Of a stretch of DNA of 64,000 bases, positions 1 through 64,000 are shown piece after piece. Position numbers and translations under genes: made by a program. Source of the stretch: Idiomarina aquatica (GTDB lineage: Bacteria; Pseudomonadota; Gammaproteobacteria; Enterobacterales; Alteromonadaceae). Where the stretch lies: the NCBI RefSeq assembly GCF_004362895.1, contig NZ_SNXI01000004.1:1-64000 (forward strand). Direction: 5' to 3'. A model generated the notes under the pieces. That model was not told the origin of the DNA. It did no database searches and saw only the letters and a program-made list of their open reading frames with translations. Within the stretch, counting starts at the first letter, position 1. Each line of letters begins with the position of its first letter.

Positions 1-92
1 CCAGGTGACACGTCACCGAAACAGGCCGTATATATGCGAGCACCCAACATTTACCACAACGTTGAAGTTGCAAAACGGGAGGGGACCATATA

Positions 93-142
93 TGCGCCTT
101 TGGCGCAAGGTCAGCACGAGTCGTGCCAAAGGCACGACCTAC
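93..142 (-). repeat. GTAG-type REP hairpin pair
   Basis: Two hairpins lie side by side. The first (93-107) has a 6-bp stem TGCGCC/GGCGCA with loop TTT. The second (120-142), read on the minus strand, is GTAG followed by an 8-bp stem GTCGTGCC/GGCACGAC with loop TTT. The GTAG-headed unit recurs at 29520-29542 and 31972-31993. A GTAG tetranucleotide followed by a short hairpin is the hallmark of REP elements mobilised by RAYT (TnpA-REP) transposases; that assignment is inference, since no RAYT gene lies in this window. Confidence 0.6.
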
Positions 143-159
143 AGCTCTTTGATGGGGTT

Positions 160-178
160 GCAAACTATTCGCATTTGC
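160..178. promoter_or_regulatory. Candidate Fur box upstream of bfd-bfr operon
   Basis: The 19-bp sequence GCAAACTATTCGCATTTGC has palindromic ends (GCAAA/TTTGC) and shares the CTATTCnCATTT core with the clearer Fur box at 6693-6714 before fbpA. It sits 35 bp before the bfd start, where a repressor would act. Bfd is iron-repressed through Fur in other proteobacteria. Confidence 0.5.
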
Positions 179-212
179 GCTAATCTTGCTTTAGCTAGAG
201 AGGTGATTGCGA

Positions 213-449
213 ATGTATGTTTGTTTATGCAAGGGCGTAACCGATAAAACCATCAAGAAGGCGGTGGCGTGTGGTGATGTTGATTCCATGCGCGACCTGC
301 GTCAGCAATATGGTGTGGCATCGCAGTGCGGGTGCTGCAAGCAGTGCGCGAAAGAAACCCTCAATGAGGCACTGGCCAAGCGCTCTACCGAATCTGCGAA
401 AGACCTTGCCTTTGCCGCTAAAATTCCTGGATCGGTGTGCTACACTTAA
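213..449 (+). CDS. bfd: Bacterioferritin-associated ferredoxin
   Basis: Small [2Fe-2S] ferredoxin of 78 residues that docks on bacterioferritin and donates electrons through its heme to release stored iron. The four cluster cysteines are visible in the Bfd pattern: C4-x-C6 in the N-terminal MYVCLCKG motif and C39-x2-C42 in SQCGCCKQC. A TTG at 207 is an alternative start in frame, but the ATG at 213 is better: it follows AGAGAGGTG with good spacing and gives the usual MYVCLC N-terminus. It lies 40 bp before the first bacterioferritin gene and is probably cotranscribed. The likely Fur box at 160-178 suggests induction when iron is scarce. Confidence 0.93.
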   Translation: MYVCLCKGVTDKTIKKAVACGDVDSMRDLRQQYGVASQCGCCKQCAKETLNEALAKRSTESAKDLAFAAKIPGSVCYT

Positions 450-489
450 GTTAATTTCATACACGAAATAGCTTAAGGAGTGCACCCTG

Positions 490-966
490 ATGAAAGGTGA
501 TGCAAAAGTTATTCAGCAGCTGAACAAGGTGCTGACCCTCAAATTAACCGCCATTAACCAGTATTTTTTGCATGCCCGCATGTATCAAAACTGGGGCTTC
601 GAAAACCTCAATAAAATGATCTACAAAGCGTCCATCAACGAGATGAAGCACGCTGATGACATTATCGAACGCACTTTATTCCTGGAAGGCATGCCGAATC
701 TGCAAGAGCTCGGTAAACTCTACATTGGCGAAGATCCGCGCGAGATGATTGAGCTGGACCACAAAGTTCAGTTTCAGGATGTTAATGCGATTCGCGATGC
801 GGTTAAGGTGTGCGAAGAGCACCAGGATTACGTCAGCCGCGATATGCTGAACCACATTCTCGACAGCCAGGAAGAACACCTGGATTGGCTGGAAACGCAA
901 ATCGACCTGATGTCACGTCTGGGTAACGAACTTTACTTACAATCGCAGGTAGAAAAAGGGGAGTAG
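490..966 (+). CDS. bfr: Bacterioferritin, heme-binding subunit lacking ferroxidase ligands
   Basis: Iron storage four-helix-bundle subunit of 158 residues, the family length. Aligned by eye to E. coli Bfr, the heme ligand Met52 is present (NEMKHAD), as are E51, H54 and H130. Three carboxylate ligands of the diiron ferroxidase centre are changed: E18 is Lys, E94 is Gln and E127 is Gln. It should therefore bind heme with a partner but not oxidise iron itself. The next gene encodes a subunit with the opposite pattern, so the two likely co-assemble into a 24-mer like the alpha/beta bacterioferritins of Neisseria and Pseudomonas putida. AAGGAG precedes the ATG with good spacing. Confidence 0.93.
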   Translation: MKGDAKVIQQLNKVLTLKLTAINQYFLHARMYQNWGFENLNKMIYKASINEMKHADDIIERTLFLEGMPNLQELGKLYIGEDPREMIELDHKVQFQDVNAIRDAVKVCEEHQDYVSRDMLNHILDSQEEHLDWLETQIDLMSRLGNELYLQSQVEKGE

Positions 967-967
967 T

Positions 968-1435
968 ATGAAGGCAGATAACAATGTTGTAGCGCAATTA
1001 AACCGTCTGCTGGCTTTCGAACTGACCTCGATTGATCAGTACACCTCGCACTCGCGCCAATACGAAGATTTTGGGTTGATGAAGCTATATGAGCGCATTA
1101 ACCACGAGATTGATGACGAGCGCGGGCATGCCGACTTGTTGATCCGCCGCATCCTGTTTTTAGAGGGTGAGCCGGATATGACCACCCGCGAAAAGCACAA
1201 TATTGGTCATAACGTGCGGGAAATGCTGGAAAACGATCTGCAACTGGAATATAACAACGCCAACACCTTACGTGAGGTAATTCAGTATTGCGAAGAAGTT
1301 CGTGATTACGTGACCCGTGACATGCTGATCGGCATTTTACGTGATACCGAAGAAGATCACGCGTATTGGTTGCGGATCCAGTTAGGCCTGATGGATAAAC
1401 TGGGTGAGGAGATTTACCTACAGAGTATGAAATAA
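968..1435 (+). CDS. bfr: Bacterioferritin, ferroxidase-active subunit lacking heme Met52
   Basis: Second bacterioferritin subunit, 155 residues, starting 1 nt after the stop of the first. All ferroxidase ligands are seen: E18, E51, H54, E94 and, with a one-residue insertion, E128 and H131 (TEEDH). The heme ligand Met52 is replaced by Arg (DDERGHAD). It is thus the iron-oxidising partner of the heme-binding subunit upstream. The complementary losses argue for an obligate heteropolymer; this is inference from the residues and from characterised alpha/beta systems. Confidence 0.93.
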   Translation: MKADNNVVAQLNRLLAFELTSIDQYTSHSRQYEDFGLMKLYERINHEIDDERGHADLLIRRILFLEGEPDMTTREKHNIGHNVREMLENDLQLEYNNANTLREVIQYCEEVRDYVTRDMLIGILRDTEEDHAYWLRIQLGLMDKLGEEIYLQSMK

Positions 1436-1437
1436 GC

Positions 1438-2382
1438 ATGGCCTTTATTATTGATGCGTGGGATTTTAACCAGCAGCCGGCGAGTCGGGTTACGGACCTA
1501 ACCGGTAAGCCGGTTGTTGGTTGTTGGTATCACCTAGAGCGGGATACCGACGGGCTAGAGGATTGGCTTAAACAGGCCGACATTCCGGAGCCGTTGATTG
1601 ATGCGATGACTGAAGAAGACACGCGCCCGCGCTTTCAGCGCTTAAAAGAAGGTTTTGTGTTGTTGTTGCGTGGCGTGAACCTAAATCAGGGCGCCGCGCC
1701 GGAAGACATGTTGAGCCTGCGCATTTTATCCTACAAAGGCGTGATTTATACCTTCCGTAAGCGGCCGTTTAAGGCCATTACTCATATCCGTGAAAGCCTC
1801 GAAAAGCAGGACGGGCCGGATGATCTGAATGATTTTTTGGTGCACTTGGTCGAGCAGCTTAACCTGCGCATCGAGGATGTGATTGATGCGGTCGAGGTAA
1901 AAATCGAGGATATGGAGGCGGGAGGTTACGACAATACGGCTGTGCAGCAGCAGGAAATTAGCAAATTGCACCGGCGGTTGTTGCGTCTTAACCGCTTTGT
2001 GCGACCGCAGCTGGCGGCGTTAGATAAGTTCACTACAGAAAGTGAACGGAGCATGGATAATGAGATGCATCAGTGGCTGTTGAACGAGCGTGACACTACC
2101 CAGCGTCTGCTCGAGCAGATTGATTTAATGCTGGAGCAGCTGTGGATGCAACGCGAACTGTTGCAGCAGGCGGTGGCTGAAAAAATGAACCGCAATACCT
2201 ATTGGCTATCGGTGATCGCCGGGGTATTCCTGCCATTAAGCTTTTTAACCGGCGTGTTCGGTATCAATATCGGCGGCATGCCGGGCGTCGAAAACGAAGA
2301 CGCTTTTGAGATTTTTACCTATGCTTTAGTCGTCATCGCGGTTATTGAGTTTTTGTTGTTGCGGCGGCTGCGATTTTGGTAG
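1438..2382 (+). CDS. zntB: ZntB-type CorA-family zinc transporter
   Basis: Inner-membrane metal channel of the CorA superfamily, 314 residues. It has the usual long cytoplasmic, largely helical N-terminal domain and two C-terminal membrane helices (about 255-273 and 290-309). Between them is the signature GVFGINIGGMPG: GIN instead of the CorA GMN, followed by GGxPG, which is typical of ZntB. ZntB homologues move Zn2+ and some other divalent ions. The start lies 2 nt after the stop of the second bacterioferritin gene, so it is probably translated from the iron storage mRNA. The exact ion cannot be read from the sequence. Confidence 0.82.
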   Translation: MAFIIDAWDFNQQPASRVTDLTGKPVVGCWYHLERDTDGLEDWLKQADIPEPLIDAMTEEDTRPRFQRLKEGFVLLLRGVNLNQGAAPEDMLSLRILSYKGVIYTFRKRPFKAITHIRESLEKQDGPDDLNDFLVHLVEQLNLRIEDVIDAVEVKIEDMEAGGYDNTAVQQQEISKLHRRLLRLNRFVRPQLAALDKFTTESERSMDNEMHQWLLNERDTTQRLLEQIDLMLEQLWMQRELLQQAVAEKMNRNTYWLSVIAGVFLPLSFLTGVFGINIGGMPGVENEDAFEIFTYALVVIAVIEFLLLRRLRFW

Positions 2383-2420
2383 CTTTTAGCTGACTCTCCG
2401 GGGGAGGGAGCCTCCGCCCC

Positions 2421-2475
2421 GCCGTCGCGCTCCCTGCGGTCGCTAAGCCGGCGGGTACTTACGAGCTGCAAAGGC
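2421..2475 (+). repeat. GC-rich imperfect palindrome, copy A
   Basis: About 55 bp, beginning GCCGTCGCGCTCCC and running through CGGTCGCTAAGCCGGCGGG to AAAGGC. It is repeated in the same orientation at 2573-2627 with three differences. Its ends (CCGCCG/CGGCGG) pair to form a hairpin. A diverged inverted relative sits at 2724-2770. Confidence 0.75.
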
Positions 2476-2572
2476 TCCTCTGCGTCGCGAGCATATTTTC
2501 ATTTTTAGCGTGTTGGCGTTGAATTCGGGGGGATTTATGCCGGCTTTCGGCGGTGGGTTCTGGTCCGCCCCC

Positions 2573-2627
2573 GCCGTCGCGCTCCCTGCGGTCGCTAAGC
2601 CGGCGGGTACTTATGATCTGTAAAGGC
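2573..2627 (+). repeat. GC-rich imperfect palindrome, copy B
   Basis: Direct repeat of 2421-2475, 152 bp downstream, differing at three positions in the last third. The GTCGCGCTCCCTGCGGTCGC core is identical. Confidence 0.75.
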
Positions 2628-2723
2628 CTTACCTTTATTCCGGCATTTTGGTTTTGAAAGAATGCATGCGTAAAACGCATTCAGAGCGTCGATGCCCGCA
2701 CTGCCAATGAATCATTGCATATC

Positions 2724-2770
2724 GTAAGTAGCCGCCGGTTTAGCGAGGCGAAGCCGAGCGCACCGGCGGG
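2724..2770 (-). repeat. GC-rich imperfect palindrome, diverged inverted copy
   Basis: The sequence GTAAGTAGCCGCCGGTTTAG and what follows matches the reverse complement of copies A and B over its outer arms (GTAAGT, CGCCGG, TTAGCGA, GAGCG, CGGCGGGG), with a changed centre. Paired changes around the centre keep the fold, which suggests the hairpin is what matters. Confidence 0.55.
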
Positions 2771-2879
2771 GCAAAGCGTGCCGTCGACTGAAGATCCAAT
2801 CAATTAACCGGACAACTCGCGCACCGGCGGGGCGAAGCGTGCCGTCGACTGAGGACCCGCGCAATTAATCCGGCAACTC
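2758..2879. repeat. Two tandem 61-bp repeats covering the 3' end of fbpC
   Basis: Units 2758-2818 and 2819-2879 share GCGCACCGGCGGGGC, the following AAGCGTGCCGTCGACTGA and the end AACTCG, with a handful of differences. The second unit contains the last codons and stop of fbpC. The first unit carries a duplicated copy of that gene end, including its own TTAA (reverse-strand stop), so the tail of the gene has been copied downstream. Confidence 0.75.
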
Positions 2880-3929
2880 GCAAACATCTGAATCAAAGAC
2901 GACGAGGTGGTCGAAGTCGTATTCGATGCCGACCTGGGCGCCGTTTTGCAGGGGTTGGTGTGAGGGGCCGACGGCCAGTACCTGGGAGGTGTCGGGTAGC
3001 TCCAGGGTGTAGAGATAGTGCGAGCCGCGGAAGCCGCGACCGGCGACTATGGCGGTTAATTCGGCGTCGCGCTTATCGGTGATTAAGACGTCATCCGGGC
3101 GCACTAAAAAGGTCACGTCGTGGTCGTCCTGGTCACACAAAATTTCGTGATCAATCACGCCCAGCGCGCAGTGCAGCTGATGTTCGCGGATCCGGCCTTG
3201 TAATAACACGCCGCGGCCGATAAAGTCGGCTACCAATTGATGCTCCGGCTCGTGATAAAGCTCGTAAGGGGTATTCCACTGCAACAGCTGGCCTGCGTAC
3301 ATCACACCGGCTTTGTCGGCCATAGCAAATGCCTCCTGCTGGTCGTGGGTAACCAATAATGCCGTAATGCCTTCCTCTTTCAACAGCTGTCGCACATCCT
3401 GCGCCAACAACTCCCTCAGTTCCGCGTCCAGACTCGAAAACGGCTCATCCAGCAACATCAGTTGCGGCTTCGGCGCTAATGCGCGAGCCAGCGCGATACG
3501 TTGCTGCTGGCCACCGGATAGCTCGTGCGGGTAACGTTTTTGATAGCCATTTAAACCAATCCGTTGCAGTAGCTCTTTAATGCGTTGCTCCTGCGCATCG
3601 GCAGACAAATGCTCAATACCAAAGCGAATGTTATCGGCGACGTTTAAATGCGGAAACAATGAAAAGTCCTGAAACATCATGCCGACCTGGCGCTGTTCCG
3701 TCGGTAACGACAGCGAAGCCGACGACACAACGGAGCCCTGCAAAGAAATCGCACCACCGGAAACCGGGTTAAAACCGGCAATAGCACGCAACACGGTGGT
3801 TTTGCCACAGCCGGACGGACCCATTAAGCAACCAATATCACCGGGTTCTAACGCGATACTCAGGTCATCGACGATGCGATGCCCGGCCAGTTCTATCGAT
3901 ACCTTGTCGAGTTTAAGGAACGCGCTCAT
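2865..3929 (-). CDS. fbpC: Fe(III) ABC transporter ATP-binding protein
   Basis: Cytoplasmic ATPase of the ferric iron importer, 354 residues. Visible motifs are Walker A GPSGCGKTT (37-45), Q-loop Q87, signature LSGGQQQR (137-144) and Walker B LMLLDEPF (157-164), with a C-terminal TOBE-like region from about 240. The family also includes spermidine and sulfate ATPases; the iron assignment rests on its neighbours, the FbpB-type permease and FbpA-type binding protein. Its ATG directly follows the fbpB stop, implying coupled translation. The last codons lie in the second unit of a tandem 61-bp repeat. Confidence 0.9.
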   Translation of the reverse strand: MSAFLKLDKVSIELAGHRIVDDLSIALEPGDIGCLMGPSGCGKTTVLRAIAGFNPVSGGAISLQGSVVSSASLSLPTEQRQVGMMFQDFSLFPHLNVADNIRFGIEHLSADAQEQRIKELLQRIGLNGYQKRYPHELSGGQQQRIALARALAPKPQLMLLDEPFSSLDAELRELLAQDVRQLLKEEGITALLVTHDQQEAFAMADKAGVMYAGQLLQWNTPYELYHEPEHQLVADFIGRGVLLQGRIREHQLHCALGVIDHEILCDQDDHDVTFLVRPDDVLITDKRDAELTAIVAGRGFRGSHYLYTLELPDTSQVLAVGPSHQPLQNGAQVGIEYDFDHLVVFDSDVCELPD

Positions 3930-5555
3930 TTAGTCTCCCGTCTTTATACTTTGGGTTTTTAACGCCCGCGATAACATCATCACCGGAATTAATCCGACCG
4001 CGACAATCATCAGTGCCGGTGGCCCGGCATCGGCCAGGCGCTCGTCCGACGCCATCTCGAACGCCCGCACGGCCAGCGTATTAAAATCAAACGGGCGCAG
4101 CACCAGCGTTGCCGGTAGTTCTTTCATGACATCCACTAACACCAATATCAGCGCCGCCAAAATAGAACTGCGTAATAGGGGTAAGTGCACACGCCACAGA
4201 ATACGCCGCGGTGAGGCACCCAGGGTGCGTGCGGTATCGTCCATTTGTGGAGTAATTTGCTCCAGCCCCGAACTGACCGTCTGTAGCGATACCGATAAAA
4301 ACCGTACACTGTAAGCAAACAGTAGCGCCACCACGGTGCCGGATAGCAATAAGCCAGGATTAAAATCAAATGCCCAGCGGCTGAAATCGATAATGCGATG
4401 GTCCATCCAGGCCAGCGGCGATAACAAACCCACCGCGATAACTATACCGGGAATAGCGTAGCCAAGACCGGCAAGACTTACGGCAACCCGCAGCGGGCGG
4501 GTCGGGTGGCGGCGACGGCCATAGGCCAGCCATAACGCCAGCATCACCGTGATCATTGCAGCCAACAGCCCCAGCCACAATGTATTTAAGGTTAACTGCC
4601 AAAACGACGGCTGGGTCCAGACCTCCGCGCGCTCGATGGACCACACCACCAATTCAAACGCCGGAATGATAAAGCCCAGTACAATAGGCAGCCAACAAAC
4701 CACAGCGGCGTAAACCGCATGTCGGCCGTGCAACGGTTTGCGCAGCGATTGACCATCGCTGCGGCGTTGATAAAACTTGGCGCGGCGGCGAGAGTAGCGT
4801 TCGACTAAAATCAGCGCAATCACGAACAGCAATAAAATAGCCGCCAATTGCAGCGCGCCCTGAGTATCGCCGATGCCGTACCAGGTGCGGAAAATACCGG
4901 TGGTAAACACGGTAACGCCAAAGTATTCCATGGTGCCGTAATCGGCCAGTGTTTCCATCAATGCCAGGGTAACGCCGGTGGCAATGGCCGGTCTTGCTAA
5001 CGGCATAGCAACCCGCCAAAAGCTCTTCCAGGGACCGGCGCCTAACGTCCTTGCGCTCTCAAAAGCGGCCGTGGATTGCTGCATAAATGCGGCGCGGGTA
5101 ATTAAATAAACATAGGGGTAGAGCACCACACAGAGCACGAAAATAGCGCCCGGCAGGCTGCGAATATTGGGGAACCAGTACTCACCTAATTGCCAGTCGA
5201 AGGCAGCGCGTAAAAACTGCTGTACCGGGCCGGCATAGTCCAGCAAACCGGTGTAGGTGTAGGCGGTAATGTAGGCAGGCATCGCCAGTGGCAGTAATAA
5301 CCCCCAGCTAACCCAACGCCAGCCGGGAAAATCAAATTGTGACACACACCAGGCACTGCTGACGCCCAGCACAGTCACGCCAATACCCACCGAAACCAGC
5401 AGGATCAGTGAATGGCCAACATATTCCGGGATCACCGTTTGCCATAAATGCGCCAGTGTATCCCATTGAGGATTTAACAAAGAAAGGGCCACCACAATTA
5501 AGGGTAACCCTATCAATGCCGCAACACCGAACAACAATAACGGGCCGCGGGTCAT
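3930..5555 (-). CDS. fbpB: Fe(III) ABC transporter permease
   Basis: Inner-membrane permease, 541 residues, made of two fused BPD_transp_1 domains, as in SfuB/FbpB. Each half carries an EAA-type loop: ARTLGAGPWKSFWRVAMPL in the first and ARTLGASPRRILWRVHLPL in the second. About 12 hydrophobic helices are apparent. A TTG at 5561 is possible, but the ATG at 5555 has AGGAGA at ideal spacing and is preferred. It lies between fbpA and fbpC in one operon. Confidence 0.9.
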   Translation of the reverse strand: MTRGPLLLFGVAALIGLPLIVVALSLLNPQWDTLAHLWQTVIPEYVGHSLILLVSVGIGVTVLGVSSAWCVSQFDFPGWRWVSWGLLLPLAMPAYITAYTYTGLLDYAGPVQQFLRAAFDWQLGEYWFPNIRSLPGAIFVLCVVLYPYVYLITRAAFMQQSTAAFESARTLGAGPWKSFWRVAMPLARPAIATGVTLALMETLADYGTMEYFGVTVFTTGIFRTWYGIGDTQGALQLAAILLLFVIALILVERYSRRRAKFYQRRSDGQSLRKPLHGRHAVYAAVVCWLPIVLGFIIPAFELVVWSIERAEVWTQPSFWQLTLNTLWLGLLAAMITVMLALWLAYGRRRHPTRPLRVAVSLAGLGYAIPGIVIAVGLLSPLAWMDHRIIDFSRWAFDFNPGLLLSGTVVALLFAYSVRFLSVSLQTVSSGLEQITPQMDDTARTLGASPRRILWRVHLPLLRSSILAALILVLVDVMKELPATLVLRPFDFNTLAVRAFEMASDERLADAGPPALMIVAVGLIPVMMLSRALKTQSIKTGD

Positions 5556-5589
5556 TAGCAACTCTCCTTAGAATTCAATGACTAAGGAC

Positions 5590-6624
5590 TTATCTCCAGC
5601 CTGCGCGGTTCATCAGGCGCACGGCTTCGGCATTATTCTCGCCGAGGATGTCCATGGAAATGTCGTCTTGTTTAAAGTCGCCCCATTGTTGCAGAGTCTC
5701 GCTCCAGGCAACACCCTCCCGAACGGGGTACTCGTAGTTGGCTTCAGCATACCATTTTTGCGATTCTTCTGAGAGCAAAAATTCGATGAGCTGCTTGGCT
5801 TCGTCGACGTTGGTCGCGTGTTTGGTAATGCCGATGCCGGATACGTTAACGTGGGCACCGTTACTGTCTTGTGCCGGCCAAAAAACTTTTACTTTCTCGG
5901 CGGCTGATTTTTCTTCGGCGTCATCTGAATTCAGCATGTGACCAAAGTAGTAGGTATTTGCCACCGCAATATCACAGACGCCAAAGGCGACGCCTTTGAT
6001 CTGGTCACGGTCGCCACCGACCGGCTGGCGGGCGAAGTTTTCGACTAAGCCTTCGGCCCAGTTTTCGACGTTATCGGCACCGTGGTGCTCGATTAATGCA
6101 GCAACCAGTGACTGGTTATAAAGGTTGTTTGATGAACGAATACAAATGCGGTCGTTCCATTGTTCGTCGGCCAGCGACAGATAATCGCTCAACTGTGATG
6201 GGTCAACGCGCTCCGGTGAGTAAAAAATAGGCCGTGCACGCAGGCTCAAACCCACCCAGTGGTCATCTTGTGAGCGAAAATGTTCCGGCACCACCTGATT
6301 GATGCGTGGCGATGATACAGTCTGGAAAACATCAGCCTCGACGGCACGATGCAGGGCGCCGGCGTCAACGGTCAGGAACAAATCAGCGGCGGTATATTCG
6401 CCTTCAGATTTTAACCGTGCCAATAGTGCATCGGAATTACCGGTTAATAAATTCACTTCGATGCCGGTTTTTTCGCTAAACTGATCCAGCAAGGGTTTGA
6501 TCAGTGCTTCTTTGCGAGACGAATAAACGTTAACTTCGGCAGCATTGGCTGCGACCGGCAATAAACTGGTCATGACACTGGCGACTGCAGCCAGCGTGAA
6601 TGCTTTGTTAAAGAAAGTTGCCAT
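5590..6624 (-). CDS. fbpA: Fe(III) ABC transporter periplasmic binding protein
   Basis: Periplasmic ferric-binding protein of 344 residues. The N-terminus has a signal peptide with likely cleavage after ANA at residue 28, and the mature protein begins AEVNVYSSRKE, typical of the family. The twin tyrosines that bind Fe(III) in FbpA/FutA proteins are seen at 225-226 in NTYYFGHM. First gene of fbpABC; a strong Fur box lies 69-90 bp upstream of the start codon, so the operon should be expressed when iron is low. AGAGG precedes the ATG. Confidence 0.93.
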   Translation of the reverse strand: MATFFNKAFTLAAVASVMTSLLPVAANAAEVNVYSSRKEALIKPLLDQFSEKTGIEVNLLTGNSDALLARLKSEGEYTAADLFLTVDAGALHRAVEADVFQTVSSPRINQVVPEHFRSQDDHWVGLSLRARPIFYSPERVDPSQLSDYLSLADEQWNDRICIRSSNNLYNQSLVAALIEHHGADNVENWAEGLVENFARQPVGGDRDQIKGVAFGVCDIAVANTYYFGHMLNSDDAEEKSAAEKVKVFWPAQDSNGAHVNVSGIGITKHATNVDEAKQLIEFLLSEESQKWYAEANYEYPVREGVAWSETLQQWGDFKQDDISMDILGENNAEAVRLMNRAGWR

Positions 6625-6692
6625 AGAGAAACCTCTTGCTAATAATTTGCGTATAGAATCAGATAGTTCGAGTAGGCTATCACATTTTTAAC

Positions 6693-6714
6693 TTAATGAT
6701 AGCTATTCTCATTT
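6693..6714. promoter_or_regulatory. Fur box upstream of fbpABC
   Basis: The core AATGATAGCTATTCTCATT closely matches the Fur consensus built from GATAAT repeats and the ATTCTCATT variant common in gammaproteobacteria. It lies in the 129-bp space between divergent fbpA and the antiporter gene, so it could affect both, but fbpABC is the expected target. Confidence 0.82.
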
Positions 6715-6753
6715 GTATTTTGACGAAAGTCAAGTGATTTACATGGAGCGTGT

Positions 6754-8571
6754 ATGTCTGAATTGTCCCTGTTAGCGCTAATCGGGGTGCTGTCAATCAG
6801 TTGTCAGTGGTTAGCCTGGCGTTTAAAAACGCCGGCCATTTTACCGTTACTGGTATGCGGCCTGATTATTGGCCCCACGCTGGGCTGGCTGAACCCGGAT
6901 CAACTGTTTGACGATTTGCTGTTTCCACTGGTTTCGCTGGCCGTTGCGGTGATCCTGTTTGAGGGCAGTCTGACACTTAAGTTTGAAGAAATTCGCGGCC
7001 ACGGCCGTATGGTGACTAACCTGGTCAGTGTGGGTATGGTGGTTACCTGGATTGCCATTGGCGTACTGACGCATTTTTTAATGGGCTGGGAGTGGGAACT
7101 GTCGGCGCTGTTCGGGGCGCTGGTGGTGGTCACCGGACCAACCGTTATTCAGCCGATGATACGCTCCATTCGGCCGATTAATAAGCTGGCGAATATCCTC
7201 CGCTGGGAAGGTATCATTATTGATCCGCTCGGCGCCCTGTTAGCCGTTTTGGTGTATGAATTTATTATCGCCAGCCAGGACGTGGCGTTCTTACACTCGC
7301 TGCAGGCGTTTGCCAAAACCATTGGTATTGGTTTTTTCTTTGGTTGGGTTGCGGCCAAGTTATTAGGCCTGGCGCTGGGCCGTGGCTGGTTTCCGCATTA
7401 CCTGCAAAACGTCGCTACGCTGACCATCGTACTGGGTGTGTTTGCGCTGTCTAATGCAATTCAACACGAATCGGGCTTGTTGACGGTAACGGTAATGGGT
7501 ATGGCAATGGCCAATACCAAAAACCTGAATCTGGACGAGATCCTGGAGTTTAAAGAAACGCTCAGTGTGCTGTTGATTTCGGCATTGTTTATTATTCTGG
7601 CAGCGCGGCTGGACTATGCGCAGTTCGACGCACTGGGCCTGCCGGCGGTGATTTTGCTGGCTATTATTCTGTTTGCGGTGCGGCCGTTGGCGGTGTGGTT
7701 ATCGGCTATTGGCACCGAGCTGCGCTTCAAAGATAAGGTGCTGCTGTCGTGGATTGCGCCACGCGGTATCGTAGCCGCAGCCGTGTCGGCGCTGTTTGCG
7801 TTAAAAATGGAGCAGTCCGGCTGGGACGGTGCGGAGTCGATTGTACCGCTGGTATTTTTGGTGATCATGACCACGGTGGTACTGCAAAGTCTTACCGCTA
7901 AGCCACTGGCGCGTTTACTGGGCTTAATTGAGCCGCCGGCGCGAGGGTTTTTGATATTTGGTGCTAATCAAATGGCGCGGGCCGTTGCTAAATCGTTGCA
8001 GGAACACGATGTACAGGTGCGCCTGGCTGATACCAACTGGGAGAACATTCGCAGCGCGCGCATGGATAACCTGCCGGTTTATTTTGGTAACCCGGCCTCG
8101 GAACACGCCTCTAATAATATCGATTTGACCGGTATTGGCCGGTTGTTAGTGATGTCGCCGTATAAGCAGCTAAACCCACTGGTTTCAGTGTATTATCAGG
8201 ACTGGTTTGGCAGTAACAAAGTGCATGGCTTAAATAGCGGCGAATCGGACTTTCGGGCCAGCCATCAGTTATCGGAAGCGTACAAAACTACACTGAATTT
8301 GTTTGGTGAGAGCGTGACCTATTCTAAGTTAGCCAGCCTGCACTTTCAGGGCGCTAAAATGAAGTCGACGCCGATTACTGACAACTTCAGTTTTGAAGAT
8401 TACCAACAGCAGTACGGCGCCCGGGCGGTACCCATGTTTGCGCTGGACGAGCAGAAGAAGGTGCATATATTCAGCACCGAGCGTGAACTGAAGCCGATGC
8501 CGGGCTGGCTGGTTATTGCCATGATATCACCGGAGAAAGAGGCCGAAGAAGGTGGTCGTGACGACGAGTAA
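6754..8571 (+). CDS. CPA1-family Na+(K+)/H+ antiporter with C-terminal nucleotide-binding-like domain
   Basis: Inner-membrane cation/proton antiporter, 605 residues. The first 385 or so residues form about 12 membrane helices with family motifs such as ILFEGSLTLKF and VVVTGPTVIQPMIR. The remainder is soluble and begins with a TrkA-N-like Rossmann segment (RGFLIFGANQMARAVAKSL, about 390-408), whose glycine motif is degenerate, GxN rather than GxGxxG. Such a domain often gates transport by nucleotide binding, but that is uncertain here. It overlaps the start of pqiA by 20 nt. The precise ion is unknown. Confidence 0.85.
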   Translation: MSELSLLALIGVLSISCQWLAWRLKTPAILPLLVCGLIIGPTLGWLNPDQLFDDLLFPLVSLAVAVILFEGSLTLKFEEIRGHGRMVTNLVSVGMVVTWIAIGVLTHFLMGWEWELSALFGALVVVTGPTVIQPMIRSIRPINKLANILRWEGIIIDPLGALLAVLVYEFIIASQDVAFLHSLQAFAKTIGIGFFFGWVAAKLLGLALGRGWFPHYLQNVATLTIVLGVFALSNAIQHESGLLTVTVMGMAMANTKNLNLDEILEFKETLSVLLISALFIILAARLDYAQFDALGLPAVILLAIILFAVRPLAVWLSAIGTELRFKDKVLLSWIAPRGIVAAAVSALFALKMEQSGWDGAESIVPLVFLVIMTTVVLQSLTAKPLARLLGLIEPPARGFLIFGANQMARAVAKSLQEHDVQVRLADTNWENIRSARMDNLPVYFGNPASEHASNNIDLTGIGRLLVMSPYKQLNPLVSVYYQDWFGSNKVHGLNSGESDFRASHQLSEAYKTTLNLFGESVTYSKLASLHFQGAKMKSTPITDNFSFEDYQQQYGARAVPMFALDEQKKVHIFSTERELKPMPGWLVIAMISPEKEAEEGGRDDE

Positions 8572-9781
8572 TCGTTGCGTTTGCCCGGATTGTGACTGGG
8601 TTGTCGATGTACCCGTCACATCAACCGAGGTATTTAAATGCCCGCGCTGCGGGCATCGCCTGGGGGGCGGTGCGCCCGTTAGCGAGCGGCACACGCTGGC
8701 GTTAGCGCTGGCGGCGTTAATATTGGCATTGGTCAGCTTGTGGTTGCCGTTTGTCGGCTATTCCGCCAGTGGTGTATCGCAGACCATGAGCCTGCTGGAT
8801 ACCAGTGCCGAGTTATTGCACTTTCACGAACGCTTATTGGCGATACTGGTGCTATTCACGGTGTGGGTTGTGCCGGTTTTATATTTGCTGGCGATCTGCT
8901 GGATATTCACCCGTTTACTTGGTTCAGGGCCATTGGGCCCGGTGACTCTCTATTTTATCCGGGCCGTGGTGCAGCTGCGGGTATGGATGATGGCCGATGT
9001 GTTTTTGCTGGGTGCACTGGTGTCGCTGATTAAAATATCGGGGCTGGCGGCAGTGGAACTGGCGTCGGGTTTCTATACGTTTATTGCGTTTGTGGTGCTG
9101 CAGTTGTGGGTTGCCAATAATGTCAGCCGTTACCAATTGTGGCATCGGTTACCGCATCAGCAAGCGCCGCAATCCGAAGCCGGCAGGGCTGCCCATAACC
9201 AGGGTTTGAGCGGTTGTGTTTGTTGTCAGGCGCCGAATTCACGACAGCATAAAAAATGCTGGCGCTGCGGCGAAACGCTGTCGCTAACCCGCTGGCGTGG
9301 CTGGCGCTTAACCCTGGCGTTGTTAATTGCAGCGGCGTTATTGCTGGTACCTGCGCATGTATTACCGGTTATGGAAACAACGAGCTTTGGCCGCACTCAG
9401 CCCAATACCATAATCGGTGGCGTGCTGGAATTATGGCAAGGCGGCGATGCCCCTATTGCGATTATCGTATTTGTTGCTAGTTTGGTGATACCGGTGGCTA
9501 AAATCCTGACGTTGTTGGTGTTACTTTATGTTGCTGAACGCGGCAACGACAGTACCGTAAAAAACCGGGTGGTGTTGTATAAGGTCACTGACTGGATTGG
9601 TCGCTGGTCAATGATCGATATTTTCGTGGTTGCCGTGCTGGTAGCGCTGGTGCGCAGTGGGCAGTTGATGTCGGTGTATCCCGGTAACGCGGCGCTGGCG
9701 TTTGCGTTAACGGTGATATTGACCATGCTGGCAGCGATGACCTTTGACACGCGACGCTTTTTTATGCCGACAACAAAGTAA
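8552..9781 (+). CDS. pqiA: PqiA family membrane protein
   Basis: Integral membrane component of the Pqi intermembrane lipid transport system, up to 409 residues. It has two tandem modules, each with a zinc-ribbon pair (CPDC...CPRC near 11-34, and CVCC...CWRC near 216-238) followed by four membrane helices. Start codon choice is between GTG at 8552 and GTG at 8558; both overlap the antiporter 3' end, so translation is probably coupled. Followed by pqiB and pqiC in the same order as in E. coli. Confidence 0.9.
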   Translation: MVVTTSNRCVCPDCDWVVDVPVTSTEVFKCPRCGHRLGGGAPVSERHTLALALAALILALVSLWLPFVGYSASGVSQTMSLLDTSAELLHFHERLLAILVLFTVWVVPVLYLLAICWIFTRLLGSGPLGPVTLYFIRAVVQLRVWMMADVFLLGALVSLIKISGLAAVELASGFYTFIAFVVLQLWVANNVSRYQLWHRLPHQQAPQSEAGRAAHNQGLSGCVCCQAPNSRQHKKCWRCGETLSLTRWRGWRLTLALLIAAALLLVPAHVLPVMETTSFGRTQPNTIIGGVLELWQGGDAPIAIIVFVASLVIPVAKILTLLVLLYVAERGNDSTVKNRVVLYKVTDWIGRWSMIDIFVVAVLVALVRSGQLMSVYPGNAALAFALTVILTMLAAMTFDTRRFFMPTTK

Positions 9782-9803
9782 AGTGAAGGAATCAGGACGA
9801 CCC

Positions 9804-11420
9804 ATGAGCGCGATGAAAAACGTATTCTCACCCATCTGGCTTATCCCGCTATTGGCTTTGGCGGTAGCGCTGTGGATGGTGTGGCAGGAGAGTGCCGGCT
9901 CGGGGCCGCAAATAGAGGTGTTGATTAGCGATGCCGAGGGCCTTGAAGCAGGTAAAACGCCGGTGCGGGTGCGCAATGTGGACGTCGGTTTGGTTAGTGA
10001 AATCAGCCTGAGCGAGGACATGAGCGCGGCGGTGCTAACCATCGAAATGAACGAAAATACGCAGCGCATGTTGGCCGAAGATAGTCGTTTATGGGTGGTT
10101 AAACCGCGTATTGGCCGGCAGGGCGTTAGTGGCTTATCCACCTTGCTGTCCGGCGCTTATATACGGCTACAGCCGGGGTCATCAGAGCAGACAGCGACGC
10201 GTTTTGAGGCGTTGGAAGAGCCGCCGGTAACACCGCAACAAACGCCGGGACGGCGTATTACGCTGACCAGCTCGGTTAATAGTGCGGTTGTAGTCGGTGA
10301 TACCGTGCAATATAACGGCCTGTCGGTGGGGCAGGTCGAAAAGGTTGATTTTAACGTTGATGACCGCAGCATGCGCTACCAGGTGTTTATTGAACAGCCC
10401 TATGACGAGTTATTGACCGAGAATACGCGTTTTTGGTTGCAAAGCGGTTTATCGCTGCGTTGGAATGCCAATGGTCTGGACGTGTCGCTGGGTTCTTTCG
10501 AGTCATTGCTGGGCGCGGGGATTAATTTTGGCGTGCCTGAAGGGCAGCCGAGTGGCGCTAAAATGACTGAGGAACGCTCGTTTGAGTTATTTGCCAGTGC
10601 CGAGGCTGCGCGGCAACAAGGCTTTGTTAATGGCATTGATTATGTGATTTTACTGGATGAGTCGGTTGCCGGCCTGGAAGAAGGTGCGCCGGTTCAATTT
10701 AAGGGCGTGCGCGTGGGCACTGTGCTTAAAGTGCCGCTGCGCTGGAACCCCACCGACAGTGACAAAGCGCCGTTAAAACAGATCCCGGTATTAGTACGTT
10801 ACGAGCCGGAACGCATGGATGGACTGGTGCCTGATACCGACATCGGCTATTGGCGTGAGCGATTGCCGGAGCTGTTTGAACAGGGCTTGCGAGCCAATAT
10901 CCGGGCCTCAAACTTACTGACCAACACCTTGTATGTCGACTTACGCTTTTATCCCGAAACCGAATTGCAGGCGCAGTCTGAATTTGCCGGTTACTCGGTG
11001 ATGCCGTCGATGGTCAGTGACTTTAGCCGCTTAGAAGAAAAGTTGAACCAGCTGCTGGATAAATTTAATGATCTGGAGCTTGAACAGAGCCTGACCGAAT
11101 TTAGTGAGGCGATGACGGCGACGGAGCAAAGTGCCGACGAGATTGAAGCTTTGGCACAGTCAGTAGCGGCCATTGTTGAGCAGCCGGGCATGCAACAGTT
11201 ACCGCAGCTATTGCAGGATAATTTAACCCAATTAGAGCGGCTGTTAAGTAGCGTTGATGATGGTTCGGCCACACGCCGTCAGTTGCACAGAACCTTATCT
11301 AATATCGAGGCGTTAACGCGCGACTTAAAACCGCTTGCAGAGCAGTTACGTGAACAGCCGAATTCGCTAATTTTTGATGCCGAAAAGCCGGCCGATCCGG
11401 AGCCTAAAGCCCATGATTAA
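9804..11420 (+). CDS. pqiB: PqiB, MCE-domain periplasm-spanning protein
   Basis: MCE protein of 538 residues. One N-terminal membrane anchor (IWLIPLLALAVALWMVW) is followed by three MCE repeats and a C-terminal helical region of about 130 residues. In E. coli PqiB, three stacked MCE rings and a coiled-coil needle form a lipid channel from inner to outer membrane. The open frame extends upstream to a TTG at 9744 inside pqiA, but the ATG at 9804, after GAAGGA, gives the normal N-terminus. It overlaps pqiC by 8 nt. Confidence 0.92.
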   Translation: MSAMKNVFSPIWLIPLLALAVALWMVWQESAGSGPQIEVLISDAEGLEAGKTPVRVRNVDVGLVSEISLSEDMSAAVLTIEMNENTQRMLAEDSRLWVVKPRIGRQGVSGLSTLLSGAYIRLQPGSSEQTATRFEALEEPPVTPQQTPGRRITLTSSVNSAVVVGDTVQYNGLSVGQVEKVDFNVDDRSMRYQVFIEQPYDELLTENTRFWLQSGLSLRWNANGLDVSLGSFESLLGAGINFGVPEGQPSGAKMTEERSFELFASAEAARQQGFVNGIDYVILLDESVAGLEEGAPVQFKGVRVGTVLKVPLRWNPTDSDKAPLKQIPVLVRYEPERMDGLVPDTDIGYWRERLPELFEQGLRANIRASNLLTNTLYVDLRFYPETELQAQSEFAGYSVMPSMVSDFSRLEEKLNQLLDKFNDLELEQSLTEFSEAMTATEQSADEIEALAQSVAAIVEQPGMQQLPQLLQDNLTQLERLLSSVDDGSATRRQLHRTLSNIEALTRDLKPLAEQLREQPNSLIFDAEKPADPEPKAHD

Positions 11421-11937
11421 ATTGATTCCGAGTGTTGCTGTTACGTTGGTTTCTCTGGTAGCCCTGAGTGGCTGTGCCAGTCAATCTGAGAGTGTTAAAG
11501 GTGAGTATCGTTTGCCGCTGTTAAACAGCAGTCCGGAGCAGGTGTGCAGTGCGGCGCAGCGGCAGGTTGTGGTAAGTGACTTGATGCTCAGCGATGGTAT
11601 TTTGTTGCAACAGAGCGCAACCCGCATTCATGCCGCCCGCCATCATCGCTGGAGTGGCTCGCTGGAGCAGCAGTTGCAACAAAGCGTGCAGCGGGTTTTA
11701 AGTGAGCCGCATTGCAACGGCGAGCTGGTTATTCAGGTTATGGATTTTTATGGTGACGATGAAGGCAACGCAGTCGTCACAGGACATTGGCTTTATCGTC
11801 AAGACGACACGCAAATCGAACAAACCTTTAGCCAGCGGCAGCCGTTAACCAACGATGGTTACGAGGCGTTGGTTATGGCGCTTAACCAGGCCTGGAGCGA
11901 TACGCTAGAACAAATTAAAAACGCCATTCCCAACTGA
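11413..11937 (+). CDS. pqiC: PqiC family outer-membrane lipoprotein
   Basis: Lipoprotein of 174 residues with signal peptide MIKLIPSVAVTLVSLVAL and lipobox LSGC. PqiC (formerly DUF330) docks on the PqiB needle at the outer membrane. The chosen ATG at 11413 overlaps the pqiB stop; the longer frame from 11374 would bury the signal peptide. The 3' end overlaps the convergent Wzi-like gene by 23 nt. Confidence 0.87.
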   Translation: MIKLIPSVAVTLVSLVALSGCASQSESVKGEYRLPLLNSSPEQVCSAAQRQVVVSDLMLSDGILLQQSATRIHAARHHRWSGSLEQQLQQSVQRVLSEPHCNGELVIQVMDFYGDDEGNAVVTGHWLYRQDDTQIEQTFSQRQPLTNDGYEALVMALNQAWSDTLEQIKNAIPN

Positions 11938-13264
11938 TTCGCGCGCCTATGTCGTCGGTATTGGCGCCGGCGCGCTCATTGTCATTGTATTCAAACCCAA
12001 TATTTAACAAGCCACCGAACACCGGTTGTGAGCGTTGTAATAATGCCTGTGTCTGGTTGCTGTCATCGGCAAGGCTGGAATAAGCCAGCTGAGCGGTCCA
12101 GCCGCTGCCGTCTGCTGCAAATAGTCGGTAACTGAGTGATAGCGTGCGGCTGTCGGGCGCAAAAGACGAGCCCAGGTTGCGTTGGTAATGCTGATAAAAC
12201 GGCTGGGTCGAAACGCGGGGCAGACGCTGATAGAAATTGCGACTTTCTGTATCGGTGTATTCCGCTACCAGGGTGTGACGCATTTGCTGAGCGCTGAATA
12301 TCGATGCATTAAACTGCCATTCACCACCGACTGTAAATGCAGGGTTTTCGCCTTCCTCTAACTGTCCGTCAAAGCCAACTTCGGCGTAAGCGGCAAAATG
12401 ATGCTGTTGCCAATGCCAGCCTTTTCGCAGATCCAGGCTGACCATGGTGTTGTCTGGTATTTCGCTGTTTATATCGGTCTTACTCGTCTGATGCAAGGCA
12501 CTAACTCCGGCCTGAAGACCCCATTGTAATTGGGTGGCAGCGCGCAGGCCGATGACTTCGCGCGACACATTAATATTACCTAACCGGGTTTCGTTATAGC
12601 CAACAAAGGTGCTGATATGTAGCGGATTAAGGCCGATGGGAGCGAAGTCGGGACTATAGTCGAACCGCAGTTTAGTTAGTGGCCGGGCGTTGGTCGACAT
12701 CAGCAGGCTGCTGTGTTGTGCAGGTCCCCACCACAGCGGTTGTGCGTCCAGCGACAGGCTGACGTCGCCAAAGTTATAGGCCAGATAGCTGCCATCCAGC
12801 GTCTGTTCGTTGTCGTCTTCGTATGGGTCCCAGCGGTGATTGATTTGTAACCTTGCGGCAAAGTGCTCGCCTTTAAAATGCCTTGCTACGCTTAGGCTGC
12901 CGCGCTCTTGCACACTGCGACCAAAGCGGTTTACCCAGGGCGCTTCGCTACTGGCTTGTAGTTTTAAGTAGGTTTGCGGTCCGCTCTGGGCATTGCGCAG
13001 ATAATGACGCACCTGTAATAAGGCAAGTTGTTGGGTATCGTTAAGCTGCTGTGTATCAATGGTATCCAGTTCCAGCAAAATCGCCCGCCATGGCATGGGT
13101 AATTGCTGTAGTGGTGTATTAATCAGACCGGCATCGACCAGCACATTCAGACTGTTTCTGAGATCCTGGTTATCGGCACTGATATAGACAGAAGACTGCG
13201 CCTGGGGGGATACCAATCCCAGTCCGGTGGCCAGGATAACTGCAGAAAACAACGACTTGCTCAC
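11915..13264 (-). CDS. Wzi-like capsule assembly outer-membrane barrel protein
   Basis: Exported protein of 449 residues with a cleavable signal peptide ending near SPQAQSS and a C-terminal aromatic WEWRF, as in outer-membrane beta-barrels. The N-terminal helical part (ISADNQDLRNSLNVLVDAG) followed by a long barrel with many alternating strands fits the capsule assembly Wzi family, which binds capsule at the cell surface. No capsule genes are nearby, so it may act with a distant polysaccharide locus. Its end overlaps pqiC tail to tail. Confidence 0.75.
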   Translation of the reverse strand: MSKSLFSAVILATGLGLVSPQAQSSVYISADNQDLRNSLNVLVDAGLINTPLQQLPMPWRAILLELDTIDTQQLNDTQQLALLQVRHYLRNAQSGPQTYLKLQASSEAPWVNRFGRSVQERGSLSVARHFKGEHFAARLQINHRWDPYEDDNEQTLDGSYLAYNFGDVSLSLDAQPLWWGPAQHSSLLMSTNARPLTKLRFDYSPDFAPIGLNPLHISTFVGYNETRLGNINVSREVIGLRAATQLQWGLQAGVSALHQTSKTDINSEIPDNTMVSLDLRKGWHWQQHHFAAYAEVGFDGQLEEGENPAFTVGGEWQFNASIFSAQQMRHTLVAEYTDTESRNFYQRLPRVSTQPFYQHYQRNLGSSFAPDSRTLSLSYRLFAADGSGWTAQLAYSSLADDSNQTQALLQRSQPVFGGLLNIGFEYNDNERAGANTDDIGARISWEWRF

Positions 13265-13415
13265 AGAGAGTCCCTTATAATTGTTTTTGATGCCAATGCA
13301 CGAATAACGCTATGATGCCAGAAGCATTGGTGAATAGACAATCCTATAATTTTTATGGCGTGCTTTGAGCGTGTTTTGATAGAGTGCAGCCGGGTAATAA
13401 CTGAGAGAGCAAATT

Positions 13416-13892
13416 TTGAAACGAGTAGCGTGGCTGATTAGTTTATTGTCGGTAGTGTTAGTGAGTTGTTCACCGGCACCGCAATCAACAACTGAAAGTG
13501 GCTTAGATACGACGATGCAGCAATTAGATCTGCAGTTACTGCCGAATGAGCAATGGCGTTTGAGCACCGCGGTTATTGAGCTGAGTTTTTGTCGTAATCC
13601 GGTTAACGAGGCGTTACTGGCGTCGCAGATGGAATTGAATAATTGGCGTTTGACGGGCGATGAGACTGCGTTTCCGCCTTATCGCAAGGATGGTTTGCAG
13701 CAGTTACAGCAGGTGCTTGCCGGGCAGCCGTTTATGCTATGGCAGACCGATGGCACGGTCAGCGCCCAGCGCTATCGGCTGGTGATGCCGGCATCGGCAT
13801 CGAAGGGAGATGTAGCCGAACAGTTGTTTCCGGCGGTGGCGACGCTGGCATCCAAGCGTGTGATTTGTCACACGGCGGTAATTGAGCAGTAA
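13416..13892 (+). CDS. Small lipoprotein of unknown function
   Basis: Predicted lipoprotein of 158 residues with signal peptide MKRVAWLISLLSVVL and lipobox LVSC (Cys 18). The start is a TTG preceded by GAGAG; no ATG would preserve the signal peptide. The mature part has two further cysteines, in LSFCRNP and RVICHT, which could form a disulfide. I do not recognise a family. It is 11 bp upstream of the bolA-like gene and probably cotranscribed. Confidence 0.7.
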   Translation: MKRVAWLISLLSVVLVSCSPAPQSTTESGLDTTMQQLDLQLLPNEQWRLSTAVIELSFCRNPVNEALLASQMELNNWRLTGDETAFPPYRKDGLQQLQQVLAGQPFMLWQTDGTVSAQRYRLVMPASASKGDVAEQLFPAVATLASKRVICHTAVIEQ

Positions 13893-13903
13893 GGAGTTTA
13901 GAG

Positions 13904-14203
13904 ATGAAGATGCGCGAGCAGATTGAGCAAAAGTTACAGCAGCAGTTCGCACCGCTGCATTTGCAGGTGGATGATGAGAGTTATATGCACGCTAGTGGCC
14001 GCGAAGCGCAATCGCATTTTAAGGTGACCATGGTGAGCGAAGCGTTTTCCGATAAACGCTTATTGCAACGCCACCGGGCGATTAACAAAGTGCTGGCAGA
14101 AGAACTACAACAAATCCACGCGCTGGCGCTGCACACCTACACCCCCGACGAATGGCAAGGCCAGGCTCCGGATTCGCCTAATTGTATGGGTGGCGGGCGT
14201 TAG
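13904..14203 (+). CDS. bolA: BolA family protein
   Basis: BolA/IbaG-like protein of 99 residues with the class II KH-like fold. The signature segment SYMHASGREAQSHFKVTMVS and the later RHRAINKVLAEEL helix match BolA. Members bind [2Fe-2S] clusters with monothiol glutaredoxins and influence morphology and stress response. AAGGAG precedes the ATG. It lies downstream of a small lipoprotein gene, an arrangement common in Alteromonadales. Confidence 0.9.
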   Translation: MKMREQIEQKLQQQFAPLHLQVDDESYMHASGREAQSHFKVTMVSEAFSDKRLLQRHRAINKVLAEELQQIHALALHTYTPDEWQGQAPDSPNCMGGGR

Positions 14204-14280
14204 CCCGTAAAAATGGTATGATCTGTTAAACTGCCAGAAACAGCTACAATAAGACCAAATTCAAAATAGGGAAGTCAACT

Positions 14281-15459
14281 ATGGTGATCAAACCGAAGAT
14301 TCGTGGTTTTATCTGCACCAACTCTCATCCTGTGGGTTGTGCGGAGAACGTGCGGCGTCAGGTCGAATGGATAAAACAGCAGCCAAGTATTGAAAACGGG
14401 CCGAAAAATGTATTGGTTATCGGCTGTTCGACCGGTTATGGACTGGCATCGCGCATTACTGCTGCGTTTGGCAGCGGCGCCGCGACGGTGGGCGTGTGTT
14501 TCGAAAAAGAGCCCACTGAAAAACGCACCGGCACCGCAGGTTGGTACAATACCGCGGCCTTCCATCAGCAAGCCGATCAGGCAGGGCTTCAGTACCACTC
14601 AATCAACGGCGATGCATTCTCGGACGAAATCAAACAAGAGACTATCGATTACATCAAAGCCAATATGGGCAAAATTGATTTGGTCGTTTACAGCTTGGCT
14701 TCGCCTAAGCGCAAAGACCCGGAAACCGGCGAACTGCACAGTTCTGTATTAAAACCGGTAGGCAAGCAATACACCACCAAAACCTACCACACCGACCGTG
14801 ACGAAGTGCACGATGTAACGCTCGACCCGGCGACTGAAGAAGACATCGCCAACACCATTAAAGTGATGGGCGGCGAAGACTGGGAGCGCTGGATTAAACA
14901 ACTGCATGATGCCGGTGTGCTGGCGCAGGATTGTCAGACCACGGCTTACACCTATATTGGTAAAAAACTGACCTGGCCAATTTATGGCCATGCGACTATC
15001 GGCCGGGCCAAAGAAGATCTTGACCGTGCGTCAACGCAACTTGACAAAAACTATCAGGATATCAACCTGAAAGCTTATGTTTCGTCGCTTAAAGCCCTGG
15101 TTACCCAAGCCAGTTCTGCGATTCCGGTGATGCCTTTGTACATCTCGTTAATTTATAAGGTGATGAAACAAGAAGGCACGCACGAGGGTTGTATTGAACA
15201 AATCTACCGCCTCTTCACCGAAGGCTTGTATGCCGCGGATCCTGAGCTAGACAGCGAAGGGCGCTTGCATATGGATGGCTACGAAACCAATGATGCGACG
15301 CAGGCAAAAATTGAAGCACTTTGGGATCAGGTAACCCAGGACAACTTCCATCAGCTGGCAGACTACGAAGGTTACCATCAGGACTTTTTAAATCTGTTTG
15401 GTTTTGGCTTCGATAACGTTGACTACGAAGCTGATGTTAATCCAAAAGTTAACTGGTAA
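14281..15459 (+). CDS. fabV: Enoyl-ACP reductase FabV
   Basis: NADH-dependent trans-2-enoyl-ACP/CoA reductase of 392 residues that performs the last step of fatty acid elongation. The FabV-specific Y-x8-K active site is at Y235 and K244 (YGHATIGRAK), numbering that matches characterised FabV enzymes. The nucleotide-binding segment VLVIGCSTGYG is at 45-55. FabV is poorly inhibited by triclosan compared with FabI. It stands alone, 78 bp after bolA, with its own probable promoter (TACAAT at 14245-14250). Confidence 0.95.
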   Translation: MVIKPKIRGFICTNSHPVGCAENVRRQVEWIKQQPSIENGPKNVLVIGCSTGYGLASRITAAFGSGAATVGVCFEKEPTEKRTGTAGWYNTAAFHQQADQAGLQYHSINGDAFSDEIKQETIDYIKANMGKIDLVVYSLASPKRKDPETGELHSSVLKPVGKQYTTKTYHTDRDEVHDVTLDPATEEDIANTIKVMGGEDWERWIKQLHDAGVLAQDCQTTAYTYIGKKLTWPIYGHATIGRAKEDLDRASTQLDKNYQDINLKAYVSSLKALVTQASSAIPVMPLYISLIYKVMKQEGTHEGCIEQIYRLFTEGLYAADPELDSEGRLHMDGYETNDATQAKIEALWDQVTQDNFHQLADYEGYHQDFLNLFGFGFDNVDYEADVNPKVNW

Positions 15460-15474
15460 GCGCACCTGAAAAAG

Positions 15475-15483
15475 TGTTAAAAT
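15475..15483 (+). promoter_or_regulatory. Extended -10 promoter element before nqrA
   Basis: TGTTAAAAT reads as an extended -10 (TGn then TAAAAT, five of six consensus bases). No good -35 is visible, as is usual for this class. It would place the transcript start near 15490 and leave a leader of roughly 145 nt before nqrA. Confidence 0.4.
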
Positions 15484-15510
15484 CCGCCCGATAAGTGTGG
15501 AATACGTTTT

Positions 15511-15561
15511 TAAGTTACGGAGTTTGGCTGTCGCGTAGCCGTTGCTATGCTCGGTAACTTA
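15511..15561 (+). promoter_or_regulatory. Long stem-loop in the nqr leader
   Basis: TAAGTTACGGA (15511-15521) can pair with TCGGTAACTTA (15551-15561) with one mismatch, enclosing a smaller hairpin GGCT/AGCC (15526-15540). No T-tract follows directly, though ATTGATTTTT comes next. It may be a leader structure, a weak terminator for fabV or an operator for a dyad-binding regulator. Confidence 0.45.
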
Positions 15562-15633
15562 TTGATTTTTCAGGTTTCTAGCCCTAACCGGCTGGTTGTG
15601 ATGAATCTTCCCTAACGAGTAGTGCAAACGCAT

Positions 15634-16974
15634 ATGATTACTATCAAGAAAGGGCTGGATATCCCGATTAAGGGAGCCCCCCAGCAGCAAGTATCCGACG
15701 GTAAGGCCGTGACGACGGTCGCTACCCTGGGAGAAGAGTACGTCGGTATGCGCCCGACCATGCACGTTAAAGTTGATGAGCGTGTGAAAAAAGGTCAAGT
15801 GATTTTCGAAGACAAGAAGAATCCGGGCGTTAAATATACGGCTCCTGCAGCGGGTGTTGTAAAAGACATTCCTCGTGGCGAACGCCGCGTTCTGCAAGCC
15901 GTTGTTGTCGAGTGTGATGGTGACGAGCAAATCACCTTCGATAAATTCGATAGCGACAAACTCGACTCATTGGGTCGCGACAAAGTTCAGGAAATCCTCA
16001 TTGAGTCTGGTCAATGGCCAGCGCTCAGAACCCGCCCCTACAGCAAGGCGCCGGCAGTTGACGCAGAAGCTTCGGCTATTTTCGTTAACGCTATGGACAC
16101 CAATCCGCTGTGCATGGATCCGACGCTGTTTATTAACGAACACAAGCAGGCTTTCGTTGATGGCTTAAAAGTGCTGTCAAACTTAACTGACGGTAAAGTG
16201 TTCGTGGTTAAAGCGGGCGATGCTGAAGTGGATACCGGCGACGCTAAGGTTCAGCTTGAATCTTTTGGCGGCGTGCATCCGGCTGGCTTGGTCGGTACCC
16301 ATATGCACTTTTTGCACCCGGTTAGCTTAAAGCGTCCGGCATGGCATATTGGTTACCAGGATGTTGTGGCATTCGGTAAGCTCTTTACCACCGGTGAAAT
16401 TTTCACCGATCGGATGGTGGCATTAGCGGGCGAAGGCGTTAAAGAGCCTCGCGTTTTGCGTACTCGCATGGGCGCCAACTTACGTGAGTTGAGCGATGGC
16501 GAACTGCAAGGCGATAATAACCGTATTATCAGTGGTTCGGTGCTTAATGGTCATAAAGTGGACGAAGCCCATCAATGGCTGGGTCGCTTCCACACACAAG
16601 TGAGCGTTATCCCTGAGGGTAACCACAAAGAATTCTTGGGTTGGATCCGTCCGGGCTCAGACTTGCACTCGATTACCCGAGCTTATGCCGGTCATTTCAA
16701 TCCGAAGAAGCTGTTCAGCATGACCACATCAATGAACGGCTCGTCTCGTTCAATGGTGCCGATTGGTAACTATGAACGCATTATGCCGTTGGACATCGTA
16801 CCGACGTTATTGTTGCGTGATTTGTTGTCAGGCGATACCGATGAAGCTCAGCAACTGGGTTGCTTAGAGTTGGACGAGGAAGACTTGGCATTGTGCACAT
16901 ATGTTTGCCCTGGGAAGTACGAGTACGGCCCGGTGCTGCGCGATTGTCTCACTAAGATTGAGAAAGAAGGCTAA
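15634..16974 (+). CDS. nqrA: Na+-translocating NADH:quinone reductase subunit A
   Basis: Peripheral cytoplasmic subunit of Na+-NQR, 446 residues, implicated in ubiquinone binding. The N-terminus [16 protein letters not shown] is characteristic of NqrA. A GTG at 15622 is in frame, but the ATG at 15634 gives the family N-terminus. First of six structural genes in the usual order, 2 bp before nqrB. Confidence 0.97.
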
Positions 16975-16976
16975 CC

Positions 16977-18179
16977 ATGAGCTTGAAAGATACACTCGAG
17001 CGTATTGAGCCGCAGTTCGAAAAGGGCGGCAAATACGAAAAGTGGTACGCGCTGTATGAAGCGGTAGCCACTATCTTGTACACGCCAGGTACGGTGACGC
17101 AGTCTCGCACACACGTTCGTGACCGCATCGACCTTAAGCGTATTATGATCCTGGTGTGGATGATGACGTTCCCGGCGATGTTCTGGGGCATGTACAACGT
17201 TGGTAACCAGGCCGCGATGGCTTTAGCTGAAGGCTACCAGTTAGCTGACGTTTGGCAGGTGGGCTTGTTCCAGTTGCTGGGCGGTGAGCTGGGTGCTGAC
17301 GCCGGTTGGGGCGCGAAAATGTGGTACGGAGCCTGCTGGTATCTGCCTATCTACGCGGTCACCTTTATTGTCGGTGGTTTCTGGGAAGTCCTGTTTGCGA
17401 GCATTCGTAAGCACGAAGTCAACGAAGGCTTCTTCGTTACCTCGGTACTGTTCTCATTGATCCTGCCTGCAACCACGCCACTGTGGCAGGTTGCACTGGG
17501 TATTACCTTTGGTGTTGTCATTGGTAAAGAGATCTTTGGTGGTACCGGCCGTAACTTCCTTAACCCGGCACTGACGGGTCGTGCATTCCTGTACTTCGCC
17601 TATCCGGCGAGCATGTCTGGTGACTCTATCTGGACAGCAGTTGACGGTTTCTCTGGCGCGACTAACCTGGGTGCTGCGGCACTGGGTAACCTGGACTACG
17701 GTAACACCGAATTATGGTGGGACGCGTTTTTAGGTAACATCCAGGGCTCTGTGGGTGAAGTATCAACGCTGATGATTTTAATCGGTGGTTTAGCACTGAT
17801 TTACTTCCGCATTGCCTCATGGCGTATCGTATCCGGCGTATTCGTGGGTATGGTGCTGTTCTCTGGCCTGTTAAATCTGATTGGCAGCGACAGTAACCCA
17901 ATGTTTGCGATGCCGTGGTACTGGCACTTAGTATTGGGTGGCTTTGCCTTTGCGATGATGTTTATGGCAACCGATCCGGTGTCGGCATCATTCACCAACA
18001 AAGGTAAATTCGCTTACGGTCTGTTAATTGGTTTTATGACGGTCATGATCCGCGTAATTAACCCGGCATTCCCGGAAGGTATTATGCTGGCCATCTTGTT
18101 CGCGAACGTCTTTGCACCGTTGTTTGACTACTTTGTAGCACAGGCAAACATCAAACGGAGGTTAGCACGCAATGGCTAG
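16977..18179 (+). CDS. nqrB: Na+-translocating NADH:quinone reductase subunit B
   Basis: Membrane subunit of 400 residues that carries covalent FMN and noncovalent riboflavin and forms part of the Na+ path. The flavinylation site is seen as SGAT at 226-229, with Thr229 the FMN-bearing residue by homology to Vibrio. The FMN is attached by ApbE, encoded downstream. The 3' end overlaps nqrC by 8 nt. Confidence 0.97.
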
Positions 18180-18948
18180 TAAGAACGAAAGTTTAGGCAA
18201 AACGATAGGTGTTGTGCTGGCACTTTGTTTGGTGTGTTCAATTCTGGTTGCGGGTTCGGCGGTAGCGCTTAAACCGATGCAGGAAAAGAACGCGGCGCTG
18301 GCGATGCAGCGTAACATCTTGAACGCGGCAGGCATCTTAGAAGCCGGTATGGATATTCCTTCTGTTTACGACGAGCGTATTAAAGCGCACGTCGTTAGTT
18401 TGGAAGATTATCAAGTGGTGCAGGACAAAGACCCGAAGGACTTTGATAACCGTAAAGCCGCTGGCGACCCTGAAACCAGCACCAAACTTGATAAAAGTGA
18501 AGACATTGCTGGTTTAGGTACCATGGAAACCATGACCGAAGTTTATTTGGTGATGGACGAAAATGGTAACCGTAACGGTGCGGTTCTGCACATCCGCGGG
18601 CAAGGCCTGTGGGGCACAATGTACGGGTTAATCTCGTTAGAAGACGATTTGAATACCGTACGTGGTGTTAACTTCTATGAACATGCTGAAACACCGGGGC
18701 TTGGTGGCGAAATCACCAATCCGGCCTGGGTAAAAACCTGGGAAGGCAAAGAGCTTTTCGGTGACGACGGAAAAGTGAAGTTTGATTTGGTTAAAGGCGG
18801 TGCGTCTAACGAGCACGAAGTTGATGCGCTTTCAGGTGCCACCTTAACCAGTAACGGCGTTGATGCGACCATCGATTTTTGGATGAGCGACAAAGCATAC
18901 GGTCCGTTACTCGAGAAACTTCGCAAAGGAGAGCTGACCAATGGCTAG
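18172..18948 (+). CDS. nqrC: Na+-translocating NADH:quinone reductase subunit C
   Basis: Subunit of 258 residues with one N-terminal membrane helix (about 11-33) and a periplasmic domain bearing the second covalent FMN. The ApbE target motif SGATLT is at 221-226, making Thr224 the modified residue. It overlaps nqrB and nqrD by 8 nt each, so the subunits are translationally coupled. Confidence 0.97.
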
Positions 18949-19573
18949 TGCAAAAGAAATGAAGTCCGTTTTATTCGGACCGATCTTCGCGAATAACCCC
19001 ATCGCACTGCAGATCTTAGGTGTCTGCTCGGCGTTGGCGGTAACCTCTAAGATGAGCAACACCCTGGTTATGTGTATTGCACTAACCGCGGTTGTTGCCG
19101 CTTCCAACTTCTTTATTTCGATTATTCGTAATCACATTCCATCGAGTGTGCGAATTATCGTGCAGATGACCATTATCGCGAGTCTGGTTATTGTTGTTGA
19201 CCAGGTATTGCGGGCTTATGCCTACGAAATATCCCGTGAGCTATCGGTATTCGTTGGTTTGATTATTACCAACTGTATCGTTATGGGTCGTGCCGAAGCT
19301 TACGCGATGAAGAGCACGCCGTTTATGTCATTGCTGGACGGTATCGGTAACGGCTTAGGCTACTCTGTGGTATTGCTTGTGGTTGGTTTTGTGCGTGAGC
19401 TGTTTGGTTCAGGTAGCTTGTTCGATGTGCAAATTATGCCATTGGTATCTGAAGGTGGTTGGTACGAGCCGGTTGGCTTGCTGCTGATGCCGCCAAGTGC
19501 ATTCTTTATCATCGGTGGCTTTATCTGGGTACTACGTACGTTCTACCCTGACCAAGTCGAACCTAAGGAGTAA
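18941..19573 (+). CDS. nqrD: Na+-translocating NADH:quinone reductase subunit D
   Basis: Six-helix membrane subunit of 210 residues. Together with NqrE it forms the inverted-topology pair that holds the intramembrane iron centre. The conserved cysteine regions are visible in LGVCSALAV and [14 protein letters not shown]. Followed directly by nqrE. Confidence 0.97.
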
Positions 19574-19578
19574 TGGCC

Positions 19579-20187
19579 ATGGAACAATATATTAACCTGT
19601 TCATCCGCGCGATCTTTATCGAAAACTTAGCGCTGTCATTCTTCTTGGGCATGTGTACCTTTTTGGCGGTGTCTAAAAAGGTAAAAACAGCCTTTGGTTT
19701 GGGGGTCGCGGTTATCGTTGTACTGGGTATTTCGGTACCGGTAAACAACTTGGTTTATCACAACATTCTGGCACCTGGTGCATTAGATTGGGCAGGCTTT
19801 CCGGATGCGGACTTAAGCTTCTTGCGGTTCCTGACCTTTATCGGTGTTATCGCTGCATTGGTACAGATCCTGGAAATGACGCTGGATAAATACGTACCGG
19901 CATTGTACAACGCCTTGGGTATCTTCCTGCCGCTTATCACCGTTAACTGCGCCATATTTGGTGGTGTGTCGTTCATGGTTGAGCGTGACTACAACTTTGG
20001 CGAGTCGGTAGTTTACGGTATCGGCAGTGGTGTTGGCTGGTGTCTGGCGATTGTTGCCCTGGCAGCGGTGCGCGAGAAACTCAAGTATGCTGACGTACCC
20101 GATGGTTTGCGTGGTTTAGGCGCAACCTTTATGTCGGTCGGTCTTATTGGTTTGGGCTTTATGTCGTTCTCCGGCGTATCTCTTTAA
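19579..20187 (+). CDS. nqrE: Na+-translocating NADH:quinone reductase subunit E
   Basis: Six-helix membrane subunit of 202 residues, homologous to NqrD in inverted topology. Conserved segments [14 protein letters not shown] and [10 protein letters not shown] carry the iron-ligand cysteines. An ATG at 19573 overlaps the nqrD stop, but the ATG at 19579 has better spacing from AAGGAG and gives the usual MEQYINL start. Confidence 0.97.
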
Positions 20188-20227
20188 TCCAGTGTGTTGA
20201 ATCAGTAAACGTTAAAGGTACGAATCG

Positions 20228-21460
20228 ATGGATATTACTCTGATAGCGCTCGGTGTAGGGATGTTTACCATCATCGTACTGATTTTGGTGGCGATCATTA
20301 TGGTCGCCAAATCAAAGTTAGTACCGCAGGGCGATGTAGAAATCCTGATTAACGAGGACGAAGAGAAGAAGATTGTTACCCAGCCGGGTACGAAACTGCT
20401 TGGCGCGTTGGCCAATGCCGGTATCTTCGTTTCTTCTGCCTGTGGTGGTGGTGGCTCTTGTGGTCAGTGCCGGGTAACGATTAAAGAAGGTGGTGGTGAT
20501 ATTCTGCCAACCGAGCTTGATCACATTACCAAACGCGAAGCGCGCGAAGGTGTGCGTTTGTCTTGCCAGGTTAATGTTAAGCAAGACATGAAAATTGAAC
20601 TGCCGGAAGAAATCTTTGGTATCAAAAAATGGGATTGTACGGTTAAGTCTAACGACAACGTCGCAACCTTTATCAAAGAGTTTGTGGTGCAGTTGCCGGA
20701 AGGTGAAGAAGTGCCGTTCCGTGCCGGTGGTTATATTCAGATCGAAGCTCCGCCGCATCATATTAAGTACAAAGACTTTGATATTGCCCCTGAGTACCGT
20801 GGTGACTGGGAACGCTTTGGCTTCTTAGATGTAGAATCTAAAGTGGACGAAGAAGTTATCCGTGCGTATTCAATGGCTAACTACCCGGAAGAGAAAGGCA
20901 TTATCATGCTGAACGTTCGTTGTGCGACACCGCCACCGAACGACTTGAGTCTGCCGGCAGGTAAAATGTCATCGTACATCTTTAGCCTGAAGGCGGGTGA
21001 TAAAGTCACTATCTCCGGTCCATTTGGTGAATTCTTTGCTAAAGACACCGAAGCTGAAATGGTCTTCATCGGTGGTGGTGCCGGTATGGCGCCGATGCGT
21101 TCGCACATTTTTGACCAGCTGCGTCGCTTAAACACCAATCGTAAGATCAGCTTCTGGTATGGTGCGCGTTCACTGCGCGAAATGTTCTATGTTGAAGATT
21201 TCGATATGTTGCAGGAAGAGAACGACAACTTTGAGTGGCACGTGGCCTTGTCGGATCCGCAGCCTGAAGACGACTGGGATGGCGATACCGGCTTTATCCA
21301 CAATGTGCTTTATGAGCGTTATCTGAAAGATCACGACGCACCTGAAGATTGTGAGTTCTATATGTGTGGTCCACCGGTGATGAACGCTGCGTGTATCAAC
21401 ATGTTGCATGATTTAGGTGTCGAAGACGATAACATCATGCTGGATGACTTTGGTGGTTAA
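20228..21460 (+). CDS. nqrF: Na+-translocating NADH:quinone reductase subunit F
   Basis: NADH-oxidising subunit of 410 residues. In order: N-terminal membrane helix (about 4-26), [2Fe-2S] ferredoxin domain with C72, C78, C81 and C113, FAD domain ([11 protein letters not shown]) and NADH domain ([11 protein letters not shown], and CGPPVMN near the end). It passes electrons from NADH through FAD to the cluster and on to the NqrD/E iron and NqrC. Confidence 0.97.
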
Positions 21461-21463
21461 TCA

Positions 21464-22507
21464 ATGATGGGCTATAAACCCGCCGTGGTTGCCAACATGG
21501 TCGCTAAATTCTGGCTAGTCCTTCTGGGGCTAGCCTTTTTAGTATCCTGTTCGGACGCGCCAAAGCAAATTCGCTTTAGCGGCGATACCATGGGTACCAC
21601 CTACAACATCACCCTGTTCAGTAAGGATCCGCGCCATAGTCAGGCTGAGATCCAGAAAAAGGTCGAGACGGTTTTAGCGCAGGTCAACGCGCAGATGTCG
21701 ACCTACGACCCTGAATCGGAATTATCGCGGTTTAATCAACACGACTCGACTCAGCCGGTAGTGATAAGCCGGGCATTGGAACGCGTGGTTAGCCGGGCGC
21801 TGGAAATCTCCGCGCAAACCGACGGTTTGCTTGACGTGACGGTCGGGCCACTGGTTAATCTGTGGGGATTTGGTCCGCAGGCGAAACCTGAACAGGTGCC
21901 TACGCCGGATGAATTGCACGAAGTTCGTGCTTACGTTGGCTACGACAAGCTCACGCTGGCGAATCACCAGCTGGCTAAAAGTCACCCGCAGGTCTATGTC
22001 GACTTATCGACGATTGCGAAAGGTTATGGGGTTGATCGGGTTGCCTATTTATTGGACGACCTGGATATTACCCAGTACTTAGTCGAAATTGGTGGTGAGA
22101 TCCGCACCCGCGGTGGTAAACCTAACGGTAAACCGTGGCGGTTAGCGGTCGAGAAGCCGGTATCGACGGAACGATCAGTACAGGAAGTTGTCTCATTTAG
22201 TGAAGGGGCATTAGCCACTTCAGGCGATTACCGTAATTTTTACGAAGAGAACGGACGTCGTTATTCACACATTATTAATCCGCTAACAGCAGAGCCTATC
22301 CAACACAATTTAGTATCGGTCAGCGTTTATGCTGATGACTGCATGTCAGCCGATGCCTATGCAACGGCGTTGTTGGTTATGGGGCCGGAACAGGCAAAAG
22401 CCTTTGTTACTGAGCACCAAATCGATACCATGTTGGTGCTAAAAACCGACGATGGCTTTGAAGAATGGGTAAGCCCCGGGTTCGAAAAACTGTTATCGGA
22501 TGAGTGA
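21464..22507 (+). CDS. apbE: FAD:protein FMN transferase ApbE
   Basis: Periplasmic lipoprotein of 347 residues that attaches FMN to the Thr of SGAT motifs in NqrB and NqrC. The signal sequence ends in lipobox LVSC. Family motifs are visible: DTMGTTYNI, STIAKGYGVD, IGGEIRTRG, HIINPLTAEP and the metal-site segment DDCMSADAYATAL. The start codon at 21464 is 3 nt after the nqrF stop; an internal ATG at 21497 would also leave a full signal peptide. Confidence 0.95.
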   Translation: MMGYKPAVVANMVAKFWLVLLGLAFLVSCSDAPKQIRFSGDTMGTTYNITLFSKDPRHSQAEIQKKVETVLAQVNAQMSTYDPESELSRFNQHDSTQPVVISRALERVVSRALEISAQTDGLLDVTVGPLVNLWGFGPQAKPEQVPTPDELHEVRAYVGYDKLTLANHQLAKSHPQVYVDLSTIAKGYGVDRVAYLLDDLDITQYLVEIGGEIRTRGGKPNGKPWRLAVEKPVSTERSVQEVVSFSEGALATSGDYRNFYEENGRRYSHIINPLTAEPIQHNLVSVSVYADDCMSADAYATALLVMGPEQAKAFVTEHQIDTMLVLKTDDGFEEWVSPGFEKLLSDE

Positions 22508-22519
22508 TTAGGAGTTCTC

Positions 22520-22732
22520 ATGCAAACATTTTTACTGGTGTTGGCGCTGTTTTTAATCGTCGTACTGATTATGGCGGTTGGCTATATTGTTCAGCGCAAG
22601 ACGATTTCCGGTAGTTGCGGCGGTATTAGCTCGCTGGGTATGGATAAAGCCTGCGATTGCGATGACCCTTGCGATAAGAAAAAGGCGCGCATGGCAAAAG
22701 AGCAACAGTGGAAAGAAAACCAAATCCATTAG
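22520..22732 (+). CDS. nqrM: Na+-NQR maturation protein NqrM
   Basis: Protein of 70 residues with one membrane helix (about 3-24) and a cysteine-rich tail with SGSCGGI and CDCDDPC motifs. NqrM (formerly DUF539) is required for Na+-NQR assembly, probably by supplying iron to the NqrD/E site. It closes the nqr operon, 12 bp after apbE, the usual position in Vibrio and Alteromonadales. Confidence 0.93.
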   Translation: MQTFLLVLALFLIVVLIMAVGYIVQRKTISGSCGGISSLGMDKACDCDDPCDKKKARMAKEQQWKENQIH

Positions 22733-22738
22733 TGCACG

Positions 22739-22765
22739 CTTTTCGCGTCAGCAATTGACGCAAAA
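22739..22765. other. Hairpin after nqrM
   Basis: GCGTCA/TGACGC with loop GCAAT, flanked by TTTT on the left and AAAA on the right. The T-rich flank lies on the wrong side for a forward terminator; on the minus strand it would be followed by TTTT. Its role is unclear. Confidence 0.4.
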
Positions 22766-22819
22766 CAGTTATAACGATATAACTACCCTCAATCGATGTT
22801 GTTTAAGCGGGGGGTAGTT

Positions 22820-24931
22820 ATGAATCCATTAGAGTTACGGCCAGATAGTCAGGAAATTTACCTCGATTGTAACGCCACCACCCCCGTACTTCCGGAAGTA
22901 GCCCGGTCTGTATCGCATACCATGGAGGCCATATTTGGTAATCCCTCCAGTAGCCATATTACCGGCTTAAAAGCGCGCTATATTTTGGATATCACACGCC
23001 AGCTTGCGCGTGAAGCTATCGGCTCGTTTAACAGTAAACTGATTTTTACCAGTGGTGCCACTGAGGGCATTCAGACCGCGGTGGTTTCCGCCATTAGTGC
23101 CGCCGTGCAGGATGCCCGGCGACCACGTCGTTATCTGATGTATGGAGCGACGGAACATAAAGCGGTACCGCAGGCGTTAGCGCACTGGAACCAAATGCTG
23201 GGTCTTAACGCAGAACTGTTGGCCATACCGGTCGATAACAAAGGCTTGCTGGATCATGAGTTTATTGCTCAGCACGTAAGCCAGGCAGCGATGATTTGTA
23301 CCATGGCGGTGAATAACGAGACTGGCGTAGTACAGGATTTGGCCGCGTTAGAAACGGTTATCCGCAGCAACGCAGCAACGATTCCGTGGATGGTCGACTG
23401 TGTGCAGGCGCTTGGCAAACAACAGCTTGCGCTGGATGATACCAGCATTGATTACGCGCCGTTTAGTGGCCACAAGTTGTATGGACCAAAAGGTATTGGT
23501 TTTATGGCGGTGCGTGACGCGGCACCGTTTTCGCCGTTAATTATCGGCGGCGGTCAGGAGAGTGGTTATCGCTCAGGTACTGAAAACTTGCCCGGCATCG
23601 CCGCATTGAACGCGTTGTTCCGGTTAATGCAGCAAGGCAGTTCGTTCGCATCGGTTGAACAGCTTAATAGCTATCGTGAACAACTGGCGAAAGCATTAAG
23701 ACAAGCCTTTCCGACAGTGGTGTTCAACAACGATTTTTCGGTTTCGGTACCCACCACGCTTAATTTTTCGGTGTCCGGGGTATCCTCGCGCGACATTATG
23801 GATGTGCTTGATGCCTGCCATATTCGGGTTAGTTCCGGGTCGGCCTGTAGCTCTAAAGTCACCCGCAGCTTTGTTTTAGACGCAATGGGATTGGACTCCT
23901 GGCGTAGCGAGTCAGCCATCCGTTTGTCGTTTGGGCCGGCAACCACTCAGGCTGAGATTGACGAAGCTTGCACACGCCTGCAGCAAGCTGCAACCGCATT
24001 AAAACAGTCCTGTTTGATTGTCGCCGACACCAATGACGATAACGATGGTTTATTAGATGGCGTGGTGCAATTACGTTATGACGACCAGTGCAGTTATCTG
24101 CTAATCGATCGCGCTGCCCGACAGATGGTTGTTATTGACCCGCATCCGGCACTAGCCGGCCGTATCGAAAACATTGTCCATTGTCAGGGATACCAAATTC
24201 CGGCTGTTTTAAGTACATCCGCCGAGGGTGAAATTGCTAATGCAGCAGCGATGTTACGTGCAATGCTGCCACTGCAGCATACCGATACCGACGTATTCGG
24301 TTGGCCGGTTGATGCGGTGGCAAACTGTGACGCTATCCCGCAGGAGTGCCAAAGCGGCGTTGACGGCTGCTTATCGATTGGTGCGCGCCGGCTGTTCCGT
24401 TGGGGGAGCCGTTTACCGGTTTATTTACTCAGTGAGCCGGTTGCCGATGAGCAGCCGTTGCACGTTGACTTCGCCTTTATCGGCTCGGAGGTTGCAGTCG
24501 AAACCTTATGTCGCTGCATCGGCAGTCAGACGCTTGTCTGCGCAGGGCAGGATCCTGATTCTGAGCTGGTCACATCGTTGGGTGAACAAACTGGTGCTGC
24601 CGGACACACTGATCCCAAACAAACGGGCATCGATATAGCCATTGGCGACGAAGCCTTCTGGAACCGCGATGATGTGATTATTATCGATGTACGCGAACGT
24701 CAGGAGCATGTGGTGGATGATTTACCCTGCTGTGCGGAGGTTATCAACGTGCCCCTAACGCAGGTTATCCAGTTCATCCACGACAATGCTGCGCTAAAAG
24801 ACCGCGAGTTAGTTTGTGTGTGCCGTTCAGGCAACCGCAGCGGCGTGGTGGCTAAAGCGCTGCGGCGTCAGGGTTTTACTAAAACTCGGCATTTGTTGGG
24901 CGGTCTGGCTCTGGCTTCCAAACAAGCGTAG
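22820..24931 (+). CDS. Fusion of cysteine desulfurase, degenerate metallo-beta-lactamase-like and rhodanese domains
   Basis: A three-part protein of 703 residues. Residues 1-400 form a class V aminotransferase close to cysteine desulfurases: H113 (TEHK), PLP lysine K219 (SGHKLYGPKG) and the persulfide cysteine C343 in SSGSACSS. Residues about 412-545 look like a metallo-beta-lactamase fold (CSYLLID, MVVIDPHPALAGRIE), but the THxHxDH metal motif is replaced by STSAEGE. Residues 610-703 are a rhodanese domain with active C668 in CRSGNRSG. It could take sulfur from cysteine and hand it to the rhodanese. The start at 22820 follows a GGGGGG stretch; an earlier ATG at 22796 lacks a ribosome site. 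It overlaps the next, convergent gene by 53 nt. Confidence 0.85.
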   Translation: MNPLELRPDSQEIYLDCNATTPVLPEVARSVSHTMEAIFGNPSSSHITGLKARYILDITRQLAREAIGSFNSKLIFTSGATEGIQTAVVSAISAAVQDARRPRRYLMYGATEHKAVPQALAHWNQMLGLNAELLAIPVDNKGLLDHEFIAQHVSQAAMICTMAVNNETGVVQDLAALETVIRSNAATIPWMVDCVQALGKQQLALDDTSIDYAPFSGHKLYGPKGIGFMAVRDAAPFSPLIIGGGQESGYRSGTENLPGIAALNALFRLMQQGSSFASVEQLNSYREQLAKALRQAFPTVVFNNDFSVSVPTTLNFSVSGVSSRDIMDVLDACHIRVSSGSACSSKVTRSFVLDAMGLDSWRSESAIRLSFGPATTQAEIDEACTRLQQAATALKQSCLIVADTNDDNDGLLDGVVQLRYDDQCSYLLIDRAARQMVVIDPHPALAGRIENIVHCQGYQIPAVLSTSAEGEIANAAAMLRAMLPLQHTDTDVFGWPVDAVANCDAIPQECQSGVDGCLSIGARRLFRWGSRLPVYLLSEPVADEQPLHVDFAFIGSEVAVETLCRCIGSQTLVCAGQDPDSELVTSLGEQTGAAGHTDPKQTGIDIAIGDEAFWNRDDVIIIDVRERQEHVVDDLPCCAEVINVPLTQVIQFIHDNAALKDRELVCVCRSGNRSGVVAKALRRQGFTKTRHLLGGLALASKQA

Positions 24932-25949
24932 CAGCGAAGCCATCTTTGCCGACGAACCAACAACTGATATCGCTGTGACACTGCACGTTCCAAACGTTAG
25001 CGTCGGTTAACTTGAACCATTTTTGCGACGGCTCGTGGTAGGCTGCGGCACCTGATGGATTAGAGGTTAAGATCCAGCGGCCCTGGTGTTCAACTACACT
25101 GAGGCTGTACAGCGCACCTTGTAACGGCGGTTCGGGCAGCGCGCTAAACTCATCACCATCGTAGTACCATAGTCGTTCGCCTTCGTTATCGTCGGTGTTT
25201 AAATGGCCACCGGCGATGTAAAACTGCTCGTCATCCACTGGCCATACCGCCCAAATACCGGCATTAGGACCGGCTTGCATGGGCGTGTCAATAACTTCAA
25301 AACGAATACCAAAACCGCCTTTGCGTAAAACTCGCGCGGTATCAGCGTTACCGGTGCCGACTAACCAGGTTTGGTTATTGAAGCGTACGCAGCTGCCGCT
25401 CGAGGCAAAGCCACCCTCGTTAGACAGGGGTTTTTGACTAACAGCACTGTACGCCTTTATCCAGTTGCGACCACCCGGACTGCGCACAATACGCCAGCTG
25501 TCACCGACGCTGTCACCGAAAACCCAGGCCTCGCCATTAGGTGACAAATCTATGCAATTTAAAAAGGTATCGGCTTCGGCACGGTAGCGCATACGCCAAT
25601 TAGCACCGCCGTTATCGGTAAAATAGACCTTCGACTGACCATCGTCGCCGATGCTTAACGCGTAAGCCTGGCGATTATCAATCGCCTCGATGTCGCGAAA
25701 CTGCAGGTCATCCTGACCCGGTTGGCTGTATCGCCAACTGTTGCCGCCATCGTCGCTGTGTGCGACGAGGCCATTTTCGCCGGACAGCCAAATAGTCGAG
25801 CGGCTGACCGGCGCTGCACCAATCCACAGTTGCTTTTCGAGGTTTTCCAGTACCTTCAGCTTTGGCGGCTCTGCAGCAACGGCCGATAAATTAACGGCAG
25901 CTGCAAGCGCAAGGGTCGAGCTGAATTGGGTAAACCGAGTTAATTGCAT
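24879..25949 (-). CDS. Exported Ycf48-like BNR/beta-propeller protein
   Basis: Exported protein of 356 residues with signal peptide ending near SAVAAEPP. It has repeated propeller-like elements: WLSGENGLVAHSDDGGNSW, VYFTDNGGANWRM and FVGKDGFAA. This resembles the Ycf48/photosystem stability factor family, which is widespread in non-photosynthetic proteobacteria with unknown role. The coding end overlaps the desulfurase fusion gene by 53 nt on the opposite strand. It follows yciK by 49 bp in the same direction. Confidence 0.72.
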   Translation of the reverse strand: MQLTRFTQFSSTLALAAAVNLSAVAAEPPKLKVLENLEKQLWIGAAPVSRSTIWLSGENGLVAHSDDGGNSWRYSQPGQDDLQFRDIEAIDNRQAYALSIGDDGQSKVYFTDNGGANWRMRYRAEADTFLNCIDLSPNGEAWVFGDSVGDSWRIVRSPGGRNWIKAYSAVSQKPLSNEGGFASSGSCVRFNNQTWLVGTGNADTARVLRKGGFGIRFEVIDTPMQAGPNAGIWAVWPVDDEQFYIAGGHLNTDDNEGERLWYYDGDEFSALPEPPLQGALYSLSVVEHQGRWILTSNPSGAAAYHEPSQKWFKLTDANVWNVQCHSDISCWFVGKDGFAATLVWKPEPDRPTNAEF

Positions 25950-25998
25950 TATGTCACCTAAGTTGAGACGTCCTTTATTGAGGAGTCAGTTCGGACAA

Positions 25999-26751
25999 TT
26001 ATTGCGCATCAAAGCACAGGTTGTTGTCCTTTTTACTCTCATCGCCCATCAGATACAAATAAGTTGGCATAAGATCTAACGGTGTTTTAAGGGCTTTTGG
26101 ATCTTCCGCAGGGTAGGCTTTTGCTCGCATACTGGTGCGGGTAGCGCCCGGGTTAATCACATTAGTGCGTACCGAGGTGGTTTCGTACTCATCGGCAATC
26201 ACTTGTGCCATGCCCTCGGTGGCGAACTTAGATATGGCATAGCTGCCCCAATAGGCACGTCCTTTACGGCCAACACCTGACGAGGTGAATACCAGCGAAG
26301 CATTGTCGGCTAATTGCATCACCGGCAGCAGTGCCTGGGTCATCAGCATGGGGCCTGTAACATTGATTTGCATGGCATCGTTAAAGTCGTCTGCTTCGAT
26401 ATGAGTATACGGCGACAAGATGCTCAGAATGCCGGCGTTGTGTAACACGCCGTCTAAGCGTCCAAATTGTTCCTTGATGGTTGCGGCCATGCCCTGGTAG
26501 TGATCCAGAGTCGCGCCTTTGAGATCCAGCGGGATAATCGCTGGCTTGGCGCCACCGGCTTGTTCAATCTCGTCGTATACTGCTTCCAGCTTATCAACTG
26601 TGCGCCCCAGCAGAATAACCGTGGCACCATGTTCGGCAAAAGTTAGCGCTGCCTGGCGGCCGATACCGTCGCCGGCGCCGGTTACCAGAATAACTTTATC
26701 GGTTAAGAGGTCTTTAGGGGCTTGATAATCATGTACCGTCTTGATTTGCAT
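25999..26751 (-). CDS. yciK: YciK family short-chain dehydrogenase
   Basis: SDR oxidoreductase of 250 residues. The cofactor motif TGAGDGIG lies at about 24-31, and the catalytic part has S (FTSSGVG) and Y-x3-K (YAISK). The N-terminal extension MQIKTVHDYQAPKDLL before the first strand is typical of YciK. Substrate unknown. Upstream of the BNR-repeat gene and divergent from the VolA lipase gene. Confidence 0.88.
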   Translation of the reverse strand: MQIKTVHDYQAPKDLLTDKVILVTGAGDGIGRQAALTFAEHGATVILLGRTVDKLEAVYDEIEQAGGAKPAIIPLDLKGATLDHYQGMAATIKEQFGRLDGVLHNAGILSILSPYTHIEADDFNDAMQINVTGPMLMTQALLPVMQLADNASLVFTSSGVGRKGRAYWGSYAISKFATEGMAQVIADEYETTSVRTNVINPGATRTSMRAKAYPAEDPKALKTPLDLMPTYLYLMGDESKKDNNLCFDAQ

Positions 26752-26933
26752 ATTTATCGTTTTCCATTGGACTGTTAAGGTCAGTGTAGGCTATTGTACT
26801 GATATTCGGATAACTTCTCAGCAAACGAATAGAAATTCCGGAAAAAGCCTTTTATCTTAATTCATACAGGTGTATAAAAATCGTTAAGCGAAAGGCTTCA
26901 TAATAAAAATGTAAAAAGGACTGGGGAATCCAC

Positions 26934-29348
26934 ATGAAAAAACTATTACTCCCATTGGCGATTGGATCAGCATTGAGTCTGGTCGGCTGTGGTAGCGGTG
27001 ACGAAGCACCGTTAACAGAAACGGAAGTTAGCGTTGCGGCAACGCGCGTGCAATTTGACCCATCGAACAGCATTATTCCGGTGCCAACTAACGTATTGCT
27101 TAGCGGTACTGTCGACGGAACCTTAAATATTCCGGTAGCGGACCCAAGTGATATTAGTGACCCACAAGTGGCGTTAAATGGTCTGGATGGTTGGGGTACA
27201 CACCCCACGATAACCTTTAACTTTTCACTGCCACGTGATGAGAACGGCGACTTGGTTAACGTAGCCGCTGGTAGTTTGGAAGCCCAGGGCTCTATTCGTG
27301 TTTTCGAAACCATTCAGGGCGGTTCTGACGTTAATGCAACTTGTGCCGCGGCTAGCCCCGCAGCAGCTTGTGCGGTAACAGCAGAATTAACACACGGCGT
27401 TGATTTTACCGTATCAGCGGTTGATGAAGATACCGTTGCGGTGGTGCCACTACGGCCGTTAAAGCCTAAAACAGGCTACATTGTTGCTTTGACGTCCGGT
27501 ATTCAGGATACCCTGGGCCGTGACGTGAAGCCATCACAGACCTACACCCTGATGAAACGTCCGGCAGACAGCGATCCGGTATCATCTGATCCGTCGGCTC
27601 TGTCTCTGCAACGTTTGATTAATAGCTACGAAGGTGCGCTGGCGCAGTTTGGCGTTGATGCCGAAGAGGTTATTTACACGTCTAACTTCACCACGCAATC
27701 GGTGGGTGATGTCTTAGGTGCAACTAAACAGATGTTAGGCCTGAGTGCTGCTGGTATAGAAACACCATGGTCACCGGAAGTTCCGGTAATGCAGGCGGCG
27801 CCGCAGGACTATTCGCTGGACGTGGTGTTGCAGCAAAGTGGCGTCACTGATCCTACGGTATTGGCAGCTGCTTCTGCTGCGCGCGTATACGGTGGTCAGG
27901 TGAATCTACCTTACTACTCGCCGTTACCATCAGCTGAAAACCCGCGTGCACCGGTGGATGGTCGCTGGCGTGCAGCCTGTGATAGCCCGGCGTCTATTTT
28001 AGGTGCGGTGCAGCAGGGTATTATCGACCCGGCAGGCGCAGGCATTCCACAGGAAGCATTGCAGGATCCAACGCTATTGCTGCCACCTAACAACTGTTTT
28101 GACTTCCCGGGTGTGGACGAAGAGCGTCACCTGACTAAGTACAACCCGATCCCGGCGATTCAGGGTACGCAAACGGTGCCTGCCTTTATCACTATTCCTG
28201 ATTTGGCGGTTGTGAATGCCATTCGCGCCCAGCGTGGTATGGCACAATTAGAAGCTGTGCCACAAGGCGGCTGGCCGGTGGTGATCTTCCAACACGGCAT
28301 TACCGGTAACAAAACTAATGCTGCTGGTATTGCGGGTTCGTTAGCGGCGGCTGGTTTTGCTACCGTAGCCATTGACCATCCGCTGCATGGCGATCGTGGT
28401 TTCGACCTTAACGGTGATGGCACGGACGAAATTAACGCCTCAAGTGCGGCCGGTGTTACCAGCTACATGAACTTAGCTAACTTGTTGGCCGCGCGTGATA
28501 ATGTGCGTCAGTCTATTGCTGACTTAGTTGGTTTGCGCATGAGCTTAAATAACTTTATGGCAGCCGATGGTGCGCAGTTAAATGGCCAGGACGTGCATTT
28601 CGTGGGCCACTCGTTAGGTGCAATTGCTGGTGTGGGCTTTACGGCGATGGCCAATACGCCGTTTGAAAACCCTCAGTTAGCACCGCTTAATCCAATGTTC
28701 AGTGTGCAGGCGTCTTCGCTTGGTATGCCGGGCGGGAGTATTGCTAACTTCCTGTTAGCGTCAGGTTCGTTCGAAGTGCCGGTTAAGAGCCAACTGTTGT
28801 ATTCAGCAAGCTCAGATTTTGCAGCGGCAGTTAATGCACAGGCCGAAGCTGCGGGTATTAACCCCGGCGGTCCTGGCTTTAGCGAACTACTGGCACAGGT
28901 TTATGTTGAGTTCATGAATTCAGCATCGTCTGCGCAGGTGGCCCAAATCAATGCAACCTTCGAGCAGTTTGCTTTTGCTGCGCAGGCTGTGATTGACTCT
29001 GCAGACCCGGTTAACTATTCAGCGGGTGTTGCTGCGACGGGTACGCCGGTGCATTTAATCGAAGCCATTGGCGATGCGACTATTCCTAATGCGGTTCAGG
29101 GCAAGCCGCTGGTGGGCACTGAGCCACTGATTGGGTTAATGGGTCTGCCGTCAGTTTCGAGCACTGTGCAGTCGCAAGATGGCAATCCGGTTTCTGGTGC
29201 TGTGCGCTTCAGCGCAGGTGATCACGGTTCATTAGTGTCGCCGGCAGCTTCTGCAGCCGCAACCGCAGAGATGCAAACACAAATCTTCAGCTGGTTCGGT
29301 TCTGACATGTTGTCACTGCCGATTAGTAACGAAGAAGTGGTACAGTAG
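26934..29348 (+). CDS. VolA/Pla-1/cef family surface lipoprotein lipase
   Basis: Lipoprotein of 804 residues with lipobox LVGC (Cys 19). The N-terminal region (FDPSNSIIPVPTNVLL) is typical of VolA, the surface-exposed lysophospholipase of Vibrio. An alpha/beta hydrolase domain follows, with nucleophile Ser560 in GHSLG and an oxyanion-side segment VVIFQHGITGNKTN. The catalytic acid and His are probably in AIGDATIPN and AGDHGSL near the end. It probably releases fatty acids from external lecithin or lysolipids. A terminator follows at 29388-29416. Confidence 0.88.
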   Translation: MKKLLLPLAIGSALSLVGCGSGDEAPLTETEVSVAATRVQFDPSNSIIPVPTNVLLSGTVDGTLNIPVADPSDISDPQVALNGLDGWGTHPTITFNFSLPRDENGDLVNVAAGSLEAQGSIRVFETIQGGSDVNATCAAASPAAACAVTAELTHGVDFTVSAVDEDTVAVVPLRPLKPKTGYIVALTSGIQDTLGRDVKPSQTYTLMKRPADSDPVSSDPSALSLQRLINSYEGALAQFGVDAEEVIYTSNFTTQSVGDVLGATKQMLGLSAAGIETPWSPEVPVMQAAPQDYSLDVVLQQSGVTDPTVLAAASAARVYGGQVNLPYYSPLPSAENPRAPVDGRWRAACDSPASILGAVQQGIIDPAGAGIPQEALQDPTLLLPPNNCFDFPGVDEERHLTKYNPIPAIQGTQTVPAFITIPDLAVVNAIRAQRGMAQLEAVPQGGWPVVIFQHGITGNKTNAAGIAGSLAAAGFATVAIDHPLHGDRGFDLNGDGTDEINASSAAGVTSYMNLANLLAARDNVRQSIADLVGLRMSLNNFMAADGAQLNGQDVHFVGHSLGAIAGVGFTAMANTPFENPQLAPLNPMFSVQASSLGMPGGSIANFLLASGSFEVPVKSQLLYSASSDFAAAVNAQAEAAGINPGGPGFSELLAQVYVEFMNSASSAQVAQINATFEQFAFAAQAVIDSADPVNYSAGVAATGTPVHLIEAIGDATIPNAVQGKPLVGTEPLIGLMGLPSVSSTVQSQDGNPVSGAVRFSAGDHGSLVSPAASAAATAEMQTQIFSWFGSDMLSLPISNEEVVQ

Positions 29349-29387
29349 CAGGCATGTCGGTGCTTTGCACCGCCATGCCCGCTAGGC

Positions 29388-29416
29388 AAAAAGGTCAGCT
29401 TCGCTGACCTTTTTTT
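29388..29416. terminator. Rho-independent terminator after the VolA-like gene
   Basis: Stem GGTCAGC/GCTGACC with loop TTC, followed by seven T and preceded by five A, so it can act in both directions. A second, less regular hairpin (GGCATG...CATGCC, 29351-29379) lies just before it. Confidence 0.92.
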
Positions 29417-29419
29417 GTT

Positions 29420-29519
29420 TGGCGCTGCGCTTGCCTGGCGCCCTGCGGGCTTGCTTGGCGGCTCGTGGCTTCGCCACTCGCCTTGTGTTTCTGGGCTTGA
29501 GGCTTCGCCACTCGCCTAT
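29420..29519. repeat. Cluster of short GC hairpins with TTC loops
   Basis: After the terminator come several short palindromic pieces, including GTGGC-TTC-GCCAC and a near-copy GAGGC-TTC-GCCAC, both followed by TCGCCT. The 5-bp stem with a three-base loop is the same architecture as the modules flanking olsF, but the spacer differs. Confidence 0.5.
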
Positions 29520-29542
29520 GTAGGTCGCGCCTTTGGCGCGAC
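29520..29542 (+). repeat. GTAG-type REP hairpin
   Basis: GTAG followed by an 8-bp stem GTCGCGCC/GGCGCGAC with loop TTT; same element as 120-142 (minus) and 31972-31993. It lies 45 bp before sohB. Confidence 0.65.
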
Positions 29543-29587
29543 GGGATGTTAGACTGGGCTAAATAGTGATACTTGGGAGTTGTTTGT

Positions 29588-30583
29588 ATGGAATTTTTAG
29601 CCGATATTGGCAGTTTTTTGTTGAAGGCGGGGATTATTATTTTTGCTTTCGTGATTATCACGGGTGTCATTGCGCAAGCGGCGCAGAAGCAGAAAAAACA
29701 GAAAGGCGAATTGGAAGTGACCCATTTGTCCAAAGAGATCCAACAGATGCAGGATGCCCTGAGGATGGAGCTTTTGGATAAGAAAGCGCGTAAAAAAGCC
29801 GAGAAGCTGCTTAAAAAAGCGCGAAAATCTGAAAAGAAACATGAAAACCGTTTATTTGTGATTGATTTTAAAGGCTCGATGGATGCTAAAGAAGTCGAAA
29901 ACTTGCGCCGCGAGATTAATGCGGTACTGAGTATCGCCAGTGATAAAGACGATGTGCTGATTCGCCTGGAAAGTGGCGGTGGTGTGGTTAATGGTTATGG
30001 CCTGGCGGCTGCGCAGTTGCAGCGTTTACGTGACCATGGCATGACCTTGCACGTGGCGGTGGATAAAGTCGCTGCCAGTGGCGGTTATATGATGGCCTGT
30101 GTGGGGCATAAAATTTATGCGGCGCCGTTTGCCTTTATTGGCTCGATTGGCGTGGTGGCGCAGATTCCGAACGTGCATCGTTGGCTTAAAAATCACGATA
30201 TCGATTTTGAGCAGATTACCGCGGGCGAGTTTAAACGCACGCTGACGGTCTTCGGCGAAAATACTGATGAAGGCCGCCGCAAATTCAAAAAAGACTTAGA
30301 AGCCATTCATCACCAATTTAAAGACTTTGTGCAGACTAATCGCGCGGAGCTGGATATTGATAAGGTGGCTACCGGCGAAGTCTGGTCAGGACAGCAAGCG
30401 AAAGAACTGGGTTTGGTTGACGAAGTAGTAACCAGCGATGAATGGTTACTGAAGCAATTGGACGAGCGTGAGATTTTAAAACTGGAGTACAGTGTTAAAA
30501 AGCCGCTAAGCGAGCGTTTCGCTAAAGGGGCGGCGACCATTATTCAGACCTTAAAATCCTCGTTTGCACGCTCTGACGTTTAA
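29588..30583 (+). CDS. sohB: SohB inner-membrane S49 serine protease
   Basis: Protease of 331 residues in the SppA/SohB family. An N-terminal membrane helix (about 12-30) and a basic helical linker precede the protease domain. The nucleophile is S164 (VAASGGYMMA), and the catalytic lysine is probably K216 (AGEFKRTLT). The upstream TTG at 29573 is less likely than the ATG at 29588, which has GGGAG at workable spacing. Faces the periplasm by homology. Confidence 0.93.
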   Translation: MEFLADIGSFLLKAGIIIFAFVIITGVIAQAAQKQKKQKGELEVTHLSKEIQQMQDALRMELLDKKARKKAEKLLKKARKSEKKHENRLFVIDFKGSMDAKEVENLRREINAVLSIASDKDDVLIRLESGGGVVNGYGLAAAQLQRLRDHGMTLHVAVDKVAASGGYMMACVGHKIYAAPFAFIGSIGVVAQIPNVHRWLKNHDIDFEQITAGEFKRTLTVFGENTDEGRRKFKKDLEAIHHQFKDFVQTNRAELDIDKVATGEVWSGQQAKELGLVDEVVTSDEWLLKQLDEREILKLEYSVKKPLSERFAKGAATIIQTLKSSFARSDV

Positions 30584-30691
30584 GCGAGTTATTCGGTCGC
30601 TAAAGCGCCTGTTAATCGCTAGCGCTGACGCGGCCTTTTTGCTAGTCTTAGGCGGTTTTGGGAAGCCAATTTAATAAAATAAAGGACTCGT

Positions 30692-31975
30692 ATGAGTGAC
30701 AAAAAGAAATTGAGCCTAACCAGCCGTATCGTCATTGGTATGGTCGCAGGTATTGCATTGGGGCTGGCGTTGCGCTTTTTTGCTGGTGAAAGTGCCTGGG
30801 TTGATAGTTATCTGACGAACGGTTTGTTTAATATCATTGGTCAGATATTTATTACCTCACTGAAGATGCTGGTAGTACCGCTGGTATTTGTCTCGCTGGT
30901 GGTGGGAACCTGTTCGTTGAGTGACCCCAGTAAGCTCGGTCGCTTAGGCGGTAAAGCCGTCGGTATGTACCTGGTTACCACGGCTATCGCTATTTCTATC
31001 GCGATTTTCTCGGCCATACTGATTCAACCGGGTTCAGGTGTTGAGCGTGACTCAAATACGACCTTTGAGCCGTCCGAGGCACCGTCGCTGTCGCAGGTTA
31101 TTATTGACTTGTTCCCGGATAACCCGATTAATGCCATGGCGCAGGGCAACATGCTGCAAATTATCGTGTTTGCGTTGTTGTTTGGTATTGCGATGGCGTT
31201 GGTAGGTAAGCCGGGCGAGCGCCTGAAAAGCTTTTTTGATGACTTTAACGAAGTCATTATGAAGCTGGTGGTTATTTTGATGAACCTGGCGCCTTACGGT
31301 GTGTTTGCGCTTATGGCCAAGCTATTTACCGAGACGGGTCTGGGTATGATAGCGAGCCTGGCGAAGTATTTCTTCCTGGTGTTGATCGTGCTGTTAATTC
31401 ACGGTCTGATCGTGCATCCGTTCCTGCTCAGCACGTTAGCGCGCGTTAAACCAGGTATATTCCTGCGTAAGATGCGTGATGCGCAATTATTTGGATTTAG
31501 CACCGCGTCCAGTAACGCCACTATGCCGATTACCCTGGAGACCGTGACCAAGCGTTTAGGTGTCAAAAACAGCGTCGGTTCGTTTACCGTGCCGCTGGGT
31601 GCGACCATTAATATGGATGGCACCTCGATCATGCAGGGTGTCGCCACCGTATTCATTGCTCAGGTTTATGGTCTTGATCTGTCGGTAGCAGACTACCTGA
31701 TGGTGATCCTGACGGCGACATTGGCGTCGGTGGGTACTGCGGGTGTTCCGGGTGTCGGACTAATCATGCTGGCGATGGTGCTGCAACAGGTTGGTTTGCC
31801 GGTCGAGGGCATCGGCCTGATTATCGGTGTTGACCGCTTGCTGGATATGACCCGAACGGCCGTTAACGTCACCGGTGATGCGATGGTCAGCTGTGTGGTT
31901 GCCAAATCCGAAGGCGACTTCGACGAAGAGGTCTATTACGACCGCGAGGCCGGCAAGAAGCTCGAAGAACTGTAG
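30692..31975 (+). CDS. Dicarboxylate/amino acid:cation symporter (DAACS family)
   Basis: Membrane transporter of 427 residues in the GltP/DctA family. Family motifs are visible: the serine-rich reentrant loop FSTASSNATMPI, the NMDGT sodium-site motif (ATINMDGTS) and GTAGVPGVGLIM. Substrates in the family are glutamate, aspartate or C4-dicarboxylates, driven by Na+ or H+; the exact one cannot be told. The stop codon lies inside a GTAG REP element. Confidence 0.9.
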   Translation: MSDKKKLSLTSRIVIGMVAGIALGLALRFFAGESAWVDSYLTNGLFNIIGQIFITSLKMLVVPLVFVSLVVGTCSLSDPSKLGRLGGKAVGMYLVTTAIAISIAIFSAILIQPGSGVERDSNTTFEPSEAPSLSQVIIDLFPDNPINAMAQGNMLQIIVFALLFGIAMALVGKPGERLKSFFDDFNEVIMKLVVILMNLAPYGVFALMAKLFTETGLGMIASLAKYFFLVLIVLLIHGLIVHPFLLSTLARVKPGIFLRKMRDAQLFGFSTASSNATMPITLETVTKRLGVKNSVGSFTVPLGATINMDGTSIMQGVATVFIAQVYGLDLSVADYLMVILTATLASVGTAGVPGVGLIMLAMVLQQVGLPVEGIGLIIGVDRLLDMTRTAVNVTGDAMVSCVVAKSEGDFDEEVYYDREAGKKLEEL

Positions 31976-31993
31976 GTCGCGCCCCGGCGCGAC
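31972..31993 (+). repeat. GTAG-type REP hairpin overlapping the symporter stop
   Basis: GTAG and an 8-bp stem GTCGCGCC/GGCGCGAC with a two-base loop CC. The TAG of the GTAG head is the stop codon of the symporter gene. Confidence 0.65.
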
Positions 31994-32131
31994 ATGCTCT
32001 CGTCGTCTGTGCCGAGGCGCAGCGATTGGAGCCATATTCCATTCTCGCCTATTATAGATTAAATCGTTCGTTCGCTTAGGTTTGTATCGGATTTATTATC
32101 GTTGCCATCAAATTTTAATAAGGTGGCAACG

Positions 32132-33091
32132 ATGGCGATACAGCAGTTACCGATAATTTCGTTTGCACAATTAGATAGCGAACAGGAACGTCTGCGGTTG
32201 CGCTGGGCGGCAAGTGAAGTGGGCTTTTTCTATTTGGTTGACCATGGGCTATCTGAGCACGAACTGGCACAGGTCATGAACTTGAGTCGGCGATTTTTTG
32301 GCTTGCCTGCCGCGCAGAAAGCGGGTGTCGATATGCGTTATTCACCTCACTTCCGTGGTTATAACGCGGTTGGGCAGGAGTTGACCGGCGGGGCGATGGA
32401 TGTCCGTGAGCAGTTTGACTGGATGAATGAAGAGCCGGCGCCGACGGAAATACGCCATGATTGGCAGCAGGTTATCGGGCCCAATTTGTGGCCTGCGGCG
32501 TTGCCACAGCTTGAGCATACGCTATTGGCCTTAAGCGAACGCCAAACGGACATTGCCGTGACTTTATTGCGCGCCCTTTGTCAGTCTATGGGTATGGACG
32601 CACATGCGTTGGATCAGAGCTTTCGTGATAGCCCCTATACGCATTCCAAAATTATTCGCTATCCGGGATCGGCGCAATCACGCCAGGGCGTTGGCGCTCA
32701 TAAAGACCCGGGCTACCTGACCTTCGTCCTACAAGACCAGCAAAGTGGCTTAGAAGTCGAGCATCAGGGGCAGTGGCTGGATGTTGAACCGATGCCCGGA
32801 TCGTTTGTGGTCAACATTGGTGAGCTACTGGAGTTGGCGTCGGACGGCTTTTTACAAGCCACCAACCATCGAGTACGCGCGCCACAGCCGGGAACCGAGC
32901 GTTATTCGGTAGCCTATTTTATGGCGGCACAGTTGGATGCCACGGTACCCGTGCTGGATTTACCCGAGCCACTGAAAGCTCAGTCGAAAGGCGTTTCAAC
33001 GGATCCCAACAATCCGCTGTTATCGCACGTCGGTGAAAATGTTTTAAAAGGCCGGGTGCGCTCGCATCCCGACGCAGGCAAGGCAGCGTAA
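32132..33091 (+). CDS. 2-oxoglutarate/Fe(II)-dependent dioxygenase, isopenicillin N synthase-like
   Basis: Non-heme iron oxygenase of 319 residues. The iron triad is H190, D192 (GAHKDPGYL) and H246 (NHRVRAP), and the 2-oxoglutarate-binding RxS is R257-x-S259. The N-terminal DIOX_N part (LPIISFAQL) is normal. Bacterial relatives include uncharacterised enzymes and ethylene-forming-like proteins; the substrate is unknown. The ATG at 32132 follows AAGGTGG and is preferred over an upstream TTG at 32102. Confidence 0.87.
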   Translation: MAIQQLPIISFAQLDSEQERLRLRWAASEVGFFYLVDHGLSEHELAQVMNLSRRFFGLPAAQKAGVDMRYSPHFRGYNAVGQELTGGAMDVREQFDWMNEEPAPTEIRHDWQQVIGPNLWPAALPQLEHTLLALSERQTDIAVTLLRALCQSMGMDAHALDQSFRDSPYTHSKIIRYPGSAQSRQGVGAHKDPGYLTFVLQDQQSGLEVEHQGQWLDVEPMPGSFVVNIGELLELASDGFLQATNHRVRAPQPGTERYSVAYFMAAQLDATVPVLDLPEPLKAQSKGVSTDPNNPLLSHVGENVLKGRVRSHPDAGKAA

Positions 33092-33178
33092 TGGTTTACA
33101 TATTGGTTGGCAGGAGTTGTTAAAGCCGGCGAGCTCGCGTAAGCTTCTGTATCAGTACAGAAGTAACAAAAAAATTTT

Positions 33179-36163
33179 ATGCCGATCTGTTGCGTTAGCG
33201 CGTTTATGCGCTTAAGCCTCTTTATTATCATTGTTGTTGGTTTTTCCTGCAGTGCAGCGGCTAACCTTAACCTGTCGACCAAGGAATTTTCTCGCGTTGC
33301 GCAAAACATGGCAGCGCGCCAATCTTCGGTGTATCACATAACCTCAGACCATAATGGTCTACTGTGGCTGGCTACCGATACCGATGGCATTTTGCGGTAC
33401 GATGGAAAGCAATTTGTGCGTTGGACCGACAGTGTTTTGAATAATGTTCAGGCGGCCGACTTTTCGAAACTTCGAATTCATCAAGATACCATTTGGGCGG
33501 CGACCTGGGGGCATGGTTTGGTTGCCTGGAATTCCGCCAAGCAGTCGACGCGTCAGTTTAAAGCTGACAACGGCCAAGGACAGTTAAAAAACGATCGCGT
33601 ACAGACGCTGTTTTTAGATCGTCAGCAAAGACTATGGGTCGGAACCTTAAATGGCCTGCAGTATATGCAACCAGAGGTAACGACTAACCAAGCCGATGTA
33701 TTGCAATTTATCGACGATGAACATCCACTGAATGACCTCAGAATTTGGTGGATCACTGAATCCAAACACTGGATTTGGGTTGCCAGTTCGCAAGGCGTGT
33801 TCCGAATCGCTCAGGACTTATCAAGTTGTACACGCTATTACATTGACCCCGATAACGTTGGCGAAAACCGCACTAACGAAGTAAGAACCATCGAGCTCAT
33901 TGGTGAAACACTTTGGGCGGGCACTGACCATGGGCTGTATTATTTGCCAGAAAATGGGCAAGCCTTTAAGTCTGTTCAAGACAATGAGGGGGGGTCCGCT
34001 GTCAATTTACGGGTTAATGATTTGGTCGTTGAGACCAATCCGGACCATGAACCGACGTTATGGGTTGGCTCCGGTAACGGGTTATATCAGTTTGACTTGA
34101 CGCAAAAGACCTTTGTTAAACAAGGGGATGACTGGGCAGCGTTACAAAATATCGATGTGCGGTCGCTGCATTTGGACAACAACAATATTTTATGGATTGG
34201 CACCCGTGGTCAGGGCCTGTTTAAAGGGGTGACGGTTAATCAAAACTTTAAGGACTCGTTGGCAAGGAGTTCTCTGAATGTGGCAAGAGCTCCGATTCAA
34301 GCGGTTCACTATGCCAGTGATGATACGCTTTGGCTGGCCAATGATAAGGGCATTTTTAAACGGCCTACCAGTAATGGAAATTGGGATTTTTATCCGTTCC
34401 CGGAGAGGTTGGGTGTGCGTAAAGTTGATGTGCTTTATGCCGACCGTTTCGGTGATTTATGGATTGGTATCAATGAGGCGGTTATCAAAACGTCGAGTGA
34501 TGCGCCTGAGTTGGCTGCGGCACCCGCGATCAATCAACAGTTGGGACTTGAAGAGGCCACCATTACGGCCATTCATGAAATGAAAAATGGCGATATGCTG
34601 CTCGGTATTTGGGGGCGAGGTATTGCCCGTTACGATCGCAGTAGCGCAACGTTCTCATGGCAAACCCAGAATTTCGACCAACTGCGTGGTGACCAAGCCT
34701 ACTCCATTATTGATACTCAGGGTGCCGGCATTTACAGTGCAACCCGCTATTCTGGATTGCTGGATCTGTCAAATGAACAACGGGTAAAGGGTGAGTTTAA
34801 CAATTACACGCTCATTTGTGCGCATGCAATAGATTCAAACTCGATTTGGCTGTGCAGTGACAATGGTATCTGGAATTACTCGTTCAAAACGGGCGAGACA
34901 GGTCATTACACAAAGGCCGATGGGCTACCGTCTAATCGGGTGCTCGGTATGACCAATGACGACCATGGAAACCTATGGGTAATAACCCTCAGTGGCTTGG
35001 CCCGGCTTAATATTGAATCCGGTAAAGTGGTTACTCTGGGTAAGTCGGATGGGCTGGCGATGTCGAACTTTTTAGAGCATGCTATTGACAGCTCAAGTGA
35101 TGGTGAAATCACCGCCGGTAGCCTGGAAGGCGCACTCAGTTTCAACCCGGCTAAACTTAATATCGCAGAGATTGCGCCTAATGTCGCATTAACTTCCGTT
35201 ATTCTGGATAACCAAGACGTTACGCGAAAATTTGCATTAACCGCGAATGAACTAAAGCTACCGGCCAATTTTCAAAGCTTAAAGTTATCGTTTAGTGTGA
35301 CAGATTTTAGAGTGCCGGAAAATAATGCGATTCGGTATCGGTTATCCGGTGTTACTGACAGTTGGAGTAACTGGATGCCTAACCTATCGCTGTACTTAAG
35401 TTCGTTAGCACCGGGCACCTATTCGCTACTGGTTGAAGGCAGAAACAGTCAGGGCACTGAGAGTAACGAGCCATTGCAGCTAATGATTACTGTCGATGCG
35501 CCCTGGTGGTACAGTTTCTGGACGGTATTTTTCGGCATTAGTGGAATTGTTTTACTCATTTACGCCATTGTGCGGGCGAGAACCAAAAGCCTCGAACGTG
35601 TTAATCAAAAGTTGCAAGAGCAGATAGCGTTGCACACCCGTGAATTAAAAGTTGCAAATAGAAAGTTGCAGACTTTATCTGAAACCGACGCCTTGACCGG
35701 GCTGCTTAATCGACGAGGCTTTGAAAGCCATTTTAACCGCTTGCTTAGTGATTACCGAGACACTCGAAGCGCTATTAGTGTGTTACTGATTGATGTTGAC
35801 CATTTTAAACAGTTCAATGATGATTACGGCCATGAGCTTGGCGATATTGCTTTGAAGGTGGTAGGTGACAGCCTTGCAACGTGTTTCAGAGAGTTCGATA
35901 TTGTTGCCCGCTGGGGCGGAGAAGAGTTTACGGTAGCGTTACCGGGGCTTGCGCTTGAAGAGGCTAAAGAAGTTGCTGAGCGCGTGCGGGAAAGCATTTC
36001 AAAGCAAGGTGTCGAGACTGACGGCAAACGTTTAACGTTAACGGTGACTATTGGGGTGAGCTGTTATTTCGCTCAAACGGCTGAATTGCAAACCTGGCTA
36101 AATAGTGCGGATGAAGCGTTATATGCGGGCAAACGCCAGGGTAGAGATCGGGTGGTAGGTTGA
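33179..36163 (+). CDS. Diguanylate cyclase with periplasmic two-component-regulator-type propeller sensor
   Basis: Signalling protein of 994 residues: N-terminal signal sequence, about 650 residues of repeated Reg_prop blades (LWVGTLNGLQ, LWAGTDHGLY, LWIGTRGQGLF and similar), a Y_Y_Y domain (about 685-772), a membrane helix (about 778-799), a short coiled coil and a GGDEF domain. The active site GGEEF starts at 913, a functional variant. The product-inhibition I-site RxxD is present (R904, D907). It should make c-di-GMP in response to a periplasmic cue, perhaps a polysaccharide as in the related hybrid two-component sensors. Another ATG at 33206 is possible. Confidence 0.88.
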   Translation: MPICCVSAFMRLSLFIIIVVGFSCSAAANLNLSTKEFSRVAQNMAARQSSVYHITSDHNGLLWLATDTDGILRYDGKQFVRWTDSVLNNVQAADFSKLRIHQDTIWAATWGHGLVAWNSAKQSTRQFKADNGQGQLKNDRVQTLFLDRQQRLWVGTLNGLQYMQPEVTTNQADVLQFIDDEHPLNDLRIWWITESKHWIWVASSQGVFRIAQDLSSCTRYYIDPDNVGENRTNEVRTIELIGETLWAGTDHGLYYLPENGQAFKSVQDNEGGSAVNLRVNDLVVETNPDHEPTLWVGSGNGLYQFDLTQKTFVKQGDDWAALQNIDVRSLHLDNNNILWIGTRGQGLFKGVTVNQNFKDSLARSSLNVARAPIQAVHYASDDTLWLANDKGIFKRPTSNGNWDFYPFPERLGVRKVDVLYADRFGDLWIGINEAVIKTSSDAPELAAAPAINQQLGLEEATITAIHEMKNGDMLLGIWGRGIARYDRSSATFSWQTQNFDQLRGDQAYSIIDTQGAGIYSATRYSGLLDLSNEQRVKGEFNNYTLICAHAIDSNSIWLCSDNGIWNYSFKTGETGHYTKADGLPSNRVLGMTNDDHGNLWVITLSGLARLNIESGKVVTLGKSDGLAMSNFLEHAIDSSSDGEITAGSLEGALSFNPAKLNIAEIAPNVALTSVILDNQDVTRKFALTANELKLPANFQSLKLSFSVTDFRVPENNAIRYRLSGVTDSWSNWMPNLSLYLSSLAPGTYSLLVEGRNSQGTESNEPLQLMITVDAPWWYSFWTVFFGISGIVLLIYAIVRARTKSLERVNQKLQEQIALHTRELKVANRKLQTLSETDALTGLLNRRGFESHFNRLLSDYRDTRSAISVLLIDVDHFKQFNDDYGHELGDIALKVVGDSLATCFREFDIVARWGGEEFTVALPGLALEEAKEVAERVRESISKQGVETDGKRLTLTVTIGVSCYFAQTAELQTWLNSADEALYAGKRQGRDRVVG

Positions 36164-36213
36164 GGCCGCTTCCGCGGTTGCGCTTGCCCGCGGCTCTCTA
36201 TACCGACGGGGCG

Positions 36214-37020
36214 TTACGCCGGCGAACCGGAATGGAACTTAAAATCCGCATCGGGAGATTGAATCAAATCGCGTTCGATCTCGCCGAAAAATGCGATGCG
36301 GTCTGAGATATTGTCATCGGCGATTTGCTCGGCCAGGGTCAGGTAATCCTGATAATGGCGGGCCTCGGAACGTAATAACGAGATATAAAACTGGCCTAAG
36401 CGCTCGTCAACGTGCGGTGCGATGGCGGCAAAACGTTCGCATGAGCGTGCTTCGATATAAGCGCCGCAAATTAACTTATCGATAAGTGCCGCCGGTTCGT
36501 AGGTTCGCACATGGGTTAGCAACCCACGTGCATAGCGGCTGGAGGTTAGCTTGTCGTACTCAATGCCGAGCTCCTGTGCAATCTCCAGTACCTGATAAAA
36601 ATGATGCAGCTCTTCCTTTATCAACAACACCATTTTGTCGATCAGTTCCTGACTGTAAGGCCGCTCTGACTTAGGTACCATGCGCTTATTCAACTTATTA
36701 TGCTTGCCCAGCTCGCGCCAGTTACCGACCAACCGGTAGGTGTAATCTTCATACGGCTTTAACCAGGCCAGCAACGCGTTGCCGCTTTCTTCATCAACCG
36801 CGTAGCGGCGGATTAGCAACATGGCGCTCTGGGCGGCTTTTAACTCGCAAACCATGTGATCACGCAATAGCACCGGCAGGTTCTCCGGCTTTGTGGCTTG
36901 CTCCAGCCAGGCGTTGGGCGTGTGACACTGCAAAAACTTGTTAATGGGTTGCAGTAAGTGTTCGATTTCGCTGGCAGATTGCGTTTCTGTTGGTTCTGAT
37001 TTAGAGGCTACAGCTGTCAT
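36214..37020 (-). CDS. miaE: tRNA-(ms2io6A37) hydroxylase MiaE
   Basis: Diiron monooxygenase of 268 residues that hydroxylates ms2i6A at position 37 of tRNAs reading UNN codons. Helical ferritin-like fold, with likely metal ligands in LIKEELHHFYQVLE, YIEARSCERFAAIAPH and LRSEARHYQDYL. Length and motifs match MiaE. Stands alone, divergent from yohC. Confidence 0.92.
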   Translation of the reverse strand: MTAVASKSEPTETQSASEIEHLLQPINKFLQCHTPNAWLEQATKPENLPVLLRDHMVCELKAAQSAMLLIRRYAVDEESGNALLAWLKPYEDYTYRLVGNWRELGKHNKLNKRMVPKSERPYSQELIDKMVLLIKEELHHFYQVLEIAQELGIEYDKLTSSRYARGLLTHVRTYEPAALIDKLICGAYIEARSCERFAAIAPHVDERLGQFYISLLRSEARHYQDYLTLAEQIADDNISDRIAFFGEIERDLIQSPDADFKFHSGSPA

Positions 37021-37151
37021 TTATGCGTCTGGTGTTGGCGAATAATAACGCTATTTTACGCCACTTGGGACGAAAACTGAATGCGAGATAATCCATTACT
37101 GACATTTGTCAGTATTGTTAATAAATCGTTGGGATTGTTAACAAAAATCGC

Positions 37152-37180
37152 TTGACAGGCTAAAAAATGTTCTCAATAGT
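37152..37180 (+). promoter_or_regulatory. Sigma-70 promoter of yohC
   Basis: A perfect -35 TTGACA (37152-37157), a 17-bp spacer and -10 AATAGT (37175-37180, four of six). Transcription would start near 37187, leaving a leader of about 120 nt before yohC. Confidence 0.65.
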
Positions 37181-37228
37181 AGGGGTAAGGTGAAGTTTTA
37201 CGCAAGTTCACATTTTAACAATAAGAAG

Positions 37229-37289
37229 CCGTTTTAAACGGACAGGTGCGAAAGCACACTTTAGGGAACAACAAGGGCGGCAGAGCCGC
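37229..37289 (+). promoter_or_regulatory. Three consecutive hairpins in the yohC leader
   Basis: Between promoter and gene lie CCGTTT/AAACGG (37229-37241), GTGC-GAAA-GCAC with a GNRA tetraloop (37246-37257) and GCGGC-AGA-GCCGC (37277-37289). I do not recognise a known riboswitch class. Serial hairpins with a GNRA loop suggest a structured leader RNA, but function is unproven. Confidence 0.45.
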
Positions 37290-37309
37290 GTTATATGGGG
37301 TAGTCAATT

Positions 37310-37909
37310 ATGATTCTGAATCACATATGGGGTTTATACGCACATCCGATGGATGAGTGGAAAACCATTGACGCAAAACGCGAAAGTATCGTCAATTCGT
37401 TAACGCATATACTATTTGTCGCATTATTACCGTGTGCCGCAGCTTATTACGCGTCGGCTCACATTGGTTGGAGCGTTGGTGCACGCGAGTCAATCTTCTT
37501 AACCGAGGGGAGCGGCGTGATGTTGGGCGTTGCAATGTACGCAGGTATCATCGCCGCCACATTCGCGTTAGCTTATTTGGTCTACTGGATGGCGAAGACC
37601 TTTGGCGCCGATCCAAGTTTTACCCAGTCGCTGGAACTGGCAGCTTATACAGCAACTCCGGTTATTATGTCAGGTGTTGCGGCACTTTATCCTGAACTAT
37701 GGTTTGTGTCGTTGATTTTCCTGGCGGGTGTCGCCTACTCAGTTTACCTGCTGTATGCGGGGATTCCGGTCATTATGCACATTCCGGAAGAGCGCGGCTT
37801 TTTATATGCCAGCTCAGTCGTTACTGCCGGCCTTATCCTGATGGTAATCCTAATGGTAACAACAGCCATTTTATGGACTAATGGCTTCGGCCCAACCTTC
37901 ATGTCATAA
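37310..37909 (+). CDS. yohC: YohC/Yip1 family inner-membrane protein
   Basis: Membrane protein of 199 residues with about five helices. It begins with the family signature HIWGLYAHPMDEWKTI and resembles E. coli YohC along its length, including YTATPVIMSGVAALYPELW and LLYAGIPVIMHI. Function unknown. It is preceded by an unusually long leader with a good promoter and three hairpins, and followed by a repeat region. Confidence 0.85.
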   Translation: MILNHIWGLYAHPMDEWKTIDAKRESIVNSLTHILFVALLPCAAAYYASAHIGWSVGARESIFLTEGSGVMLGVAMYAGIIAATFALAYLVYWMAKTFGADPSFTQSLELAAYTATPVIMSGVAALYPELWFVSLIFLAGVAYSVYLLYAGIPVIMHIPEERGFLYASSVVTAGLILMVILMVTTAILWTNGFGPTFMS

Positions 37910-37920
37910 AGCACACCAAC

Positions 37921-38024
37921 GCCTTCGGCACCCAAACCGTGCCGAGGGCCCCTAAACCGCGAGACGCAGTCGAGCCTAAACCGTGCCGAGGGCCCCTAAA
38001 CCGCGAGACGCAGTCGAGCCTACA
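37921..38024. repeat. Tandem 44-bp repeats with hairpin between yohC and lpxH
   Basis: Units 37937-37980 and 37981-38024 are identical except for one base near the end (TAAA versus TACA). Each contains CCGTGCCGAGGGCCCC and CGCGAGACGCAGTCGAGCC. Just before, GCCTTCGGCAC (37921-37931) pairs with GTGCCGAGGGC (37939-37949). They fill the gap between the two convergent genes. Confidence 0.85.
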
Positions 38025-38037
38025 CCGCGCGTAGCGC

Positions 38038-38760
38038 CTAGACCAAGTAAACCCCCGCATATCCCCGTGTATTCAAAACCCGCTGGGCATCATACCAATC
38101 CCCTAATACGACGCGTTCAGCCTGCTTGCCGTTAACACAAAACGAATGGATCGCAGCACGATGCGTATGGCCGTGAATAAGCCGTTGCACGTTATGTTTT
38201 TGCATTACCGAGATAACCGCAGGATGCTGCACATCCATTTGGCGCAACCGTTGCGGCGTTAGGTTGGGGCGTTTAGAGGCTGAACCGGCACGCAGTTTAC
38301 GGGCAATACGCATCCGCAAGGCCAACGGTAAGTGACGTAAAATAAACTTGCTAATGGGGTGCTGAATGATAGCGCGGTAGCGCAGGTAGTCGGTATCGTC
38401 TGTGCAGAGTGTGTCGCCATGCATTAATAGCGTGCGCTCGCCGTTAAGGTTAATAACGGTCTCGTCCGGCAGCAGGGTTAAGCCCACGTCCGCCGCAAAG
38501 CGCTCACCCAGCATAAAGTCACGATTGCCCGGCATAAAGTAAAGCGCTACACCGGCATCGCTTAGCGCGCGCAGCAGCGACTTGATTTGCCTGGCAAAGT
38601 CGCTGGGGTCATCGTCACCCAGCCAGGCGTCGAACAAGTCGCCGAGAATATAAAGCGCATCCAGAGTATGATGCTGCTGCTGACAAAAGTCGCTGAACGC
38701 GGCCGTGATATCGGGCCGCGCCGGCGATAAGTGAAGATCAGCAATAAACGCAGTCGTCAT
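38038..38760 (-). CDS. lpxH: UDP-2,3-diacylglucosamine diphosphatase LpxH
   Basis: Calcineurin-like phosphoesterase of 240 residues that makes lipid X in lipid A synthesis. Metal motifs are in order: FIADLHLS (D8, H10), GDLFDAWLGDDD, GNRDFMLG, MHGD and HGHTHR. It starts 10 bp after ppiB in the same direction; ppiB-lpxH with cysS nearby is common in gammaproteobacteria. Confidence 0.95.
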   Translation of the reverse strand: MTTAFIADLHLSPARPDITAAFSDFCQQQHHTLDALYILGDLFDAWLGDDDPSDFARQIKSLLRALSDAGVALYFMPGNRDFMLGERFAADVGLTLLPDETVINLNGERTLLMHGDTLCTDDTDYLRYRAIIQHPISKFILRHLPLALRMRIARKLRAGSASKRPNLTPQRLRQMDVQHPAVISVMQKHNVQRLIHGHTHRAAIHSFCVNGKQAERVVLGDWYDAQRVLNTRGYAGVYLV

Positions 38761-38770
38761 AGCTGCACGT

Positions 38771-39268
38771 TTAGTCGTTGATGGTCACTTTTTGAATGAT
38801 CACGTCGTCGACTGGCACATCCTGATGAAAGCCTGCTGAACCGGTTTTAACGTCTTTGATTTGATTAACCACGTCCATACCGTCAACCACTTCGGCGAAT
38901 ACGCAGTAACCGTAGCCGTTCGGGGTTTCGTTCTGGAAGTTCAAAAAGCTGTTGTCATTCACATTGATAAAGAATTGTGATGATGCCGAATGCGGATCCG
39001 GTGTACGCGCCATCGCCACGGTACCAACCGTGTTCGGCTTAGCGGTTTTTGCTTCGTTTTCGATAGTGTCGCGGGTTTCTTTTTGCTTCATCCCCGGCTC
39101 AAAGCCACCACCTTGTACCATAAAGCCATCAATCACGCGGTGGAACAGCGTATTGCTGTAAAAACCGTCGCGCGCATACTTTAAAAAGTTTTCTACCGTA
39201 TTCGGGGCGGTATCTTGATGCATTTCCAGGGTGATGTCACCGTGGTTTGTGTGTAATACAACCTGCAT
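38771..39268 (-). CDS. ppiB: Cytoplasmic peptidyl-prolyl cis-trans isomerase B
   Basis: Cyclophilin of 165 residues without a signal peptide. The family core is visible: [20 protein letters not shown] with catalytic Arg, ASSQFFIN, and the substrate-pocket region [15 protein letters not shown]. Divergent from cysS. Confidence 0.95.
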
Positions 39269-39391
39269 ATTGGTATCCTGTAACTAATGATTAAACCGGC
39301 GCTAGTGTACCAGAGCGTTACGTTCAGTGGTATCATTAGTGTTTTGCAAAAACATCAATCTTCACGCTAAAACTAAAGGAAGCACAGCATT

Positions 39392-40771
39392 ATGGCACTG
39401 ACACTGTTTAATACCCTAACGCGCGAAAAGCAGACGTTTACGCCGATCGAACCCGGCAAAGTGGGTATGTACGTGTGCGGTGTCACCACCTATGACTTCT
39501 GTCACATTGGCCATGCCCGCACTTATGTAGCGTTTGATATTGTCGTGCGCTATCTGCGCAAAATCGGCTATGACGTGACCTATGTGCGCAATATTACCGA
39601 CCTGGACGACAAAATTATTAAACGTGCAGCGGAAAACGGCGAAGATTTTAGTGCGGTTACCGAGCGTTTTATCGGCGAAATGCATAAAGACTTCGATGCG
39701 CTTAACCTGGTGCGCCCGGATATCGAACCGCGTGTGACCGGTCACATGGGTCAAATTATTGCCATGATTGAGCGGCTTATTGCCAATGACAACGCCTACG
39801 TTGTCAGTAACGGCGATGTGCTGTTCGATGTGTCTACCTTCACTGATTATGGCAAGTTAAGCCGTCAGGACCTGACGCAATTACAGGCAGGCGCGCGGGT
39901 GGATGTCGATGAGGCAAAAACTGACCCGTTAGATTTTGTGCTGTGGAAGAAAGCCAAAGCCGGCGAACCGAGCTGGCCATCGCCGTGGGGCGAGGGGCGG
40001 CCGGGCTGGCATATTGAATGCTCGGCAATGAACAAAGAGCACCTGGGCGAGACATTTGATATTCATGGCGGCGGCTCGGATTTAACCTTTCCGCATCACG
40101 AAAACGAAATTGCGCAAAGTTGCTGTGCTAACCACTCGGATTACGTTAATTACTGGATGCACAGCGGTATGGTGCAGGTTGATGACGTCAAAATGTCTAA
40201 ATCGCTGGGTAACTTTTTTACCATTCGCGACGTGTTAAACAGCTATGACGCCGAGACCGTGCGTTATTTCCTGTTATCCAGTCATTATCGTTCGCAGTTA
40301 AATTATACCCAGGACAATCTGGAACAGGCGCATGCCGCGCTGGAACGGTTGTATACCGCCTTACGTGGCATTGAACCGGTGACTGCTGAAGAGACCTTAC
40401 GAGCACCCTACTGGCAGGCTTTCAGTGACGCGATGAATGATGATTTTAATGCGCCCGAAGCCATGAGCGTGTTGTTTGATATCGCGCGCGAAATGAACCG
40501 TGTGCGCGATACCGACACCGACAAAGCAGCGCAGCTGGCAACCGTATTGCAAGAGCTGGCTGAGGTACTGGGGTTATTGCAACAACAGCCCGAACAGTTT
40601 TTACAGGGCGACAACGATGATGTGGCGTTGATCGAGTCGCTGATTGCCAAACGTAATAACGCCAGAGCAGAAAAAGATTGGGCGGCCGCCGATGCCGCGC
40701 GGGACGAACTGACCGCGATGGGCATTGTGCTGGAAGATGGTCCCGGTGGGACCCAATGGCGCCGCAGCTAA
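39392..40771 (+). CDS. cysS: Cysteinyl-tRNA synthetase
   Basis: Class I aminoacyl-tRNA synthetase of 459 residues. HIGH is at 38-41 and KMSKS at about residue 268 ([12 protein letters not shown]). Zinc ligands include C29 (YVCGVTTYD) and the cysteine of WHIECSAM. Followed 18 bp later by the M17 peptidase gene. Confidence 0.97.
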
Positions 40772-40789
40772 CAGGAGGCAGATTTAATT

Positions 40790-42334
40790 ATGGCATTTGC
40801 ACAACTACATTGTGTTGAGTCTTTGACTCAGGCAAAAGAAAACGAACAAACCGACGCACTGATTGTGATGGGTCCATTTGACCGGGTTGAAGACACTGAG
40901 CTGAGCGAAGCTATTCGTGCGGCGCAACAGAGCGACCAGCGTGTGGGTAAAGAGACCTTGTTGTTATTGCAGACTGACGTGCCGGGTAACCGGTTGGTGG
41001 TTGCGCCAACCGGACCGCTGAATCGTGATTATGACGATGTACGACAAATTTTTGATGCCGCAGCCAAGGCCGCGAAAATAGCGCAGGACGCCGGTGCACG
41101 CCATCCGGTATTGATGTTAAATGCGGTTGATACCCAGGACGAACGGTATCAGCAAGCGTACCTTGCCGCCTATCTGGGTTTTTGCCAGGCACTGTATCAG
41201 CCGTTAGAGGCGCGCGAAGCCCATGGCGAGGACGAGATTGAGCCGACTAAAGCGGTAACCCTGGTGGGTGCGCTGAATGCCGATTGGGCAATGGCGGTTG
41301 AGGCCGGTAAACGGGTAGCGCGTGATTTAGCCGGTACCGAACCTGAGCGGATGGCACCACCACGGTTTGCGGAATATTGCCGTCAGGCGTTTGCGCATAC
41401 ACCAGTAAAAGTAACAGTGATTGACGATTATCAGCAGTTACAGCACGAATATCCATTGGCGGCGGCCGTTGGTCGTGCATCGATCGAGGTCGAACGCCAT
41501 CGTCCCTGCGTTATTCGATTAGAATACAAAGGCGCGAACCCTGAACGCACGGTGATGTTTGCCGGTAAGGGTATTGTTTACGATACCGGTGGCGCTGACC
41601 TTAAGGTGGGCGGCCACATGGCAGGCATGAGCCGTGACAAGGGCGGCGCCGCTGCGGTTGCTGGTTTTGTGAAAACGGTTGCAGAAGTGCAGCCGGATAA
41701 TATTAACGTGATTGCGGAAATTGCCGCGGTACGCAACAGCATTGGCTCTGACGCCTTTGTCGCCGACGAAATTATTACCGGCCACAGCGGTAAACGAGTG
41801 CGCATTGGTAATACCGATGCCGAAGGGCGTCTGGCCATGGCTGACCTGTTGTCGCATCTGCGTGAAGAAGCCGCCGCCAGTGAAGTGCCGTGCGACTTAT
41901 ACACGGTAGCGACGTTGACAGGACACGCGGCGCTGTCCAAAGGTCCCTATTCGGCGTTAGTACCTAATGGTGCGGCACGCAAAGCACAGGTAGCCCAGCA
42001 GTTGTTTGAGCAGGGCGAAGTATTCGGCGATCCGGCTGAGATCTCCTGGTCACGCCGCGAAGACTTTGATTTTGTTAAAGGGCGCACGTTGTGTGATGAC
42101 TTGCTGTCGTCAAACAATGGCCCGTCGGCAACAACCGCGCGCGGACACCAGTTCCCAATGGCGTTTTTAGTCGGCGTATCGGGTCTGGATGCTCACGGTA
42201 TTGATAGTGACAAACCACTGAACTACGTGCATGTGGACATCGCCGGCAGCGGTGTTGAAGGCGGTGACTGGCAACACGGCAAGCCAACGGCAGCACCGGT
42301 AACGATGCTGGCAGGGCACTACCTGCGGAAATAA
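40790..42334 (+). CDS. M17 family leucyl aminopeptidase-like protein
   Basis: Cytosolic aminopeptidase of 514 residues. The M17 signature NTDAEGRL is present, and the first metal-site region reads GKGIVYDTGGADLKVGGHMAGM, with Lys, Asp and the GM end kept. The N-terminal domain is unlike standard PepA, so it belongs to a divergent M17 branch. AGGAGG is a strong ribosome site. Probably cotranscribed with cysS. A hairpin array begins 1 bp after the stop. Confidence 0.85.
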   Translation: MAFAQLHCVESLTQAKENEQTDALIVMGPFDRVEDTELSEAIRAAQQSDQRVGKETLLLLQTDVPGNRLVVAPTGPLNRDYDDVRQIFDAAAKAAKIAQDAGARHPVLMLNAVDTQDERYQQAYLAAYLGFCQALYQPLEAREAHGEDEIEPTKAVTLVGALNADWAMAVEAGKRVARDLAGTEPERMAPPRFAEYCRQAFAHTPVKVTVIDDYQQLQHEYPLAAAVGRASIEVERHRPCVIRLEYKGANPERTVMFAGKGIVYDTGGADLKVGGHMAGMSRDKGGAAAVAGFVKTVAEVQPDNINVIAEIAAVRNSIGSDAFVADEIITGHSGKRVRIGNTDAEGRLAMADLLSHLREEAAASEVPCDLYTVATLTGHAALSKGPYSALVPNGAARKAQVAQQLFEQGEVFGDPAEISWSRREDFDFVKGRTLCDDLLSSNNGPSATTARGHQFPMAFLVGVSGLDAHGIDSDKPLNYVHVDIAGSGVEGGDWQHGKPTAAPVTMLAGHYLRK

Positions 42335-42335
42335 C

Positions 42336-42514
42336 GGCTTTTTGCGCCTTCGGCGCGGCCGTTTGTGCCTACGGCACGGCTGTTTTTAGCGTGCCTTCGG
42401 CCGCTAAGGCTGTTTGCCTGACGGCGGTAAAAGCCGTGCGTAGCACAAACAGCCGCAACGAGCGCAGCGATGTTGCAAACAGCCGTCGCGAAGCGACAAA
42501 AAGCCGGCCGAAGG
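42336..42514. repeat. Left hairpin array flanking olsF
   Basis: Eight short palindromes joined by 8-nt spacers. Hairpins include GCGCC-TTC-GGCGC, GTGCC-TAC-GGCAC, a larger TTAGCG...CGCTAA, GTGC-GTA-GCAC, GCAAC...GTTGC, GTCGC-GAA-GCGAC and GGCC-GAA-GGCC. Spacers are GGCTTTTT, GGCCGTTT or GGCTGTTT in the first half and AAACAGCC or AAAAAGCC in the second, so the two halves are complementary. Positions 42378-42484 reappear inverted at 44348-44454. Confidence 0.9.
42378..42484 (+). repeat. 107-bp inverted repeat, left arm
   Basis: Aligned by eye, the reverse complement of this segment matches 44348-44454 over the full 107 bp with two mismatches. The arm consists of whole hairpin modules, starting and ending in a GGCTGTTT/AAACAGCC spacer. 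About 1.86 kb lies between the arms, containing olsF. Confidence 0.9.
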
Positions 42515-42578
42515 CCATTCATCTTAGTGTCATAAAATCGGCTTAGGCTGTTCTTATCGCAACGATGAGGACAGCCCC

Positions 42579-44270
42579 ATGTTGAACGTAGAAGACGTTG
42601 TCAAACAGAGCCTGCCGCGTATACACAATACACCCTGGCTGGCCAAACCCACCACTTGGTTTTTACGCAACTTGCTGCACGAAAGCGATATTCGTGACTT
42701 TAGTCAGCACTATCCTGAACTTAATGGCATCGACTTTGTTGAGCAGGTGCTCGATTATTTTAATTTTTCTTATGCTTACCGCAGTAGTGAGCTGGATAAT
42801 ATTCCCAGTCGAGGGCGGGTTATTATATTTGCCAACCATCCGATTGGCTCACTCGACGGTTTAGCCTTACTAAAATTGGTCAGCGAAGTGCGCAGCGATG
42901 TAAAAATTGTCGCCAACGATCTGCTGATGAAACTAAAACCGCTGCAATCAATGCTATTACCGGTACGCGTGTTTAACGGCTCTTCGGGCCGCGATGATAT
43001 TCGTAATATGCACCAGCATTTAAACAACGAGGGCGCGGTTATTGTTTTCCCTGCCGGCGAGGTTTCGCGCTTGCGACCCCAGGGAGTCAGGGATACGCGT
43101 TGGCAGCAAGGGTTTGTTAAGTTAGCCAAGCGCTGTGAGGCACCGTTATTACCCATTCGTCTGTACGCCCACAATTCGGCGTTATTTTATACCGCCTCTA
43201 TGGTTTACAAACCATTGGCGACCTTATTGTTGGTGAAGGAGATGTTCCGCCAACAGCGTAAACACGTCAGTTGCCGTATTGGTGAGCTGATTCCGTACCA
43301 GGCGCTGGAAACGATGCGTCTGTTGCCGATAAAACAACAACTTAAACTACTAAAAAAGCACCTTTACCGGCTGGGCAGTCAAAAGGAGCTGATTTTACCC
43401 ACCCAAACGGCGGTGGCGAGGCCTGAGCCGCGCCAAACGTTAAAGCAGGCTATTGAGCAGTGCGAGCAACTGGGTACTACCGCCTGCGGTAAGCGGATTG
43501 TCTTGTATGAGTTTAACGGTAGCTCGCCGATTTTGCGTGAAATTGGCCGTTTACGCGAAGTGGCATTTCGGGCAGTCGGCGAGGGCACCTGGCAGCGCCG
43601 CGATCTGGATGACCATGACCGTTATTATATGCACCTTATTCTGTGGGACCCTGATGACCTTGAAATCGCCGGTGCGTATCGGCTGGGAGACTGCGCAAAG
43701 ATCCTGCAAAAGGTCGGCTCAAACGGACTTTATACTATTGCATTTTATCAATTTGATACGGCGATATTCGATATTCACGCGCAGGGTTTAGAGCTGGGGC
43801 GTTCGTTTGTACAACCACGCTACTGGGGTAAACGCAGCCTCGATTATTTGTGGCTGGGGATTGGTGCGTTATTAAAACAGCGGCCGCAGTATCGCTATTT
43901 ATTTGGCTCGGTCAGTATCAGTAACGCCTTGCCGGATCCGGCGACAGAAGCCTTAGTCGCGTTTTATCGTCACTACTTTCCGCCCGTGCATCCACAGCTT
44001 GCCACAGCAAATCATCCCTACAATCCGGAGGCGAAACACTTTCGGCTAACGGGTTGTTACGAACAGGACTTTTGCGATTTAAAAAGCTATCTGGCATCGA
44101 TGGGAGCAGCAATACCGACGTTATATAAGCAGTATGCAGATTTGTGCGAAAAGGGCGGCGTACAGTTTTTAGCGTTTGGCGTCGATCCGGACTTTTCCAA
44201 TTCCATCGACGGACTGGTGCTGGTGGATATTACTAAATTAAAGCCGAAGAAGCGCAAACGATATCTCTAG
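42579..44270 (+). CDS. olsF: Bifunctional ornithine lipid synthase OlsF-like (acyltransferase plus GNAT)
   Basis: Protein of 563 residues with two acyltransferase domains. The N-terminal half is a PlsC-like O-acyltransferase: ANHPIGSLDG (H87, D93), GRDDIRNM and FPAGE (157-161). The C-terminal half from about 290 is an OlsB-like N-acyltransferase (LREVAFRAVGEGT, DLDDHDRYYMHLILWD). This order matches OlsF of Serratia, which makes ornithine lipids by acylating ornithine and then lyso-ornithine lipid. Ornithine lipids replace phospholipids under phosphate limitation. The gene is bracketed by hairpin arrays, so its promoter must lie within the left array or the 64 bp after it. Confidence 0.82.
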   Translation: MLNVEDVVKQSLPRIHNTPWLAKPTTWFLRNLLHESDIRDFSQHYPELNGIDFVEQVLDYFNFSYAYRSSELDNIPSRGRVIIFANHPIGSLDGLALLKLVSEVRSDVKIVANDLLMKLKPLQSMLLPVRVFNGSSGRDDIRNMHQHLNNEGAVIVFPAGEVSRLRPQGVRDTRWQQGFVKLAKRCEAPLLPIRLYAHNSALFYTASMVYKPLATLLLVKEMFRQQRKHVSCRIGELIPYQALETMRLLPIKQQLKLLKKHLYRLGSQKELILPTQTAVARPEPRQTLKQAIEQCEQLGTTACGKRIVLYEFNGSSPILREIGRLREVAFRAVGEGTWQRRDLDDHDRYYMHLILWDPDDLEIAGAYRLGDCAKILQKVGSNGLYTIAFYQFDTAIFDIHAQGLELGRSFVQPRYWGKRSLDYLWLGIGALLKQRPQYRYLFGSVSISNALPDPATEALVAFYRHYFPPVHPQLATANHPYNPEAKHFRLTGCYEQDFCDLKSYLASMGAAIPTLYKQYADLCEKGGVQFLAFGVDPDFSNSIDGLVLVDITKLKPKKRKRYL

Positions 44271-44551
44271 CGCCTGACGGCGCGGCTTTTTGCCCCTGAC
44301 GGGGCGGCTTTTTGTGCCTACGGCACGGCTGTTTGGCCCTTCGGGCCGGCTGTTTGCAACATCGCTGCGCTCGTTGCGGCTGTTTGTGCTACGCACGGCT
44401 TTTACCGCCGTTAGGCAAACAGCCTTAGCGGCCGAATGCACGCTAAAAACAGCCGCAGCGCAGCTGCAAAGGGCCGGCCCGCAGGGCCAAACAGCCGTCG
44501 CGAAGCGACAAAAGGCCGCAGCGCAGCTGCACACAGCCGCGCCGCAGGCGC
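44270..44551. repeat. Right hairpin array flanking olsF
   Basis: Thirteen modules fill the whole gap between the olsF stop and the convergent M28 peptidase stop. Hairpins include GCGCC-TGAC-GGCGC, GCCCC-TGAC-GGGGC, GTGCC-TAC-GGCAC, GGCCC-TTC-GGGCC, GCAGC-GCA-GCTGC (twice), GGCCC-GCA-GGGCC, GTCGC-GAA-GCGAC and GCGCC-GCA-GGCGC. Spacers are GGCTTTTT or GGCTGTTT up to about 44404 and AAACAGCC-type after it. Stems differ from one module to the next while spacers are kept. The first hairpin begins on the last base of the olsF stop codon. Confidence 0.92.
44348..44454 (-). repeat. 107-bp inverted repeat, right arm
   Basis: Inverted partner of 42378-42484, two mismatches in 107 bp by eye. It spans five internal hairpins and six spacers. 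Confidence 0.9.
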
Positions 44552-44555
44552 ATAG

Positions 44556-46208
44556 TTATTCCTGGAATTGCTTACCGAAGTAAGAATCTTCCAGCCATTG
44601 CGGGCGTTGATCCGCGTTCGCAATTTCTTTACCGATTTCAAAGTTGATATTAGTGAAGCGTGCACCCGCTTCGTAGTTAACATCATGCACTTTTAAATCG
44701 TCGCTGGGGCGGTGGTAATGCTCAGCAAAGAACTTACCCCATACTTCGCCACCGTCTTCACCCTCAGTACGTGAGGTAAAGCCTGTCATCAGGAATACCG
44801 CAGGAATACCTTTTTTAACCAGGGTGTAATGGTCAGAGCGTGTGAAGATCGCTTGCTCAGGCATTGGATCCGGGCTTTGTTCGGTATCATATTGTTGTGC
44901 CGCTTTAGTCACTGTATCACCCAGGGTCGAGTGCGATGCACCGAAGGCGATAACGTCAGCAAAATCGTACAACAACACCGGCATATCCAGGTTGACGTTG
45001 GCGACGATGCTGTTCAGAGGCACGGTCGGGTTGTTGGCGAAGTAATCAGCGCCCAACAGGCCTTTTTCTTCTGCGGTTACCGACAGGAACATGATTGAGC
45101 GTTTATTGTCGATGCCTGATTCAACAAACATGCGCGCGGTTTCCAGCATGACTGAAACGCCTGAGGCGTTATCCATGGCGCCGTTGTTAATGACATCGTC
45201 ACTGCTCATGTCTTTGACTACGCCAATATGGTCAGAGTGAGCGGTGTAAACCACATACTCGTCCTTAAGCTGAGGGTCGGTGCCCGGAAGTACTGCGGCA
45301 ACGTTAGGGCTGGTCGTTTGCTCATGGGTTGACTCTTTAGTCAACATAACCGAACCGTCCAGTTCAAAGCCTTTAGGCGAAAAATTAGGATCTTCACTGA
45401 TTTGTTCGAAGATCGCATCCAACGCCGTAGGAGCGTTAGCAAATAATTTTTGCGCCGGCTCGTCGTCTAAATAGGCCGAGCCCATTAATTGTTGTTCCTG
45501 ACCCTGTGGCAAACCATTAGGCCCCATCCAGGTCATGCGCGGCGTTTTGGTGTAATAGACGCTGGTTTCAAATTTACGCACTTCCTCGCGCACCGGCGTA
45601 TGCAGGGTAATGATGCCGACAGCACCTTTGTCGCGGGCAATATCATCTTTGATATTGGCTAAATGTGCGCCTTCTTCACTAGGCAGGTTCTCGGGGCGGC
45701 CGGTCAGCATCACCACGATCTTGCCTTCAACGTCCAGACCGTCGTAATCGTTTAAACCAAACTCGGGCGCTTCCATACCGTAGCCAACAAACACCAATGG
45801 TGCGGTCACTTCACTGCGTTCAGCATGATGACTGGGGCCGGTAATGAATTCTTTACCAAACTCAAATTCAAGCTCTTCGCCGTTAGCCGAGTAAACCATT
45901 TTCGCGCTATCGGCTTTCAGCATACTGGTGCGAAACGGAATGCGCTGATAATAGGTACCGTCCTCGCCTGCGGGTTCAAGGCCTAATTGTTTGAATTCGC
46001 TGACAATGTACTTTGACGCGATCTCATGACCGTCGCTGCCGGTTTGACGACCTTTCAGGTCATCACTGGCAAGAAATTCTAAATGGGCGCGGATATTTTG
46101 TTGCTGCGCACTGACACTGGTGTCTTTGGCGGGCGCTTCTTGCGCGCCACAGGCAGCTAAAGTAGCTGCGATGGCTGCAGGTAATAGCAGACGAGTTAAC
46201 TTCTTCAT
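44556..46208 (-). CDS. M28 family zinc aminopeptidase, lipoprotein
   Basis: Exported peptidase of 550 residues with lipobox LAAC (Cys 20). A PA-type insert (APLVFVGYGMEAPEFG) precedes the catalytic part. Zinc and catalytic residues are visible: H and D in YTAHSDHIG, D in GAMDNASGV, EE in SVTAEEKGLLGADY, D in NLDMPVLLYDF and H in RSDHYTLVKKG. Relatives are periplasmic or surface aminopeptidases that process peptides. The promoter region is shared with the divergent zinc receptor gene and its Zur box. Confidence 0.9.
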   Translation of the reverse strand: MKKLTRLLLPAAIAATLAACGAQEAPAKDTSVSAQQQNIRAHLEFLASDDLKGRQTGSDGHEIASKYIVSEFKQLGLEPAGEDGTYYQRIPFRTSMLKADSAKMVYSANGEELEFEFGKEFITGPSHHAERSEVTAPLVFVGYGMEAPEFGLNDYDGLDVEGKIVVMLTGRPENLPSEEGAHLANIKDDIARDKGAVGIITLHTPVREEVRKFETSVYYTKTPRMTWMGPNGLPQGQEQQLMGSAYLDDEPAQKLFANAPTALDAIFEQISEDPNFSPKGFELDGSVMLTKESTHEQTTSPNVAAVLPGTDPQLKDEYVVYTAHSDHIGVVKDMSSDDVINNGAMDNASGVSVMLETARMFVESGIDNKRSIMFLSVTAEEKGLLGADYFANNPTVPLNSIVANVNLDMPVLLYDFADVIAFGASHSTLGDTVTKAAQQYDTEQSPDPMPEQAIFTRSDHYTLVKKGIPAVFLMTGFTSRTEGEDGGEVWGKFFAEHYHRPSDDLKVHDVNYEAGARFTNINFEIGKEIANADQRPQWLEDSYFGKQFQE

Positions 46209-46328
46209 GATGTTCTCACAACGTATTGTTATTAAAAGATGTTGGATTGCCGGTTCAGTGTAACCCAGCTAATAAGCAATCACTAGCCGCTTATCGCAAC
46301 GAGAGTGTTGCAAATCGTAAATAAGCAT

Positions 46329-46350
46329 TGTAATGTTATATTATTACATA
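46329..46350. promoter_or_regulatory. Zur box between the M28 peptidase and TonB receptor genes
   Basis: The palindrome TGTAATGTTATATTATTACA fits the gammaproteobacterial Zur consensus (AATGTTATA-TATAACATT). It lies 33 bp before the receptor start and 121 bp before the peptidase start. Zinc limitation should relieve repression of the receptor. Confidence 0.8.
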
Positions 46351-46382
46351 AGCGATTGATTCAGATCAGCTAAGGAGTCTGT

Positions 46383-48539
46383 GTGAGGTTAAATGCTATT
46401 ACCCTGGGTTTGCTCGGAATGACGACGTTGCCGGTGGCGGCTCAGCAGTCATCGCAGAGCGAATCGGTTCCTGTAGGCGAAACTATAGTGATTACCGCCA
46501 ACCCGTTGAATAAAACAGCGCTGGAATCAACCCAACCGGTCAGCATTATCAGCGGTGACGAGTTACAGCAAAAACATGCCCAGACGTTAGGCGAAACACT
46601 ATCGTCGGAACCGGGCATTAACAACACGCATTATACCGCTGGTGCAGGCAGTCCTATTATTCGGGGGCTGGATGGTCCGCGCGTAAAAATCACCCAAAAT
46701 GGCTTAGATACCGGCGATGTATCACGGGGCAGTCCTGATCATGCAGTGACCACCGAAACCAGTAGCGCTGAGCAAATTGAGGTGCTGCGTGGCCCGGCAA
46801 CCTTGTTGTATGGTAGTGGCGCCATTGGTGGCGTGATTAACGTGGTGGACAACCGCATTCCGACGCAGCCGGTCTATGATTTGGAGGGTAACCTGAATCT
46901 TCGCGGTGCGACGGTCAATGATCAGAAGGAAGCCTCGTATAATTTCACCGCCGGTAACGGCAGCTGGGCTTTTTATGCGGACGCGCATTATCGCCGCAGC
47001 GACGATTTTGATACGCCGAACTTTATCAATGACGAGGGCGAGGCCGTTGATTCGGTCGAGAACAGTTTTTCTGATTCAGACGGCGCCACCTTAGGCACCG
47101 CGTATCATGACGACTGGGGCTTTTTCGGTGTCAGTTATCAGGCGTTGTACTCGGAGTACGGTATTCCCGGACATGCACACGGACATGACGAAGAGCACGA
47201 AGACGAACATGGTGAAGAGGAACACGAAGAGGACCATGGTGCTGAAGAAGAGGCGTTGCCGTTTGCTGATTTAGAACAACAGCGCTGGCAAATTGCCGGC
47301 CAACTCAATGCTCCGGTCAATGGCATCGAGGCGGTCGAGATGCGCGCTGCCTTTACCGATTATCAGCACCGTGAAATAGAAGGAGCACAGGTCGGTACGC
47401 AGTTTAACAATAATCAAAAAGAGCTGCGCGTCATAGCTAAACACGAGCCGTTACAAGGCTGGAGCGGCGCCCTGGGCTACCAGTGGGATATCAGCGATAA
47501 ACAGGCGTTTGGCGCCGAAGCTTTTACTCCGGATACCAGTCGCCGGGCACAAGGTGTGTTCTGGTTAGTTGAGCAGGAATTTGGCGATCATCACGTCGAT
47601 TTAGGTGCGCGCTACGAACAAACCACACTGGCCAGCGAAGACGTGCGCTTAGATACCTTCGACTCGGTCTCGTCATCGGCAGGTTATCTGTATCATTTTG
47701 ACCAGCACAGTTCGGTTTCGGTTAACCTGAGCCATGCAGAACGTGCGCCCAGCGCGACGGAAGTGTTTGCTAACGGCGAACATTTTGCCACCCAGACCTA
47801 CGAATTGGGAACTTTTTATGAGCTGCACCAGGAAGACAATGGTGAGTACCATATAGAAAATGCAGGCGCAGAAGTGAGCACCGAAACCTCTAACAACATT
47901 GACGTAGGGCTACATTTTGAAAACGAGCGCGTGCATGCGCAAGTCAATGTGTTCTACAACCGTGTCGATAACTTTATTTATGAACGTTTTACCGGTATCA
48001 GCAGTGACATGATTCATACTGACGAAGGGCACGATGAGCATGCAGGAGAACTTGCGGACGAGCACGGACATGAAGGCGAAGAAGCGCTGGAAGTGGTGCA
48101 ATTTGCTCAGGCTGACGCCGAACTTTATGGCTATGAGTTAGACCTGGGTTACCGCTTTGATGACGCCTGGTCATTGCATGGCTTTAGCGACTATACCCGT
48201 GCCAAACAAACCGCCGGCGGCGACTTACCGCGTATCCCGGCGCAGCGCATAGGCATAGAAGCACGTTATCAGGCACAGGACTTTGATGCTGCCGTAGGCT
48301 ACACGCGCTATATGGAACAGGATCGCATTGCAGACAACGAGACCGTGACACCTGCCTTTGGCATTGTTGATGCGCGCATCAATTATTACCCTCAAATGTT
48401 GGCGCAATATGGCGCGACGGTTTATCTAAAAGGAGAAAACCTGACTGACCAGTTGGGCCTGGTGCATAGTTCGTTCCTTAAGGATGATGTGCCGATGCCG
48501 GGACGTAATGTGCAGCTTGGGGTGTCGATAAACTTCTGA
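46383..48539 (+). CDS. znuD: ZnuD-like TonB-dependent zinc receptor
   Basis: Outer-membrane receptor of 718 residues. The signal peptide ends near PVAAQQ; a plug domain (TIVITANPLNK, PIIRGLDGPRV, EVLRGPATLLYGSGAIGGVINV) and a barrel ending in VSINF follow. Two surface-loop regions are rich in His, Asp and Glu: 263-290 (begins GHAHGHDEEHEDEHGEEEH) and one near 540-565. Such loops catch zinc in Neisseria ZnuD. The start is GTG, set by TAAGGAG. A Zur box upstream supports zinc as substrate. Confidence 0.87.
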   Translation: MRLNAITLGLLGMTTLPVAAQQSSQSESVPVGETIVITANPLNKTALESTQPVSIISGDELQQKHAQTLGETLSSEPGINNTHYTAGAGSPIIRGLDGPRVKITQNGLDTGDVSRGSPDHAVTTETSSAEQIEVLRGPATLLYGSGAIGGVINVVDNRIPTQPVYDLEGNLNLRGATVNDQKEASYNFTAGNGSWAFYADAHYRRSDDFDTPNFINDEGEAVDSVENSFSDSDGATLGTAYHDDWGFFGVSYQALYSEYGIPGHAHGHDEEHEDEHGEEEHEEDHGAEEEALPFADLEQQRWQIAGQLNAPVNGIEAVEMRAAFTDYQHREIEGAQVGTQFNNNQKELRVIAKHEPLQGWSGALGYQWDISDKQAFGAEAFTPDTSRRAQGVFWLVEQEFGDHHVDLGARYEQTTLASEDVRLDTFDSVSSSAGYLYHFDQHSSVSVNLSHAERAPSATEVFANGEHFATQTYELGTFYELHQEDNGEYHIENAGAEVSTETSNNIDVGLHFENERVHAQVNVFYNRVDNFIYERFTGISSDMIHTDEGHDEHAGELADEHGHEGEEALEVVQFAQADAELYGYELDLGYRFDDAWSLHGFSDYTRAKQTAGGDLPRIPAQRIGIEARYQAQDFDAAVGYTRYMEQDRIADNETVTPAFGIVDARINYYPQMLAQYGATVYLKGENLTDQLGLVHSSFLKDDVPMPGRNVQLGVSINF

Positions 48540-48621
48540 ACCTGACCGTTAATCGCAGTCAGACACATTAGCGCCGCGTAATTTGCTATCCTTCGGTAAA
48601 CTTTAAAACAAGGATACTATT

Positions 48622-50874
48622 ATGCGGCGTTTGTCTTTATTAACCGCAACCATGGCACTGTTGTCGAGCAGCGGTTTTACCGCTTCTGCGGCCGCCGAAC
48701 AGCTGACTATTGAGCGTATTTTTACGGCACCATCGTTAACCGGTGAATCTATCCGCTCGCTGCGGTTCTCGCCCGACGGGCAAACTCTGACTTATCTGAA
48801 AGGGCGTGACGATGATGCTAATCGTTACGACTTATGGCAGTACAACATCGATAGTCAACAGCATCAGTTGCTGGTTAACTCCGATGATTTGTTTTCCGGC
48901 CCCGAGAACCTCTCCGATGAAGAAAAGGCTCGCCGCGAACGCTTACGCTTAAGTGGTTCGGGCATTGTCAGTTACCAGTGGTCGGCGCAATCGGATGCGT
49001 TGTTATTTCCGCTGAATGGCGACGTTTACTACTATGATTTGCAGCAGCAAAAAGCCCGTCAAATTACCGCTACCGATGCATTTGAAACCGATGCCCGCTT
49101 GTCACCCCAGGGCAATTACGTGTCCTTTATTCGCGAGCAAAACTTATATACGGTTAATTTACAAACGGGTAAAGAGCAAGCCATTACCGAATCCGGCGGC
49201 GACACGATTAAATACGGTATGGCCGAATTTGTGGCGCAGGAAGAGATGGATCGGATGACCGGTTACTGGTGGGCGCCGGACGAGTCAAAACTGGTGCTGA
49301 CCAAAGTTGATGAGTCGCCGGTAGAGATCGCAGCCCGCAGCGAAATCTACGCCGATCGCATCGATATGATTGAGCAGCGCTATCCTTTTGCCGGCACCGA
49401 TAATGTGGCTGTCGATTTGGGCGTGGTCAGCTTAAGCCATAACGAGCAGTCCTCAGGTTCATCGATAGAGTCATCGATTAAGTGGCTGGGTTTGAGTGTC
49501 CTTGGCGATGGCTACCTGGCCCGGGTTAACTGGGTTGATGGCGATCGTTTTACCTACCAATGGCAGAGCCGCGATCAACAGCAGCTGGATTTGCGTCTGG
49601 TCGATGCTAATGATCAAAAGCAGCAGGTATTGATCACTGAAACCAGCGACAGCTGGGTTAATATTCATGATGACTTACACTTTTTATCGGACAATAAGCA
49701 TTTTGTCTGGGCATCTGAACGCAGTGGCTACAAACATCTGTATTTATACCGTTTAGACGGCAGTTTAATCCGCCAGTTAACATCAGGTAACTGGGCCGTT
49801 GATGCGCTAGCGGCCATTGATGAACAAACGGGGGCTATTTATTTCACCGGCCGTCTAAAGTCGCCGTTACAGCGCCATCTGTATCGTAATCAGTTAAATA
49901 CCGGTTCGCCGGGCTCACCGAGTCAGATTACCGAGCGTGAGGGTATGCATAACATTACCTTTGCAGCCAATGCGCAATCGTATCTGGATAGCTTTGAGTC
50001 GCCGCAACAACCGGCGCAGGTGAGTTTGCATGGACCGACCGGTGAGCGCCTGGCGTGGTTAAATGAAAATGCTATTGATGCCTCACATCCATTAAAGCCT
50101 TATTACCACGACTGGCTTTATGCGGACTACGGTACGCTGGAAGCCGAAGATGGTCAGACGCTGTATTATCAGTTAACCAAACCGGCCAATTTTGATGCTG
50201 AAAAGCAATATCCGGTGCTGGTTTACGTGTATGGCGGGCCGGGCGTGCAGGTGGTTGATAAGGGTTTCGGTAGCCTATTCCTGCAATACATGGCGCAGCA
50301 GGGCTATGTGGTGTTTAGTCTGGATAACCGCGGCTCTGCTAATCGCGGCAAAGCGTTCGAAGCGCCGATTTACCGTAACATGGGTACACCCGAGGTGGCG
50401 GATCAGGTCCGTGGGGTAGAATATCTGCGTACACTGGAGTTTGTCGACCCGGAACGCATTGGTATTTACGGCCACAGTTATGGCGGCTATATGACACTGA
50501 TGTCGATGTTTAAAGCGCCGGACTACTTTGCAGCCGGTGTATCGGGTGCGCCGGTGACGGACTGGAGTTTGTACGACACCCATTATACTGAACGTTATAT
50601 GGGCATGCCGCAGGACGGCGATGCTTACCAAAATGCATCGGTATTTCCGTACGCTGACGGACTGCAGGGTGACTTGCTGATGTATCACGGTATGGCTGAT
50701 GACAATGTGTTGTTTACCCATAGCACCAAGCTATACAAGCAGTTGCAGGATAATCAGCAGCAATTTCAAATGATGAATTACCCGGGTAAAAAGCACTCGC
50801 TTAACGGCACAGCGACGAAAATTCACCGGCATCAATTGATCCACGACTTTTTTCAACAAACGCTTAAAAAATAA
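48622..50874 (+). CDS. S9 family dipeptidyl peptidase IV-like protease
   Basis: Exported serine peptidase of 750 residues with signal peptide ending near SASAAEQ. An N-terminal beta-propeller of the DPP IV type is followed by an alpha/beta hydrolase: nucleophile S619 in GHSYGGY, Asp in HGMADDNVLF and His in GKKHSLNG. The EE motif that binds the substrate N-terminus is present (VAQEEMDRMTGYWW). It likely removes X-Pro dipeptides from external peptides. Confidence 0.93.
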   Translation: MRRLSLLTATMALLSSSGFTASAAAEQLTIERIFTAPSLTGESIRSLRFSPDGQTLTYLKGRDDDANRYDLWQYNIDSQQHQLLVNSDDLFSGPENLSDEEKARRERLRLSGSGIVSYQWSAQSDALLFPLNGDVYYYDLQQQKARQITATDAFETDARLSPQGNYVSFIREQNLYTVNLQTGKEQAITESGGDTIKYGMAEFVAQEEMDRMTGYWWAPDESKLVLTKVDESPVEIAARSEIYADRIDMIEQRYPFAGTDNVAVDLGVVSLSHNEQSSGSSIESSIKWLGLSVLGDGYLARVNWVDGDRFTYQWQSRDQQQLDLRLVDANDQKQQVLITETSDSWVNIHDDLHFLSDNKHFVWASERSGYKHLYLYRLDGSLIRQLTSGNWAVDALAAIDEQTGAIYFTGRLKSPLQRHLYRNQLNTGSPGSPSQITEREGMHNITFAANAQSYLDSFESPQQPAQVSLHGPTGERLAWLNENAIDASHPLKPYYHDWLYADYGTLEAEDGQTLYYQLTKPANFDAEKQYPVLVYVYGGPGVQVVDKGFGSLFLQYMAQQGYVVFSLDNRGSANRGKAFEAPIYRNMGTPEVADQVRGVEYLRTLEFVDPERIGIYGHSYGGYMTLMSMFKAPDYFAAGVSGAPVTDWSLYDTHYTERYMGMPQDGDAYQNASVFPYADGLQGDLLMYHGMADDNVLFTHSTKLYKQLQDNQQQFQMMNYPGKKHSLNGTATKIHRHQLIHDFFQQTLKK

Positions 50875-50921
50875 TGCGTTATACTTAGCGGCTCTATAAC
50901 TTATTTTGTTAAGGAGTCGCT

Positions 50922-51317
50922 ATGCGTTTTCTTTCTCGCCGCTTGGTTATGCCCAATGACCTTAACTTTGCCGGCTCTTTATTTGGTGGCCGTATTCTGG
51001 AATGGATTGACGAAGAAGCATACATCTTCGCCAGTTGCCAGTTAGAAGCGAAAAGCCTGGTCACCAAACACATTGGTGCGATCACTTTCGAAACATCGGC
51101 GTTTCAGGGTGACGTGGTGGAGTTTGGTCTGCAGGTTAAAAAGGCAGGGCGCAGCTCACTGACTATTACCTGTGTGGTGCGTAATAAGCACACCAAACAG
51201 AATATCTGCGTGGCCGATGATATTGTCTTTGTACATATCGACCCGGACACTCGCCAGCCCACACCTCATGGCAAAACCGAGGCGGAGCTGGACGATTCAA
51301 ATTACGAAATCGACTAG
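50922..51317 (+). CDS. yciA: Acyl-CoA thioesterase, hotdog fold (YciA-like)
   Basis: Single-domain hotdog thioesterase of 131 residues. The family motif NDLNFAGSLFGGRILEWIDE contains the catalytic Asp region, and VEFGLQVKKAGRSSLTI forms the second half. It hydrolyses acyl-CoA; chain preference cannot be told from sequence. AAGGAG precedes the ATG. Confidence 0.87.
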   Translation: MRFLSRRLVMPNDLNFAGSLFGGRILEWIDEEAYIFASCQLEAKSLVTKHIGAITFETSAFQGDVVEFGLQVKKAGRSSLTITCVVRNKHTKQNICVADDIVFVHIDPDTRQPTPHGKTEAELDDSNYEID

Positions 51318-51331
51318 CGTTTTACGGCCGT

Positions 51332-51354
51332 GGCTCGCCTTAAATTGGCGAGCC
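51332..51354. other. Hairpin between convergent genes
   Basis: Perfect 8-bp stem GGCTCGCC/GGCGAGCC with loop TTAAATT. The loop and right arm contain the last codons and stop of the metalloprotease gene. There is no T-tract, so it is only a possible terminator. Confidence 0.45.
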
Positions 51355-53757
51355 CGGTGGCATGGCGTGTGGCTGGTAACTGGCCGGCCATTCGCCTTCC
51401 TCTAAGAATCGTTGCAGTTGCTTGGCCAATTCTTGTGCCAGGCTTTGATCCGCTGACGCTAACTTCTGTTGCTGAGTCGCCAGCGCACTACGCAGTGCCA
51501 AATGGACTTCCGGCGCTAACTGATCTGCCTGAACGGCGTTAACCATGGCGTTAAACGCAGTTGTTAACAGGCGTTGACGCAGCACATCGGCAGGTTGTTG
51601 TTGCCACTGCTCAAGCACCTGTTTTGCTACCTGATTAACCACGCCGGCAGCGGATGGCACGCTATTATCAGCGGCATGCTGTTGTTGCAGACGGTTAAGG
51701 CGGGCACTGTTGAATAGCAGCGACAGACTAAAGTCGGCCGCCGTGGCAGCCCAGCTTACCGGATCAGGAACGAGTCCGGTGCGGCCGTTAAAACGTTCGC
51801 GGTTGTCGTAAGAGCCATAAGCCAATGGCACCATCAGCTGTTGCACCTGCTGCGGTAACTGCAGCGTATCAGCACTCACCGTGGCTAGCAGTTGCTGCAG
51901 TGCCCGCTGCTGATTAGCGGCGCCAAGCGGGCCATAATCGCTGGGGTTGTCACTGTTCATGTAATAACGGTAATTAACGCCACCGATGACTTTGACCGCA
52001 GCCTCGGTCTGATAGCGGTGCAGCAGGTACATGGGTACCAATACCTCCTGCAAATCACTGAGTGGCTGGTCATTGCCTAACTGCGCCTGACCAAAGCCTT
52101 GCAATACTTGCTGGCGCAACGCTAATACGCGTTGCAATTCGGTCACCGGGTCCGAGCCGTTATCCCATAAGTGAGCGGTAGGGTGGGCGCCACTAGCAGG
52201 ACGGGCATCGCTGTCCGAAATAAAGTCCAGCCCTTTGGCTTTGTTGTCGGCTAGAATGCGTGCCAACTGGTCAGCCTCTGATGGCATACCACCAAAATCA
52301 CTGTAGCCATAGGCAATGACTTGCTTATCCCACTCGCCGAGGCCAGTGTCGTAAGCGTTCTCCAGGCTAACGGTACCGTCGGTGGTTAACGTTACCAGTG
52401 GGTGCGGATAATCCATAACTGACGCGCGATCCTGTGGCGAGGCAGCAAAATTATGCGCAATACCCAGCGTATGACCAATCTCGTGAGCGCTCAGCTGACG
52501 AATACGTGCCAATGCCATGGCCTCGATTTGCGCTTTGAGTTCGCTCTCGTTTTGCTGGTTAAACGGCGCTAATAATCCCTGCGCAATTTTCATGTCCTGG
52601 CGCACCCGTAACGAGCCCAGCGTAACGTGGCCTTTGATTATTTCGCCAGTACGCGGGTCAATGACCGATGAGCCATAAGACCAGCCGCGGGTGGCGCGAT
52701 GTACCCACTGGATTACGTTATAGCGCACATCCATAGGGTCGGCATCGTCCGGCAGTACCTTAACCTGAAATGCATTTTCGTAGCCGATAGCTGCAAACGC
52801 TTCGGCCCACCAGCGAGCACCTTCGAGTAAAGCAGTTTTAACCGGTTCCGGTGCACCCGGGTCGAGGTAGTAAACGATCGGTTCACGAGCCTCGCTGATT
52901 GATGCAATGGGGTCTTTTTTATTCAGCCGATGGCGCGGAATAACCTTTTTTTGCATGTCTTCGCCCAGCGGCGCGGAATAATCGACAAAGCTCTCGGCCC
53001 AGAAGCCGCTGTTAGGATGAAACGCGCGGGTACTGTAATTATCATCCGGTAAGCGAATAAATGAATGATGCAAATGCAGTGTCAGCGCATCGCTGTCGGC
53101 GGCAACCTGATTAACATAACGGCCGGTACCGTCGCCGCTAAAGGTAACTTTTGCTTCTAATTCGGTATTGTCGACAAAGGCTTTGGAACGCGCGGGATAG
53201 ACCACCGAACGGCTGCTGTCGGCACTAAAGCTACCCTGGTCGGTTGCTTTAAGACGCTTGCTGACACCATGTACGTCGGACAATAAATAGGGGGTGTAGT
53301 CGATAATCACCGCGTTGTCGCTGCGGGCGACGACCTCAAAGCCGTGCAGGGCACCATCGGCAAAGGCCTGGTCAACGCTGTTGCGTTCAGCCTGATTGCG
53401 GCTGCTGGCACGAAAGCGCGTATTATGTGCCATCAGCAGTGCTTTGTTGCCTTCCACGTAAAAGGATGCCAATTGCGTTTGCCCTAACTGGCCACGATCC
53501 AGACCGATGTCATTAGAGCCAAGGCCCCATGGCAGCGAGGTTTGAAAGATAAACTGCTGACCGTCGGTGGGCACCTGCAAGTAAACCTTACCCGTGCCGG
53601 TATGGTGATAAAAACTGAAAAAGCCGTCGTATTTTTGCAGTGCGGGGGCGTGTTGTTGTTCGAACTCAGTCACGCCGGGGATGCTGTCGTCGGCACTGGC
53701 GGGTAATGCCAATAGCAAACTCAAACACAGCACCATTAGGGTTATCAGCTGCCGCAT
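51340..53757 (-). CDS. Exported zinc metalloprotease, DUF5117/DUF4953 type
   Basis: Secreted protein of 805 residues with signal peptide ending near LPASADD. The metzincin-like zinc motif HEIGHTLGIAHN starts at H425, giving HExxHxxGxxH with catalytic E426, and a methionine-turn candidate SVMDYP follows. The N-terminal region is of the DUF5117 type. This family is common in marine Bacteroidetes and Alteromonadales; substrate unknown. It lies 24 bp after fldB in the same direction. Confidence 0.85.
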   Translation of the reverse strand: MRQLITLMVLCLSLLLALPASADDSIPGVTEFEQQHAPALQKYDGFFSFYHHTGTGKVYLQVPTDGQQFIFQTSLPWGLGSNDIGLDRGQLGQTQLASFYVEGNKALLMAHNTRFRASSRNQAERNSVDQAFADGALHGFEVVARSDNAVIIDYTPYLLSDVHGVSKRLKATDQGSFSADSSRSVVYPARSKAFVDNTELEAKVTFSGDGTGRYVNQVAADSDALTLHLHHSFIRLPDDNYSTRAFHPNSGFWAESFVDYSAPLGEDMQKKVIPRHRLNKKDPIASISEAREPIVYYLDPGAPEPVKTALLEGARWWAEAFAAIGYENAFQVKVLPDDADPMDVRYNVIQWVHRATRGWSYGSSVIDPRTGEIIKGHVTLGSLRVRQDMKIAQGLLAPFNQQNESELKAQIEAMALARIRQLSAHEIGHTLGIAHNFAASPQDRASVMDYPHPLVTLTTDGTVSLENAYDTGLGEWDKQVIAYGYSDFGGMPSEADQLARILADNKAKGLDFISDSDARPASGAHPTAHLWDNGSDPVTELQRVLALRQQVLQGFGQAQLGNDQPLSDLQEVLVPMYLLHRYQTEAAVKVIGGVNYRYYMNSDNPSDYGPLGAANQQRALQQLLATVSADTLQLPQQVQQLMVPLAYGSYDNRERFNGRTGLVPDPVSWAATAADFSLSLLFNSARLNRLQQQHAADNSVPSAAGVVNQVAKQVLEQWQQQPADVLRQRLLTTAFNAMVNAVQADQLAPEVHLALRSALATQQQKLASADQSLAQELAKQLQRFLEEGEWPASYQPHAMPPGSPI

Positions 53758-53781
53758 AATGTTGTCCTTATTGTTGTCCTG

Positions 53782-54306
53782 TTAAAGCTGTTCCGCAATT
53801 TCTTCTAAAACTTGGGTTGTCCATTGTTCAATGCGTTCATCGGTTAAATCATACTGGGTGTCTTCATCCAAGGATAAACCGACAAACTGCGATTGATCTG
53901 CGGTCAATGCTTTTGAGGCCGCAAAATCGTAGCCCTGGTTGGGCCAAAAGCCGATGCGTTTGCAGTTTTTGTCGGCGATTGCGTCGTGCAGCATGCCCAG
54001 CGCGTCCTGGAACCAGTCGGTATAGCCTTCCTGGTCGCCCATACCGTAGAGCGCAACAATTTTACCGTCTAAATTCAGTGGCGTTATGTCGTCCCAGTAG
54101 CTTTCCCAGTCTTCCTGTAACTCGCCAAAATCCCAGGTGGAAATACCAAAAATTAGAATGTCATACTGTTCGGCTTCGGCCAGTGGCGTATCTTTAATGT
54201 TATGCAGGGAGACGATGTCTTCGCCAATGGCTTGCTGAATTTTTTCGGCGGCAATTTCGGTATAGCAGGTGGTTGAGCCGTAAAATAAACCAATTTGTAA
54301 TGACAT
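53782..54306 (-). CDS. fldB: Flavodoxin, FldB-like
   Basis: Long-chain flavodoxin of 174 residues. The phosphate-binding loop of FMN is [12 protein letters not shown], the flavin-stacking regions are [14 protein letters not shown] and [13 protein letters not shown], and the long-chain insert is present. The Cys in the P-loop (TTCYTE) favours FldB over FldA. An electron carrier replacing ferredoxin; it may help under iron limitation. Confidence 0.9.
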
Positions 54307-54428
54307 GGGTTACTGCTTCCCCTTTTTGTATTTGAGCGCTTCGGGTGCATTGTAGCAAAAAGGCCGTTAAAATGGCGTTCTACTTTATATGAAACTTAAC
54401 ACGAAACCTAACATTAAAAAGGTAGCCT

Positions 54429-54701
54429 ATGTCGCTTAACGTGGTGGTAGAACAACTCGAAGCTGTATTTGATCAAGCCTATGAAGATGGTAACGATGAT
54501 GAATTGTTCGCCAGCGGTTATTTGCGCGGTCATTTTGATTTGGTGGTAGCGAAAATGGAGATGAATGGCGAGACCGACCCTGCCTACATCATGCCCAATC
54601 TACGCGCGGCCGTCGACCAGGCCAAACACGAACTGGCCCCCGCCGACCAGGCCCACGTGCAAAACCTGATGGATAAACTCGAGGGTATTGCGGCGGCTTA
54701 G
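54429..54701 (+). CDS. yfcL: YfcL family protein
   Basis: Small acidic cytosolic protein of 90 residues matching YfcL in length and pattern (FDQAYEDGNDDELFASGYLRGHF begins the core). Function unknown. It lies tail to tail with mnmC, overlapping by 4 nt; yfcL is a neighbour of mnmC in E. coli too. Confidence 0.85.
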   Translation: MSLNVVVEQLEAVFDQAYEDGNDDELFASGYLRGHFDLVVAKMEMNGETDPAYIMPNLRAAVDQAKHELAPADQAHVQNLMDKLEGIAAA

Positions 54702-56455
54702 CGCGGCTGCAGCCGTTCGAGCGCATCGGTGGCAAGCGGCTGCAGGCCGCCGCTGAGCTGCGCGGCGAGGATTTCGGCTAATAACGGGGCTGCGGTGAGG
54801 CCGCGGGAGCCGAGGCCGCTGAAGACATACAGGTTATCCTGCACCCGGCCAATCATGGGTTGATGGTTGGGAGTGGTGGCGCGGACACTAGCGCGCTGGC
54901 TGATAATCGTTAAGTCATTTGCCCACGGCTGCTGCGCGCAATCTTTTAAGCTGGCTAAATTCTCGCTGTCATCGTCAGCGCGTATGTCGCTGCTATCATC
55001 GCCACGATTAAAGGTTGCACCAATACAATGCAGGCCATTATCCGCTGGTACCATATAGCCTTTATAACAAAGCACCTGCTTCAGTGACGCCGTCGCATCA
55101 GTCGCTTCAACCTGAGTTATCTGCCCACGTACGGGGTGAATTGATAATTTCTGTCCAGAAAATGCCGCAACAATGTCACCACTGCAATGACCGGCGGCAA
55201 TTACGGTTTTTTGTTGCACGTCGACTTGTGGTCTGTCGCTAATACCGACACTAATACCGGCCTTATTAAACAGTTCTTTGACCATAGCGGCCGGCCTTAG
55301 CCAGCCCGCGCGGGCATAATGCAGGGCACTGGTGCCTATTTCGAGACCGGCGGCCGTGTCGCCAGCAGGCTGCAGCGAAACCGTTTGTGGATCATACAAA
55401 CCAGCGGCAATCTTCTCAGCGCGCTGCTGGCGCTGGGCATTAAATGCCGGTTGCAATACGCCGCCGGGGAACCAGTGCTGTTCACGCCAGGGTAAGTAAG
55501 CGCTAACCGCAGTACTAAATGCGTGCAGATAAAACTGGCTGAGTGGGGTTTTTTCGGCGTGCAGTAACGGGTAGACCGCGCCTTGCGGGTTGCCAGACGC
55601 TGCATCGGCGACACCACGACTGGTTACCGTGACGTTAACACCGCGACGCTGCAATGCAAGGCTCAGGCTGGCCGCGGCAATGCCACCGCCAATAATGGCG
55701 ACGGGCTCCGTTTTCAGTGCGGCTTTCTGTGGCGCGTCGGTAGCCTCAAACGCCCCGCACAACATGTCGCGCTTGCGGCCAAAACCTTTAACTTTTGCAA
55801 CCGTAAAACCAGCACCTTGCAACCCCCGCTTTACCACACCGGCAGCGGTAAAGGTCGCATAACGCGTGCCTTGATGAGCGGTGGCGGCCATGGCAGAAAA
55901 TAAAAAAGACTGCCACATTTGCGGATTTTTTGCCGGTGCAAAGCCATCTAAAAACCAGCGGTCCACTTGCCCCCGAGCTTGTGCGACAAATTGCGGTAGT
56001 TGTTGTTCGATATCGCCAACCCATAAATCCAGGGTTACCCGGCCATCGGCCAACAACAGTCGATGACAACCTTCGTCGCCGGCAGGGTAAACGGCAAGTA
56101 ATTGTTCGCATAAAGCGCGCAACGTCGGTAATGCCTCGTATGCTTGTTCGAGTTGCTCACGGCTTAACGGAAACTTCTCGAAGCTGACAAATACCAGCCG
56201 GCAGTCGCGCGGCGCATGTTCGATAAACGCTTGCCAGCACAATAAAAAATTGAGTCCGGTGCCAAAGCCTGTTTCTGTCACCACAAATTCATAATGGCTG
56301 GGTAAGCTTTTAAACGCGTCGGGCAATCCGTTTTGCTGCAAAAAAACGTACTGGGACTCGTCTATACCGCTGTCGACGGAAAAGTAAATATCGTCAAATT
56401 GGTTAGAAACCGGCACGCCATCGCTGTTAAAGTGTATGTCAGCAGAACGATTCAT
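54698..56455 (-). CDS. mnmC: Bifunctional tRNA mnm5s2U34 synthase MnmC
   Basis: Protein of 585 residues with two fused activities. The N-terminal methyltransferase (about 1-235) has the SAM loop ETGFGTGLNFLL and WFLDGFAPAKNPQMW. The C-terminal FAD-dependent oxidoreductase begins at about 252 with AIIGGGIAAASLSLALQRRG. It turns cmnm5U34 into nm5U and then mnm5U in tRNAs. Confidence 0.96.
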   Translation of the reverse strand: MNRSADIHFNSDGVPVSNQFDDIYFSVDSGIDESQYVFLQQNGLPDAFKSLPSHYEFVVTETGFGTGLNFLLCWQAFIEHAPRDCRLVFVSFEKFPLSREQLEQAYEALPTLRALCEQLLAVYPAGDEGCHRLLLADGRVTLDLWVGDIEQQLPQFVAQARGQVDRWFLDGFAPAKNPQMWQSFLFSAMAATAHQGTRYATFTAAGVVKRGLQGAGFTVAKVKGFGRKRDMLCGAFEATDAPQKAALKTEPVAIIGGGIAAASLSLALQRRGVNVTVTSRGVADAASGNPQGAVYPLLHAEKTPLSQFYLHAFSTAVSAYLPWREQHWFPGGVLQPAFNAQRQQRAEKIAAGLYDPQTVSLQPAGDTAAGLEIGTSALHYARAGWLRPAAMVKELFNKAGISVGISDRPQVDVQQKTVIAAGHCSGDIVAAFSGQKLSIHPVRGQITQVEATDATASLKQVLCYKGYMVPADNGLHCIGATFNRGDDSSDIRADDDSENLASLKDCAQQPWANDLTIISQRASVRATTPNHQPMIGRVQDNLYVFSGLGSRGLTAAPLLAEILAAQLSGGLQPLATDALERLQPR

Positions 56456-56491
56456 TTAGATGTTGCTCATGGAATCTGGCACAATGGGCGC

Positions 56492-56556
56492 TATAATAAC
56501 AGCCAATCGTAGATAAAAAATAGCGTCGCCAAAAATAGCAGTGGCGACATCAGCTA
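56492..56556 (+). promoter_or_regulatory. Candidate fabB promoter and dyad
   Basis: A perfect TATAAT (56492-56497) has no clear -35. Downstream is an inverted repeat GTCGCCA/TGGCGAC (56525-56531 and 56542-56548), framed by TAGC and AGCTA. The dyad does not obviously match the FabR site I know, so the regulator is open. Confidence 0.35.
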
Positions 56557-56631
56557 ACGGTGACAAAGCAGACCACATTCATAAGACAGCTTGGTTACCA
56601 TAGACAATATTTAATTTAAGTTGCAACGAAC

Positions 56632-56645
56632 GGCGCGTTGGCGCC
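56632..56645 (+). promoter_or_regulatory. Hairpin just before the fabB ribosome site
   Basis: GGCGC-GTTG-GCGCC ends only a few bases before ACAGGA and 15 nt before the fabB ATG. If it folds in mRNA it could affect ribosome loading. Confidence 0.4.
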
Positions 56646-56660
56646 AGACAGGACAAAAGA

Positions 56661-57875
56661 ATGAAAAGAGCAGTGATTACCGGACTTGGGATTGTCTCAA
56701 GCATAGGCACTAATCAAGACGAAGTATTGGATTCATTACGTACCGGCAAGTCAGGACTGGAACGGTCCGAGTCGTTTGCCGAGATGGGCTTACGTTGCCA
56801 GGTGTGGGGACCGGTTCGCTTAGACGTTAAAGATCACATCGACCGTAAAGCGTTGCGTTTTATGGGCGACTCGGCAGCGTATGCCTACATTGCTATGAAG
56901 CAAGCCATTGAAGACGCCGGTTTAACGGATGAGGAAGTGTCGAATCCGCGTACCGGTCTGGTGGTTGGCTCAGGTGGCGCCTCAGGCGAACACCAGGTCG
57001 CTGCAGCCGATACGTTACGCGAAAAAGGCGTCAAGCGCGTAGGCCCATACATGGTGCCGCGCTGCATGGCATCAACTACCTCGGCGTGTTTGGCAACGCC
57101 TTACAAAATTAAAGGCGTGAATTATTCCATTAGCTCAGCTTGTGCGACCTCTGCGCACTGTATTGGCCACGCGCTGGAACTGATCCAGTTTGGCAAACAA
57201 GACCGCGTATTTGCCGGTGGTGGCGAAGAACTGCACTGGACCCTGGGGATGGAATTTGACGCTATGGGTGCGCTTAGCACCAAGTATAATGACACACCGG
57301 AAAAAGCATCGCGTACCTATGACAAAGATCGTGATGGCTTTATCCCGGCCGGCGGTGGCGGTATTCTGGTGATTGAAGAACTGGAAGCAGCTAAAGCTCG
57401 CGGTGCCAAAATTTATGCCGAAATTGTTGGTTATGGTGCAACCTCTGATGGTTACGACATGGTGGCACCGTCCGGTGAGGGCGCTATTCGCTGCATGCAA
57501 ATGGCGATGGAAACCGTTGATACGCCGGTTGATTATCTGAACACGCACGGTACCAGTACCCCGGTTGGCGATGTCAAGGAGCTGGAAGCCATTCGTGCGG
57601 TATTCCCGGAGCAAACGCCAATGATCAGCGCAACCAAAGCGATGACAGGTCATGCGCTGGGTGCGGCAGGCGTGCACGAAGCGATTTATTCGCTATTGAT
57701 GATGAAGCATGGGTTTGTAACGCCTAGCATCAACATCGAAAACCTCGATGACGCGGCTGAAGGTATGCATATTGTGCGTGAGCCAACCCAGGCTAAACTG
57801 AAAACGGTAATGTCGAACAGCTTTGGCTTTGGCGGTACTAACGCCAGCCTGGTGCTGCGTGAATACGCCGACTAA
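56661..57875 (+). CDS. fabB: Beta-ketoacyl-ACP synthase I
   Basis: Condensing enzyme of 404 residues for fatty acid elongation and unsaturated fatty acid synthesis. The Cys-His-His triad is C161 (SSACATS), H296 ([11 protein letters not shown]) and H331 (TGHALGAAG), with K326 nearby. pdxB follows 26 bp later, as in many Alteromonadales. Confidence 0.96.
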
Positions 57876-57901
57876 ACTCAGTTGCATAAGCTGACGATTA
57901 C

Positions 57902-59059
57902 GTGCATATTGTCGCTGATCAAAATATACCCGCATTGTCGTCATTATTGGCGGATGCGGGTTGTTTGTCTCTGTATGCCGATCGGTGCCCGCCCGATGAG
58001 CTGCTAACTGATGCCGAGGCGCTGTTAGTGCGGTCGGTAACCCGTGTTGACGAGGCCTTGTTGGCCAAGGCGCCGCAGCTAAAATTTGTTGCCACAGCAA
58101 CTATTGGTACCGAACACCTGGATTTAGATGCGCTGGCCGCCCGCAACATTACCGTTGCCAGTGCGCCCGGCGGCAATGCTGATTCAGTCGGCGAGTATGT
58201 GTTAACGGCGGTATTAGCACTGTTTCAGCGACGTCAGCAATTAGCTGCGCTCGCCGATATGGAAGTTGCCATTGTCGGTGCCGGTAATACTGGCCGTGCT
58301 ACAGGTCGACGCTTGCAGGCACTGGGTGTTAACGTACATTACTACGACCCGCCGTTGTTACAGTCTAATCCGCAACTGCCGTTTGATCTTCATGACCACT
58401 GGCAACGGGTATTAAACGCTGACATCATCAGTTGCCATGTGCCGTTGATAAAGGACGGCGTACATCCCACACACCACCTGTTTGATATCGAGGCGCTGCA
58501 ATCTTTGCATGCAGAGCAAGTGCTGATTAATGCCAGCCGTGGTGCGGTGGTTGATAACCGCGCCTTAACCGATGTTTGTGCGCAGGGTGATTGCCCGTCG
58601 CTGATACTGGATGTGTGGGAGGGTGAACCTCAGATAAGCACACAGTTACTGGATGTCGCCGCTATCGCGACCCCGCATATTGCCGGCCATAGTGCCGAGG
58701 GCAAGGTCGGTGGTGCAATCATTGCCGCGCGCGCACTGCATGACTTTTTGCAGTTACCTTTTGACGGGAGTATCGATGACGTGCTGCCCGCATGCCCCTG
58801 GCCAAATTATGACGCCAATCGTCTGCAAACTCTGGATGATCTGGCCGCGCTGGCGCTGCACCGCTACAACATCTGGCATGACGATGCGCTGATGCGCGAG
58901 CATGGTACAACGGCTGCGGGTTTTGATCAGTTGCGCAAAGGTTATCGTAAGGATAATCCGCGTAGACAGTTCAACAATCAACGCATTGCATGTCATAATA
59001 GGCAGCAAGTCGAACAATTTTCGCAGCTTGGGTTTAGCGTGCTCGGATCAGTGCGTTAA
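57902..59059 (+). CDS. pdxB: 4-phosphoerythronate dehydrogenase
   Basis: NAD-dependent 2-hydroxyacid dehydrogenase of 385 residues, second step of pyridoxal phosphate synthesis. The N-terminus MHIVADQNIPA, the dinucleotide motif VGAGNTGRATG and catalytic His in PHIAGHSAEGK fit PdxB, which has an added C-terminal domain. The start is GTG. No strong ribosome site is seen; translation may couple to fabB. Confidence 0.95.
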   Translation: MHIVADQNIPALSSLLADAGCLSLYADRCPPDELLTDAEALLVRSVTRVDEALLAKAPQLKFVATATIGTEHLDLDALAARNITVASAPGGNADSVGEYVLTAVLALFQRRQQLAALADMEVAIVGAGNTGRATGRRLQALGVNVHYYDPPLLQSNPQLPFDLHDHWQRVLNADIISCHVPLIKDGVHPTHHLFDIEALQSLHAEQVLINASRGAVVDNRALTDVCAQGDCPSLILDVWEGEPQISTQLLDVAAIATPHIAGHSAEGKVGGAIIAARALHDFLQLPFDGSIDDVLPACPWPNYDANRLQTLDDLAALALHRYNIWHDDALMREHGTTAAGFDQLRKGYRKDNPRRQFNNQRIACHNRQQVEQFSQLGFSVLGSVR

Positions 59060-59104
59060 GGCAGACCCAATCGCTGCAGCCATTTTTTAGTGACAGGAGC
59101 TGTT

Positions 59105-60121
59105 ATGTCTGAAGGATTTCGCGTTGCCGTTTTAGGTGCTACTGGTTTAGTGGGTCAGCAAATGATCGAGATCCTGGCAGAGCGAAAATTCCCTGTCAGT
59201 CAATTATTCCCGCTTGCCAGTGCGCGCTCAGCCGGTGCCACGGTCAATTTTGCCGGTGAAGAGATCGAAGTACTGAATGCCGATGAATTTGACTGGAGCG
59301 AAGCGGATATTGGCTTTTTCTCTGCCGGCGGCAGCATCTCACGGGAGCTTGCGCCAAAAGCTGCCGAAGCAGGCTGTGTGGTTATTGATAATACCTCTGA
59401 ATTCCGTTACGAAGCGGATATCCCGCTAGTGGTGCCGGAAGTTAACAGTTATGCACTGGCCGACTTTCGCAACCGCAATATTATTGCTAACCCCAATTGC
59501 TCAACCATTCAAATGTTGGTGGCGTTAAAGCCCATTCATGATGCCGTTGGCATTGAGCGGATCAACGTTGCTACTTATCAGTCGGTATCCGGTGCGGGAA
59601 AAGAATCGATGGAGGAGTTGGCTAAGCAAACGGCAGAACTGCTGAATGGCAAAGAACCAACCGTGGCTAACTTTAGCCGCCAGATCGCCTTTAACTGTAT
59701 TCCGCAAATCGATATTTTTATGGAAAATGACTACACCAAAGAAGAAATGAAAATGGTGTGGGAAACCCACAAAATCTTTAATGACCCAACCATTCGGGTT
59801 AATCCGACAGCGGTGCGCGTACCGGTGTTCTTTGGCCATGCCGAGGCCATACACATAGAGACGCGACAGCCGATTACCGCCGAACATGCCAAACAGTTAC
59901 TAACTGACGCACCGGGCGTAACCTTGTTCGAAACCCGCGAAGAGTTCCCTACGCAGGTGGGTAACGCTGCCGGCCATGACGATGTGTTTGTTGGTCGTAT
60001 TCGCGAAGATATTAGTCATCCGCAGGGTTTAAACCTGTGGGTGGTTGCTGACAACATCCGTAAAGGTGCGGCGACCAATTCAATTCAAATTGCTGAGCAC
60101 TTGATTCGCGACTATTGGTAA
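59105..60121 (+). CDS. asd: Aspartate-semialdehyde dehydrogenase
   Basis: Enzyme of 338 residues for the second step of the aspartate family (Lys, Met, Thr, diaminopimelate). NADP motif GATGLVGQQM at 11-20; catalytic Cys132 in NPNCSTIQ; active-site His in GHAEAIHIE. The ATG at 59105 follows ACAGGAG and is preferred over a GTG at 59090. This is the shorter, usual bacterial form that groups with asd upstream of fimV. Confidence 0.95.
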   Translation: MSEGFRVAVLGATGLVGQQMIEILAERKFPVSQLFPLASARSAGATVNFAGEEIEVLNADEFDWSEADIGFFSAGGSISRELAPKAAEAGCVVIDNTSEFRYEADIPLVVPEVNSYALADFRNRNIIANPNCSTIQMLVALKPIHDAVGIERINVATYQSVSGAGKESMEELAKQTAELLNGKEPTVANFSRQIAFNCIPQIDIFMENDYTKEEMKMVWETHKIFNDPTIRVNPTAVRVPVFFGHAEAIHIETRQPITAEHAKQLLTDAPGVTLFETREEFPTQVGNAAGHDDVFVGRIREDISHPQGLNLWVVADNIRKGAATNSIQIAEHLIRDYW

Positions 60122-60247
60122 GTACTGGCGCTATGCAAAAATTGTAAAAGCATAAAAGACGGTGGTAAAAACACGGCGCTTATGTCATAAAGTTTTTATA
60201 ACGTACGCCGTTAATAATAACAGTAAAGCGCGGGCAGAGATTAAAGG

Positions 60248-62512
60248 ATGAAAAAAACCACTATCGGACGCACAGATCGACCCTTACATTACTATCTTGG
60301 TGTTGCCGCTTTAGTGTTGAGCCTGGCGGGCTTAACGGCTCCGGCTTTGGCACAGGATGATGGTGTCATCATTAAGGGCGAGAAAGGCTCCGAAGCGACG
60401 GATGTACGCGAAGGGCAGGAGCGTTACGGCCCGATAACCTCGGCTGATACGCTATGGGCGATTGCCAGCGAGTACCGTCCACACTCCAGTGTTACTCAAT
60501 ACCAGACCATGATCGCCATTGCACAGGCGAACCCGCGCGCCTTTGTCGATGGCAATATTAACCGCATGCTGGATGGCTTTTATTTACGCATTCCGAGCCT
60601 GCAGGAAATTCAGATGATTAACCCGGAAACCGCACGTCGCCGGGTGTTAGCCGATCAACAGTTAGAATCTCAGCAACAGCGCTTGTCGCAGGCACAGCAG
60701 CAAACCGAAAACACGCGTGAACAACAGCAACAGTTGTTGGAACAGGCCCGCGAGCGTGCAGAACAGGTTATTGAGCAGGTTGGACAGCAACAGCAGCAAA
60801 GTTTTAGTCAGTTGCAGAGCGAAGTTAACGAGTCAATGCAGGCGCTGCAGCGTGTTTACGACGAGAACGAACAAATTCAGCAGCGTCTGGATGCGCTGGC
60901 CGACCGCATCGAAGAGTTATCTGCCGGATTACAGCAAACAGGTGAACTGGAACAGCAATTTGATCAGTTGTTGCAACAACAGCAACAACTGATGGCAATG
61001 CAGCAGCAAGAGCAACAACAGCGAAGCTCGGGATTTTTAGACTGGTTAAAAAATCCGCTTAATTTAGCGTTATTGGCTATTCTGCCGGCTTTATTGATCA
61101 TTGTAGCCTTATACCTATTGTTCTTCCGCCGCAAGTCCACTGCTGATGATGACACGCCGTCGGCGACCCAAAAGAACACTGAGCTGAATGACGAGGAAGC
61201 ATCTAAAGCGCTGGACCGGGAGCTGATGGAAGGAGGCCAGGATAGCGACGACGATGGCTTGTTTGATTTGGACGGTGACGTGGGTCATGAAGACGATGAT
61301 GATTTGGGCGATGACTTGAGCGCGTTGGAAGCCGAATTAACGCAAACCGGGCAGGCCGACGATGATGACGATTTTAGCATTCGACTCGATGACGAAGAAG
61401 ATAACGATGCCGGCGACGATGAACTGGACGAAGATGATGCCAGCCTGTTGCCGGATGATGATGAGTTGACGTCGGAGTCGGAACCGGAACCGGAACCGGA
61501 ACCAGCGGCAGAACCGCAGCAACCGGCTGATGACGAGGAGGAGGGCGACAGCGAATTGTCGCAGGAAGAACTCGACCGGTTATTTGCTGAAAGTGATGAC
61601 GATGACGAGCCGGCATTAGATCTATCGCTCGATGATGACGAGGATGACGCTCAACCAGACGATGATGCGTTAGTTTCTGAAGCCGAACCCGAACCCGAGC
61701 TCGATACTGAGCAAGACGCTGAACCTGAATCAGAACCCGAACCCGAGCCCGAATCAGAACCAGAGCCTGAACCAGAATCGGAGCAAGAACCAGAGCCAGA
61801 GTCCGAGCCACAACCCGAAACTGAGGCGACCACCGCTGAAGACGAGGATGAGCAGGACGATGCTTTTGAAGATCCCGACGATGCCGAGGAGGCACTGGCA
61901 CAATTAGGCGTCCAGGAGGGCGATGAAGAAGACGACACAGCGACTGATGAGCAGGATCTGGACAGTCTATTACGCGAATCTGAAGAGCTCGAGTCCGAAC
62001 TATCGGAACTGGATGAGATTGAAGAAGAGTTGCCTGAAGATGACGAAGCCCTGGCACAGGCCGAAGACCAAGCTGACGACGAACTGGATGATTTCTTCGG
62101 TACTGATGAAAAAGATGCCGACGCCGAAGATGCTGACGCCGAAAGAACTGAAGCCGGAAGTACAGATGCTGAAGAGCAACAGCCATCGGAAGCTGAAGAC
62201 GACGAAGACGGCGGTTATGTCGATATCGATAAGTTGATGGAAGATGCCGAGGGTGATGGCGAAGAGCAGGACAACTACCAGGCTTCAGCGGTTGAAGATC
62301 TTCTTAATGACGAGGAACTTGATAACCTCGGCGACGACAGCACTGATGACAACGTCGATGAAGAAGCCTCAGCACAGCTCGATTTGGCACGTGCTTACAT
62401 CGATATGGGTGAAGAAGACGAAGCCAAAGAGATATTACAGCAGTTGATCGATGGTGAGGATGAGTCACTGTCAGCCGACGCCAAGGCCTTGTTGTCACGC
62501 ATTAGCAGTTAA
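60248..62512 (+). CDS. fimV: FimV-like polar hub protein
   Basis: Protein of 754 residues. In order: signal peptide (cleavage near ALA at 35), LysM-like periplasmic region (about 55-118, DTLWAIASEYRP), Gln-rich coiled coil (about 130-260), one membrane helix (271-293), a very acidic cytoplasmic region of about 400 residues and the short FimV C-terminal TPR-like domain (703-754, SAQLDLARAYIDMGEEDEAK). FimV/HubP proteins organise the cell pole, flagella and chemoreceptors. The acidic part has Glu-Pro repeats. Position before truA and accD is conserved. Confidence 0.93.
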   Translation: MKKTTIGRTDRPLHYYLGVAALVLSLAGLTAPALAQDDGVIIKGEKGSEATDVREGQERYGPITSADTLWAIASEYRPHSSVTQYQTMIAIAQANPRAFVDGNINRMLDGFYLRIPSLQEIQMINPETARRRVLADQQLESQQQRLSQAQQQTENTREQQQQLLEQARERAEQVIEQVGQQQQQSFSQLQSEVNESMQALQRVYDENEQIQQRLDALADRIEELSAGLQQTGELEQQFDQLLQQQQQLMAMQQQEQQQRSSGFLDWLKNPLNLALLAILPALLIIVALYLLFFRRKSTADDDTPSATQKNTELNDEEASKALDRELMEGGQDSDDDGLFDLDGDVGHEDDDDLGDDLSALEAELTQTGQADDDDDFSIRLDDEEDNDAGDDELDEDDASLLPDDDELTSESEPEPEPEPAAEPQQPADDEEEGDSELSQEELDRLFAESDDDDEPALDLSLDDDEDDAQPDDDALVSEAEPEPELDTEQDAEPESEPEPEPESEPEPEPESEQEPEPESEPQPETEATTAEDEDEQDDAFEDPDDAEEALAQLGVQEGDEEDDTATDEQDLDSLLRESEELESELSELDEIEEELPEDDEALAQAEDQADDELDDFFGTDEKDADAEDADAERTEAGSTDAEEQQPSEAEDDEDGGYVDIDKLMEDAEGDGEEQDNYQASAVEDLLNDEELDNLGDDSTDDNVDEEASAQLDLARAYIDMGEEDEAKEILQQLIDGEDESLSADAKALLSRISS
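61484..61830 (+). repeat. Glu-Pro codon repeats within fimV
   Basis: Two runs of a six-base unit coding Glu-Pro: near 61484-61505 (GGAACC-type) and 61680-61815 (GAACCC, GAGCCC, GAACCA variants). The unit could slip in replication and change length in frame. Confidence 0.75.
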
Positions 62513-62524
62513 GGAAGTTGATTT

Positions 62525-63310
62525 ATGCGTATGGCTTTAGGCCTTGAATATGACGGCAGTCGTTATTACGGCTGGCAACGACAACAGCACGTTGACTCAG
62601 TACAACAGCGATTAGAGGCGGCGCTCAGTAAGGTTGCTGACGAGCCAATCGAGACCGTTTGTGCCGGCCGCACCGATGCCGGCGTGCATGCCACCAACCA
62701 AGTTGTTCATTTTGATGTATCGCAGCCGCGCCGGGCAGCCGCCTGGACGCTTGGCATCAATAGTAATTTACCCGCCGATATTGCGGTGCGCTGGGCGCAG
62801 CCGGTAGCTGATGATTTTAGTGCACGCTTTAGCGCAACGGCACGACGCTATCGTTATATTATCGCCAATACCCGTTTACGCCCCGGCATTCACAGCCATG
62901 GCGTGAGCCACTATCACCATCCGTTAGACGAACAAGCCATGCAGGCGGCGACGCCCGCGTTGCTCGGTGAGCATGATTTTAGTAGCTTCCGGGCCGCGCA
63001 ATGCCAGTCTAAGTCAGCGCATCGTCAGGTCACCCACCTGCAAGTGAGCCGCCGCGGCGAGTTTATTATCGTTGATATTAAAGCCAACGCATTTTTGCAT
63101 CACATGGTACGTAACATTGTCGGCAGTCTGATTGTGATAGGTCGACATCAGCAGCCACCTGAATGGCTAGGCGAGCTGTTAGCCTGTCGTGACCGCACTC
63201 AAGCGGCAGCGACGGCCAAACCGGGCGGTTTGTATCTAGTGGCTGTCGATTACCCCGAGTCGTGCAATATTCCGCAACCTGAACCGGGACCACTGTGGTT
63301 TGTTGAGTAA
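62525..63310 (+). CDS. truA: tRNA pseudouridine(38-40) synthase
   Basis: Pseudouridine synthase of 261 residues acting on the anticodon arm. The catalytic Asp is D51 in [12 protein letters not shown]-terminal [14 protein letters not shown] and the later [13 protein letters not shown] are family marks. It starts 12 bp after fimV. Confidence 0.96.
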
Positions 63311-63404
63311 TACGATTTGTGGAATGACCTCTTTGCTTGACCCAGTTGTGCTACCATGTAAGCTATCCGACAATTAATACACCGAGTGTAAGAAGCAGAC
63401 CGAT

Positions 63405-64000
63405 ATGAGCTGGATTGAACGAATTCTTGCCAAACCAAAATCAAATAAGCGTAAAAACGTTCCTGAGGGCGTTTGGAGCAAATGTACGGCATGTGACGCG
63501 ATTATTTATCGCAATGATTTAGATCGTAACTTAAGCGTGTGTCCGAAGTGTGATCACCACATGCGTTTAACCGGTCGCGAACGCTTAGCGCTATTTTTAG
63601 ACGAACAAGGTGTTAGCGAGATTGCGGCCGAGTTAGAACCCAAAGATATCCTTAAGTTTAAAGACTCGAAAAAGTACAAAGACCGTATTGCTGCGGCGCA
63701 AAAAAGCAGTGGCGAAAAAGACGCACTGATTGCGCAGCGCGGCACGGTGCAAGGTGTGCCGGTAGTAGCGGTTGCGTTTGACTTTAACTTTATGGGCGGC
63801 TCGATGGCTTCCGTGGTTGGGGCAAAATTTGTCAAAGCCGTGGAAGAGTGTCTGGCTCACCGTCTGCCACTGGTATGTTTTTCGGCATCCGGTGGCGCGC
63901 GTATGCAGGAAGCGCTGATGTCATTGATGCAGATGGCAAAAACTTCGGCAGCGTTGGCTCGCATGAGTGAAGAGGGCCTGCCTTATTTTTCGGTGTTGAC
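63405..64000 (+). CDS. accD: Acetyl-CoA carboxylase carboxyltransferase subunit beta (partial)
   Basis: The first 198 residues of AccD; the gene runs off the window edge. The zinc ribbon is seen as CTACD near residue 27 and CPKCD near 46, followed by the crotonase-like fold with [12 protein letters not shown] and [13 protein letters not shown]. It pairs with AccA to transfer carboxyl from biotin to acetyl-CoA. The fimV-truA-accD order is typical of gammaproteobacteria. Confidence 0.96.

Follow-up and report, generated by a model that had tools for sequence, protein, structure and literature searches.

Hairpin arrays with a conserved spacer around olsF in Idiomarina and their possible relation to S23 (PF05635) proteins and heptamer repeats

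Anatomy of the two olsF arrays

The olsF-type gene in the window, which is the 64,000-nucleotide stretch of Idiomarina DNA analyzed here, is bracketed by two arrays in which short hairpins alternate with an 8-nt spacer. This arrangement raises the question of what kind of element the arrays are, and which partner could spread them. Direct reading of the window placed the left array between pepA and olsF, and the right array between olsF and a convergent peptidase gene (Table 1). The left array begins 1 bp past the pepA stop codon (TAA, 42332-42334). In the right array, the first hairpin opens on the final base of the olsF stop codon (TAG, 44268-44270), and the array terminates 4 bp short of the stop codon of the convergent peptidase gene. 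The first-pass annotation had described eight hairpins on the left and 13 on the right, array starts at or 1 bp past a stop codon, a spacer flipping to its complement in mid-array, and the capacity of whole arrays to fold on themselves. All of these features were found: the counts were the same, the flip was seen in both arrays, and the self-folding energies of the whole arrays as DNA were -121.9 kcal/mol for the right one (z -11.6) and -60.7 kcal/mol for the left one (z -6.1). The spacer GGCTGTTT, on either strand, has 12 sites in the window as compared to 2.8 expected there, and 10 of the 12 are within the two arrays.

Table 1. Features of the olsF region, in positions of the window
Feature	Position	Strand	Description
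Left array	42336-42516		+ spacers GGCTTTTT, GGCCGTTT, GGCTGTTT, GGCTGTTT; then - spacers AAACAGCC, AAACAGCC, AAAAAGCC; 8 hairpins
Short modules	42344-42377	+	GCGCC(TTC)GGCGC, GTGCC(TAC)GGCAC and intervening spacer
Long bulged module	42386-42407	+	TTAGCG-TGCCTTCGGC-CGCTAA, innermost in + half
Left core	42416-42446		31 nt, two small hairpins; core and two long modules inverted in place in G004
Left - half	42455-42516	-	long GCAAC...GTTGC, GTCGC(GAA)GCGAC, GGCC(GAA)GGCC; spacers AAACAGCC/AAAAAGCC
olsF-type gene	42579-44270	+	acyltransferase and GNAT domains; bracketed by arrays
Right array	44270-44551		13 hairpins; spacer flips beyond core 44386-44416
Right + half	44270-44377	+	GCGCC(TGAC), GCCCC(TGAC), GTGCC(TAC), GGCCC(TTC), long GCAAC...GTTGC
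Right core	44386-44416		31 nt, near-perfect reverse complement of left core
Right - half	44425-44551	-	long TTAGC...GCTAA, GCAGC(GCA), GGCCC(GCA), GTCGC(GAA), GCAGC(GCA), GCGCC(GCA)

The regularity of the arrays was measured in 21 stretches, which were the window and L046-L065, using segments of 9 to 26 nt bounded by spacers with at most one mismatch each, and without requiring palindromy. Nearly all of these segments were 13-16 or 21-23 nt long. In the segments of length 13 (n = 51) 234 of 255 outer positions were paired; when the 3′ arms were re-dealt 1000 times, the mean was 140 and the maximum 163. The arrays are real, and their spacing and palindromy are well beyond chance. The palindromic nature of the variable parts distinguishes them from the non-self-complementary spacers or guides of CRISPR and TIGR arrays, and the window gave no match to Rfam models at the gathering threshold.

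Two types of modules build the arrays. The short module consists of a 13-nt hairpin and the 8-nt spacer, while the long one contains a 21-23-nt hairpin with a bulge or internal loop, so that array units in Idiomarina are 21 bp or 29-31 bp long. The long modules are innermost, next to the array center, towards which GGCTGTTT points, and the outer spacers are frequently GGCTTTTT. By our count, + units precede - units in all 15 arrays or half-array pairs that contain both orientations.

The spacer is kept, as had been claimed initially, but the stems do not show the almost free variation proposed alongside, because they obey the rule for DNA mini-hairpins. Of 77 units, 73 have C-G as the loop-adjacent pair, and identical stems reappear at many loci. 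On the AAACAGCC strand the loops have the form GNA in 60 of 67 and GNNA in 7 of 8 cases, together 67 of the 75 units with 3-4-nt loops, which were gathered by spacer and by stem and not by loop sequence. GNA or GNNA loops combined with two or more G-C pairs were described as the rule for extraordinarily stable DNA mini-hairpins, with a Tm of 78 C for d(GCGAAGC) (PMC4686876). The fact that this rule is followed on one strand suggests that folded single-stranded DNA is the probable working form of the array. A DNA energy model gave equal folding energies for both strands of the four modules compared, and hence the strand preference rests on the published measurements.

Distribution and turnover of the repeat family

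The repeat family is present at about 10 loci in this genome (G000), and the arrays elsewhere are intergenic, often near stop codons, and also located 5′ of genes and at many junctions. A DNA similarity search of 60 genomes found arrays only in this genome, in Idiomarina seosinensis CL-SP19 (G001) and in I. aquatica SN-14 (G004). With the short module represented by a covariance model (R1), 26 units were detected at E <= 0.001 in G000, 18 in G001, 17 in G004 and two in G009, with no match in the 15 other genomes among the 19 of the genus that were searched. At stricter limits, the same four genomes were the only ones to match among 295 genomes of the family, without a match in any genus other than Idiomarina. 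A pattern scan of one genome per species (84,980 species) returned 41 stretches, nine of which came from I. seosinensis and I. aquatica, while the remaining 32 contained one match apiece and no array by eye. The family is dispersed and lineage-restricted: three related Idiomarina species carry it, and a fourth has a trace of it. Arrays are thus present in related species and at other gene ends, where the first-pass annotation had proposed to look for them.

The olsF locus itself differs among relatives. OlsF matches were found in 17 of the 19 genus genomes, and among these 17 only G000 and G004 have the gene flanked by arrays. In G008, G009, G013 and G018 the gene order around olsF is conserved and each junction carries, by eye, a single ordinary terminator, while I. 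seosinensis has olsF in the opposite orientation between these neighbors and, by eye, no array. The presence of terminators and the lack of arrays at olsF in sister species indicate either that the G000/G004 line is where the olsF arrays originated or were acquired, or that other lines have lost them.

The comparison of related arrays showed gain and inversion of modules. Between G000 and G004, the long module-core-long module block is inverted in place at both olsF junctions, and the module numbers of the olsF arrays differ. Homologous arrays beside tuf in G000 and G004, which are 79% identical over 258 bp, are located at neighboring junctions on opposite sides of the gene, and contain a paired stem change, with ATTGC/GCAAT in G004 where G000 has GTTGC/GCAAC, so that compensated stem variation is present in relatives as had been foreseen. 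In I. seosinensis there are four identical 21-bp units with one mismatch common to all, which points to duplication in tandem. In 21 comparisons of syntenic junctions, done by eye and some of them reciprocal, 12 had the same spacer family, eight had another repeat family or sequence, and one had none; the remaining junction queries had no synteny within the stretches compared. The first-pass idea of a growing or shuffling system, in which the spacer is kept and the stems are compensated, is consistent with this tandem growth, paired change and inversion, while its further suggestion of a nuclease or RAYT-like partner is not what was found, as described below.

S23 genes within arrays and heptamer repeats in other bacteria

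A co-occurring gene does exist, but it encodes a PF05635 four-helix-bundle protein (S23, or 23S rRNA-intervening-sequence protein) and not a nuclease or RAYT. PF05635 genes were detected at eight places in five of the 19 genus genomes. One of these places, L164, falls under the family cut-off, is similar in appearance to a DGR Avd gene and stands apart. The seven non-DGR S23 genes are found in G000, G001, G004 and G018, and, by eye, six of them have hairpin arrays on either side, while L161 has an array on a single side. The density of triloop hairpins near the seven genes was 2.9-10.7/kb, with the count at L163 barely over background, versus 1.4-2.2/kb in 27 stretches at fixed places. Arrays with GGCTGTTT are present at two of the seven genes, and the other five have their own spacers. 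At the rpsT-murJ junction the half-arrays lie apart and enclose a PF05635 gene in I. seosinensis, versus a nucleotidyltransferase-domain gene in this genome; in G004 this site is without a PF05635 match, and an S23 copy with half-arrays is located across murJ. This genome yielded one S23 gene, the subtype of which differs from that of the S23 in the GGCTGTTT arrays, and G009 has two array units and no S23.

The spacer tracks the S23 subtype. The L166 and L167 proteins are 75% identical and have the spacer GGCTGTTT, while L162 (G018), which has 51-56% identity to them and is at a different locus, has the spacer GGCTGTG. The L160 and L161 proteins (76% identity) have TTGCTTGGC, and L163 and L165 (56% identity) have GGTTTGGGC; all these spacers were read by eye. 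The members of each of the three subtype pairs are either orthologs or local copies of one another, so that the number of independent cases is about four.

Thirty S23 sequences have common Q-R-S-P-NIAEG-R-S-E-T positions, and no HUH or DDE pattern was evident in them by eye. The model of the L167 protein (pLDDT 96) best matched 2gsc (XCC0516) and 2rld, followed by the DGR protein Avd (4dwl, TM 0.70), which has the same fold at 12% sequence identity; the homology of S23 and Avd was noted before (PMC10053308).

The intergenic arrays resemble the 23S rRNA intervening sequences (IVS) with an S23p ORF in that the same protein family is placed between inverted repeats, which is true of the wider design and not of olsF itself. 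Such IVS, which lie in 23S rRNA and are excised by RNase III, are found also in organisms other than Coxiella. The elements described here differ from them by their location outside rRNA, at protein-gene junctions such as rpsT-murJ, by their long arrays and by their many dispersed ORF-less copies. In the IVS of C. burnetii, tandem heptamers GACAGAT, the number of which varies among strains, were reported beside the S23p ORF (PMC4990558).

Hairpin arrays as a general companion of S23 genes were rejected, as they were found at one of 40 class loci, and for this reason tandem heptamers were examined. The class sample comprised 40 of 61 listed places with wide flanks, while the family, phylum and ParE samples contained 30 loci each, one per genome, and were taken with the best scores first, so that they favor high-scoring genes; flanks were shorter where a locus lay at a contig end, as was the case for a few. 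The heptamer hypothesis was formed on the class and family sets, and the phylum and ParE control sets were drawn later. Period-7 tandem repeats were present on at least one side of 34 of 40 class, 23 of 30 family and 28 of 30 phylum loci, as compared to two of 30 loci in the ParE control; when these PF05635 loci, all from outside the genus, were pooled, 85 of 100 had such a repeat and 15 did not. Counted by flank with Tandem Repeats Finder, the values were 54/80, 36/60 and 44/60 for class, family and phylum, respectively, and 2/60 for ParE (Fisher p = 1.5e-16 for the phylum set versus ParE flanks), while in windows elsewhere in the S23 stretches they were 116/1516. Among the 49 loci with period-7 repeats on both sides, the two sides were inverted in 39, direct in five, tied in two and unrelated in three. 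At least seven copies of the top heptamer were counted at 13 of 40 class loci and nine of 30 in the family set, as compared to 35 of 723 windows; these counts and Tandem Repeats Finder superseded the coverage by repeated 7-mers, a statistic dominated by composition. In ten public plasmids, nine cyanobacterial and one from Gemmatimonadota, the 600-nt flanks of nine of ten S23 genes contained a period-7 repeat, which was on both sides in six and clearly inverted in four of these, an example being AGTAGGG / TCCCTAC around the S23 gene of Nostoc edaphicum pNe_5. The repeat unit in the Gemmatirosa record was 411 bp away, and L391 had none.

Heptamer arrays are also more frequent across S23-containing genomes. 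Period-7 arrays of at least 3.5 units and more than 2 kb from S23 numbered 56 in 571 kb (9.8/100 kb), versus one in 248 kb (0.4/100 kb; p = 3e-8) in 20 S23-negative genomes, which were of other species, some with short contigs, and uncontrolled for phylogeny. Period-7 arrays of any length numbered 97 versus 8 (17.0 versus 3.2/100 kb), an approximately fivefold excess in which kinship is uncontrolled, while for period-8 arrays the difference was small (40 versus 11, p = 0.11). The dispersed units matched the local S23 heptamer in 28 of 90 cases, against a mean of 4.6 and a maximum of 16 in 500 permutations.

The Idiomarina stretches showed no heptamer excess, with two period-7 arrays in 540 kb (0.37/100 kb); a period-7 repeat was present at one of the seven genus S23 loci, and the spacer-hairpin arrays themselves do not have the 7-bp period. 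Two loci from other genera appear as bridges between the hairpin and heptamer designs. At L237 the S23 gene lies between the spacers AGTGACTA/TAGTCACT, of 8 nt with some 14-nt double spacers, which alternate with 6-bp triloop hairpins and flip. At L239, also at rpsT-murJ, ACGAACA heptamers are accompanied by the mini-hairpins GCGCAGC/GCGAAGC. Since hairpin arrays are rare near S23 genes in general and Idiomarina has no heptamer excess, the two forms are joined only via the gene and these two intermediate loci.

The repeats around PF05635 genes are of the same kind as the known intergenic tandem heptamers (STRR), such as GGGAATC in Xanthomonas, GGGGA(C/T)T in Nostoc and TAACTGA in Beggiatoaceae, while the spacer in the window differs from STRR in its length of 8 nt and its alternation with mini-hairpins. 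Neither PMC4679880 nor PMC4692102 uses the terms four helix, S23 or intervening. We found no paper tying PF05635 to dispersed heptamer or hairpin arrays, the nearest being the Coxiella IVS paper (PMC4990558).

A possible mechanism and its alternatives

These observations could be explained if the olsF arrays were gene-less dispersed copies of a two-part system composed of an S23 protein and its repeats, a reading to which we give an even chance. The second component would be the PF05635 protein with the Avd fold, its gene placed between two inverted half-arrays, and the repeats would take the form of tandem heptamers at most loci outside the genus and of the 8-nt spacer with GNA mini-hairpins in this Idiomarina lineage. 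When the array becomes single-stranded, as in the lagging-strand template or a gap, the AAACAGCC strand would form GNA hairpins of very high stability. In this form the repeats would be bound by the S23 protein, which probably is oligomeric and lacks its own catalytic site, and which would promote re-annealing and template switching between arrays, by which modules could be added, removed, inverted or moved, with the copying done by host polymerase. Template switching across a hairpin would also restore pairing, so that stems would change in pairs. Spread of the repeats would in this way be driven by S23. Several points run counter to this explanation: no matching S23 subtype was found in this genome, two of the seven genus S23 genes have GGCTGTTT arrays, Idiomarina shows no heptamer excess, phylogeny is uncontrolled in the S23-negative set, and S23 might simply insert into repeats of other origin.

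The last point is close to an alternative in which no dedicated protein takes part, arrays grow by polymerase slippage and template switching alone, and S23 genes are passengers which insert or survive there. Identical tandem units with a common mismatch, in-place inversions and the lack of a cognate S23 gene for the arrays of this genome agree with it. We regard it as rather unlikely, because it leaves unexplained the match of spacer and subtype at separate loci (L162 versus L166/L167), the period-7 specificity for S23 and not ParE, and the genome-wide excess of heptamer arrays with S23. Mobilization by a RAYT (Y1) transposase as a REP/BIME family is improbable, even though REP/BIME/REPIN elements are also dispersed intergenic palindromes in inverted pairs, with folded single-stranded DNA as the likely substrate and a partner gene which, as at S23 loci, lies between copies of the repeat (PMC8266576). 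The inverted layout and the bulged long module are REP-like, and a group-B RAYT is present in the three array-rich genomes G000, G001 and G004 and not among the matches of the 16 other genus genomes, but these three are mutually closest by OlsF identity, so that the co-occurrence may count once. Instead of a GTAG-type tetranucleotide 5′ of a conserved palindrome, the arrays have a conserved spacer, GGCTGTTT/AAACAGCC, and stems that are unrelated across modules, and the partner is a helical bundle and not an HUH transposase. The 1.5-kb flanks of 14 PF01797 matches in 11 of 19 genomes contained no such array, two of these loci holding one exact GGCTGTTT/AAACAGCC each, and the group-B RAYT genes adjoin a different REP, with no exact GGCTGTTT within 1.5 kb. 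RAYT was rejected as the partner on these gene flanks.

The arrays could also be selected bidirectional terminators, multiplied at gene ends for strength. Sixteen terminator-like sites were predicted in 42250-44650, 11 of them inside the arrays, as compared to 4.0 in shuffles, and four sister species have an ordinary terminator at both olsF junctions. That a single hairpin is enough in these sisters argues against multiplication for strength, as do the arrays 5′ of genes and at many further junctions, the substitution of repeat families for each other at one junction, and the S23 genes within arrays, for which this explanation does not account; it therefore has little probability, and terminator activity may be a by-product. 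Equally doubtful is that the repeats are S23-bound RNA or DNA sites kept for gene regulation and not selfish. Their intergenic position, often near stop codons, would suit such a role, which was suggested for intergenic TAACTGA heptamers (PMC4679880), but the junctions of close species differ in presence, family and module order, which is expected from turnover and not from conserved regulation.

The arrays are also similar to double-hairpin elements and other mobile hairpins of mitochondrial DNA, in which short hairpins with compensated stems spread in intergenic DNA. We know of no conserved spacer array or partner gene in those elements. A broader proposal, which we put forward tentatively, is that PF05635 proteins are a general driver of bacterial tandem heptamer arrays, with the olsF spacer-hairpin arrays as an elaborated form that folds as single-stranded DNA. 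To our knowledge, S23/IVP proteins have no known function. They have been on record since the 1990s (PMC4990558). Across many kinds of prokaryotes, tandem heptamers were described as the intergenic repeats of highest abundance, and as lacking any clear hint of what they do (PMC6344855). The S23-heptamer link joins two unexplained things, both of which are testable in ordinary laboratory strains. It offers a candidate partner for hairpin arrays of a new type, and it suggests that Avd-fold proteins act on repeats or hairpins beyond retroelements. If the broader proposal is true, a repeat-spreading system without its own nuclease or transposase exists in several phyla.

A second hairpin-array family

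Besides the arrays with the GGCTGTTT spacer, a second family of hairpin arrays, with a spacer of the TTGCTTGGC type, was observed. This family is linked to two genes (L160 and L161) of the S23 family (PF05635, Avd-like four-helix bundle), and at some junctions a TTGCTTGGC-type array occupies the place at which a sister species carries a GGCTGTTT array.

Positions of second-family arrays and of genes associated with arrays
Feature	Locus	Position
TTGCTTGGC-type array	L047	6478-6793
TTGCTTGGC-type array	L049	16957-17174
TTGCTTGGC-type array	L055	5841-6046
TTGCTTGGC-type array	L059	4279-4349
TTGCTTGGC-type array	L061	1195-1272
tuf-like gene region with bracketing arrays	L156	5424-6608
tuf-like gene region with bracketing arrays	L055	5841-8167
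tuf-like gene, parts	L050, L051	ends
MNT-like gene	L049	18928-19221
ParE-type toxin gene	L318	G000:C13:71626-71892
Array beside toxin gene		C13:71948

Genes bracketed by or adjoining arrays

In both I. seosinensis and I. aquatica, arrays flank a tuf-like (EF-Tu) gene on either side, as they do olsF in the genome under study (G000). The G000 copy is split over contigs, with the end of C24 and the start of C32 lying inside the gene and sharing a 95-bp identical overlap. The split array at the rpsT-murJ junction holds a nucleotidyltransferase-domain (MNT-like) gene in G000, in the place of the S23 gene of I. seosinensis. A ParE-type toxin gene directly adjoins an array at C13:71948. Between pepA and the peptidase gene, olsF of I. 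seosinensis (L123) is inverted relative to G000, I. aquatica SN-14 and four sister species, and its stop codon abuts or overlaps that of pepA.

RAYT genes and S23 genes in other settings

The RAYT genes of the genus fall into two groups, A and B (L107-L115, L117, L118, L120). Group A genes are accompanied by GTAG-type REPs, while those of group B (L115, L118, L120), found in exactly the three array-rich genomes, are adjoined by a different REP (GTACCC... in L115).

Three of the 10 plasmid S23 genes are located among CRISPR-Cas genes (L387, L391, L394; Anabaena sp. 90, Picosynechococcus PCC 7003 and Pseudanabaena galeata). In another genome of the genus (G010), an Avd-like frame with a below-cut-off PF05635 match (L164) has on both sides two near-identical segments differing mainly at A-rich codons, and this site looks like a diversity-generating retroelement.
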